Source: Hemibagrus wyckioides (Eukaryota > Chordata > Actinopteri > Siluriformes > Bagridae). From it: a stretch of 64,000 nucleotides of DNA. Below, in pieces: positions 1-64,000 of the stretch. Position 1 is the first letter of the stretch. Every line of letters starts with the position of its first letter. Location of the stretch: positions 446,854 through 510,853 of the forward strand of contig NC_080732.1 of NCBI RefSeq assembly GCF_019097595.1. Reading direction: 5' to 3'. The notes beneath the pieces were generated by a model, which made no database searches, was not told where the DNA came from, and saw only the letters and a program-made list of their open reading frames with translations. The position numbers were made by a program, and so were the translations under genes.

Positions 1-249
1 TGGAGATGTTTCGGAGGACAACATGTCCCTGTGGTAAGCTGTAAATATTTCAACACTGAAGTAAACAGTGAGCTGGAGTGGTGTTAGGAGAGCTGTGGGC
101 TCGAGCAGGCGTTTCCCCTCTCCGGAGGAAGCTGTAGGACACTGACGGTTCGGTCAGGGTCGCCTGGCTTTCCTCAACGAGTCTGCACAAACAGCAGGAA
201 CCACGGCAACAGGGCAGAGAAACAGAGCGCGAGTAGGAGGGGAGTGGGC

Positions 250-277
<28 letters not shown>
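250..277. repeat. (GA)n microsatellite
   Basis: Uninterrupted GA dinucleotides. Confidence 0.9.
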
Positions 278-280
<3 letters not shown>

Positions 281-1627
281 AAAAGAGACAGTGAAAAAAA
301 GAGGAAAGAGCTGGAGACACATACAGAGTGAGAGAGAGAGAGAGAGACGAGGATGGTCACATATGTCTCCAGCCTGCTGCTTTCCCCACCACGGCCCCTG
401 CATTCAGCCTCACTTCCAGCCAATAGAAACACAGACCCCCAGCCCCGGCCTCCTTCACAGCCAATCAGCTTTCAAAACTCCCAGTCGATTCCAGACTCAT
501 TATATAACACTTATCCGGAGACTAAACAACACTGTCAGGCGACTGGAGTTCTGGGAAAAGCAGCCTCGGCTCTGCGAAGACACAGCGCTGTAATGAAAGT
601 AGACAGACTCTGTGAGACAGACATAACACGTGTTACAGACATAACAGACGAAAGACACACAAAAGACACGGCAGTCGTCCGAGAGACGAGTGAAGCAGAT
701 TCTTCTTACAGTTGCACTTAAATCTCAGAGTTAAATCTCAGTGTAACAAACGATAAAGAGCAGACCACTGACCTTTGGACTTGGCCGGCTGCCGCGGCGT
801 AGAAGGAACGGCCGAGCGGGCTTATTTCTGTCTGAGGCGTTATTAATGTTGTGATAGATAAGAAACACTATCGGCTCTGTTTGTCTGTTTCTGAAAGATA
901 ACGCTGTCGCAACTGTAATCGGGTTCTGTCCTGTTAGACACAACAAGGCAGTAAATATTTTTTAAAAAAGCTTTAAAAAATGTTCAGAAACGTTCACAGC
1001 TGGACCGTGACTGGTCAGAAAGTGTTGTTTGGTTTTCTGGAGTGCAGGTGTCCAGTTTGTTTGTGTAGTAACAGCTCATTCGCAGGGACTGAGGAAGTCT
1101 CCATGGTCAGAATGGTCATTACAGCACTTTTACATTTCTGCAATCATAAACTTCCAGAACCAGCTGAAGAAGTAAGACTGGTATGAAGAAATTCTGTGGA
1201 AGCCATTTTAAGAATGAAACAAACCAGTCAGACCAGATGTCCAGTCAGATTTTTGTAGATCTTTTTATAACGGATGAATTAAATAGGAATCAGTTGTTAG
1301 ATGTTAATTATCGGGTTTATTATCCGAGCGTGACTTCAGTGTTGGTGCAATAATGATGACGTCTGGATTTTAAAAAAAAATTTGTTACTTTTTTATCCGT
1401 CTCGACATTTTAGACAGGGTTAAATCAGATAACCCAAACCGAGAAACAGATCTTTCATTAACGTCCGTGTGAGTCGGCTTTGGGTTCCTGATAAACGTCT
1501 GACCCGTGAGCAGGTCTGAGGTCAGTGATAAACCCCCGGCGTGGTTTTTAATGCTTGCTGAATGACTGGACTGCTTGCGTCAGATGTTGTCTGGAGCCTG
1601 CATGCCGCCAAGGGCCACGTGATGCGT

Positions 1628-1628
<1 letters not shown>

Positions 1629-1659
<31 letters not shown>
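1629..1659. repeat. (CA)n microsatellite
   Basis: Uninterrupted CA dinucleotides. Confidence 0.9.
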
Positions 1660-1663
<4 letters not shown>

Positions 1664-1979
1664 GAGCCAGACACGGGCAGGTTCATGCAGAGTCGTCTGG
1701 AGCTCTCATGCATGACTTCATGTCAGACCTGTTACGGCTGTGAGATATAAAAAGTAAATGGTCCTGTTTGTCTGTGAATGATAATCATCTGATTATCTGT
1801 GAGATCAGACAGACAGATAAAAACATCTTAAGGGCAAAACGTCAGCTGTTTTCATTCAGAGGAATTTTTCGTTTTAGGATCCGTCTCTGTGTGTGTGTGT
1901 GTGTATTTGTGTGGGAAAAAGAAATGATTATTGTGTAAGACATGTCTCAAGTTAAACAGCAGGACCACCAGGAAGCTAG

Positions 1980-2168
1980 ACAGACAGAGAGAGACAGAGA
2001 GGAAAAAAAGAGAAAATGAGAGGGTGAAAAAGAGAGACAAAAATAGACCAAGAAAAGAGTGAGACAAACAGCAAGATTGAGACAGAGATAGAAAAGAAGA
2101 GAGAAAAAAAGATAAACGGAAGACAGAAAGACAGTGAGATCGAGAGAGAGATAGACAAAAATAGACAC

Positions 2169-2212
<44 letters not shown>

Positions 2213-2450
2213 TAAGGGAGAAAAGGAATGTAAGACAAAGAGAGAACTAGACAGAGAGACGGCAACACAGTGAGAGAGACAGAGAGTGAGACAGCAGGGC
2301 CTCCTGGAACTTCAGTTGTCCAGAGAGAAAAATGATAGAGAAAGTGACAGAGAGAGAGAGCAAGACACAGAGTGAGACAGCAAGACACAGAGTGAGACAG
2401 CAAGACACAGAGTGAGACAGCAAGACACAGAGTGAGACAGCAGGGCCTCC
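1980..2450. repeat. Long purine-rich (GA) tract
   Basis: Strongly strand-asymmetric purine run with a pure GA core near 2175-2209. It lies just upstream of a skil exon, and open frames across it are artefacts of the repeat. Confidence 0.85.
2361..2440. repeat. 20-bp minisatellite, four perfect copies
   Basis: The unit caagacacagagtgagacag occurs four times in a row without mismatch (2361, 2381, 2401, 2421). A flanking segment, cagggcctcctggaac, occurs at 2297 and again at 2441, so a larger segment was duplicated around it. Confidence 0.95.
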
Positions 2451-2549
2451 TGGAACTCAGTGGCCCATAAAGAAGCATACAGAGTAAGTGAGTAAGTGTT
2501 AATCCATACTGATATACAATCTCTCTCTCTCTCTCCCTCTCTCCTGTAG

Positions 2550-2848
2550 GAGACTGCCCGAGTGGAGGTGGGGTTAAATCTGTGTTCTGGGAAAGAGAAA
2601 GTGTGTGAGAATGGTTCAGAGGGAAAGGTAAAACACTCAGTCTCTTGGAATCAACCTTTTCACTTCATTTCCTGTCACACACAAAGCCACACCCACACTC
2701 CTTTATGTCTGTCTTTCTCACACAGGTGGCAGCGGGGGCAGCGTTCCCAGCATATGTGTTTGACCCGTGTGTCCTCACCAACCTGAAGGAGGATCCCAGA
2801 CACCTTGACTTCATGTGGCAAAGGTACACTATCAACACATTCAGTCTG

Positions 2849-2884
<36 letters not shown>

Positions 2885-2982
2885 CATTCACACACTCTCA
2901 CCTTCTCTGTTTCACTCAAACTCTCACACACTGTCTCTCTCTCTGTCTCTTTCTCTCTCTTTTTTCTCATTCACACACTCTC

Positions 2983-3024
<42 letters not shown>

Positions 3025-3973
3025 ACATCCACTCAATTTATTCATGTACACACTTGCACATGGTGTGTGTTTGGGTTGAAAGTGTACAGGGTGTGTGTGA
3101 GGGGTCTTGAGTTTTTTTTTTATCATACAGTATATGTCATATTATAATGTAAATAAATTATAGTTTATAAATAAAAAAAGTAGAGAAGTCTCGTGTTTGT
3201 CCCGTGTGTGTATGTGTGTGTGTGTGAGGTGTTTAATACGCCCTGTTCTTCTTCCAGCTGGTATCTTTACATGCACGATAAGCTGACCGTCTCTGGCACG
3301 GCCCTGGACTCTGCACGAGCTGCTGATAAAGATGACGACACGCTGAGATCAGAGACGCTTAAGCCTGTGAGAAAGGCGCCTGAGGAAACGGAGGAAGGTG
3401 AGCGTAAAGCATCCGCAGGTATGACCCCTCCTCGGTGTCTGAGAGCAAAGCGTCATGACCGTGTGAGCAACACGACTTATTCTTCAAACACCGCTGTGCT
3501 CTGATTCCACAGGGGGCAAAAAAACAAGTCGCCTGGTGAGCCAATCGCAGCGCAGCGATCCAGACGAGCGGCCCAGGGTTTCCATAGAAACGCCGGCATG
3601 TGAGAAGGCTTCGGAGGAGAACAAGGACAGCATGGTGGTGGAGGTGCTTCAGATGTACAATGCTCAGCAGGAAAAGCTGCAGTCCACGCTACGCAAGCAG
3701 CAGCAGCTTGAAAAGGTTCTTACTCTTCATCTGTGTCACGTGTCTTGAGTCCCACAGGGGGATAAAAATTAGGGCTGATACCATTTCTTTCCACAGAAGA
3801 TTAGAAATTAGATTATACCAGAGAATATATGTATTAAAATAGACAACACAAAATATAAACACACACACACCTGGGTGATAAAGAATGGGTGGGAATGGGT
3901 TGTCGTTAAATATAAATATTTTTTTAATCTGTAATTAAATAAACAGCAAATAAGGGGTTAAATCTGCACTGCA

Positions 3974-4020
<47 letters not shown>

Positions 4021-5049
4021 ACTACCATGCTAACACACACCTCCTCTCGGCCATAATGCACCAAAGTTTGTCCTGACCTTCTCCTCTGCTTCTGGTCCTC
4101 GGGGATAAGGAGCTGCAGGCTCTGCGCAAGGCTGATGCAGACGAGCTGGGGGAGGTGCAGACGCAGCTGCAGACGGAGCATGCTCAGAAGAAGGAGGTGG
4201 AGCAGGAGGAGCAGAAGAGGCTTCAGTGCAGTGTGGAGCAGCAGCAGCAGAGCTGTAGGTGCCGAGAACAGCAGGAGAACCGTTACGCTGCACAGGTAGA
4301 ACATGAGCACATGACCACACGCTACTCATTTAACCAATTAACCATCCTGAACAGATTAATAAAAAAAACGGAGCTGTAAAAAAAAAAAAAGGAGCTGAAG
4401 ATACCTCGCTCTGTGAATATGAGCTGTTGCTATAGAAACGGTAACCTATTAAAACAAGCATTAATATAAAGAGCTGCTGTTCCAGAGAAAAAATCAATAC
4501 CTTCTGACCAATCACAGTCCAGAGCGCAGCAGCTGAGTCTGGTTTAAGGCAAACTGGACAAACACAGACGCCATTATTTTAAAAGTAGCTTTATGATGAT
4601 GATGTTTCACATACAGGATAATTTTCACGTATAAACCCTTTAAAAACCTTTAATTCCAAAATTAAAGCCTTCAGCAGCACCCAAGGAACATTACTACCCC
4701 CGTTCCCCCACCCACAGCTACCTTCCCCCCCACACTCCTGCCCCTGACACGCACACTGATGCCCCCTGCTGGTGTATTTCTCTCATTACCAGGAGATTAT
4801 TATTAGTAAGTGTTCTGACTTCATCTTTCTTTGTGGTAGTTGTTGGAGCTGCGCCAGAGGCTGGACCGTGCTGAGGAGGACCGCGAGGAGCTGCAGGAGG
4901 AGCTGAGGCGTGAGCGAGAGGCTCGGGAGAAGCTGGAGAGGATCATCTCAGAGCTCAGACAGCAGATGAAGGAGTCGGTTCCTCCGTCTGCACTGGACAG
5001 CCCGCTCTCCAACTCGTCCGGCGATGTTCTGATGTCCCCTGCACCGTAA
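2550..5049 (+). CDS. skil: SKI-like proto-oncogene SnoN, C-terminal exons (partial)
   Basis: SnoN is a nuclear corepressor that binds SMAD complexes and dampens TGF-beta signalling. Six exons are visible: 2550-2627, 2726-2823, 3258-3397, 3513-3715, 4110-4295 and 4840-5049 (stop), all with GT-AG borders and compatible phases. The peptide WYLYMHDKL matches the YYLYMCDK segment of human SKIL. The last three exons encode the family's C-terminal coiled coil, including LAELRQRLD-like (here [12 protein letters not shown]) and EREAREKLE motifs. The Ski/Sno DHD and SAND domains must lie left of the window, so the gene is partial. Paralog (skila or skilb) is not resolved. An AATAAA at 5439-5444 is a plausible polyadenylation signal. 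Position beside lrrc31/lrrc34/mynn agrees with human 3q26.2. Confidence 0.88.
2851..3017. repeat. (TC)n tracts in skil intron
   Basis: Two TC microsatellites (about 2851-2881 and 2983-3017) inside the skil intron between exons ending 2823 and starting 3258. Confidence 0.9.
3976..4019. repeat. (GT)n microsatellite
   Basis: Uninterrupted GT run in a skil intron. Confidence 0.95.
4415..4545. repeat. Dispersed fish repeat fragment (family A)
   Basis: Contains the recurring segments 'gagctgttgctatagaaacg', 'cattaatataaag' and 'gagctgctgtt', also present near 47030-47120. It lies in the last skil intron. Confidence 0.6.
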
Positions 5050-5276
5050 CTCCGCTTTTCCTTCATTTCATATAACCTTTAGTTTTTTCCCACGGACAAT
5101 GTTACGTTTTCATCTGCGCACTTCATTATTTCATCTGGACAAATGAAAACAAAACCAAACAAACAAACATATAAATATATATATATATCTCCTTTTTGTG
5201 ATAAAGAGCATTACCTGCTTTTTTATGTCACTTTTTTTTGAGTATGCAAATTTTCATGCATGTGTATGAACCCTGA

Positions 5277-5311
<35 letters not shown>

Positions 5312-5332
5312 TGTGTGTGTATGTGTGTGTGA
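5277..5332. repeat. (GT)n microsatellite in skil 3' UTR
   Basis: Interrupted GT run downstream of the skil stop. Confidence 0.9.
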
Positions 5333-5438
5333 ATCTCACGGTTTAATTCTCAGCGTTGATTATCCCGTGCGCTGACTACTGTTAGAAAAAAAAAGATTTC
5401 ATTTTTTTAAAAAGTTGTAACGTGCTAATGTTTATTAA

Positions 5439-5444
5439 AATAAA
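5439..5444 (+). terminator. Polyadenylation signal of skil
   Basis: AATAAA about 390 nt after the skil stop codon, in AT-rich 3' UTR-like sequence. Confidence 0.5.
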
Positions 5445-5859
5445 GTATTTATTACATTGTTTTATTGCTAGATGTTATTGTGAGCAAACCTTTATTAAGA
5501 AAAAAAAATGACATGCTTATAGGTATAGGTACGCTAACGTTTAATTTCATCATGTTATCAGATCTTTTGTGCCATTTTTCACATTTAAAATTTTCCTGGG
5601 AATTTAACTCCAGTCTGACATTCCACATCCCGAGCCCACATCCCGAGCCCACGTCCCGAGCGCTAGCTCCTTCTCTTTACATCAACTTTTACATTTTTAT
5701 CATTGCACCTCCTCCTGTAAGCCATGGATGCACAGTCTGAATGTAAGATATCGTATGTATGCATGTGTGCTGAAATATATCTGGATTATATTCACTGAGT
5801 TTACACCATCCTATACGATTTTAACAATAATTCTGTATAGAAATGTTTTGTAAAATGGT

Positions 5860-5897
<38 letters not shown>

Positions 5898-7244
5898 TCT
5901 CTCACTCTCTCTCTCGCTCTCTATAACTTTCTGTTTTGATATTTTTAACAAATTTCTGAAGTTGAAAACATTAAAGATATAAAAAATGGTTCTTTATTAT
6001 TGTCAGATGACAGGAAGCGATATTAATGCCTGTGTGTTATCAGTTTAGATGAACAGGGTTTAATCTACAGAGATAAATATCTGAATAAAGAGGCGGGGCG
6101 GCGAGAGCGAGGGGCGGGGCGGACGTCCTTCTGCTCTCGGACCCGCGACTCGACACGACAATCAGACGGAATGGTGAATTCCCGGAAGAGAAAGACTTAA
6201 TGACTGAGCTGATGACGTTGTTCCTACCTCAGATGAAAGGTGTATAAGCTGTGTGTGTATCTGTGTGTGTTCATGCAGTGTGTGGACTGATGATGGAGCT
6301 CTGAAATTACCTCTGTGCTGTTTCTATGCTGCTTTACAAGCGAAGTGTTACGGGCTTTTTCACGTGGCCTCACGCTGACTGGTGCATGTGGAATATAAAG
6401 AGATTTCTTTCCCTGCAGAGTATTTCTTCATTTCTTCTCTCTTTTTTTCATTTCTTTACTGTCATGTGTGCGGATGTTTTTCTTTGTGTCACTCTCACAC
6501 ACGAGAATCCATTAGATTATAATTTATCCTGGAGATTAACAATAAAAAAAAACAACAACTCTAAGTGATTTATTATTCCAGAGCATTAATAATCTACACC
6601 TCTAACCTTCTGTATGTTTTCTACACCGCTTTGTTATACAGTAGTGTATATTTTAGATTATTTATTAACCTATAAAAAATATAAAACATTATACACAATA
6701 AAATATAATTAAATAAAAAAAATACAGAGCATTTTTGTTTTAATTGTGTCCTTTGTTTATTTAATAAATGAGAATTTACTGTATTTATTCTTCACCGTTT
6801 AGCTCTCTGTTTATTTACTGGTTTATTTTTTTATACATAATATTGTGCAAAAGTAATGGCACCCGCAAAGACGTGTTTAGAAATAAATATTTATAAAAAA
6901 AATTAATGAACGCAGTTTAAAAAAAAAACACAGCAGTGAAGTGTAAAAGACTCCACAACCTCACGTGCATTTTGCAGAAAAAAGGTATTTAATCATACAC
7001 AGGGATTTATATAGAAACTTTTTTAGTCATCAAAGTGTTTCTTAATAAGCACTAATTATTAATCATTATCATTAATGCATAAATGTGTTACAGAATGAGT
7101 TTTAGTGTAATATCCGATGTATACAGTTTGTAGAAAATCCCCGAGGAAAAGTGTATTGTTGTAAAGATGTTCACCTGAGCGCGTGACGCGCGTGTGGTGT
7201 TGTGATCACGTGACCCCGTGAGTTTTCCCCTCGCTCTCTCTCTC

Positions 7245-7293
<49 letters not shown>

Positions 7294-7357
7294 TCCGGAA
7301 GCAGCAGAAGCTCCAGCACTCTGATCATCTGATCATCTGCTCCTCAGCGCGCTGTAC

Positions 7358-7398
<41 letters not shown>

Positions 7399-7658
7399 TA
7401 CTGTGAGTTCACACAAAAATAATGCTTTTATCTGTAATACAGCGCACAGGTCACGCGCCAGTGCTCACGGATATCCGGTTCAGAGATTAGATTAAAAGAT
7501 TAAAAGATAAATGTTCAAGTCGGTTTGCGGTAAAAGTCGGATTGTATTTGGGGCAAAGTCTTATTTTAGCACATTAAACTGTATAAATGATGTGTTTGTA
7601 ATACTTAGTTCTAATCTTTACTTTTTCACAGTTTTATCACAGAGGACTTTCACAGATC
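5445..7658. other. skil-lrrc31 intergenic region
   Basis: No coding exon is supported. It holds TC tracts (about 5862-5923 and 7231-7290), a CA tract (7362-7396), a GC-box cluster near 6090-6125, and a 'gcaaaagtaatggcaccc' dispersed-repeat motif near 6846. The sequence around 7290-7300 (cacttccggaagc) is a palindromic ETS-type motif and may belong to the lrrc31 promoter. Confidence 0.5.
6088..6125 (+). promoter_or_regulatory. GC-box cluster, candidate CpG promoter
   Basis: Two ggggcgg-type Sp1 motifs (aggcggggcgg, ggggcggggcgg) in an otherwise AT-rich spacer, followed by CpG-rich sequence. It could drive a 5' noncoding exon of lrrc31 1.5 kb downstream; a weak donor-like site follows near 6240. 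Inference only. Confidence 0.35.
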
Positions 7659-10600
7659 ATGGACTCAGGTAAACTTTACCTTTTAAAATTCTCTCTTCAG
7701 TCTGATGGTCACTGAAACAGATAAGTGTTTACTGTAAAAACAAACAAAAACAAAGCAGCAAAAGAAAAAAAAAACATTTACTGTAAAAACAGAAAAGTAT
7801 TTAATGTACAAAAAAACCTTTATTGCAAAAAGAAAGGAAAAAAGAAATGTCCTGTAAGAAAAAAGAATGGTAAGAATTTGCACTGCATCTTGTCTGTAGT
7901 CATTAAAAAGAAGCTCGTTAGCAGGAAGTGTTTGTGTCTCAGCTGAGCAGCAGAAAGGACGCGAGACATCTCACAGAAGATCTCCGCTGGATCTGATCAT
8001 CAATCCGTTCCGCAGGAAATCCTCCTTCACCGAGAGGAAGAAGGCGTCCGTGGGTCGTCTGTTCCGTCCGTCTGAGAGCAGTGACAGGAAGAGTGCAGGG
8101 ATTCCCGAGGTCAGAGAGACGGAGAGCGGCAAGGAGAAGGACGGCGTGAAACCCGGGGCCGGTAAAAACATCAGGGTTTATGTAGATAACATGAGTGCAG
8201 TCAGTGGAGTCGAGATGAACGTGTCTCTGATTTTAAAATCTATTTAATAATCTTTATCCTCAGAGAGCGGCGATGATGCCGAGATCTCCTCCGTGGTGGG
8301 ATGGGGTCGCGTCACGCGGTTCGTCCAGAAGCTCGGCAAAACTCCAGACAGCCAGAGCCTCGGTCTGAGCCACTGCGACCTGACCGCCACAGACGTGGTG
8401 GAGCTGGGTGAGTGATCAGACTGAGCCTCCACACTGCTGTTTCCCGTCTCTTCCTCATGCCATCACTGAAAGGTTCGTTCCTCCAACAGGAACCCTGCTG
8501 CCGTTCCTCACCCAGCTGGAGGTCCTGGATCTCTCCTGGAACGATCTGCTCGGTTCTTCTCTGAAAGCTCTGACCGTCCACATGCAGCACGTCAGCAAGC
8601 TGAAGGTTCTGAAACTGAGCGGCTGCAGGCTCGTGGCCGAAGACCTCCGAGATCTGGGTGAGAAAAGCTCTGAGAGCGGCATCTGATCAGGCTTCTGCCT
8701 CCAAAAGAGTTTCTCTGGAAATGTTCAGAGGAGACTTTACACAGGAAACACGCTGGTCATGAAAATCCAGCTGGGAAAGATGAATATATCCTGCAAGTTT
8801 GTGTAAAATTTCTGTAAAAAGTCATGAGCCGTATATCGATGACCCAAAAGAAAACCACTGTAATTTCAGTTAGGACAAAAGTAATGGCACCCTATAAAAC
8901 ACAGAAGTTGTGCTGCAGTACCTGAGCTGCCCTTAGGAGGCGCTCTTTCACCTTCTAGTCACCATTTCTTTCTTTTTCTGTGGGTGTGGCTAAATGTACA
9001 CAAGCTTGTCCACGAGGATGTCCAGTAGTTTAAATCTGATTGGTGTTTATCAGCTTATGCATATGAGCTGAAGGAAAATCAGCTAAACTTTTGTAAACCT
9101 GGAGGGAATTTTTAGCTCGAGTTGGATATAAAAAATTACACACAACTTTACATAAAAGAATAATGATTGTCATGACAGATGAGGAACTGCTACGTTTTCA
9201 CATGTATAAGAATCTCAGACAGGATGGGAATGTGGGATTTAGGAACGTTTGGAAAATATTGGAGACTTAAATGATTGGTTGTTGCTACACGTCACATTTA
9301 TGAGAAATTTTTCAGGAGAGACTCTGGATCGTGTTCCTTTGTTGGAAATGTTGGATTTGTCCTGGAACGCTGGGATCGGAGGAGGAAATCTTCATCTACT
9401 CGCCGAACACCTCCACTTTACCGGCTCTCTGAGGGAGCTTCATCTGCTCGACTGCCAGCTTTCAGAGACGGACAGTGTGGCACTGGGTGAGAACCTGCCC
9501 CGGTCCTCCACCACGGCGCCGGACCTCCAGCTGCATGACCTTTACCCATGTTTGATATTTTTCAGCTGAGGCGCTTTTACTCTTGCCGTGTCTGGAGGTT
9601 TTGGATTTGTCTAATAACAAGCTGCTGGTGAGTGCCTTGGAGAACATCGGCTCTTCTCTGAGCTCCACTCCACAGCTGAAGACTCTGAAGATGAGCAGGT
9701 GTGGACTGAATCAGGAAAGCCTCTCTATCCTCGGTAGGTCTGGGTTTGTTCTGAATTTCTGGAACCAGGAAACGTTTACAGCCGTACGAGACGATGACGC
9801 GGGTCCAAGCACTACTTTGCAGTCTGTTGAACCACCTAAAACTTTATCACCACCAAAAACTAGAAAAGGGTTTCATTTCATTAACATGTTAACAATTGTT
9901 TTTCTGAACAAGATCAAAGCTTCTCTGTCCCTCAGGAGGTAAATGTCTTGTTCGATTTCACTCAGTTTAAAACAGCATGTAAGTAAACAAGCCAAAAAAA
10001 AACCCCCAGAGCAGTCTGACTGACCGCAGTGAGGTGCTGGTGGAGCAACAAGTGCTTGGACCCCTGCATTCGCTGCAGATGTTGTATTTAAATTTCTTTC
10101 TTGTTTTATTAGGTTTTTTTAAAAACCTAAATTATATTTAGAATTATAATTGTTTTACATTTCCTTTATCAGTTGTAGTGTATGTGGTAACTGACCAGCT
10201 CTGTTCATCACAACAGGAGAGAAGATGAAGTTCCTGGTGGGTTTGGAGCACCTGGACGTCTCGTGTAATAAAGAGTGTGGAGGTGGATTCGGCACCATGG
10301 CGTCCAGTTTGTCTTTCCTCACACATCTGAGATGTTTGGACCTGCACATGTGCTGTCTGACGGAGGAGGACGCTCGGACGCTGGGTGAGAAAACAGGGCG
10401 AGTTTGTATACTCAGCACAGAGTAATAAACACTGTGTAACATGATGTGATGAAGCAGAGGAACTCCTCAGAGTTTTATTCCTCTTATACCACAGCAGTTT
10501 TTTTTAGCAATTACAATATTTTATTAGTTAAAGAACTGTTTATGGCGCCGACACTGGAGACTCCTTCCCTGTATGTTCAGTAAACGTTTCCTTACGAGAG

Positions 10601-12259
10601 ATTAATGTAAACCTGTGATGTTTAGCAGCTCTACTGTCCCAGCTGCTATTATAGAGAATAAATCAACATCTGGTGTCCAGTCACAATCCAGAACTCAGTA
10701 TTAAGTAGTCTTATGTCTTATTTTTCAGTCCAGGTTATTCCTGCTCTCAGTGAACTCTCTGAACTTGATCTGTCTTGTAACAAAAGTATTGGCACCGTGC
10801 TCCGGTATCTCTTCCCTGTCCTTCCCCTCTACAAGCTGAAGACACTTCACCTGAGCGGCTGCAGTCTGAGTCCTGAGGCCTGTCCGGCTTTAGGTAGGAG
10901 AATCGTCCAGCTCAGTTTTATTACACTACACAAGAGTGTTGAGGTTAGAATCAAAATATTACAGTGTTGTAATGTTTAGACCTTAAACTGACCGTACGGT
11001 AAAACTGCAACAATAACCGTGTGTGTGTGTTAGCTGCCATCATGCCGTCACTCTCACAGCTGCAGAGTCTCAGTGTGTCGTGGAATAAAAGTGTTGGTGG
11101 AAGTCTGCAGCAGTTTGTGGAGCATCTCCAGGTGGACTGTAAACTGGAGGAACTGAAGCTGAGTAGCTGTGACCTGAACACTGAAGACCTGCTGCACTTA
11201 CGTACGTGTGTTAGGGTGTGTTTAACACCGGGGTTAATATACAGCTTCATAAAATCTACTCAAAATGGCTGCTTTGTGTAACCAGCATGTGATAGTCCAT
11301 GGCTCTGTGTGTGTGTGTTGGGTGTGTGTGTGTTTTGGGTGTGTGCAGAACACTGTGAAAAGTAGGAGGCTGGACAGTGTGACACAATACGTAGCTATGT
11401 AGGATATTCAGATATTTTGTGAACATTCTGACAGTATTTTCATTATTTTTAATAATTTCCATCGATTACAGTTTAAAAACTGGAACGTTCCTGGTCAGTG
11501 AGGTGGAACATGTGAAGTAGCCTGTAGTGGAGCTTCAATATTGAACTCCAAAAGCTCATTAAAAATAGAAGCGGTCATTAACATCTGCTCATCTACCTTA
11601 AATAATAAATAATGTCTGGGTGTCTTTTATAGTACAGTAATGAATTGAGTTCCCTGTTTCACCCTGAAGGAAATGATTTTCCTCTAACAGCACATCCCTG
11701 AGTGTTTTATTTCTCTTACACCACAGCAGTTCACCAACAATCACAATTTTTGACCCAATCATTTCTAGTTAAATTTTTAATTGTGTGGAACATTGGTGAA
11801 ACTTTATAGCAGCTATAAACAGTCGTTCTTCACCAGCTTTTCTGTAGGATTATATAGGTTTGCAGTTTGTGCTACGCATGTTCAGTGTTTGTTGATCTTC
11901 ATGTGTGTGTTACAGAATCAGCATGTAAACGTGGAGCTTTGTCGAATCTGAAGCTTTTAGACATTTCGTATAACGGCCATGTGGGAGACGCTGGCTGGGT
12001 CTCACTCTTCAGAGAAGCAGGAGCGCTGAAACACCTGCAGGAGCTGGACATCAGCCTGCGTCCTGGCGCCTGCATGTCTGCGTCTGTGTGGATTTCGGCT
12101 ATGATGGACGCTCTTCCTCAGCTGTCGTCGCTCCGGCGTGTGTCTATACGGCGCTGGACTCTCGGCTCCGAGGAGAGACACAAACTGGAGAAGAGCCTGA
12201 AGAAGAGGAACACCGTGCTGGAGAGTGATAACATGAACACGCAGAACGTTGCAGGTTAA
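7659..12259 (+). CDS. lrrc31: Leucine-rich repeat-containing protein 31
   Basis: Ten coding exons: 7659-7668, 7943-8161, 8264-8407, 8490-8657, 9316-9486, 9566-9733, 10217-10384, 10729-10893, 11034-11201 and 11916-12259 (stop), giving 574 residues; human LRRC31 is about 550. A basic, Ser-rich N-terminus of about 75 residues precedes a ribonuclease-inhibitor-type LRR array. Hallmarks match human LRRC31: LDLSWN, LDLSCNK, SWNKSVGG, DAGWVSLF and ELDISLRP. Exons 3 to 9 are all phase 1-1 and 144-171 nt long, so one exon corresponds to about two LRRs. The human protein is linked to epithelial barrier function. No signal peptide or membrane segment is seen. The start is the only ATG that splices in frame to exon 2. 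Confidence 0.92.
8874..8905. repeat. Dispersed 'TGGCACCC' repeat fragment
   Basis: Contains 'aaaagtaatggcaccc', the same motif as near 6850 and related to elements at 43546 and 54302. Confidence 0.4.
10465..10700. repeat. Dispersed fish repeat fragment (family A)
   Basis: Carries 'ttattcctcttataccacag', 'acactggagactccttccct' and 'gagaataaatcaacatctgg' blocks found again near 26930, 46950 and 47100. It is in an lrrc31 intron. Confidence 0.6.
11690..11850. repeat. Dispersed fish repeat fragment (family A)
   Basis: Shares 'cttacaccacagcagtt', 'caacaatcacaattttt' and 'gcagctataaacagtcgtt' blocks with other copies in the window. Confidence 0.6.
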
Positions 12260-12816
12260 CATTTTTACCCTGATGCCCTCACACTCCAGTCCCAATGCAG
12301 TGTGGACTCGGATTGTTATGGCTTGGTCACTACAGTGAAATCTACACTACTGTAAATCAACACATTTTTTCTAAACCATGATTGTTTCTATAGCAACAGC
12401 AACGTGTATAGTTGATGCACTACATAATCGCTGTCAGATAAAATCAGTTTAAATGAACGCAATTAAAAATATGATCTGGTGATTTTTCTGTACAGTGATG
12501 TTTATGTAACATGTATGGAAGGAGTGTCTAGTGTCAGCGCTTTGTAACAGTCAGAAGTAGAACTGAACCCTTCTGTTTATAGCTGCTATAAGTGACAACG
12601 CTGATATTCAAATAGATAAAACAACTCGAAGTCGATAAAACATGTAGGGATGTACTGTTGAAATAACCAGCTCTTTGGAGTAACTTCATCAGTCAGGATT
12701 TTACAGTACCTGCACCACACACAGCATTTATTACTTACTAACTAACTGAGTGTGATGAGCTCACAGCAGGCGAGTCACATGCTTTAACCTCACACTAACA
12801 CATATGGTGTGTTTAT
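12260..12816. other. lrrc31-lrrc34 convergent spacer
   Basis: Short spacer between the two stop codons of convergent genes. It contains another family A repeat fragment (about 12385-12620, 'ggaaggagtgtctagtgtca'). Confidence 0.6.
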
Positions 12817-14191
12817 TTACGGGTTGTTGAGCTCAGTAAGGCTGTGGAGTGATGTGTTTAGAGTCAGAGCGGTGTTACTGGCAGCGTCTCCGTCCTCGTA
12901 GCTCGGGGTCCAGTAATAATGCCCGTGTAACCCGTTGGACACTTCGGCCAGGTGAACACGCCCGTCCACCGTGTACGGCGTCATGTCCGTGTGCCGTTCT
13001 GACAGACGGCCCGATGACATGAGCTGTGAGAACGCCTGAGTGTGAGAGGACAAGAATGAACACGGTGTTCGTTATCCACACAAAAAATGTCATCTATGCA
13101 AAAGATTTCCTATCTAACTCTATTATTTATCTTACAGAGGTTACAGAGGTTATTGTGCTGATGCTGAAAAATTTAGGCTGTGTTTAAAAAAATCAAGAGA
13201 AAATGAAGATGTAAATGAAGACTAACCTGATGGGTGATGTGTCCAAATTAGCATATTTACACATATTCATGAACTCTAATATCTAAAGATGTAGAGATGT
13301 TCCACTGCTTTTTTTAGTTTTAAGACTTTAAGACAAGGTGAAATGTGTAAGACTTGACATGATCCTTACTCATGTGATGAAATGACAGGATTTTTAAGTG
13401 TCAGTGTGTATAGAAGAGCTGCAGTAATGATCTCACCACACACGCCGGCTCCTCCAGTCTGTTCCCCCAGATGTAAATGTGTGTCAGATGAGGATTAGTG
13501 TTGACGGCTTTGCTGAGAGAAAGCAGGCCGACGGTGGACACGTTGTTGCTCTGGATGGAGAGACTGATGGAGGAAGACAAAGTGAATAAAATGCATGCAG
13601 TAATTACAAAAAAGTCAGAGCTGGAGACAGGAAGTGACACTGACGCTGTGAGTTTGGTGTGTTTAAGCATGATGGCGTCACTCAGACACACTGCGCCGTC
13701 ATCCTCGATACGATTGAAAGACAGGTCCAGAATCTTCAGTGTGTTGTTTTGTTTCAGGAGTCCAGCCAGCTGTCTTGCACCGTCCCTCGTTATCCTATTG
13801 CTGTGCGAGTAGAAATGCACAAGTTTGGTCTGGACTTTTCAGTTCATGTTATAGACACGCCCCTCGACTCTGTCTCCATCTTTACAACTCACAAACAACC
13901 ATTGCTGACTTCAGTGAAGAAGAGCAACGTCACTGAATACTAATTTTGTTTAGCTGCAAAAAATGTGGAATGACACTGAATAAATAAAACTAATAATCAT
14001 CTGGAGGTTTAGCGCAGTTCCTTATGAACAGGTAACTATAACGAGATCGTTATTATTACAAGCTGATAAATCAACAATCCAGGTATTGCTTTATCAGTTT
14101 ATTAGTATATGACATTTTATATACACCACTTTAACTTTATTCATAACTGAATGACTAGAACGAGAAGATGGGTGTGGCTGAGAGGCACAAA

Positions 14192-14228
<37 letters not shown>

Positions 14229-17200
14229 CCAGCGCAAGTCGAGGTAACACAGGCTGTGGTTGGATATTAATGCCTCACACAGTCTCTGAAGTCCCCAGTC
14301 TGTCATGCCATGTTTGCCCATGTGAAGTTCCTTCAAACTGTGATTGACCTCTAGCATGCGAGCTGTGTGCACTGTAGTCTCCTCCTGTAACATTCACCAA
14401 AAACTGCACTTAATCCTCTCATACACACAGAAACATCAGCTGCTGTGTTCACGCCACACACCCAAGTGTTCACATCTGCGTTTTCTCTGAAGCCTTTCAA
14501 GTTTTTTTTAAATGTAGCATATATATGTGACGGTCATAATGCGCCCCCTGGTGGTGACTTATAACGTGTTTAAATTTTATACTCAATACAGTGGTACCTC
14601 TGTGTTCGACCTTAATTCGTTCCAAAAGTCTTGTTGAATGCCGAATTATTTTTCCCCATAGGAAATAATGTAAAACGAATTAATCTGTTTCAACTTGATG
14701 GTTGATCTCACAACGTTCCTCTCGGCAACACTGATGCCTGATTTCCCCTTTTGCGGAGACATGGCTACTGAAATTATACCACAAAAGATAGTGTGGGGTT
14801 CTAACACAAGCACTCACAGATGATGCTTTCAGAAGAGATGACCCGCGTAAACTGCTTTATCTCTGTTGTCTACACCAGGGTACGCTGCATGGAAAGCGTG
14901 TATGGCATGGGCGTTGCTAGGCCATTTTTAGGGGGGCTTTAACATTTCTATTCAGCCCCCCCTAAAAATTCTGTGATTCTCCATAAACTCTACACAAATT
15001 GGTGATCTCCTCAGTCCCCTTTAAACTTCATATGAAAACGGCGGCAGACTTTGGCTCCTCCCCGTCTTTCAGCGCGTTCTTCAATCCACAGACCGCGGCG
15101 TCGCAGAGCGAGGATCAGAGGACAAGTGTGTGTGTGTGTGTGTGTGTGTGTGAGATCAGGAATCAGTGACTCGTATTTGTCTTGTTCAGTACTCAAATGT
15201 TATACACATCTATGCAATACAGAGGGATGCTATAATAAGTTTACCATCCTACCCTGTTAATCAAACCTTTTACTATTATAACCTCATTGGGGGCTGAGCC
15301 CCCCTTAAATGAAAATTCGTTATTCGATATTTGTTGCAATCCTGTATGAAACAAGAACCGGTATTCCTGACGGTCGAGTCGTACACCGAGGTCAAACTGA
15401 CTTGAAAATTCGAATTGAATACCAAAAATTCGAACACGGGTGGTCGAGGACCGAGGTACCACTGTATTAACCTCTTTAGTCTCAAGTCATAAGAACCGTC
15501 TTTGCTAAGAGGTTATAACTCAGTTCTGCTGCTAACATCTGTTACTAAAATATGCAGTAATATATAAATATTTACACTTTAATGCATTTTAATCTTTAGC
15601 CTTAACAATGTGCTCAAAAATGTATTCGTATCCGTCATGCTGAGAATTCACTTTGACTCATAATACTTCAATCATAGAGGCTAAAGTTCAAGTTCAGTCT
15701 GAAACTATTTAAATTTCTGACCTGGTGTCTAAGCCATGTGACTCAAGACCACACCCAGGGTGTTACCTGCAGACTGAAGAGGAGGGGACGACTGACGTTG
15801 ACTGAGACGAGGCTTCTGTTGTTGGTAAGAACGATTGCAAATGTGATCAGACTCTGAGTGTCCTGTAGTGTCAAATAAAATATAAACAAAAATGCATGTA
15901 ATGAGTAAAGGGTTAAACATCTCAAGTGTAACCGGAGCCTTATATTTTTATAAGCCTCCTGTTATGTTTGTTTTATAAAATCCTCAGCTCTACTCACAGC
16001 CTAGGCATGTCGAAGATTCTACAGTAGTATTTAAAATGTTTTCTCTTTACAAGATGTATGAATACACAGTATATTTATACAACATTATATCTGGCATCTC
16101 TCACATTTCTGACTGCCTGAATATTAATTCCAGACATTACAGAGCCAGGTTTCTCCACATTACCAGGTCACAGTCTGACATATCCAGCTCTTCTAAAGTG
16201 CTGTTGATTTGCAGCATGCTGGCGAAGTGCATGGCACCTTTGTTCCCCATCTTATTTCCCGTCATTCTCAATCTCTTCAGGGTTATGTTGTGCTGTAACG
16301 AACACATCAGTCAATTAATCAAACCTCCATAAAGCACCAAAACCAAAGGCAGAGTTTCGATACACGATGATATAATCTTCCCAAATTCTCATTCCTATCT
16401 CAGTCCTTTCCCACAGCTGTGTAGAATACTGGTCTGTGATTGGTGAGATCTGACAGTAGGACAGGTTTATACTAATGCACTCCAAATCTTATGGTTTCTA
16501 TAGCAACACTCATTCACAGAGACTCGTCCAGCTCCACGTGTGCAAATTGTTGATATGGTGAAAGTTTCTGAATGGAGGTGGTTATGTAATGTGTGGAAGG
16601 AGTCTCCAGTGTCAGTGCTGTGGAACAGTCAGAGGTAAAGCTGTAACTTTCACTTACATCCTCACTACAGAGGAGCTGACGGTTTCTCCTTTATGTGATC
16701 TGGATATTTTAGTCTTATCATCTTCACTGTAAGTGTGAACAGGAACTGCTTTCACTGATGTTCCACAATATTACTGTAACTATAAATAGATGAATGTGTT
16801 GTACTTTACTAAATACAATAATGTTAATATTTGGCAAACGGGTATGTTACAGTGGACAATAATAAACCTGTAACCGTGCTGGTTTCAGTAACCTGTCCAT
16901 CACACACCCTGTCACTCAGCAGGGACAATACAACCCTTAACAACAGATCCTTTAACATGAACTAGAAAGATCTTACATGCAAACTTTTGGCAATTCTCTC
17001 TGCACCTTCAGCTTCAATGTGGTTGCACATCAGATCGATCTCCTGCAGAGCCACGTTCTCCTGAAAGAGTTCAGATCAGATCTCAATGCTTTAAACTGAA
17101 TTTTTTTTTTTTTTGGGTGGGTGGGGGGATATTTTGTTTAGATATGTAAAATACCTGGATCAGATCTGCAAGATGAGCTGCTCCTTCATCCGAGATCCTG

Positions 17201-17943
17201 TTGTAGCTCAGGTCTAAAGCTGAACAGCAGGAAAAATCAGTTACACTGAAGAAACTACCAGTCATCATCTTTATTTATGTGGTGTGTGGTAGCTTAAATT
17301 GCTGCAACCGAATGACCAAGAATAAAACATTAAACAAAAGATCGAGTACAACCTAAATGTAAATGAAATAGAACATAAACAAATACCTTCAGTTAAACGG
17401 TCAATGAAAATGTTACGTCACAATGTCTGTAAATAACTTTAAGATGATTGTACTGAGTGTTGAACTGAGACTCACCTCTGAGGTGTAGATGATTCCGGAG
17501 TGTTTTAGACAAGGCTTTAACATCTTCATCCGTTAACCTGCTGGTTTCCTCCACTCGGTTGTTGCCCCTCAGTCCGAGAGACACATCTCTGAGGGGGAAA
17601 AGCTGTCAGATTATCATCCTACTTTCATATCATCCGTTATAACGAGAGAAAACCGAGTGTGATGAACAAACCTGATGCACTTCTCCGTGTCTTTCAGCTC
17701 TTGAGAAATGTATTTATTCGGAGACAGTTGAAGATCTGAGCAGATTGACGAATAAAGTTCATTTAGACTCTCCATGCTAATGACGCCACGGAAGTCACTG
17801 AGGTAAAACGCGCCACTTTGGTTGTTGTGTGTTCCCATAGCAACAGGACTGCCTCGCGCGAGCTCCACAAACGACGCCCTCCCGAAGTTGTTTCTCACGT
17901 TTAAAACGTTTACACCTCCGACAAAGTGATAGAGATTAAGCAT
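12817..17943 (-). CDS. lrrc34: Leucine-rich repeat-containing protein 34
   Basis: Ten exons on the minus strand: 17943-17672, 17588-17476, 17219-17155, 17060-16977, 16292-16164, 15853-15767, 14384-14230, 13800-13645, 13563-13437 and 13035-12817 (stop), about 468 residues. LRRs carry LDLSYNRISDEGA, LRMTGNKMGNKG and LDLSFNRIEDDGA. The tail VDGRVHLAEVSNGLHGHYYW is the diagnostic LRRC34 C-terminus. Human LRRC34 is a nucleolar/germ-cell LRR protein tied to pluripotency and ribosome biogenesis. The splice between exons 8 and 9 was chosen so that the junction gives KLTALSIQSNN, matching human SLKALSVVSNN. Translation could also begin at a downstream Met (MGTHN or MESLNELY). The gene faces lrrc31 tail to tail, as neighbours do in human 3q26.2. 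Confidence 0.92.
14193..14222. repeat. (TG)n microsatellite
   Basis: Pure TG run directly next to the lrrc34 exon 7 donor. Confidence 0.9.
14588..15467. mobile_element. TIR element (MITE-like) with internal insertion
   Basis: The left end cagtggtacctctgtgttcg and the right end, read in reverse complement as cagtggtacctcggtcctcg, form terminal inverted repeats flanked by TA on each side, as for a TA-targeting DNA transposon. The middle (about 14900-15320) differs in character, has G/C runs (ggggggct, agcccccc) and a GT tract at 15127-15151, and looks like a nested insertion. No transposase frame is present. It sits in an lrrc34 intron. Confidence 0.7.
16430..16680. repeat. Dispersed fish repeat fragment (family A)
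   Basis: Contains 'ggaaggagtctccagtgtca' and 'tggaacagtcagag', matching 12500-12565 and 27850-27900. It lies in an lrrc34 intron. Confidence 0.55.
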
Positions 17944-19006
17944 TAAGCATAAACTAAACTAACAAACAAAAACAGACAACTCCAAAATCTGTTTACTGTC
18001 TCGCTTTTACTCTTTTACCAATCATGAATTAACTCTCCAAACATTTCCCGCAGAGGTGTCGGGAATTCTGAGGGAATGAGCATGTGGGCGGGAATCATCC
18101 TCTTGGTTAGCACTTAGCATCTTTTCAGGATGGAGTTTTCCCCTAATTCTTCTCAGATTTTAACTAATTTCACCTCATTGAACATGGTTAAAGGTTACCC
18201 TGCATTATATTAACTACAATTATTTAACAAAACCTTTAAACTGAACAACTGTGGTGTGTAATGACCACAACAGAATATTTATTGATTGCTTGGAGGCTCA
18301 TTAGCATAGCATAGCTTTGGTACAGACCAGTACTGCATGATGGAGGTTGAGGTACTGACCAATGTCAGAAATGGAGCAGTAATTTCTCTTAATCTCTTTG
18401 TGTAAAAATGAATTTTATCAGTAGAAGTGATTATCATTTTCATTTTGAGGTAACGAGGCTGAAATAGCTCGTCATAAAAATGTCAGATATTAACAAACCT
18501 GTCCACATCAAAAAGGAAATTTAATTTGTCAAAACATAGGTTTTTGTTTTAAGAGTCAGTGTTGTTTTTAAAAATCCACAGACTTTATGAAAAATAACAC
18601 CAAGCCAGACAATTGATCATTTGTCATGTTTTTTCCCCCAAAAACAAAAAACAAAAAATTAGTAGCAATATCACACAATATCAGGTTAAGAGCAAAACTC
18701 AAGCGTTCCTCCATTCTGCTTTTATGCAAAAAGCGACTGTTTAATCCATACAATTATAAAATGACACTGAGCAGAAGAACAGCACTGTTGACATGATCGT
18801 CTGATCAATTCTTTAAATCTTTTTTTTTTCCAGATACTTAAAGCTTAAATAAAAAAAAAAAAACTACCTAAAAAGGACATCCTGGTGCAGCAGTCTCTGA
18901 AACACACTGAAGATTGTCTCCATCTTACAAAGACTAGAACCACTCTAAAACTAATCTGTACTGCAACAGATACACTGTGGAGGCCAGATGTTCTCCAGAT
19001 GTGATC
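17944..19006. other. lrrc34-mynn spacer with lrrc34 promoter and mynn 3' UTR
   Basis: Both genes are on the minus strand, so this holds the lrrc34 promoter (just above 17943) and the mynn 3' UTR (just below 19007). It is AT-rich with no coding exon; a run of A lies near 18850. I see no recognisable repeat beyond simple tracts. Confidence 0.5.
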
Positions 19007-22888
<3,882 letters not shown>

Positions 22889-24589
22889 GGTGTGGAACAC
22901 GACGGATCTCCAGGGGAGAAAACAAGAAAGATTAAAACATGTAGTGAATATTCAGCTGTCAGAATGTCTGCTTCCCGGAAAAATTAGAGAAGAAACCATT
23001 TATTAGAAACAATTCTCACATCCTTTTGTGCACAAATAACATAATTTTATCCTGGTACACATTACTGGTAACCTGAATTTCAGAGGATTTTTCCTTTTGT
23101 GCTTTTCCACACAGAACGAATGAATCATGTGAATCAAATGAATGAATCATAATGAGTCAGGATGTAAATCATTGTAGTTTTTAAGGCATTTGGACTAAAA
23201 TGCCTTCGGTATGTTACAAAATAAAGCCAAAACGCTGAAGGACGGAATATATCTGATGGAAATTCAACATTTAGTTGTTGTATCTCTTTATTGTGCTCAC
23301 CTTGACATTATAAACAATATATAACCGCATTATAACATTACACTCCATTAAAATGAAGCTCTACAGCAGATTCGTACAAGGACTCGGTGCTGTGATAAAA
23401 ACTGCCAAAACGTCACCAGCGTTATCACTTTAATCCCGCTTTACACCGTATTTAAAAGATTCGCGTCTTTATGTTCACATGAGGTAATAAATAATTTGCT
23501 AGCTAGCGAACTTTCACAGCTCTGACAGCAGAGCGACTCTGAATAAAAATAAAAGTTCCCGCCGTTTAAAAGTTGCTAGCTAACGTTAACTTCTTTGCTA
23601 ACGCGCGAGGATTAGCCACCGACTAGGCCTCACGTGAGATTCAAATATTTTCAATAAATCTATTTTTAATTTGTAGTCTTTATACTAAAACAAACAAGTT
23701 ATTCCTACATGATCTGTGGAAAGAATGGTACAAGTTTTGACATTCAAAACAAAGGGCTCTTATTTCGAAAACGGCTCAATCCGGTGCAGCGCGAGCTGCG
23801 GCTCGTGGATTTTACCTCAAAACAGCCTGAAGGCAGATTAAACCGCAGAATAAATATAGAAATGATTCTAGAATAAAACACTAATATTTGAAATATTTTC
23901 ATGTGGAATATGTAGACCTTACATTTATGCAAGCGTAGATTAAAACCCTTCGCTATGGTCGGCCATTTTTAGGCTAGTCCAGCAGGCGCTATAACATGAC
24001 GTAATATCCGGGTCGAAGCTCCTGATTTTTTAAGCAGGTTCCTGGTTCCTCCTGCAGGTGGCGCCAGAGAGACTGAGGCGCATTTCATGAAGATACTAGT
24101 GAAGATGTGAAAAAGTTTTTACCCCCTGGGGTTCTTCAAAGAACTGCTTTCTCAAAATCTGTTGTAAAAATGAGTAAAGAATAATCATTCACACACTTCT
24201 GCAGGTTCACATTTATCCTTTTCCCCAACTGGTAGAGTATGACATAAATGTTTTTCTTTTCAGAGAATCTTTACAGTGGAAAAAAATCAAACATCAAAAG
24301 AGTAGAATTTTCTTTTTATTAATAAATTAAAGGTCTTTACACATTTGGTGTATTATCATGTCGAATGCTTATCGAATGATTTAACATGAAAACTAAAAGG
24401 GTTTTATTTGAGACTGGAGCAGTTTTAGTAAAAAGTCAATCAGGTGAGAATGAGGAAAACAAACAAACTAAATCTCACAAAGTTGGAGAAGTTATATTTA
24501 ATTGTTTAAGGGGAACACTCTTACATTATCAGAGTGTGGAAAAAGAACAGCTGTAATATGAACAGAAGTCTTGAGAGAGGCGTTTGTGT
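22889..24589. other. mynn 5' region and downstream end of the KASH-like gene
   Basis: A probable 5' noncoding exon of mynn runs leftward from about 23990 to a donor at 23923 (cataaat|gtaagg on the minus strand). It overlaps a YY1-like aaaatggccg motif whose ATG opens a short upstream ORF (MADHSEGF). From 24000 to 24589 is the 3' UTR side of the next minus-strand gene. No other exon is seen. Confidence 0.45.
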
Positions 24590-27500
24590 TTAAACAGGAG
24601 GAAGGCCGGTGTGATGTACTCGAGAGTAGGGTTGGATCAGAAGACGGACGGTGTCCAGTAGGTCCGCGAGCACGGTGGGACCCAACGCTCCAAACACACC
24701 CAGCACACTGAAACACAGCGCCACGGCAGCACAGACTCCTGTCCCTATAGATCTCACACAGCTGTGTGTCACAGTTTTAATAAATAAAGAGCAGAATATC
24801 GTTAGTCTGCACATGGTGTACCAAAAACAAGATACTAAGATAAATATAACTCACCTTTTTGAGATGTAAAGTGCTGCATGCTCCTCCAGAGTCTCTGCAT
24901 TTTCTTCCTCCTCTTTCTGTTCCTCCTCAGGGTTCATCTATTTCATCAGCAGAATATTAAGTAAGAAATAATCCACTAGGTGTGGTGGTGTGAGGTGGAG
25001 TTACAGTTACACAGCACCTGAAATGTTTAGTCCTCTTACAGCGCAGTGAAATAGCCATCGATTTTTTTTCTTTCCAATTCAATTTATTTGTACAACACCT
25101 TTAACACTGGACATTGTCTCAAAGCAGCTTTACAGAAATACAGAAACATATTAAAAAATGATAAAGTTTAAAGTTACTATTTTATCCCTAATGAGAAGCC
25201 TGAGGAGACGGCGGTGAGGAAAAACGGTGAGATGATCTGAGGAAGAAACCTTGAGAGGAACCTCATCCTCATCTGAGAGACACTGGACAGGAAATAATAG
25301 AAATATTGATAATGTGCTTTCTACAACAGGAACTAGTAGGTTAGTGTAGTTTCTGAGGTCATTACAGACTCAGTGCTAGTCCTTCCTGCTGACAGCTGAC
25401 CGATGCAATGGCAGTTCAGAGACAGTGTGATAGTCTCCAAGTGGTTTTATCCACAGCAGTCTCCTGGGTCACAGGCTGTCCACTCATATCTATCCCCAGC
25501 AGTGACCACCACCAAGCCACGAGACATTTACAGTTACGTTTAATGTTCTTTTTTCATTTAATGTTAATAAACACCCATGAAAAAAGTAAAGCAGCTATAA
25601 ACCTTCGTTCCTTCACCAGACTCTCATTTTCCTCTCTCTCTTACTATACAAACCATAAAATAAACCATACAAACGATCATGAGTCTGAGCCACTGCATTG
25701 AGGACGCACTGGTCAGCAGTGAGTTAGTGATCATCAGAACCCTACCTGATCCTCAGACAGAATTCTGAGCTCTTCCCTGAGTGAAACAGCTTGCTCAGGA
25801 GCGAGTGCCAGTGTCATATCCACCTTCATAAAGCTCCCTTCACCGCTACTGTTAAATACATATTTTAAAAAAAACGTGGATTTACTAAGACGTGGCATCT
25901 TGCATGTAATGAGAGAATAATTCTGAGAATGTACATACACTAAAGCCAAAGCCAACTGTTCTTCTAAATCCTTTAGCTTCTCCTTCATGACCTAGATAAT
26001 AAAACACACCTTTTAATATTTTTACAGTAGTACAAAAAAAATCTATCACCATGAATGATCACAGCAGTGTACCTGGTTAATGGTGATGTATTCTGACACT
26101 GAGTCTTTCAGTTGTTCGATGACAAAATCCCTCTGAGAGAAAATGATCAGGATTATTCTACACCTTAAAGTTATAATCTAATCTCTGACTATTAACACAG
26201 AGCCTGTTTACTCCGAAACTGAATTAAGGCGTAAAGTCAGCTCTTAAACACTATCATTCAACATGAAACACCTCCAATTAAAGTGTGTGTTAAATGTGTT
26301 CAAGCATTTCAGAGATGGAACTACTTTCTCAGAGGGAAGGACCTGGGATTCATGTGTGTCTGATGGTGTATGGATTCCACAAAACCTTCAGGAAAGTGTA
26401 AAGGAACTGGAACTACTTTTTATCTCCATGACTCCAGTGTTGGGAAACTGGATAAGATCAGATTTGGAAGTTTTCCTGACGCATTAGTCTCACACTCACA
26501 TGTTTATAGATTAGAATTTGTGTTTTCTCGTTTCGTAGTCTGAACAGTTAATGACACAACAGCTGCTTTTAGATTTCTATTATCAGTGATTTCCTTTAAC
26601 AGGTTATCTGTTCTCTGCGGTGAAGGAAAACGTGAATAAATTCATGTTTCTCACAAGCAGCTGAAAGACAGTTTAACTACATTAAAGTCTGCACTGCTTA
26701 TTTTACACTGAACTGAAATCACTGTAAATTATTTTTGGTACCTGATGTATGAGTTCATCTTTCTGTTCCAGATGAAGCCTGTTCTCCTCTAGCTGTTGCT
26801 GAAACATAAAACATATAAACTGATTGGTTAAATACGTAATAAAGTGTGTGTAACACGGTGTGTGTATTGAGTAATGACAATGCTGGGGTGGTGTGATGAA
26901 GCTGAAGTGATGAAGCATGTGCCCACATGTTTTATTCCTCTTATACCACAACTCATTTATTAATGATTACAATCTTTTTTACAAAATTAAAGTATGTTTC
27001 AAACATTATTTTAAAAAAAATCCATTTATAGTTACATTTAATGTTGTGGAAGAACCACAAAACAAGTTATCACAAGTTACTCAAGCAGTCATGTTACAGA
27101 GAACCGTTACAGCGTAAATCCTGAAGATGTCTGATGAAGTTTCAGCTTCACCTCTGACCCTTACAAAGCACTGTATATATATATTTAAAACCCAAATATA
27201 TCACCTGTAAAGCTCTTAGGACACAGCTGAGATTGGAGAGCTCCTTCTCCTGCTGCTCTCTCTTCAGGATGAAACTGGACGTCTGTAAGAAAAGTGCACG
27301 ATCACGTTAATTTAACCAATCAAATAAAACCGATAAGAAAGAGAGAAAGGGCTCTGACCTGCACATACCTCGCAGGTAAGTGTTTCTATCTGCTGTCTGA
27401 GTGTTTCGTTTTCCTTCGCCTGTCACAAGTTCACAACAATATACTGTGATTTGTAGAACAGACGGTCACTAAAGCACAAAGCTGAGTGAGAAATTCACAG

Positions 27501-28267
27501 GTCAAATTCTATCCTCTGTACGCACAAGTTCTTTGCGGCTGGCCTCGACGGCGTCACAGATCTGATCTTTCTCTGCCTTCGCAGCTTGAATGTCCTCCAG
27601 TTCATTCAGAAGAGGCTGGACGTTCCGAATTGACCGCTTCATGCTTCACAAACACACATTTGAATGTTAGTATCTAGCAGGAAAAGTCTGAATGAAACCT
27701 ATTACTATTGCTACGGGATAAGGGCAGCTTATCCAGGAATTTTAATAGCTTCTGGTTCCTTAAGTGCTATATAACAGCTGAAACAATTTCTTAATTGTGA
27801 TTGGTCAGAAGGTGTTTATTAAAATTCTATAACAGCAGCTATAACAGACAGTAGTGCAGGAGTCTCCAGAGTCAGCGCTTTGTTAGAATCAGAACTAAAA
27901 CTGACAACATGCTGTGAGATGAAGCGTGTCTGGCTATAGACTACACCATGTCTGTGATGTCTGCTACCTTCTGATTTGGTTCTTCAGGTCGTTGTTCTCG
28001 GTCCTGAGAAGCATGTTGCTGTCCTCCGTCATCTCCACCACTTTCTGCAGGTCAGTGTATAAGGTCCTCAAGCAGCTGTTGGAGTGAAGGAGCTTGGCTT
28101 TATCCGGATCCTCATAGGAATCCCTGTGCAGAAATAAATACGTTACACAAGGGAGAAATCTGTTTCCTTTAGTGTCTTTTATAACTAAATCAGAATATTA
28201 TGCACACTCACTCATCCTGCTGTCCCTCTGGAGTGTAGAGAGAGTCAAACTCCTCCACAACCTGCAT
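24590..28267 (-). CDS. Coiled-coil, tail-anchored protein, KASH5/LRMP-like
   Basis: Eleven exons: 28267-28212, 28123-27968, 27643-27526, 27419-27369, 27282-27205, 26798-26742, 26132-26073, 25991-25939, 25848-25746, 24937-24855 and 24761-24590 (stop), about 328 residues. Residues from about 30 to 230 are coiled coil (TENNDLKNQI, KENETLRQQI, LKDLEEQL). An acidic stretch (EEEQKEEEEN) follows, then one C-terminal hydrophobic segment (GVCAAVALCFSVLGVFG) and a lumenal tail ending PYSRVHHTGLPPV. A single C-terminal anchor with a tail ending PP-X is the hallmark of KASH proteins, which bind SUN proteins across the nuclear envelope. The stretch ELIHQRDFVIEQL resembles human KASH5 (HLICQRD). No EF-hand like that of KASH5 is found, so the LRMP/IRAG2 branch is equally possible. 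Phase agrees at every junction. Confidence 0.72.
25070..25360. repeat. SINE-like dispersed repeat
   Basis: Begins 'attcaatttatttgtacaac' and continues 'cattgtctcaaagcagcttt', a tail shared in reverse orientation by 28605-28662. It is in the last intron of the KASH-like gene. Confidence 0.6.
26860..27180. repeat. Dispersed fish repeat fragment (family A)
   Basis: Contains 'ttattcctcttataccaca', 'agttacatttaatgttgtgg' and 'gatgtctgatgaagtttcag'. It is one of the longer copies here. Confidence 0.6.
27740..27920. repeat. Dispersed fish repeat fragment (family A)
   Basis: Contains 'gattggtcagaaggtgttta' and 'aggagtctccagagtcagcg', matching other copies in inverse orientation. Confidence 0.5.
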
Positions 28268-29386
28268 CTTCTAACACCTCAACATCTTAACAAACATTAC
28301 ACCAAGATTTAGTGGTGTTTAAGTAGTACACGCTTCAGTATTTCACATCAGAATGAATACCTTCAGTATCGTGCACACTTCAGTCTAATGAAGGGGAAAA
28401 ATAGTTCTTAAAAGTACTTTATAGTTATTTGTGTTCACTTTTCTCGGCTAATTCAGTTTAGCTAGCTAGCTTGTGCGCTAACGCTCTCGACGACAGACTC
28501 GTTAAAGCACATTTCGTAAAGTTTCCCTGAACGATTAAATAGGAAAGAAACCTATAACTACGGAAATTTAAAGTCTCTGCTAACCAAACATTGTTTGTAA
28601 AGCTGCTTTGAGACAATGCTCTTTGTTAAAAGCGCTATACAAATAAAATTGAATTGAATTGTTTAGTTTATTTTTCTCATGTCTTACCGTCTTGTTTACT
28701 TGGTGACTGTAACGGACAAGCGCTAATATGAACGGCTCGCGCTTTTTCCTGTTATCATCACGAGGGAATCATTTCGAACGAGTCTTTAATAATGTATACT
28801 CTTCTGAATCACCTGTCTAAATGATTAGACCAGTTATCGTTATCTCTTTCAAAATCAACCAATAACATATAATTTTGTGTTATAACACGGCCACGTAAGT
28901 CTGTACAAATCAGTAAATGGGTTGTACTGAACTAAATGACTCGAGTGAAAAAAGAATCATTTTCCACGAGTCAACTTCACGATCTCCTCAGTTGTGAATC
29001 AGTTTCCTTACATTCAGTCTGTTAATTTGATTAATTTGATATCAATTCTATTTTTTATACCGAATATGCACTTTAGATGAAGTTTCCACTTCACATTTTG
29101 CAGATTATTTCTTTTAAAATAATGTGGAAATGAGGTAAAAATGCAGGATGTAGAATTTCTACTTCTCAGAATGGGACATATGAGTCTCAGTAGGAGTTTC
29201 CTGCTTAACAATAAATGTAATTGAATTCAAGTGAATTAAATAACATTCCCCAGATCATCAGAGCACAACAGTTATTGTTTAACAGCACAATAGGAAGCTG
29301 TACACCAGTCTGAGACCACATGACCACATGCATTATAACTGCTAACGATGCGTCTCACCGGCTCACAGACAGACACAGTGTCCACC
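28268..29386. other. Divergent spacer between KASH-like gene and apod
   Basis: Holds the 5' sides of two divergent genes. A short inverted copy of the SINE-like tail lies at 28605-28662 ('gcgctatacaaataaaattg'). No exon is evident. An ATG at 29348 is in frame with apod but the 29387 ATG is preferred. Confidence 0.5.
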
Positions 29387-30751
29387 ATGAAGACACTCTG
29401 CGTGTGGACCATCTCTCTGACGCTGGTCATCGTGGTGTCGTCTCAGGTCTTCCACTGGGGTCCGTGTCCGACGCCGATGGTCCAGCCGAACTTTGACCTG
29501 AACAGGGTTAGGAGAAGCTTTCTTGTCCTTTATTTCTCAAATCTCACTCATTTACTGTAACTGGGTTCATCCTTTCTATTCTGGTTTTAATGCAGTATCA
29601 GGGAAAGTGGTATGAAATCGAGAAACTCCCAGCAACCTATGAGAAAGGCACGTGCATCGAAACCAACTACTCTCTCAGGCCTGACAAGACCATCAGAGTG
29701 GTTTATGTTCGGACACGGTGAGTGAATTCTGTTAGAATGTTTTGTATATTATTACATAAAGATGTATAAGATCTGATTTCTAAATATTTGTAATGATGTG
29801 CTGTTTACAGTAAGGGGAAAGTGAGGACCGCTGAGGGAACAGCCGTCATACAGAACCAGAGAGAAGCGGCTAAACTCGGGGTCAGCTTCTCATACTGTGA
29901 GTGTTTAATGGTGCAATGGTCAATTTTTTGTATTCCCTAAAGATCTGATAAGTCATTGTCTCAGCAAAACCTTTCTTTTTTGGAAAACGTTTCCCATCCA
30001 GAACACTTGTTTATGTTTGGACACGTCTTCTGTCAATCATTTTGAGGGCGGAGCTTGGTGATCCTGGAGTCATTCAGATGTTGAACCTACCTGACTTTTA
30101 GAGTGCATCTTTGTGCATGTGATGGAAGGAAACTCTGTGACAATAAATACAGCCGTGTTAATCTTCAGCATTGACTGAAAAGACTCAAATCCAAGAAATC
30201 TAGCTGGTGTCCTCTTTTCAGAACAATCCACTCAATTCACTCAGTAAAAAGAGCTGACTCCCAAACTGATTCATTAGCACCCGTGAATCTGCTAAACACC
30301 GAATTAAATTAAAGTGCTTACAAATAACTGTAATCTAATTTCTGTAATCTAATCTGATTACAGAGTGACTCGTGTAAAGATCAGGATTTCTTAAAATCAT
30401 GGAAATGACCAGAATTTTGCTGTTATTAGATTTGACAGACGTACAGACGTAATGTTTTTGTATTTTATTAATAATCTTCCATGTAGCTTACACTGTGGAT
30501 TTATTTTCTATAGCAAAAGAGAGAATATGACGATTCATAAAATAAATAAATAATGATGAAGAACTTCAAACAGCTTCTATTTGAATAAAAATGTCAAAAT
30601 GAATAAATATAAATGTAGAAGGATAAGGATGAGATACACTGTTCTGATTTATTGACTCTCTCTCTCTCGGTGTCTCTCTCTCTCTGTTGTCTCTCTCTCT
30701 CTCTGTGTGTGTCTCTCTCTCAATCTGTGTGTGTCTCTCTCTCTCTCTGTC

Positions 30752-30796
<45 letters not shown>

Positions 30797-31039
30797 GTGT
30801 TAGTCACTCCGTACAGCCCATATTGGGTTTTATCCACTGATTATGACTCCGTGGCTCTCCTTTACTCCTGCACTGATGTTCTCCGGCTCTTCCACGTGGA
30901 TTATGCTTGGATTCTGTCCCGCAGTCGTTCTCTCCCTCCTGAGACCGTCTACCACGCCAAGGAGGTCTTCTCTCGGGAACACATCGACATCAGTCGAATG
31001 GTTCCTACCGACCAGCACGGCTGTGAGGGCGGGGCTTAA
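29387..31039 (+). CDS. apod: Apolipoprotein D (lipocalin)
   Basis: Four coding exons: 29387-29506, 29596-29717, 29811-29896 and 30804-31039 (stop), 187 residues, the usual ApoD size. A signal peptide (TLCVWTISLTLVIVVSS) is followed by QVFHWGPCP, the lipocalin GKWYEIEKLP motif, then PYWVLSTDYDSVALLYSC and FHVDYAWILSRSRSLPPETV, all closely matching human ApoD. ApoD is a secreted carrier of small hydrophobic ligands such as arachidonate and progesterone. The ATG at 29387 is preferred over 29348 because its context (accATGa) is better and it starts the signal peptide. AATAAA at 31247-31252 is the likely poly(A) signal. The last intron ends in a long TC tract. Teleosts have several apod paralogs; which one this is remains open. 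Confidence 0.93.
30656..30793. repeat. (TC)n tract at the apod exon 4 acceptor
   Basis: Interrupted TC/TG tract ending 10 nt before the last apod exon, so it serves as an oversized polypyrimidine tract. Confidence 0.9.
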
Positions 31040-31246
31040 AACAACCACCATGCCCATGAATTTACATATACAGATATGACGGATGAATATCTCTTAGCAT
31101 AAAATCCTTAATCAGCAAAGTACTTATTATGGAAAGTACTTACAATTTTATTCATAATCTCACTTGGAATTGTATGCATTGACTTTACGCCTAATCAATA
31201 TGAATATGGAGCAATTATTATTATTATTATTATTATTATTACTTTA

Positions 31247-31252
31247 AATAAA
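31247..31252 (+). terminator. Polyadenylation signal of apod
   Basis: AATAAA about 210 nt after the apod stop, right after a TTA repeat. Confidence 0.55.
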
Positions 31253-32041
31253 AATAGCTCAATTGCATAAAAACAGTGTGAGTGATGGTGATGTGGTCAT
31301 TTCATAGATTTTTATCTCAGTGAAGTCTTTAAAAAACTGCCTAAATGCTAGGCCCCCCACCCCCCACAATTGTTATGTAAATAAATTCCTGGTAATTATA
31401 GTAGATTATAATGTGCATCCTTTTTAAAACAATTTTGGTAATAATTATTATTTAATCATTTAATTTTTATTATTTAGTCCATATTGTTTGATTTATAGAT
31501 ATATTAGAGATATTACAACATAATTAAAAAAAAAAAATTGTGCTGTAATTCTGAATCACATCTCATCGGCCAAATACTTCATTTTATAAATTTGTTTATT
31601 TCTCGCCACTTGAATGCCTGAGATGTGTCTGTGTTTTTTGCCTACATGAATACTTCCTGTGATGATTATAATGAATGAATGAATGAATGAATGAATGAGT
31701 AAATAAATGAATGAATGAATGGATAAATAAATAAATAAATAAATAAATAAGCTCTAAATGGTTCTCTGGAAAAATCTGAGCAAACAAACTGATTTTGGGG
31801 ATGGAGGAGTTTTTGGGGAGGAGACACACACACACACACGATTCAGAAACCCTGAACATTTCCAGCAGCTCCCAGCAGCAGCTCAGGATCATACAGAGAA
31901 CACTTAAAACAGGTAAAAGATTTAAAATAATAATAATGATATATTTATATTTTATATATAATATTAATAAGATTAAACATTAGATGAAACTGGAAGACTG
32001 ATAAACTTTGTTGTTTTTTAATTCTTGCACTAATTTGATTC

Positions 32042-32097
<56 letters not shown>

Positions 32098-32103
32098 TGG
32101 AAG
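31253..32103. other. apod-otos spacer
   Basis: AT-rich, with a (GAAT/AAAT)n tract at about 31669-31751. A CT/GT tract (32043-32095) precedes the otos first coding exon. A 5' noncoding otos exon probably lies near 31800-31912, where a caggtaaaag donor occurs. Confidence 0.45.
32041..32095. repeat. (TC)n(TG)n microsatellite
   Basis: Compound TC then TG run immediately before the otos coding exon 1 acceptor. Confidence 0.9.
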
Positions 32104-33200
<1,097 letters not shown>

Positions 33201-33562
33201 ACGGGCAGTCAGACAGATCTCTGCTGGAGGATTTAATGAATAATGGCAGATATATATTGTTTATTTTGTTTTAGTTAAATAATCAAGTTTTAACCTTAAA
33301 TTTTATAAACATTAGATGTTTCGAAGTTTTGATGTGTGTTAAGTGTGATCTATAAAATGTGAAAAATATTTTGTAATCAGTTATTCTTGTAACAAGTCAT
33401 GTATTAAAGACTTACTTATCACCTGTTTATTAAACACTTGGTGGAGTTAATCAGCTCGCAGAAAAAGTTGTTTATGCAACAATTAATGAATTATAACAAG
33501 ATCATTAAAATAAATAAAAGTATAAAATGCAAACAATACACAATACCAAAAAAACGTAATAA

Positions 33563-35137
<1,575 letters not shown>

Positions 35138-35235
35138 TGAAAATTGTGTCCTGTGAAGCTCTACATGTCGTGTTCTTCGCTATTTTTCTCCTCTGTATAA
35201 AGTCCGCTTTATGATGTCGGGTTTATTTTGTTGTC

Positions 35236-35241
35236 AATAAA
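35236..35241 (+). terminator. Polyadenylation signal of cops9
   Basis: AATAAA about 100 nt after the cops9 stop codon. Confidence 0.7.
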
Positions 35242-37454
35242 ATGTTTTGTGAAAAATGAAAAAGAGCAACAGTGTTTAAAGTTCCAGATGTTTCCAGATG
35301 TTAAAGCGCCGACACATTCCACTCCATGAGCTGAAGCGGTCCGGATTCTTCTGTCTTCGTGTCGAAATCTGCTCTGGCTCAGATTGCAGGTTTTTGTAAA
35401 TTCCTGAACACCTGTATCTGTGTATAATTACACCTTCCATCTGACTTTAACACAAAGACGCAGATGTTCCTCAATTCATGTCTTGTCAAAACCCTTGGGG
35501 AAACGAACAGGAAACCATCATAGCGCCTGTGTCTCTGCCACAAACAGACATTTTATTTGTAACTCATTTCACTGCTAGTGCCGTCACCATGCCCTGGTTT
35601 AGTCGCCTAAAAGCAGAGATCAAATGATATTTAAGTTAAATGTTTGTCATGTCAGGAACAGACACTCTGTGTTGCTCTAATAATAAAATACTGAGGGATT
35701 ATCAGCATAAAGTTGATTATTTCCCCATAGCAGCATGTTCCCCAAATGTTTTATCTCTCTTAAATCACATCAAGTCACAACAATCATTTATTTATTAAAG
35801 AATGACACAGAACTTTTATCCATTTATAGAGAATCATGAACAAGTCAGTTCCTGTAGTTGCTTCTGTTACAGCAGCTATAAACACTCTTCTCTCACCAGA
35901 TGAACTTTATTCTATTTCCTCAAGATAATAAGGTTTATTAAGTGTCCACGTGAGATCGGACCCTGTGGTCCACAGAAGTGAAGCTGGTTTATTTAAGATA
36001 AGATAAGATAAGATAGAACTTTATTAATCCCGCAGGAAATTCTTTTGCCAGAGACTGCTTCAGAAGAAGAAGAAAAATAATCTATGCATACAAATGTATT
36101 CAAAAATATAAATATAAATGTGATATATAAATTAAATGAAATATTCTATATATACAAAATGTATTTACATTGAAATCTATTATGGCATATAATATGTGAC
36201 TTATGAAGCTGCTTCATCAGCAACATTTTAAGGATTTAAACCCAATCTAATAAAGTGTTTATTTTTATATAAATACACAGAGTGACGTAAACTGATCATC
36301 TGTGTTGTTCTGATAGAGCGGATGAAGAAAGTCTGTAGAATGAAGTAAATTCGATGTTTATCATCATCTCAGCTTTACACAGTGTGCAGAACTCAGCAAG
36401 TTATTTTTTTAAAGTAAACCTGAGCTTCTTCTCCTTCTCCTCTCTCCTCCTCTCTTCTGCCATGTCTGACCTCTGATTGGTCAGACGAGAGGAAACCAAT
36501 GGCTGTGTCTCCTGCAGTCTGCTCATGACCCCACAGGATGCTGCATTTTGTTTTTAATGATCAAGGTGGTGTTTAAAACGTGCCTGAACCCTCACTGGGG
36601 CACAAACAGCACTGGAGCCTCTGCAGAACCGCTGCAGAACCACAGAGCCAGATCTTCAGATTCAGCCTCTGCTCAGAGGCCAACTTCATCCACACCTATC
36701 ACAGGTAAGTCAGGTCTCCCGAACCTCCATCATCTCCATTCAGCTTCAAACTTCCAGCGCTGTTTAATCTCTTGGACACCACAAACCTCCCGGGTTTATT
36801 CTTCATCCAGAGCCAGCAGAACCCGGGACGGATATCCTGAACAGGACAGCGAGGTCCAGAGCAGTTATATTCATATTTTATATTCAGTCCAAGTGCATTT
36901 TCTCACTGCAGATTTAAATCAAGCCAAATGAATAAACAGTAAAAGCAGCTTGTTGTGAACGTGTGTATGGTTTGATTTGGAGATAAAAAATTATTCATTA
37001 AAATAAACAAAGTTCTGTCAGTGCAGTAAAAGTGTGTGAAAAGAAAAAGGCTTTTAATGCTGAACTCTATTAAGCTATAATCTATTAATATAGACATTCT
37101 GTATATTTATAATGAGAGAATTATATATGATATATATTTGATATATTTATATATGATGTTAAATCCTACATGATATATTTACTGGCCATGATTCTGAAGT
37201 TTATTTCAGTTTTTGGAGTTTTTTTCAAGTTTGAAAAGATAGCTGTGATCTGGCAACCCTGATACTACAAAGTGTTTTATTTAAATAAAAAAAATTCTGT
37301 CACATTTTTATTATTGTAGAAATACATTAGAGATTTAAAGCATGGATCTGAATTCTGTTAAATTGTTGGGATTAAAGTAACTGATTAATTCATTCAAAAT
37401 AAAAAGTGGACATCAATTAACTTCAGTGAGTTTCATTTCTTTTCTCTTCTTCAG
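35242..37454. other. cops9-actinodin spacer and actinodin 5' noncoding exon
   Basis: Contains a family A repeat fragment (35735-35935) and a LINE-like 3' tail at 36003-36090 ('actttattaatcccgcagga'). A probable 5' UTR exon of the actinodin ends at a consensus donor near 36704 (cacag|gtaagt), to be joined to the acceptor at 37454. Confidence 0.5.
36003..36090. repeat. Non-LTR retroelement 3' tail
   Basis: (AAGAT)n followed by 'ttattaatcccgcaggaaat', a widespread tail of fish LINE/SINE elements. Confidence 0.55.
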
Positions 37455-37471
37455 GAACCAATAGCTGAAGA

Positions 37472-40400
37472 ATGGCAGGTCTGAGGAGATCCTCCTTCTC
37501 TCACATGTTCACAGGATGTTTGCTGACTACAGCGATATTTGCAGGTGAGATCAGCACTCTGGTCCTGTAGGATCATAGAATTATTAGAGAATAAATCTCA
37601 GCCGATGTCTTGCAGTATGGAGCAGGTTGACATAATTCTATAATTGTAAAAAATCAGAATATAGCAAATAAACAGAGACTAAAAACATCAGCACTCAGAA
37701 TAAGGAACAGAGGAACAGCAGGAGATGAGCTGCAGACTGATGAGATGTTGATGATTTTCAGATGATTACAGATCTTCAGAATAATTCAGTCCCTAAAACT
37801 AAAAACTGCAGTAAACACACCTCAGTGTTGGATATAATTAATACCAGCAGTATGTGATGTTCAGATATGGTATAAAATAAAATCTGCTCTATAAAACAGT
37901 TAAGCAGATTCTCCTCAGTTTTATTTTATGAACAGAATTAAAGGTTCAGCTCAAGTGGAGGCAATTTTTTTCATTTTTATTTATTAAAGACACATTTTTA
38001 ATAAAACTGTCATTTAGTGACATCAATGTTGAAAGTTTGATTAAAATTAAACGTAATAGTAAGTCCTGTTTATTTTCATTAAAAGTTTTTAATGTGTAAA
38101 TGATTTGGCAGAGGTTTCGTCACTGAAACACTAAGATGAGGTCATTATACTGAAGACAGAGAGAATCTCTGCAGGTCAATCATCTCCAAAAATAATCTAG
38201 CAGCAAATTATCTTCATTTCATTAACAGATTTAATGAATAAATACACAATAAATCAGCATATATATCAAAATAATAAGACAATTTCAAGTAAATTGAATA
38301 GGAAAGATTAATTATTTCCTAATAATCCAGTAATAAAACTGTTATATACAGAGTACCACAGTCCAGCTTCATCAGCGCCGTGTCTGGAGAACTGGTGTGG
38401 ACTGGTTCCAGCTAAACCAGTAAATGATTAGTGAAGAGCAGCAGATGAAATTGTGTTTATTTTCAGGTTTTTGATGCCAGGTTTATAATCTTGTGCTGTA
38501 AAGCTCTTTTTAAAGAAGAAAAATAAAAATAATATTTTATAAAGATCGTGAATAAAATTTTATTATATTATTAGTGCATTCTTCTTGAGACGTTGCTCTG
38601 TCCTAGCTCTAGTGTTTGATGAATTGTGATGGCACCAGCAGAGGTGAAGGTCATGGAGGAGAACGTTCCTCTCTAAAATAAAAGTCGGAAAACACACTTG
38701 GTATTTTTTCCAGAGATAATGAGAGCCGCCTGTGGCCATCACAGCTCCTGTTCTTTGTAGATTTTATAGCTTTTGCTCTGAAAGACCCTCTAAAGTGCAA
38801 CCTCCTGCCGATCCACCTAAAAGTGCTGATGTGTTCTGTTTGAACATTAATCTCATCCAGTGGCACCTGTACATTAACCACCACCTCCTCCCTGCAACCA
38901 TAAAACCACAGGCTGCTACACCGTGGGCTATTACACCTCCGCTTATCTCAGCTTTTTCTGCTTTACCTTTGAATCGTGCAACATCTGGTTCTTTTCCTTT
39001 TCTTCCCCTTCCTCTTTTACAGAGTTCCTCCTGGCCGTCCCACTGGCCCAGCCCTCCAGGGAACATGGTAACTTCTCCTACTTTTACAGATTTCTGAAAG
39101 TACCCGCTGTACAGAACAGTGCTGTGTTTAACCTTCCTGTTCTAATGCAGATACAGAGAAGATCCATGCCGAGATCTCCTCCAAGAGACTCAGCCGTAAC
39201 CGGAGGAACATCAGCTGGTACAAACAACACTCTGACTTCTGGAACTGGTACAAGTTTTTCACCGACACGGGCAACCAGCAGGGAGTGAGTACCACGAACA
39301 CAAAGCAGAGAAGAACCTGTTGTCATTACCAATCTGAACTTTACACTGTTGCTTAAACTCATTCTGAACACCTGAAGGCTTTTCACCTGGTTCCTCTGGT
39401 TCCGCTGTTAGTGAGTCCTAAATAAAACCTTTAGCAAGCAAACAACACTTAAGTATCCAAAGACCAACAGAGGAACTTAAGTGTGGAACTTAAGTGTGAA
39501 CAGTCAGATCAGAGGCACGTAGAATGTTTTTGCATAGGTTCTAGCACCATGAAGGTCTCTTTGCTAGCTCACCAAAGTATCACAAAGTGATCAAAGATGT
39601 AACCTAACACATCTGGATACTTGTTCTTGCTCTCGATTGCCTCCCAGGTTGCAGATCTGGACCGTGTGTATCTGGCCTACCTGCAGAACAAGAACCGTGC
39701 TGAATCCCAGCGCTCCTACAAGGTCTATCTTCAGCATCTGGGTGAGATCTACAAGTCCTGCTCTGAGTCTGACGACCCAAACTGTGTGGCCTCATACTTC
39801 AGCAGGTCCAAGCCCAAGGCTGAGCCCCAGAGACCAGCAGAGGTTAAGTCCTGTGATCCTTTCCGGGATCCTCAATGTCTCTATGCTCTGGGATACTCCG
39901 CTTATCCGTATGTGGCCTCTGTAAAGTCTCCAGCTCCTCCTCCTGCTCCTGCTCCTGCTCCAGTTAAAACTCCGGCCTACATCCGAACCCCTGTGGTGAA
40001 GGACCCAAGTTCTGGTCAGTACTATTATGCCCCCGTAGCCCAGTCCTTCCTGTCTGCTGAGCAGAAAGCTGAGCTGCTGCGAATTTGTGGTGCTGAAGAT
40101 GTCGAGTGTCTGCAGTTCCACTTCCGTGGTGCTTACGGCTACAAACCCGCCGGAGTCCCCGCTCCATCCTACGCCCATCTAGGCTCCTCCACACAGAAGG
40201 TGCAGAAAGCTCCAGCTGGCTTGTACCTTCACTATCCCAACTGCGATCCCCGTGTTGACCCGTATTGTGCCTACGGTGCAGTAGCGGCGTCTCAGAAATC
40301 AGACGCACCATCTTCTCCGGCATCCCTTGAGAGATGTAACCCTCTGTATGAAGAAAACTGCAACCCGCTGACATCCACCAGGTATGGGGTCGTAGCCCCT

Positions 40401-41138
40401 CATGCAGAGGATCCCAAAGATGATCCAGCTTCTGTTGCAGGCCCTATCCAGGAGCTCCAAAACCCCCGTTACGATCCCTATGCCATGTTCCAGGATGCTA
40501 CTCCTTCTTCTGCCATGCGCAGATTTCCATCTGGTCCACGCCAAATTCCACAACACCCTCAACCACCCACGATGGAGGAGAACTCCCAATCATTTGGACC
40601 TCCAGGAAAGACCAAGGAGGGCTATGATTGCTTTATTGGCTACGATGAAGAGTGCTACCCAGTTGGAACCCAGAATGTCCCCAGTACAGTCCCACAAAGG
40701 CAGCTTCCACATTCGATGGACAGTTACGAGCCACACCTGAACACAGATGGCACCAGAAAGGGCGTGATTGAACCCGATCCTCACTGCGACCCCGAATATG
40801 ACAGAAATTGCCGTCTGCAGCGCTACGAGCCTGAAGCTGAAGAACCAGAGATGCACAATTCCCCCAAGGAGGAACATGACCATCAGGAACACAGAGAGGA
40901 ACCGGTTCACCATGAGGAACAGAGGGAGGAGGTCTACCCCGAACAGCAGCCAGACAACCAGGGCTACGAGCAGCAGCAGTACGACCGCTACATGAGTGGC
41001 CAGGAGGATCCCTACGCCTCTTACGATCAACCAAATCAAGGTTCCTTCAACTTCCAGGACATCCTGAAGGCATATGCAAGCCACTTCCCAAACCAGGAGC
41101 ACCAGCGCGCCTACACTGGAGACTACAAGAAGAAGTAA
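37472..41138 (+). CDS. Actinodin (actinotrichia protein; paralog not resolved)
   Basis: Four coding exons: 37472-37544, 39023-39067, 39151-39284 and 39648-41138 (stop), 580 residues. The hydrophobic N-terminus (FTGCLLTTAIFAEFLLAVPLA) is a signal peptide. Next comes a conserved domain (HSDFWNWYKFFTDTGN, then LDRVYLAYLQNKNR). A long Pro/Tyr/Glu-rich region follows with at least seven C-x(6-7)-C repeats: CSESDDPNC, CDPFRDPQC, CGAEDVEC, CDPRVDPYC, CNPLYEENC, CFIGYDEEC and CDPEYDRNC. This layout is that of the actinodins, structural proteins of the actinotrichia that stiffen the fish fin fold and are absent from tetrapods. Which of and1-and4 this is cannot be told from sequence alone. AATAAA occurs at 41471-41476. 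Confidence 0.9.
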
Positions 41139-43545
41139 GAAGCTGAAAGAAGCAGCGTAACGAATGATGATGAGGGAATCGGGACAATGTGTGGGGCGTG
41201 AACGATGTTCACTGATTTAAAAATTTCACATCAGGTGTAAAAATGTTTGAATTAAATGGAGCGTCTCTTCAGCTCCATGGTGCGAGGTGCAGACGTGTGA
41301 AGGCACTTGTACAGGATTTCATTACTTTAGCTTATGAAACTAGTTTGTTGCTTTAACTCCATCTCATGTCAGTAATCAGTCGAATTGATTTAGATGGTTT
41401 AGAGAAGATTCCTGGTGCAACTTCTTGACTAATGGATCGTCTGAAATCTTTTGGTATCACTTGATATATAAATAAAATATGTTGAGTATTAAATTTTCCA
41501 GAGGTGGTAGAATGCAAGTTTCTGAATATACAGCAACCTTTTTCTTTTTGTCCTTTTTTTTCTTTTTCTTTCTTCTTTGCTGATGTCTGCCTAGAGGAAT
41601 ATTTAATATCTCTTCCAAAACGGTGCTTTTTCTTTCATTTAATGTGTTTAATGTGTTTATATAAAACATTTCTCTCTTAAATGTCTTGAATAAAAAGCTT
41701 TTAAGTAAAATCTTAAATTGTTGACGTGTCTGCTTAATAAAAAAAATAAAACAAATCAATCGGCAGTGAAATGTGCCACAGAACGAATGAAGGGTCAGAA
41801 ATAAAGAATAAATATTTAAATATTAAAAATAAATATATAAAATAACATGCAGTAACACTGTTCCTATCTCAGTGCATTTTCCCAGTGCAGGACATTTATT
41901 AGCACTTATAATATTAATATAGTGGATAAGACTGGGCTTCTGCATGTGACGAGATTAAAGACGAAACTAACTTTGTGTCCTGCAGAATGTACTGGAATGA
42001 ATTTCTAGGTGTGTTTTGGGTCATGTGGCGAGTCATAACCTCCTAGCAGAGGCAGCTAAGTGTGTTATTTTACCTCTGAAAGTTCACAGAAAGTTCTGAT
42101 CATGTCACATATCCATACTGCTTTAGCGCTTAAGTAGCTATCTTACGTTTTGATAGAAACTCTTTATTTCTAATAGGCCTATTATTAATATTTAATGCAT
42201 GAAAGCAGTACTATAGATGGAGTGTGAACAGAAGAAATGACCCTGACCCCTGCAGAACCAGCAATCTAGAACCTGGAGGAATTTAAAATAAAGTAAGTAC
42301 AATAAATAAAGTCAAGTAGAGTGAGACGATACTAGAGTCTCCCTCTAGTGGCCACATGTGGAATAGAACGTGACAGACAATCGATTCAGCTTCTGAGTAA
42401 TAACACAAACTATTATATATATTAAAAAGCAGAATAATAATAATAGATTTAAAAAAAATGAAAGATTTAATCTGCAACAGAGGGATAAAAATGTTATTTC
42501 ATACTTATGGTGAGTAAATCTGTGTTTTCCTCCAGAAGGTTCCTGTAGTTTTATACTCAATATATATGTTTACATCACTCATCTATTTTAATTATACATT
42601 ATCAGTTTGTTCTTCTCTTTCTTCACTTAATCACTGAAGAGAATGGGCAAAAAACAGGAAGTTACTGTGGAACACTATTAAAACCTCAGTGTGATCGAAT
42701 ACACAGCTTTTCAGTTTGTTTTGAATGATTGTTGAAACTTTTAGCCCACAAACCCACCAGAACTCACACAATCTCCTCAGTCTAAATACTTCTGAGTCTC
42801 TGCCTTGTTCTTATTGTGGTTCCTGCATCCTAAAAGCTTGGGTGGGTTTTTTTTTCAGAAGCTGTCCAGTGGCCCTCAGAGAGCCAGCACATGATGGATG
42901 ATTCTCACTTCACTGTGGACCTTGAGCTGGTTTGGTGCTGATCTTTAATCTGTATTGTGGGCCATTAAAACTGTGCAGAAAAATCATTCGGGCTTCTTTA
43001 AAATGGACTAATCGAAGAGAAAAGAGACGGACATCGCTGTAAAGATTTTCATTTACTGCCGATCGTCCCAGACGCACTCTCACTATCCAGCCGGTCACCA
43101 TGACAACAGGCTTTGTCTTCTGCTGAAGGGTTGAAATGGACTCTAGAAGTGACCGCAGGTTAGAGAAGAAGTCATGATGAACTCACAAACCCTCTAAACC
43201 CTTCTAACAGCATCAGTGTGATGGATTCACCTCCTGCTCAGAACTTTACACAACAACCTTAAGTCTTTAAACAATGATTTCTTAATTAATTCAAAAATTC
43301 TTATCATTTCAAGATTTCAGTCTCTGAAGGAGTCTATATTAAAAAATCAATACATTTTTAGTGATGTTTTTCATGATAGAAAAATGATAACTAAATGAAA
43401 GTTCACTTGTACTTAAAAAAGTTCAGAAAAATGTCAGAACTGATGGACATGATAAAACTTGATGTTTTCTCACTAATCCTATCCACAAAGTGTTCTTCTA
43501 TGTCCACAGAAGGAAAAATGTACCTCTTCATTACCAGCTATGAAA

Positions 43546-43735
43546 CTATTGGCACCCTTCAGGAAAATAATGCAAAAACAAGCTGATGTAGATTAAATAA
43601 TAAATGCAGTAGACACTGTACAGAGACACCATAAGTTTGCAGTTTACACTTCTGAACAGTTTCTCCTGCATATTGGGTGTAAGAGTTGAATAGACCTTGC
43701 ACATTCTTTTGAGGGGTGCCAATATTTTTGGAGCT
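43546..43735. mobile_element. Short inverted-repeat element with TATTGGCACCC ends
   Basis: The left part reads 'ctattggcacccttcag' and the right part 'gaggggtgccaatattttt', i.e. facing copies of the same motif about 190 bp apart. Related single motifs lie near 6850, 8880, 47366 and 54305. There is no coding capacity, as in a MITE. Confidence 0.5.
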
Positions 43736-44412
43736 TTATGCAAACATGTTATTGACCTTAGCATCCTGTGAGTATGATTTATAATCCCTCATAAATAAGT
43801 TCACTGAAGCAGAACCAGATTCAGAAATGTGATAAATATACATTCATTTCCTTGACATTCGAGGACAAAAGTGTGTGTGTGTGTGTGTGTGTGTGTGTTG
43901 TGTCCCTGAGCTCTGTACTCAGACGTGTTTCTGTGCTCCTGTATTTCTGTATCCTTCAGCTCAAAATTCATCTCTTCTATTCCTCCATGTGAATTAAGCA
44001 GTCCTTTAGTCTGCAGATCTAAAGCCCTCTGGTCAACACATCAGTGGTCAGATCCAGATCTGAAATTCAATCTTTAATTCTGATGTAAATGGTTTAAATC
44101 TCAGACCTGTAGATTTCTCCATTTTAATACAATAAAAGGCTGAAACAGGAGTCAGTGTTTATTCTGCTCTCATCCCTGAAAGCAAGAAAAATAGATTATT
44201 TTATTTTATAATAATTTTCCCAAAGCAGTCAAAGATCATAATGATTATAACCGATTATAACCCTCTGTATCCAGTCCTAATCGTAATTTTTATTCTAGTT
44301 TGCAGTCAAATAAATGTAGAATAATTAAACGAGCATGATTTATTTTTTATCTAATATTATTATTAAATCTTAAATTATGTATATAAATAATTATTAATTA
44401 TTAATTAAATTA

Positions 44413-44416
<4 letters not shown>

Positions 44417-44466
<50 letters not shown>
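44417..44466. repeat. (TA)n microsatellite
   Basis: Pure TA run, a potential cruciform-forming site. Confidence 0.95.
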
Positions 44467-44471
<5 letters not shown>

Positions 44472-44745
44472 TAATTTAGATTCAAATATTAATATAATAA
44501 AAAATATTATTATTATTATTATTATTATTTTAATGTGACACTGAGACTAAATGAAGGTTATAAAATTTCCAAGCTGCTGTGTGTTTAAGCTCGTGTCACT
44601 CTTCTCTGGATAATAAAGATCCACTCCAACTGAGAAGCTTTAAAAAGTGCGACACATGAACATTAACTGGTTTTATTGTTTTTTTTCTCCTGTATGCAGC
44701 AGCAGCAGCAGCATGGAGTCGAGACCCGGTGCTCTGTCCATCTCC

Positions 44746-47168
44746 TTATCCGTTGTAGTAGATCACCAGAGAGACGGCAGGCTTCACGGGAGCTGCAGGA
44801 GAACAGGTCTCAGGCTCCGAGCCGCTCTTCAGCTTGCAGTCCTCCGGATTGGGCCCGGCGTCTCGGCACGGAGCCGCATCAGGAGCGTCAGCGCATCTAA
44901 AGATCCCGAGTGACTTTGTGACCTTAGAGGAGGTTTTGTAGTGGGATCCTCGATCTGGAGACCTGCACATGAGCAGATCTCTGAAGCATCTGTAGAACTG
45001 ACACAACATAAAACAAACCCGGAAGAAAAGAGTGAAAATAATCTTAAAGTGCAAAGGTGCTTCAGATCATCAGCTATTATTATTATTAGTAGTAGTACTA
45101 TTATTTATTTATTTGTTTATTTATTTATGTGGAACAGAAAGTCAGAAACTGATTATATAAATATCATATAAAATAATCAAAATGTTCCAGAGAAACCTTG
45201 AAGGTTAAACTAAAAAGCATTTCAACATGAAGACCTGCAGCTCAATATTCCATCAGAAGATCCTCTAAGATCATGTCGCATGTTGTTCCATAGTTTTTAA
45301 TGAAGTTTTATGTACATAAAGACTTGGAGACCTTCTCGGTATCAATGCACTTAAAAAAAAACCCCGAAAAGAATAAACGTGTGATCTTAAAATCTCGTGT
45401 GAAAACATAGTGAACTTAGTATACGCCCAGAGCCCAGGTATACCTAGAGTTCCTACATCTCCTCAAGAGACACAGCACATTACTCACCAGGACGTTCCTC
45501 CACTTTTACTGATGTTCTGTCATCATGATGAGGACCAATAATGCTCAAAAATAATACATGACAGCTCGATGGACACTGTGGTCAGCGCAAGGATTAACAT
45601 AATGGCACCCTCAGTGTCTGAGAAGCTCCTTGTTCTGTGATGTGTAACAGACTCGAGAAAGTCCTGCATTCTTCTAAATCTAATCTAAATAAATTTTTCA
45701 GTGACAGGACAGGAGGCTTCAGTGTTGATGGACATGATGGAGAAACTCCTGTGTGCTGACCGACACCATGACGCCTCCTGGCTGCAGATTTACTCACCAG
45801 CTCTTTCCTACAGTTAACTCTGTACTTTTTTCTTCCTCGTCTCATTCCACCTTTCCTCTCTGAAGCGGAGAAGCTGACACTCGAATCTGTACAGCACTTT
45901 AAGTCTTCAACTCGCCTCAACTCGCGGTTACCAAGGTTACGGGCTGGGAGGAATTGAAGACTGAAAATGACATACAGTGGACTTCCAGGTGGACTTCAGA
46001 CAAACGTCTTACTGTCCAGAGCGGAGCTACAGCACAGGACGCGAGGACGCTTTCACTCGTCTGTTTCAGCAAATTGACCTTCGTTATGTCCAGTTGTAAA
46101 AATTCATCTGAAATTTAAACTTTTGGTAAACCACAGAGGAGAAAACACTACAGACCTGAAGAACTGTTTCTGCAAAATTCTATTTTAAAGGCAAAGTTAG
46201 GTTTAAAATACAGAAATAAACAATAAATAATCAGTAATCATCACACAGACGTATTCCCAGAGCCTCGGCTAGGACCAGAAACCCGGTCTAGGTTTTTTTT
46301 TAAGTGGTCACATGACCAAAGTTCCTTCAGACTGAGAAAGAAGAAATGCTGTATCTGATCTCTAAAGTCTTCCATGTTCACAGTGTAGACTCTTTAACAG
46401 ATGAATTCTTCACATTTTCTGGTTAATTAATACAGTAAGGACCGGAGGAACCAGAGCACAAACGTCAGTTTGGTGAGGGATTCTGGGAAAGGCCTAGGTG
46501 CAGTGTTTATAAAGAAGGTTTTTACTCAGAAACACACGATGATGTAGAAGGTTTTGGTGATGGCCCTCACCTGCTTGTTCATGAAGATGTAGATGATGGG
46601 GTTGATCACGGTGCTCATTTTGGCTAACAGAGACGGCACGATGCTGGCCTCGGGCGTGACCAGTCCGGGTTCTCCGAACGTCACCACAAGGGCCATGATA
46701 CCGTACGGCAGCCAGCACAACAGATAACACACCACCATGGTGACCACCAGAAGGAGAACCCGCCGTTCACGCTTACGACTCAGCACCGTGTTGATCCTCG
46801 TCACCTTCATCACCAGGACAGATGAGACACAACAAACAGGAGGGTTAAGTAAAGAAGAACGAGTGAGGAACATCACACAGGAAGGACGAGCTGCTCCTCA
46901 TGGGTTCCATCATCATAACTAACGTTCTCCAAACCCACCAGGCCAAAAAGCTGACACTGGAGACTCCTTCCATAAATTAGGAGTTAATTAAACATCTGTT
47001 TATAACAGCTGTACACGTCCCCTGTTAGTGAGCTGTTGCTATGGAAACGATAAGGTATCAGAGTGAGTGCATTAATATAAAGCTGAGCTCCAGTCAGAGC
47101 TGCTGTTAGAGAGAATTAATCACCACCTGATCCACCAATCAGACCAAATCTCTCTCTCTCTCTCTCTT

Positions 47169-47199
<31 letters not shown>

Positions 47200-47242
47200 G
47201 TCTGTCTGTCTGTCTCTCTGTCTCTCTCTCTCTTTCTGTCTG

Positions 47243-47282
<40 letters not shown>

Positions 47283-47688
47283 TCTCTCTCTCTCCACCTA
47301 TGGTGTGATGATTCTGATATTTGACAATGTGAGACTTAACACTGTTTCTTGATGGACATGGGATTAATTGGCACCCTGTTGTTCTGAATCACTCTGAACC
47401 CGTCTGTCTTTGTGTTTTCTCCTCGTTTGTGTTTCAGGTTAAAACAAAGCCCACAGGGAGCTGAGAGACTGGAGGCGTTGGGGGTGGGGGTCAGGTGACG
47501 TGGAACTGTGGTGAGATGTGGAGGAAGTGAACATCTGGAGAAAGCTTGTGCTTGTGCCTCAGCTGTGACTGCACTTCCAATTAAGGGTGATATCTCTCCA
47601 GGAGACGGACCGAATGGATGAAGGAAGGACAGGGTGGAAATTTCACTGCTTTCAGCCTCTGAGGCTGAGGAAGTAAATGAATAACAGC

Positions 47689-47761
<73 letters not shown>

Positions 47762-50700
47762 TCAGCCACTTGAACAGGATTACAGAATAGAAACGAGGGA
47801 ATCACACGAGTTCTCTGTATTTTTAAATATTCAGCACTCCAAACATGTGAGCAGGTGAGAGACTGGACCACAGAATAAATACAAAACATGAGGCAATAAC
47901 ACAATTTATTATCCTTTAACCTTTTTATATCTTCAGCCTTTATTGTTAGACGAAAAGGTCAGCAAAGTTCTGGCTGTGGAGGAAACCACTGTCTAAACAC
48001 TAAGGAATATTTTTAAGTCTTTGCATTCATTTTATAGAAACACTTTTACATGAACTAGACTAAAACACAAAGATGAAGTGTGTACATTACACCAATCCCA
48101 CAGTAATTAATTCATTAACTAATTATCTAACAGACTGCCTGATTCTGTTCTGTATTCCACACTCTCATCACACATCATCATCCAGGAAGCAGCAGAAGCT
48201 CGGAGTTAATCTGATCACACGCTAGATTTTTGCTGTAATTGGATCGGATCAAACGCAGACTCCTTCAGAGATTCCTCAGAGAGCCGTTAGTTCGAGGAAT
48301 TAAAGGCTGAAACACCACGAGTCTGTCCTCTCTAGACTTTCAGGATGCGGAGCTGTAACGGCTACAAGGATGGAGTTTTCTGACCGACAGGAAACACACA
48401 CCGGTCTGTAGTCTCCTCCTCACCTCCTGTGTACGGCTGAAAGAAATCACCGGCCTTCACCGGCGCTCATCCTCCTTTTGTCTTCTGTCTCATTGCACCA
48501 TCACAGGCAACGTTCTGCCCATAAACCTTTCGAGTGACCGTGAGGAGCAATAAAGAGACGACATCCTCCTCTTTATTCACTTCTCTGCATCAGGTCAGAT
48601 ACGAGAGATTCTGCTTCTGTGGTCCAAAATGAGGATTTCTTTCTCATGAACAGAAACACAAGCTGCTTTTCATGCACCAGTGAGCTCCAGTAATGACCAG
48701 CAGAGGAGAAAAACCCAGCGGTCAACTGAAAGATCTGCATTAAGAGCTGATTTTTTTTTCTGTTTACTTTTCTGTCACTTTAATCCACTGCTTGGAGAAA
48801 ATGCATGGCTTCTTATTTCATTCTGCAGCAATTCAGTATGTAATGGACTCCCTGTGATGTTCTCACAGCGGGCGGTGTTCCACTCTGTGCCTCACAGGTG
48901 CAAACTTCCAGCTTAAAGCTACACAGAATTTTGAGGTCATGCGTCTGAATGAAAGCTTCACTCCACAGCTTCCACCTTCTCCTTTCCTTTAAATCAGAGA
49001 CACGCTGAAGATCACCAGTCTGAAATGCTGCACTTCCTCCACAACTTCAAATCTTTCCTTCCTCCTTTTTTAAAAAAAGAAGTGTTTCACTGTTCCAGCA
49101 CACTCTGAAGAGAAGCTTAGAGGGGTTTTTGTCATGTATTTTATTTTTTTTCAAGTTCTTTTTATTCTCTAAAAAGGTCCTATTTTTATTTGTGTAAACT
49201 CCACTTTGCTCAGATGTGTGTGTGTGTGTGTGTAACCTGAACAGCACTGTTACTGCTTCTGTCTTTGATTAAACTGCGTCACGTGCACACGTCTCAACAA
49301 TGCTCACGAGAGAGCTACAGCATTCAACGTGTAAGAAAGTGTGTAAGTGTCTGAGAGAAATTTGAGCATATTTCACATGGTTGGTGTCCAAACAGACCTC
49401 TAGCATACACACTGAGTTATTTTACTGTTTCTATTCGTTTTATTTCTGTTTATCTGTTAATATTCTAAGTGTTATCATTGTGGCAAAAGTAAAACTAGAA
49501 TATAAATGTAATTAGGAGTATGGTATATTATACTTTTGTTCTTTTAAAACCTAGTCATTTATTTACACTGTAAAATACTCAGGATGCTCCACTGACTCAT
49601 ACAGACTGGGTTTCTTCTTACTGGAGGTCTGCGTTAATGGCGCCAGTAAATGAAGTCCATTAGTGACATTAACCCTCTACACCACTAGGGGGAGCTCTCT
49701 CGGCGATCTGCCCAAAGGCGCACTCGCTATTGAAGATACGATTCCGACAGCACATGCAGGAGATTCGAGACTCTGTTCCTATTTGTTTTATTATAGTGAA
49801 ATATTTTTATTTACACATCTTTACTAAACATGTTCCATTATCAGTTTTATTCATACTTTAGGAAATTAAAAGAGGTTAGGCTTAGGTTTAAGGTGCGACT
49901 CTCAGCCTGCATTAACCTCAAACAACAAACACACACGACGGTGCCAATGAGAGCGAGAACGAAGGAGAAGCTAAAGGCACACACATCAGGGGATAAAACC
50001 TCTGACTCTCTGCTACAGAAAGTTAACCAGAAAATAAAAGCCTTTTCCTTTGTTTTTCTTTTCCCAAGAGAAGGAAATTGAAGATTGATAGCAAGGCTAG
50101 GATGATGTGGCAAAGCCAACCCAGTGCAGAGGAAAGGCTAGAGAACAGCACTGAATTTCACATACACCAACAGCGGTTTAGTCTCATCCTCACAGAGTGA
50201 GTTCTGGACTGAGAGTGTGAGTGACCTGTGAGCAGATTTTCAGCACACCAGGCACAGGTGTATCGAGTGAGCACTAATTAGAGAGAATCAACTCTCTGTC
50301 GCCCTCTGGTTGTGATCTAGGGATGTAGCAGTCTGCCCTTTACACTTAAAGACTCGAATTATTTTATTTATTTATATTTTTTTCATTTGTACCAAAAATT
50401 TCTGATCTACTACAGGCAAAATCGTTTAAAAAATAAGTCCCTGCATATTAAATATTAATGAGATCTAGTTTTTACAATCATAATTTCAATCCTAAAAGAA
50501 ATGTTAGACATCTCACCTGCTTGATGGCCTGCAGCAGTTTTCCGTAGCTGTACACAATCACCACAAACGGAAGAATGAGGCAGAAAAAGAAAAGACAGAC
50601 TATATAGGACACGTTGTTTGCTGTTTTAGCAGTCCAGTTGACGCTGCAGGTCGTACCGGGACCCTCTGGGACATAGCGGCTCCACCCGAACAGCGGAGGC

Positions 50701-52671
50701 ACCACCCACACCAACGAGTAGATCCAGGAGAAAGTGATGCCCATGAAGACCTTCCTGTAGCTGGTGATGTCGACCTGCGTGGCCCCCATCATGGTGCAGT
50801 AACGTTCATATGACAGAGCAGCCAACGAGATCAGAGACACGATACCTACACCACCAAGAGAGAGAGAGAAAGAGAGAAAGATGGGGGGGTTGTGATGTTA
50901 TCAGTGTGCACCTCCACAACAATCCTTTACATCTTTGTGCTTTATAAAATTTATTTAAATTTATTTATTGAAACATTTTCTACACTGTGAGGTGAAAGGA
51001 CTTGCTGTAGGAAAGGAAACCCTAACCCATTACAGAACCTCATGTCATTTATTAGATATTTTGTTCCTGTTTATAGATGCAAAGAAGGAGCTCATCTCCA
51101 GCTGAAGGAGAATCAGGTGTAGGATTGAGAAGAGCGATGAGCAGAATGGAGCAGAGAGCTTCCTAACACCCTCACATCACGTTTTACACACGTGTTCACA
51201 TGAAGAAACTGCAGAAAAAACTGCCCTATTCTCCCCAAAATGTAAATCTATAAACAGTCAGTTTACACTCAGGACAGTTTACATTGTTTATGATCGTGTA
51301 GATTAATGACACAGGAGTGTGTGTGATGCGCTTGGATTAGTCCGTGTCTGTTCATGTTCATACCACACACTGAGGAACACATCAACAGCCGTGAAAACAA
51401 ACCTTCATCATCTGTCCACAAACACCAGAGTAAAAACAGTGAAGACTCCTTAATGCTCATTAACATCTCACTGATGTCTGATCTACAGAACACCTTCAGC
51501 CTCTGAATCTACTTCAGCATTAACAAAGTGAAAGTTCCTGGTCTTCAGAGTCAGGTTGCTGAAGAAGATCAGATCTCCACATTCACACCATTACAAGCTC
51601 TTGCAGGTGGACCACACCTCTGAGCTGAACAGATCTTTCTCAAGTAGAAGTGTTAGAGTGAGAGTCAAAAACTTTTAGAGCACATCTCACACAGCCGACA
51701 AAGAACCACTTACTACACTGACCTGCTCGCTGTTCACAGCACCGTGTTCGGACGAACATCACCGGATCTTCAGTGGCTGCTGTTTTCATCCTCGACGCAA
51801 CTGAACTGTTCATTTTCATAAAGCTACATGACACTTACATAAGCCCTTCATAACACTGTAGAAACCTTAACAGTTCTGCTGTCCCTCTGAGGGAACCCTT
51901 ACAGGATGGACATAGAACCCTAACGCTGGAACCCTAAAGTTTTCCATGAATAAGTGTGAGGTTCCATACAGGGTTCTTCAAGGAAGGACTAGAAAACCTG
52001 CTGTTCTTAGCTTTCTAAAAGGTTTTCCTTCTTAGCCTTTTGACAGGTTGCAGTGTTCCTCTGGATGGACAATTAAACTTTAACTTATATTTATAAATTA
52101 TTTCCTGACTTTATAATTTCTTCTGAAGCTGTTAATGTCGCTATACAAATCAAACTGAATTGAAATTAAATAGAATTAAAGATCCCCAGAGGGTTCTGAG
52201 CAGTTCCAGACATGAAGAAGGAAATAATGATAAATATAATACATATTTAAAACATATTAAATAAATATTTACCGGAGGAGAGACTTAACTGAGATCTTCA
52301 GGTGAGATCTTACCGAGGAAGGAGTTGATGAAGCCGTACCACACGCAGCCGCGCGCACCGATCAGCCACCGTCCACGCGTGCTCGCGGCGAAGCTGAACG
52401 GGGTTCCGAGAACGCACACGAGCAGGTCGCTCACCGAGATGCTCACGAGCATGCAGTTGATCGGCGAGCGCAGCGGCTTGTGACGACAGAACAGCAGCAG
52501 CACAATCGCGTTGTTCACGAAACCGAACGCGCCGATGAAGCCGAGACACACGGCGACCACCACGTGACCGGCGGGACTCAGATCCCGCTCCGGGTGCGCG
52601 TGACTGCCGCTGGCGTGTATGCACGAGGCGCAGATCCAGTTGGACGCGTTGACTGCACTCGAGTAATCCAT
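44746..52671 (-). CDS. tmtops: Teleost multiple tissue (TMT) opsin
   Basis: Four exons: 52671-52314, 50845-50517, 46804-46571 and 44997-44746 (stop), 390 residues. It is a seven-helix GPCR. Matching TMT opsin features are SPINCMLVSISVSDLLVCV, LGTPFSFAAST, ERY at the end of helix III, EGPGTTCSVNW in extracellular loop 2, CWLPYG in helix VI and the retinal-binding Lys in LLAKMSTVINPIIYIFMNKQ, with the NPIIY motif in helix VII. The site equivalent to bovine rhodopsin Glu113 is Tyr (GCVWYGF), and Glu181 is kept, as in other non-visual opsins of this class. TMT opsins are light sensors in brain, retina and peripheral tissues of fish. Subfamily (1, 2 or 3) was not resolved. Introns 2 and 3 are long and carry the repeats listed separately. 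Confidence 0.93.
46940..47140. repeat. Dispersed fish repeat fragment (family A)
   Basis: Long copy carrying 'acactggagactccttccat', 'gagctgttgctatggaaacg', 'cattaatataaagctgagct' and 'gctgctgttagagagaatta', which links the partial blocks seen elsewhere in the window. Confidence 0.65.
47147..47294. repeat. (TC)n / (TCTG)n tract
   Basis: Long imperfect TC tract with TCTG units in opsin intron 2. Confidence 0.95.
47687..47759. repeat. (AAT)n microsatellite
   Basis: Pure AAT run in opsin intron 2. Confidence 0.95.
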
Positions 52672-53391
52672 GAATCATCAAGTAGACCATAAGTGACCGA
52701 ATAAATGAAAACAAACAAAAAAAACAAATAAATAACTCCAGAAGCACAAGCTGTGGAGTTACACTACCTGTGGAATACTTTACATTCACCTGAATTTAAC
52801 TGCACTTTAATTCATCACTTTATTTATTTGATCATATGAAATATGCATGATGGAGCTCATGATGGTGGTCAGTCTCCTTATACCCCATTTGTCGGACCGA
52901 AACGGATTTTATTGGCCCCCAGCGCGCGCCCACCCACCTGACGTGTGCGCGCTCAAGAACGCACACACACACACGCGCGCACGCGCACACACACACACAC
53001 TCCGGGGTGTCTAGGCATTAAAATTAACTTGCAATTAAGCGCGTGACCTTTATACATATGCGCTCGGGTTTGATCACGCCGTTTTAAAGAAAGAAACTTC
53101 TTCTAATGACCACTGTGATGTCCAAGGACACGGAGCGAGTCTCTCCTACACAGTGCAGATGTACACACTCTCATCTGGGAAACACTTCATCCCACACCAC
53201 ACGCGCTGACAGAGATATCTTCATTACACAGTCTTTTGCCCGTAGGTTGGTCAGAAGGTGTTGCTTAGTTTTCTATGAAACATCACAGCTGTGAATCCCA
53301 GGTTTATATGAACACATTCCTACAATAATATCACACTCTGTGCTATACTATAAACATATCATAAACACACTATAAACTCTCTCTCTTACCT
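52672..53391. other. Opsin upstream region with alternating CG/CA tract
   Basis: Region above the opsin start codon. The block 52921-53000 is GC-rich and alternates purine and pyrimidine (cacacgcgcgcacgcgcaca), favouring Z-DNA. No exon is recognised; a short 5' UTR is expected here. Confidence 0.5.
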
Positions 53392-53905
53392 GGGGAACAC
53401 ATGGCACCAGGATGCACTACTGCTTTGGGCAATGTTCTTCTGGGAAACCTTGGGTCCTGCATCCATGTGGATGTTACTTTGACACGTACCACCTACCTAA
53501 GCATTGCTGCAGACCATCTACACCCTTTTATGGAAACGGTATTCCCTGATGGCTGTGGCCTCTTTCAGCAGGATAATGCTCCGTGTCACAAAGCAGAAAT
53601 GGTTCAGGAATGGTTTGATGACCACAACAACCAGTTTGAGGTGTTGACTCGGCCTCCAAATTCCCCAGATCTCAATCCAATCCGGCATCTGTGGGAAGTC
53701 CCATCCATGGAGGTCCCACATCACAACTTACAGGACTTAAAGAATCTGCTGCTAACATCTTGATGCTAGATCCCACAGCACACCTTCAGGGATCTAGTGG
53801 AGTCCATGCCTCGACGGGTCAGGGCTGTTTTGGCAGCAAAAGGGGGGCAGACAGAATATTAGGCAGGAGGTCATAATCTTATAGCTGATCTGTGTAAATA
53901 CACTA
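53392..53905 (+). pseudogene. Tc1/mariner transposase fragment (5'-truncated)
   Basis: The frame at 53401-53763 encodes the C-terminal part of a Tc1-type DDE transposase: GLFQQDNAPCHKA with the second catalytic Asp, then PPNSPDLNPI. The expected catalytic acid in the following 'NPIEHLW' context is replaced by Arg (NPIRHLW). Similarity continues after the stop, with 'gtccatgcctcgacgggtca' and the decayed inverted-repeat end 'ataatcttatagctgatctg'. The N-terminal DNA-binding half and 5' repeat are missing, so it is dead. Confidence 0.88.
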
Positions 53906-55568
53906 TAAATATACTCCTTGGTCTGTATGGAGGAACAGCTTTGATTATTTAATCCTGCTGCATGGAGCTTTTGGGTTTTCATTTTCATCAGCTCTGGTGG
54001 AATAAATTACACCTTTACTACTCTGACAGGGAAAGCTATTAAGTGCTCATGTTAATTCAGTGTTTCCGAAACGTCTCAGAAGATGAGTCCAGAATCTGAA
54101 GCGCTGACAGAAGCTTTCATTCGTGTCTCACATCAGCACTGAAGAGCAGGAGAACACTACAGGTGAAGGTACCATTAGTTTCATCATCCTTTCTCCATTA
54201 TTTTAAAATAAGTAAAGTGAATGATTCATCTACAATAAAAGATTTCTATTTCTCACAAAATGCTTATATAAGAGAAAAAAAACATCAATAAATATAGATC
54301 CATAATTATTGGCACCCTGGGGAATGTGTGGGAAAATTATAGAGAAAAAATGCTCCGGTGGTAAATAAGCATAATCTCATTCTGGTAAATAGACATTTTA
54401 GAAAAAGAAAATTTATTCAGAGAAAATGAATATAAAATATATAATTAGTGTATATAGTTTTGAACAAGACACTATGTTTTACTCACAGCAGCAAAAACAT
54501 CTCGTATTCTGTCAGAAAATGGCGTCTGAAACCCTGAAGATTAATAACTCTGTAAAAGGAGCAAGAACATAAAAGAAATCATTGAGTTTAATGGTTCTAA
54601 TGGGTTCTAAAGTGTTTATGATGGTAGTTTCTGGTTCATGGATCCATCACAGAACAGGAACCAGTGAATCCCTGCTTATTTTAATTGACTTTGTTAAGCA
54701 AGAACATTATAACATCAATACACAGATACACAGCATTCATGGTTCTACGGATAGAAAAGGCAAATGTTTATTTTAAACACAACAACTTGGTATAAAACAC
54801 TGAGATGAATGAAAGTGAAGTGATTTGGTGAGATCCATTCGACAGTTTTCATTAAGAAATGTAAAAAAAATCTGTCAGAGTTTAATCCCCATACAGAGCC
54901 GTCTCGGTTCTGCTGTTCAACTAAAATCAAAGGGAAAAATAAAGTGGTGTTGCCTCGAATAAGGATGAAATGGTAGTGCATGAAACAAGCAGCCCCCTTT
55001 TCACTGAAGAGTTAAAGCATCTCTGATTTGTCCTCTGGTGTGTCCAGTAAAGTCTCACAAACAGAAACTCTTTTCTTCTCCACTGTGAATCTCTGTCACT
55101 TCACATTTTCATCAACATTGTCTTTTCATCCTGGGCTGCTGTTGTTCGGTGCTCCCACTGCGCATCACCACATCTTTATTAATTACAATAAAACGTCCCA
55201 GGATGAACCCTGGCCAAGAAGAACAAGGAGCAGAGAAAAGGCGAGTGTCGCGGAGAGAGAGAGAGAGCTGCTTCTGGATGCTGAGCTGAAAAATACTGAG
55301 ATTCAAATAAAAAACCAATGAGCATAGTGTCAGAGTTCAGGCCCTGATTTATTAATGATAATAAAAGCTGAGAAAGTAGAAACCGGGTCTCAGCTCTTGT
55401 GGACATTGATAGTTCTGCTAAATAGTGTTAATAAATTTTTGTCCTAAAGCTGGTTGCCTCTGCAAGGAGGCTAAAACTCCACCTAGACTGAACATTTCGT
55501 ATTTGTGGGACACAAAATGATTCCTGCAGTAAACATCTCAGTGTGTGGATTTGACCTCTGATGAAACC
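53906..55568. other. Gene-free stretch
   Basis: No supported gene. It contains a 'ttattggcaccctgg' dispersed motif at 54307 and a cluster near 55200-55310 (gagagagagagag). Open frames are short and without domains. Confidence 0.5.
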
Positions 55569-55730
55569 TTACAGTGTGAAGATGACGTCCATGTGCACGA
55601 ACTTGGGGAGCCGAGATACGAAAAATTCCACATTGCCCTTGTTTTTCAGGTCGTTTGTGGTATTATTCTGGTTGTCATGAAGGACTGCAGTGCTGCATCT
55701 CTGTTCAAAACCCCGACATTCATCAGTGAC
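55569..55730 (-). other. Orphan candidate terminal exon
   Basis: On the minus strand a good polypyrimidine tract and acceptor (tttttttccag) at 55731 open a 53-codon frame that runs to a stop at 55571-55569. It reads CRGFEQRC near the start and FFVSRLPKFVHMDVIF near the end. I do not recognise the family and found no upstream exon, so it could be a gene remnant, a transposon-derived frame or chance. Confidence 0.3.
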
Positions 55731-57520
55731 CTGGAAAAAAACACAAACCAGCAGGAGACTGGCCTAAAAGGCATCATGTGTAAACAAGAAACCTGCCTCA
55801 GGAGACCACTGAAACCTTTTCACACTTACAATGTCTGGTCTCACACTTACAGAAAAAAATCACCAGATTATGTTTCAAGGTGGAAAGAGAAGTACTCTGA
55901 GACACACTCCTGGGCCCGGCGTACACGGAGGCGGCTCCTCGGCCTGGACGTGGAATAACAGCCACGGGGACGGTGTGAACGGATGGACGTTTCTTGTTAG
56001 GATCCGATTCGATGGTAAATTAATTTCAGCTCTAGATCAGATATTCTGTTAATAAGAGCCTTCAGAGTTAACGAGCTTCCTGTCTGCTTTTCATCTTCGG
56101 CTGAACGAGCTGCAGAGAGAGAGTCTCGCTGACATTTGCTTATCGGCTTCTGTGTGAAAATGAGCACTGATAGGTTAGCATGCCTTCAGACCGGGGCTGT
56201 GTTCTTATCTTTAGAAGAGCCACCTGTAGCACGGAGAATGTCCCCACATCATCATGCCATGCTTTAGTACAGAAAGCCCACGCCTCCACAGTTAATTACA
56301 GGAGACATGAAGGTTAAAGGCAAATGTCAGTCCTGTCTCTGGCTTTATCTCCATGTTTTTCTGCTCTGTGTCTCATGGCTCAGACTTAACTAACATTTTT
56401 ATGACATTATATCATAAAACATAAATTACTTTTATCATTTATTCAACCTTAACGTTTTATAGCTACTGTGATGAAGCAGTGAATTCATTCAGTTACATAA
56501 ATATCAAGTTGTAACAAAAAACTGTGTAATCAGTTAACTGTGTGTGTGTGTGTGTGAATGTGTGTGTGTGTGTGTGTGTACCACAGCAGTTTACCAACAA
56601 CTGCAATTTTACTTAAATAAAAATGACACATATTTAATGTTTTGTAATGTCCACAAGACAAGTTCTCACTTCGGTTCTAGCATCTATAAACGCTCCTCCC
56701 CTCAGCAGTCTCTCTTTATTCTCTCTCTTAACAGCTGCTCATGTTACTGAGAAACCACAAAAACGTGTAAAATCCTACATTTACATTTCTGCCATTTGGC
56801 AGACGTTCTTATCCAGAACGTCTCTCCTCAACTCCTGTGTCCTGAAGATGTGGAAAAACTCCAGCTTCACCTCAGACTGATCCACAGAACACACCACAAG
56901 CTGGATGTTGGAGAGTCAGGCTTGTGTTCAGATTCAGACAGATTCAGTTCAGTAGAAATAAACCCCTGAACCTCAGCATGCACACAGCTTTCTCTTTTCT
57001 CCACATGACTACAAGAAGACAGGAATTATACCTTTAATAATAAATTATAAAGTTTGTAGCAGCTTCTTTTCTCTGAGCTTCAGACACTAAGAGATTCTCT
57101 TCCTGTCTTCATCTTCAGTCTGTGGGTTCATGATCTGCAGCCAGACAAAGAACACCATAAAGACTCTCCCATCACTGAGGACACAATGTCTTCAGTGTCT
57201 TCTGTAGGAGAAGTGAAGTGCTGTGGTGACTTCCTCTGACTCTCATGTAAATGATGGAGTTGACTCGTTCTTGACCTCTGACCCTGTCTCTGATCACTGG
57301 GGTCACACAGCAACAGGAAACATTCTTTTAACACAGACACTTATAAAATAAAATCTTCCTGTGGTTTATAATGAAGCTTTCAAATAAAACAAGTTTATAA
57401 TATTAACAAGTTAATAATTATAAAACAAACAAAAAAAAAAGTTAATCCACGTTAATCCTAGCTGTTAAAGAGGAACAACGCTTTCACCAGGAAGACATGT
57501 TTGTGATTTTTAATGGGTGT
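55731..57520. other. Gene-free stretch with repeats
   Basis: Contains a GT tract (56540-56579), a family A repeat copy (56575-56760) and a short SINE-like piece at about 56780-56822 ('gccatttggcagacgttctt'). No coding exon is supported. Confidence 0.55.
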
Positions 57521-57816
57521 TGTGGGAGAAAAAAAAATAATATACCCAGCTTTGAATTATATACCTAGCTTTAAAAGTAGCTTAAGTAATAATGTACTCA
57601 ATGCTCTAAGCTCTGACTTAGCAATATTCTGCCTAAGAGTAGTGTGTATCTATCAAGAATTATTTAGCCATTGATTAAGTAGTTAACTTTGATTAATAAT
57701 AGCTATAATAATCAGATATAGCCTCATAGTCTTTAAAATAATCATGCAGAATTATTAATGGCAGCATGCTAGCGTAATAACCACACTGGGACTGAAGAAA
57801 CAGAAAAGAGGAGAGA

Positions 57817-57822
57817 TTTATT
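57817..57822 (-). terminator. Antisense polyadenylation signal in LTR
   Basis: AATAAA on the minus strand, 20 nt after the stop codon of the antisense frame. Confidence 0.6.
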
Positions 57823-57842
57823 GGAACATTAGGAGTTACAAC

Positions 57843-58714
57843 TCAGTCAGCCAGCCTATCCAGTGGGATCAGTGGGACCGGAGGGTCAGTTGTAGAAGAC
57901 GGAATCTCGGGATCCTGAGGAGAAGTTGGAGAGTAATCAGTGGGAGAAGTTGGGGGCGAATAGTCAGGAGAAGACTGAGGAATATCATGAACACTGTAAG
58001 GCATAGGCACAAACTCAGGAGAAAGTTGGGGAATGTCAGGGGAATTAGGAGATGAAGAGGAGTCAGAGGAAGAATCATTAGAGGAGATCTCAACAGGGAA
58101 ATCCTCAGTCTGGACGCCTTGAGAGGTGGTGCGTGTCCAATGCCAGTAGAAGGTCTGAGTAGACTGATCACAGGTTGTGGGGTGAAATTGGGTGCTCTGA
58201 TCAAGACAGACGGTATCCCTCACGATATGGTGAGCGAGGTAAGGAGACTCAGGAATAGAGGATTCAGATAGGTGCTCCAGGAAACCAGTAAGTTCAATGG
58301 CCATACAGGATAGCTGATACTGGCGATAGCGTCGCAGAGCACCCCTGGGACTTCTCCGGAAGATAGCGCGGTGGGCTGACTGAGCTAGGAAAAATAATGG
58401 GAAATGAGTAAAGATGAGAGAAGATGAGAGAAGTGCATATTGTGTGACTATGTAGTCAGCAAAAGAGAGCGTGTACTAAGGCAAAAGGAACACAGTGTGG
58501 GAAGTAGGCCAGGTCACTGTGACATGACAGTGATAGGCGGGTAGAGGAGACAATAGCATTGGAATACTAGCAACCAACAGTGATGAAAAGAGAAAAGGAT
58601 ATGAGGCAGCTTAATGGCACAGCTTAGTTTAAAATTAGTAAATAAAACTTAGATCAAGTAAGTAGAGGGAAAAGTCATCATGACATAGAGGAAGAGAGCA
58701 AGGTACTTACACAT
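57843..58714 (-). CDS. Antisense spliced gene inside the retroviral LTR
   Basis: Exon 1 holds the start codon at 58714-58712 (A at -3) and ends at a consensus donor (t|gtaagt, low base 58711). A 326-nt intron ends at ttttcctag, and exon 2 is 58384-57843 with a TGA stop. The product is about 181 residues. The first 30 residues are basic (FRRSPRGALRRYRQ), the middle is hydrophobic/acidic with a Ser/Asp tract (SSNDSSSDSSSSPNSPD), and the end is Pro-rich with DYSPPTSPTDYSPTSPQ, similar to RNA polymerase II CTD heptads. A minus-strand AATAAA lies at 57822-57817, about 20 nt past the stop. I do not recognise the family. Basic plus acidic composition would fit a nuclear regulator, but function is unknown and no other intact viral gene is present in this copy. 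Confidence 0.6.
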
Positions 58715-58817
58715 TGTTGTGGAGGGCAACGTGCGAGGTCAGGATGAGCCGAGGAAGCACCTTTAAGAGGTGATGGTCAAATGAAGTCAATAAGGAAGTG
58801 GCGCCTATAAGTAAGCG

Positions 58818-58838
58818 CCAATTTTTTCTAAAAATTGG
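58818..58838. promoter_or_regulatory. 9-bp stem hairpin in LTR
   Basis: CCAATTTTT and AAAAATTGG separated by three bases. It lies about 100 nt upstream of the antisense start codon and 5 nt after the upstream TATAAGTA. Confidence 0.5.
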
Positions 58839-59046
58839 TGACTTAGCCTAAAAATAAGGGGAACTGGAGAGGAGGAAAATTGACGTCATCGAGGGGAGGA
58901 TGGTATCAATTTAGGGGCGGGCTCGGGACAAATGCGAAAATAATGGGAACTGGGAAACGTATGTAAACTAAGGAAGGAGGGACTAAAGTAGCCATACACT
59001 GAATATAATGGGAAATTGCTGGAAATATTTAAATTAGAGAAAAGGA

Positions 59047-59075
59047 GGCGCCCCGGGGCGCCTGGGGTATAAGTA
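59047..59075 (+). promoter_or_regulatory. LTR core promoter: GC palindrome plus TATA box
   Basis: A perfect 16-bp palindrome ggcgccccggggcgcc (59047-59062) is followed after five bases by TATAAGTA (59068-59075). The spacing to AATAAA (59147) is compact, as in retroviral R regions. Confidence 0.7.
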
Positions 59076-59314
59076 GAGGGGACTTTTTCGGGGTTGGAGA
59101 GACCAGCTGCTCTCTTCAGATATGCATGTTGTTGACTGCATGACTGAATAAAGAAACCTGCTTCTTCTCATCTGTTGACTGAGATCTCTTTTATTTCGGC
59201 TAAGTTTTATAGATTGTGGAGGTCATTGGGAAAGCTAAGGGAAATAGATACAAACAAAAATTCCACCCTGTGATATGTCCACTCGGAGGGGGCTCTGAGT
59301 TCCGACATATTTAT

Positions 59315-59332
59315 TGGTGCCGAAACCCGGGA
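59315..59332 (+). other. Primer-binding site, tRNA-Phe
   Basis: tggtgccgaaacccggga is complementary over 18 nt to the 3' end (including CCA) of eukaryotic tRNA-Phe. It begins seven bases after the LTR terminal CA. Confidence 0.8.
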
Positions 59333-59421
59333 ACTTGCGTGGGAAGGCTGACGTGAGTCCGAAAACCTGAGCTAGGACCCAACTACTACGGGCTGCAGAT
59401 TGCTGGCATCAAAACAGAAAG
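59333..59421 (+). other. Retroviral leader with splice donor, then truncation
   Basis: About 90 nt of untranslated leader ends at a consensus donor (agaaag|gtaagc). Beyond about 59450 no gag, pol or env frame exists, so the internal region and 3' LTR have been lost or lie elsewhere. Confidence 0.55.
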
Positions 59422-59521
59422 GTAAGCAGACACCTGTTATATTCAGTGAGTGTAACGTGTTTAAAGAAAAAAGGTTTATTTCAAGGTTTTAATCAGAATT
59501 TTTACTGTACTGTATTTATTA

Positions 59522-59568
<47 letters not shown>

Positions 59569-59897
59569 AACAGAGAGAGAGAGTTGTTCTCTGACCACAC
59601 AGAGAACTTTATTGTCCAGTACAATATACCTAATTATCTTTATGAACAAGTGCGACTCCAGTTTAGACAGAAGAGATTTCTGTAGTTTCTTATATCACAG
59701 CTTCAAACAAACCCACTGTTATTTCACTGCCATGTTTATTTTTTTATAAAAATACAGATAAATGATTTGAATTCTAATAAAGTGTGAACGGGAAACTGCT
59801 TCAGTGTGAAATAGAATCCTGATGATTAGAAACAGTGAAGCAGGACTGCAGTGTTGCTGTTAAACACAGCCATGTACACAGTGTAAACCTGAATAAC

Positions 59898-59943
<46 letters not shown>

Positions 59944-60087
59944 TTTCCCTATAAAAGCACAATAAAAGCTGAACTGCAGACTAAAGCGTAAAACAGGAAC
60001 ACGAGAATGTTGAGTTTGGAATCATTTTCACCATAATGATGATCTCTGATGCTGGCATTTGTTTCATCCAGACAGTTACAGAAATCG

Positions 60088-60121
<34 letters not shown>

Positions 60122-61105
60122 GTTGAGTTGAAGCTGAGGTGAGTTAAATGACTGAAGGATGAGGGAATCAGGTCCAGAGGCTTCATTCACAAAAACTGTG
60201 TAGGACATGGACATGATAACGGCCTAAGATAAAAACATTTAAGGTTATTTATGGAGAGGACTGAAGGTTTGGTCACATCCTCATACACCTGGTCATATAC
60301 ACCTGATCATCATACACCTACTCATCATACACCTGGACATACACCTGGTCATCGTACACCTGTTTGTCATACTCATGCTTTTATAAACCTGACTATTTTT
60401 GTTCATGTGCAGTCTTTTAAGTGGAATCTATGAAATGTTTATGAAGGAAGCCTGAGCTGAAAAACTGAAGCCCGACACCACAGTCAACAATCTGTACACA
60501 TCTTTGGTAGCCTGATAAACAAATGAAAAAATGAATAAACAAATTAAGAAATAAAAGGACACAGAATTGTATTTGAACACCATCATCTATGGCACATTAA
60601 ATAAAAAACTTAAAACGATGGACAAAACTTCTACATATACCACGACTGCATTAATGAATAATATTCAGACATTCAGAATGAGGTTCCTGTTTCATCAAAA
60701 AAATAATCCGAATAAATGATCAGAAATATTTCACATATTCAAAATGAATAAATATATATAATAAAAGTGAGCCATTTGATTGGACATCTTAGTTTCACAC
60801 ATCCATAATTATAAAACACAACTTAACACATGAAGGTCTTAAATAGAAAGATTTAGTGCAGTATCTGCTTGAAGCACAGCGCTAAATTAACACCAAGCTC
60901 CGAAAGCTGAGCAGCAACAGCCACAAAACATTCTCCACATTCTCAAAAAATAAAAACTATATTCTTCAAAGTCAGCCCGTTAGCTTGTTTCCCGGCCAGA
61001 CGCAGTAACGATTCAGGAAACAGTCAACAAAGAAGATGGTTTAGATGAATATCACGTGGTTCTCAGTGGACAGAAGGGGGTGCTGTGTCCACTGGGTTTG
61101 TGGGT
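59422..61105. other. Gene-free stretch left of tnk2
   Basis: Contains GA (59521-59582) and two CA microsatellites (59899-59940, 60090-60119) and a degenerate minisatellite of 'catacacctggtcat' units (60281-60372). The last part is tnk2 3' UTR. Confidence 0.6.
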
Positions 61106-63901
61106 TTAGTATCTGCAAACAGGACAAGAATAAAACCTCTGAACTTAATGCTAATGCAAAGAGAAAGAGAGACACAAAACACTGACATCAAAACAGCTAC
61201 ACAGAATGAGGTTCCTCTGAGGGAACCCAGAATGGTTCTATGAAGAGTAGAACCCCACATCAGTGTTTTCCTATCAGAAAAGGTTCCAAGTAGATGAGGA
61301 GATGAAAAGGTTTTGGTGAAGTTCACATTTCTCTGTACCTTTGTCTGGATGGACCGTATGAGTCCAGCATCTGAGTGCTCGCTCGCTCCAGGTTCCAGCT
61401 GCACCTCTGAAGAACTTCTACACACTCAGGCCGAGTCTTCAGACCTAGACGGAACAGCTGCTCTACCTGTCCAATACACACACACACACACAATGAAGTG
61501 AGTGATAATTGATCGTTGTGACCACAGCATCCACACTCCAGGTTACCTTCAGGTACTCAATGGCCTTCTGGACATTCCACCCGTGGCTCTGGAGCGCTGT
61601 CTGACATTCCTCCACCGTCACTCCATGGACCGCCTCCTGTACCTGCAGACATATTTACCGACCAATCAGGTTTCTCATACCTCACACACAGTTGTATGAT
61701 GTGGAAAGCCAGGTGTTCTGGATGTACCTGTTTCACACTGCTGTACGTGTTGAGCACTGTCGAGCTCGTAGAGCTGCTGCTGTTGACCTGCTGCTGCATC
61801 ATGGGTCTGACCGTGGCCATGTTCGTCCGTCGCTCTTTGTTTTGTTCGGAATCTTTCACAGACTTGTCATATCTGTCGAGATATGTCGGTCTGTCAGGAA
61901 GCAGGTAGTACTGAGTGCCGCTGGCCCTGGTGGTGTCGCTCAGGACTGGCATGTTGCAGGGGCTCTTGGCTCGAGTCTGGTCCATACTGGTGGAGGAATT
62001 GGCATTCTGGGAGTTATAGTTGACTCGACTGGGGCTGAGAATGAGCTTTGAAGGGGCAGTGGATGGAGCGTAGGAGTACGATGAAGGGGAGAGGCAGGAA
62101 CCCAGAGAACCGACACAGCACAGAATTGGTCTCTGCTGAGTGGAGATCATGGGACTGGGGGATCGCGAGCTGGGCTGGGACATGGCGTGGTCTCTCGGAG
62201 GGATCTGAGGAGGCTGAGATCTCTCCTCATCATCACCCAAGGAGGCAGAAAGCCTGGCACGTGTCCGTCTGGAAGGCCGTGTCGGAGGGACGGGGATCCT
62301 GGGCGGGATCTGGGGCTTGTCCTCGCAGGATGGCAGGATGATTTGGCGGTGTGGTAAGAGGGGTGATGAAGGCATCGATTGCGCCGTCACTGGTACACGC
62401 AGCTTCGCCATGACCTCCCTCTGTAACTCCTTGAAGATATCGGCCGACTGCGAGGTAGAGCGGTTTTCCACGGCGGGTTTGGACAGAACAAACAGATCGT
62501 CTTCCACTTTGCACTTGGGATCTAAATCTCCTTCAACAGTGGCGTAATTTTGCTGGTCTGGATTGGCGGTCTTTGCTGCGTTTATGGAACTGACCTCCAC
62601 ATCCTCTTGCTCCTCACGCTCTAAAGCCACCTCGTCATATGCAGGGAGAGAAGGCAGCGGCCGGGAGTCCCAGTCCACCACGGGGATCGGGTGGAGAGGG
62701 TTCGGCAAGCTGCGGTATGGGCTCGGTGGAGGACCGTAATCCAGGATGGAGGCTCCAGACAGAGTGGAGCTGGAGGCAGGAGTCTCTGTAATAGGGGAAG
62801 GCGAGGTGGAACTGAAGCTATCGTCTCCGAAGTCGATGAGCGAGACCTCACTGAGGTGATCGGCTGGGTTCGAGTTCTCCCATGGACGAAGGCGTAGCCC
62901 GAGGTATGACGGCGCTCTCAGAGAGAACTTCTTCAGTCCAGTGACAATCAGATCATCGTCTCCATCATCGTCGTCAATCACGGAGTCGTAGAAAGGCTCT
63001 GAAACATGAAAGCAAACCGGAGCTGATCAACAACGATTCAAATAAAACTCAAAAAGTTCCTTAAAGACAGAGATGGCAGATGTTCAGGCAGAAATAACGG
63101 AGAGAATGGAGATGTTCTTACTCTTGAGAAGAATGGCCGGCTGAGGAGGACGAGGTGGAGGTTGCTCTGAGGAACCAGTGTGGAGAAAAGATTATCATAC
63201 AGAAAAGAAAGAAAAAAAAATTTTGGGTTTCAAAATAATAATTTAATTATTTCAAATAGATTAGATATTATATATCTAATTATATAATTATTCAGAAGAA
63301 ATTAATCAACAAATGCTTTATTGAAGTTGGAGCAAAAAACTAAAAAAAAAAGTGATTAACATTAAAGATCATTTTAGATTTTTTATTACAGTATATCATC
63401 AGCCTCCTATAACGGTGTTCTGGACTCTCACTTTTGGCCCGGTTTGGTAGTTTGGTGGGTCTGTCAGCATTCGGATCCATCCCAAGAACATCAGGAGGGT
63501 CCATGGGGTTCCCCAGGTATATACTACATGCAGAAAGTAACAGCCTGGGTATACCTCATAAAGACTTTATTAACATTTAATTTTTAACAGTGTTGAAGAA
63601 TGAAAGGGAAACACAATGCTGCACTGCCCTCTGGTGGTGAGAAACTGAACATTCAGTACAAATATATATAGAAAATAAAGAATAGCTGAAGGTCAGGATT
63701 TCTTACTCATCGATTTTATCCGGAGCGCCCCAGCTGCGGTGAGGGTCGGTGTCTCCGTGGCCCGTGTGGATGAAGCTGTGTTTAAGAGGTCTGCTGATGT
63801 CATGGGCTGAAAGTCCAGCTACAGACGTCACCACGTTCCTGGGGAACTGACCCACCTTCAGAGTTTGACGGTTCTGACCTCGCCACCAGTAGTTCTCTGC
63901 T
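61106..63901 (-). CDS. tnk2: Tyrosine kinase non-receptor 2 (ACK1), C-terminal half (partial)
   Basis: Seven exons in the window: 63901-63707 (SH3 end, [21 protein letters not shown]), 63523-63432 ([10 protein letters not shown]), 63166-63122, 62998-61728 (the long Pro-rich region), 61642-61547 and 61466-61339 (C-terminal UBA region, [15 protein letters not shown]), and 61112-61106 with the stop. Residues match human ACK1 throughout: IHTGHGD, LIDFG (clathrin-box area), [38 protein letters not shown] and [22 protein letters not shown]1 is a Cdc42 effector kinase acting in endocytosis and EGFR turnover; the UBA region binds ubiquitin. The SAM-like and kinase domains lie beyond the right edge. 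The last exon contributes only the final Tyr and the stop. Paralog (tnk2a or tnk2b) is open. Confidence 0.94.
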
Positions 63902-64000
63902 CTAAACAGATTTTAGTCCAAATTCAATACTTTAGCTCATATCTAGATTCCTGAAGACATTTTCACAATTAATAACACATCCTGATACTGAGCTTCACTA

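Follow-up and report, generated by a model that had tools for sequence, protein, structure and literature searches.

The question raised by this locus is whether a retroviral LTR can hold a complete, spliced gene of its own on the antisense strand. The window studied here is a stretch of 64,000 nt from Hemibagrus wyckioides, in which the minus strand of an LTR reads ATGT, then a predicted intron GTAAGTACC...TTTTTCCTAG of 326 nt, with a joined frame of 181 codons. An earlier note on this DNA had described the start codon, the 326-nt GT-AG intron, a frame of about 181 codons and an AATAAA 20 nt past the stop, and all these coordinates are exact on re-check. The note had also placed the frame antisense to the TATA box, the AATAAA and the primer binding site of the LTR, as we find it (TATAAG at 59068, AATAAA at 59147, primer binding site at 59315), and had called the frame unbroken with the rest of the provirus gone, in agreement with the relatives, which match the window up to 59445 only. 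The local provirus is thus the LTR plus a leader. As observed in the window, the antisense coding unit is confirmed to be real.

The antisense unit and the LTR that holds it

The features are listed below by their positions in the window.

57521 to 59307, plus strand: LTR of a class I endogenous retrovirus, 1,787 nt, TGTGGGAG...CCGACA; other copies mostly TGTCGGAG...CCGACA
57817 to 57822, minus strand: predicted antisense poly(A) signal AATAAA, 20 nt past the stop; in 39 of 40 close and 14 of 16 divergent copies
57843 to 58384, minus strand: antisense exon 2, coding part and stop (stop at 57845-57843)
57918 to 57947, minus strand: SPTDYSPTSP, RNA polymerase II CTD-like motif, residues 148-157
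58152 to 58163, minus strand: STQT motif, residues 76-79; TQT in 30 of 30 aligned family members
58266 to 58349, minus strand: codons of the predicted helix with leucines at 26, 33 and 40; residues 14-41 (12-39 of the 179-residue query)
58385 to 58710, minus strand: predicted antisense intron, GTAAGT...CCTAG, 326 nt, donor GTAAGTACC, acceptor end TTTTTCCTAG
58711 to 58714, minus strand: coding part ATGT of predicted antisense exon 1, with the start codon
58881 to 58888, no strand assigned: palindromic CRE-like TGACGTCA between the antisense start codon and the sense TATA box, of putative role
58914 to 58921, plus strand: GC-box-like GGGGCGGG, of putative role
59068 to 59073, plus strand: sense TATA box, TATAAG
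59147 to 59152, plus strand: sense AATAAA
59308 to 59445, plus strand: remaining proviral leader, about 138 nt, beyond which relatives do not match
59315 to 59332, plus strand: primer binding site TGGTGCCGAAACCCGGGA, which we take to be a tRNA-Phe site

The ends of the LTR were not located by pattern search and are set instead from the aligned ends of other copies; these are mostly TGTCGG...CCGACA, which gives 57521-59307 for the LTR of the window. LTR copies with these common ends carry the frame, so that it belongs to the LTR as the earlier note had supposed, and the insertion of an unrelated sequence into the LTR is rejected. Of 14 copies compared, 10 have the CRE-like site exactly, and from this site the first antisense ATG that the window offers is the start codon of the antisense gene. 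Of 1000 dinucleotide shuffles of the LTR, 3 attain an open stop-to-stop stretch of 210 codons. Since exon 1 has only 4 coding nt, the exon join alone is weak evidence until other copies are examined, and against a chance frame the conservation in these copies is stronger evidence than the shuffles.

Four internal pieces of the retrovirus were examined, one from each of four different proviruses. The Pfam families RVP, RVT_1, RNase_H, rve and MLVIN_C are above their cut-offs in the pieces of two proviruses, and the pol of the family has protease, reverse transcriptase, RNase H and an integrase with an MLV-type C-terminus. The gag gene is named from its position and a sub-threshold zinc knuckle, and env from its position only, with no convincing Pfam match there. 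The domain set of pol with the MLV-type integrase C-terminus indicates a class I virus rather than a deltaretrovirus, and the Pfam domains as a whole point to a class I (gamma/epsilon-like) endogenous retrovirus as the host virus. Six paired LTRs are spaced by 12.8-16.0 kb from start to start, so that the proviruses measure roughly 15-18 kb, a large size among retroviruses. In one provirus piece (L094), about 1.8 kb separates the LTR end from the first long gag-like frame. In another (L095:1468-2106, minus strand), the pol frame has an extra part of about 200 residues between protease and reverse transcriptase, with HCT...HVS motifs; a 2H phosphoesterase domain, read from these motifs by eye, received no support from Pfam or PDB and is rejected. 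Elsewhere in the window, positions 61557-63026 (minus strand) hold an open frame of 489 residues, probably a host gene, which to our eye recalls TNK2/ACK1.

Copies of the frame in the Hemibagrus wyckioides genome

Two sets of copies, mostly picked by similarity, give an overall view of the frame in this genome. The close set comes from a DNA search with 40 of 282 candidates scored, all of them 96-100% identical to the window and the window itself included. The start ATG, the donor GTAAGT and the acceptor AG are present in all 40 (the window and 39 others), with introns of 313-327 nt. The frame has neither indels nor internal stops in 35 of them and is open in 36, counting L038 with its in-frame deletion of 6 nt; the broken ones are L020, L023, L025 and L037. 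In a protein search with 150 of 394 candidates scored, no stop lies inside the match in 143 of the 150 copies, and the sequences of 16 of the more divergent ones were retrieved as the divergent set. Among them, 15 have an LTR identity of 80-92% to the window, and L091 has 93% over 688 nt, cut by a contig end. The donor is found in all 15 copies that contain its site and the acceptor AG in all 16; the frame is open in 15, with a stop in L090; the exon differs in length from that of the window in six copies, by -3 or -15 nt; the introns of the 15 complete copies have 309-342 nt; and ATA replaces the start ATG in four. The copies L085, L086, L088 and L089, on small contigs, have ATA for ATG together with a shared in-frame deletion of 15 nt and an otherwise open frame. 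The copies are not all independent insertions: L010, L014, L015 and L016 have a right flank in common, and a flank is also common to L085, L086, L088 and L089.

A frame-blind sample of 40 copies, including the window, was drawn with the promoter half of the LTR as the sole query, 40 of its 437 candidates being scored. In this sample 33 copies are also in the protein-search list, as 30 open, 2 with a stop and 1 partial, and the remaining 7 are all broken by frame-shifting or larger deletions or insertions. The frame is thus open in about 30 of 40, judged from the protein-match table, without start or splice sites and not all base by base, and about 10 are broken or partial; such decay of single copies is as expected for a viral gene. 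On the whole, most copies of the close and divergent sets keep the frame and both splice sites, which is the check that the earlier note had proposed for other copies of this LTR.

The conservation differs along the LTR. In 13 copies compared with the window, the identity is 0.933 in exon 2, 0.951 in the antisense 3' UTR, 0.851 in the intron and 0.826 in the U3 beyond the antisense poly(A) signal, and it is 0.905 from the start codon to the CRE-like site, 0.915 from there to the TATA box and 0.917 from the TATA box to the end of U5. With a Tachysurus protein as query, the Hemibagrus genome has 40 matches at E 0.001 or better, some of them new with respect to the protein-search list; they include an 88%-identical copy with ATGT|GTAAGT (L105) and an old broken copy with 69% identity over much of the exon (L106). 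In the latter, exon 2 directly adjoins U5-like sequence, and the intron and the promoter part have no match there. In addition, eleven copies of the frame lie on the same strand within about 190 kb (G000:C7:23733889-23925367), which is perhaps a tandem or segmental duplication containing proviruses.

The substitutions in the frame show purifying selection. Among 30 unique intact close copies, the antisense frame has pS 0.043 and pN 0.013, with a pN/pS of 0.31, and the other five frames have ratios of 0.79, 1.10, 0.83, 0.41 and 1.29; the frame with 0.41 is on the sense strand and has 17 stops in 180 codons. The mean pairwise divergence of these copies is 0.031 in the intron and 0.020 in exon 2. 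Gap columns amount to 36 of 326 in the intron versus 8 of 546 in the exons, and insertion columns relative to the window to 13 in exon 2 versus 2 in the intron. The most divergent copy, L080, compared with the window has dS 0.268, dN 0.068 and dN/dS 0.25, with an intron divergence of 0.322. Overall, dN/dS is 0.25-0.64 over ten pairs with the window and 0.20-0.48 over ten pairs among the divergent copies, so that the value below 1 considered by the earlier note is found in all 20 pairs printed as well as in the close copies. The dS and the intron divergence mostly agree within a factor of two, the largest departure being L093 against the window, with a dS of 0.137 above an intron divergence of 0.056. 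When substitutions are placed at random, as few amino-acid changes as observed occur in 0, 2, 69, 223 and 188 of 2000 trials for L080, L081, L084, L085 and L078, respectively; the deficit of amino-acid changes is strong for L080 and L081, moderate for L084 and weak for L085 and L078. Within proviruses the ratio is nearer to neutral: the six LTR pairs, each attributed to one provirus from its spacing, show in sum 9.5 synonymous and 18.5 nonsynonymous differences, a ratio of about 0.6 per site. Two of the pairs show no difference in exon or intron; three are far more different and may not be genuine pairs. The near-neutral ratio between paired LTRs suits selection during viral replication, the numbers being small.

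Relatives in other catfishes and features of the protein

The relatives in other catfishes are compared as protein sequences only. A profile of Hemibagrus proteins and one Logan protein detects Silurus meridionalis at E 1.5e-8, and the same profile has weaker matches in Tachysurus, at E 3.2e-3 (Tachysurus vachellii) and 0.24. The profile extended by these matches detects 32 proteins at E 10 or better, nine of which are its own members, the weakest being P0032 at E 0.62. Their sources are Hemibagrus, Silurus meridionalis, Silurus asotus, Tachysurus vachellii, Tachysurus fulvidraco, Pangasianodon and Logan contigs, and no relative outside the catfishes is among these named sources. For the N-terminal part without the repetitive tail, profile comparison gives 97.4% between Hemibagrus and Tachysurus (E 1e-11, 67 columns) and 99.1% between Hemibagrus and Silurus (E 1.1e-18, 59 columns), and Silurus and Pangasianodon compare at 98.4% over 88 columns with the tail included. 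An N-terminal domain is common to the Hemibagrus protein and those of three other genera, Silurus, Tachysurus and Pangasianodon. Relatives carry NCBI gene annotations in four catfish genera, and several members in Tachysurus are named RPB1-like.

An alignment was made of 30 sequences (exon 2 of the window, P0001-P0007, P0009-P0023, P0025-P0028 and P0030-P0032), with P0008, P0024 and P0029 left out for their long stretches of unrelated sequence. All 30 members have the leucine at position 26 and also TQT, which P0029, among the three left out, lacks; the CTD-like motif SP.?DY[ST]PT is in 26. The window protein has a net charge of +7 over the 22 residues preceding the invariant leucine, an Arg-rich N-terminus; in the 11 Tachysurus members this charge amounts to only +1 to +4, and two distant members lack it. 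The basic N-terminus and acidic C-terminus described in the earlier note are borne out by a pI of 9.8 for residues 1-60 versus about 4 for the remainder. Pfam has no family for the window protein; it has no bZIP match in the window protein or the 30 aligned members, nor a match to polymerase catalytic domains in the latter. The PDB sequence search with the window protein gave nothing, the scan of viral contigs with P0001 found no relative, and the search of viral structures gave no match at E 0.001 or better. Five Silurus proteins (P0006, P0007, P0013, P0014 and P0017) end in YPNKNA, YPNKHA, YFNKDA or YTNKNA, where the N-K could be the trace of an AATAAA poly(A) signal overlapping the last codons.

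Two PDB entries match the family profile at E 10 or better, and both align with it at YSPTSP-like repeats: 8a8f at E 0.0026, with a chain named RNA end formation protein 2, and 8p7l at E 1.7, which is not significant, with a chain named CDK7. Judged from their letters, the repeats aligned in both appear to be CTD heptads. The AlphaFold model has a mean pLDDT of 59.8 and a single helix, whose ten-residue blocks have 67, 90 and 86; outside the helix the confidence is low or middling, and since this applies to most of the model, no fold is claimed. Alongside the leucines at 26, 33 and 40, the residues at 29 and 36 are mostly hydrophobic, which would suit a short coiled coil. By motif reading, we take TQT for a putative LC8 binding site and presume that the CTD-like tail engages CTD partners.

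Known antisense proteins and competing readings

Antisense retroviral proteins are documented in deltaretroviruses and, with debate, in HIV-1. Like HBZ of HTLV-1 and APH-2 of HTLV-2, the catfish unit is a minus-strand retroviral gene from an LTR, spliced (by prediction) and with a likely transcriptional role (by inference); HBZ has a very short first coding exon, and so does the catfish unit. Unlike these, the catfish protein has no bZIP domain by Pfam, its host is class I and not a deltaretrovirus, and its coding region, intron and poly(A) signal are all inside the LTR: the main coding exon of HBZ and APH is outside the LTR, whereas the 181-codon frame is wholly within 57521-59307, although the NCBI model P0002 adds an exon outside. 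The parallel to HBZ drawn in the earlier note thus stands for the layout but fails for the protein family, and descent from a bZIP protein of the HBZ kind is rejected. The catfish gene resembles HBZ-type antisense genes in layout and is not a member of the HBZ family. HIV-1 ASP lies outside the LTR, unlike the catfish gene. Likewise encoded antisense in a retrovirus, ASP has no known homologues and is predicted to associate with membranes, according to the abstract of PMC12568219. HAP of HIV-1 (U3-R, PMC1654176) is similar in position only, as an antisense gene proposed inside an LTR. Its translation needs frameshifting, a non-AUG start or stop-codon recoding in the passages used of Ludwig 2006 (PMC1654176), and its sequence conservation is called unknown in those of a 2021 review (PMC8622228); the catfish unit differs by one AUG frame, a predicted intron and purifying selection. 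In this review of antisense genes no word begins with fish or epsilon. The tail of the catfish family shares YSPTSP with the C-terminal domain of RPB1, but the catfish proteins are small, mostly of 130-230 residues, with one or a few CTD-like units and no polymerase domain by Pfam. Further papers are cited from excerpts (PMC5237517, PMC8672886, PMC8278194 and PMC8546334). Among the literature matches listed, judged by title or the start of the abstract and with most subscription journals outside the scope, no earlier report of such a gene was recognised.

We hold it to be very probable that a real, selected antisense coding gene lies inside this retroviral LTR. The fuller reading that we prefer is also probable, though less firmly so: a selected antisense frame in the U3 of a class I endogenous retroviral LTR, predicted to be transcribed and spliced, which encodes a small viral protein likely acting in the nucleus on transcription. 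Antisense transcription would start somewhere from about 58715 up to the sense TATA box, with the vicinity of the CRE/GC-box region as the probable site, and one LTR would thus drive both directions; the 326-nt intron would be spliced out, and poly(A) would be added at the LTR's own minus-strand AATAAA. The basic helix with its leucine heptads may dimerise or bind DNA, RNA or a transcription factor, and TQT may bind dynein light chain LC8. The SPTDYSPTSP tail may imitate the polymerase II CTD and engage CTD kinases or readers, an action that could tune viral sense transcription as HBZ-type antisense proteins do. The nuclear transcription modulator suggested in the earlier note gains some support from the conserved CTD-like tail, and that it works through CTD mimicry is put forward tentatively, at somewhat less than an even chance.

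The readings that deny a coding function fare poorly. On one of them, the frame is open by chance and the repeat is too young for its copies to have decayed. This would agree with the 96-100% identity of the 40 scored DNA matches to the window and with the two proviruses having LTR pairs identical over exon and intron; it is contradicted by the frame and splice sites kept at 80-92% LTR identity and by the N-terminal domain recognisable in other genera, and its probability is close to nil. It is highly improbable, too, that the unit is mainly a noncoding RNA or LTR regulatory sequence with an incidental open frame, given that dN/dS is 0.20-0.64 across the 20 pairs printed, that exon indels in divergent copies preserve the frame and that other genera have protein relatives. 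This is so even though the LTR parts beside the gene are also conserved (0.905-0.917 versus 0.933 in exon 2) and, in the part used of PMC10186651, LTRs of endogenous retroviruses are widely bidirectional with antisense RNAs without ORFs being common.

Two other readings accept the protein and change its role or its keeper. As a viral adaptor or RNA-export factor (Rev/Rex-like, or in LC8-dependent trafficking) rather than a transcription modulator, the protein would make use of the +7 charge before the invariant leucine in the window and of the TQT kept by every aligned member; TQT suits LC8, and Rev and Rex are Arg-rich. The charge of only +1 to +4 in 11 Tachysurus members, its absence in two distant ones and the CTD-like motif in 26 of 30 members speak against this role, which we regard as unlikely. 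There is a slim chance that the gene is a captured host gene or exon, or a retroviral gene domesticated by the host, and not maintained by viral replication. The NCBI gene annotations in four genera and the models P0001-P0003 extending past the LTR frame would favour it; copies with examined surroundings sit in LTRs of a multi-copy family, no Pfam domain is found, and no relative outside the catfishes is listed among the named sources.

Under the preferred reading of a selected viral antisense gene, its position entirely inside the LTR means that a provirus has it at either end and a solo LTR retains it complete, so that a solo LTR would be a gene copy as well as a promoter. With some reserve, we lean towards a retroviral regulatory gene of a new class, spliced, antisense and contained whole in catfish class I LTRs, with relatives in at least four genera and a helix-plus-disordered protein with LC8-like and CTD-mimicking motifs, each solo LTR being a free-standing gene copy. 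The virus would then be the first among endogenous retroviruses for which a selected antisense protein is shown; passages of a 2023 review (PMC10186651) report no evidence for antisense proteins from endogenous retroviruses. A viral protein with a conserved CTD-like tail would also allow a test of retroviral transcription control by imitation of the polymerase itself.

The NCBI models P0001, P0002 and P0003, which are automatic, begin with MSQSA, as the predicted join gives, and it is their C-terminal ends that extend past the LTR frame. For P0002, this tail maps to C20:5703918-5704031, 503 nt past the end of the LTR frame (5,703,415), which is outside the LTR and towards the internal region; the genome has 43 matches to it. 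No two-exon join in the ranges tried reproduces this C-terminus. From L084 (L084:1808-2457 = C20:5703386-5704035) the one solution found in the ranges searched needs a second intron, an exon of 5 nt and a GC donor, and the P0002 isoform is therefore treated with caution. A second isoform made only from a 3' LTR is possible, as far as the sequence suggests. In the 14 copies printed, a pyrimidine-rich tract and an AG come right after the antisense AATAAA.
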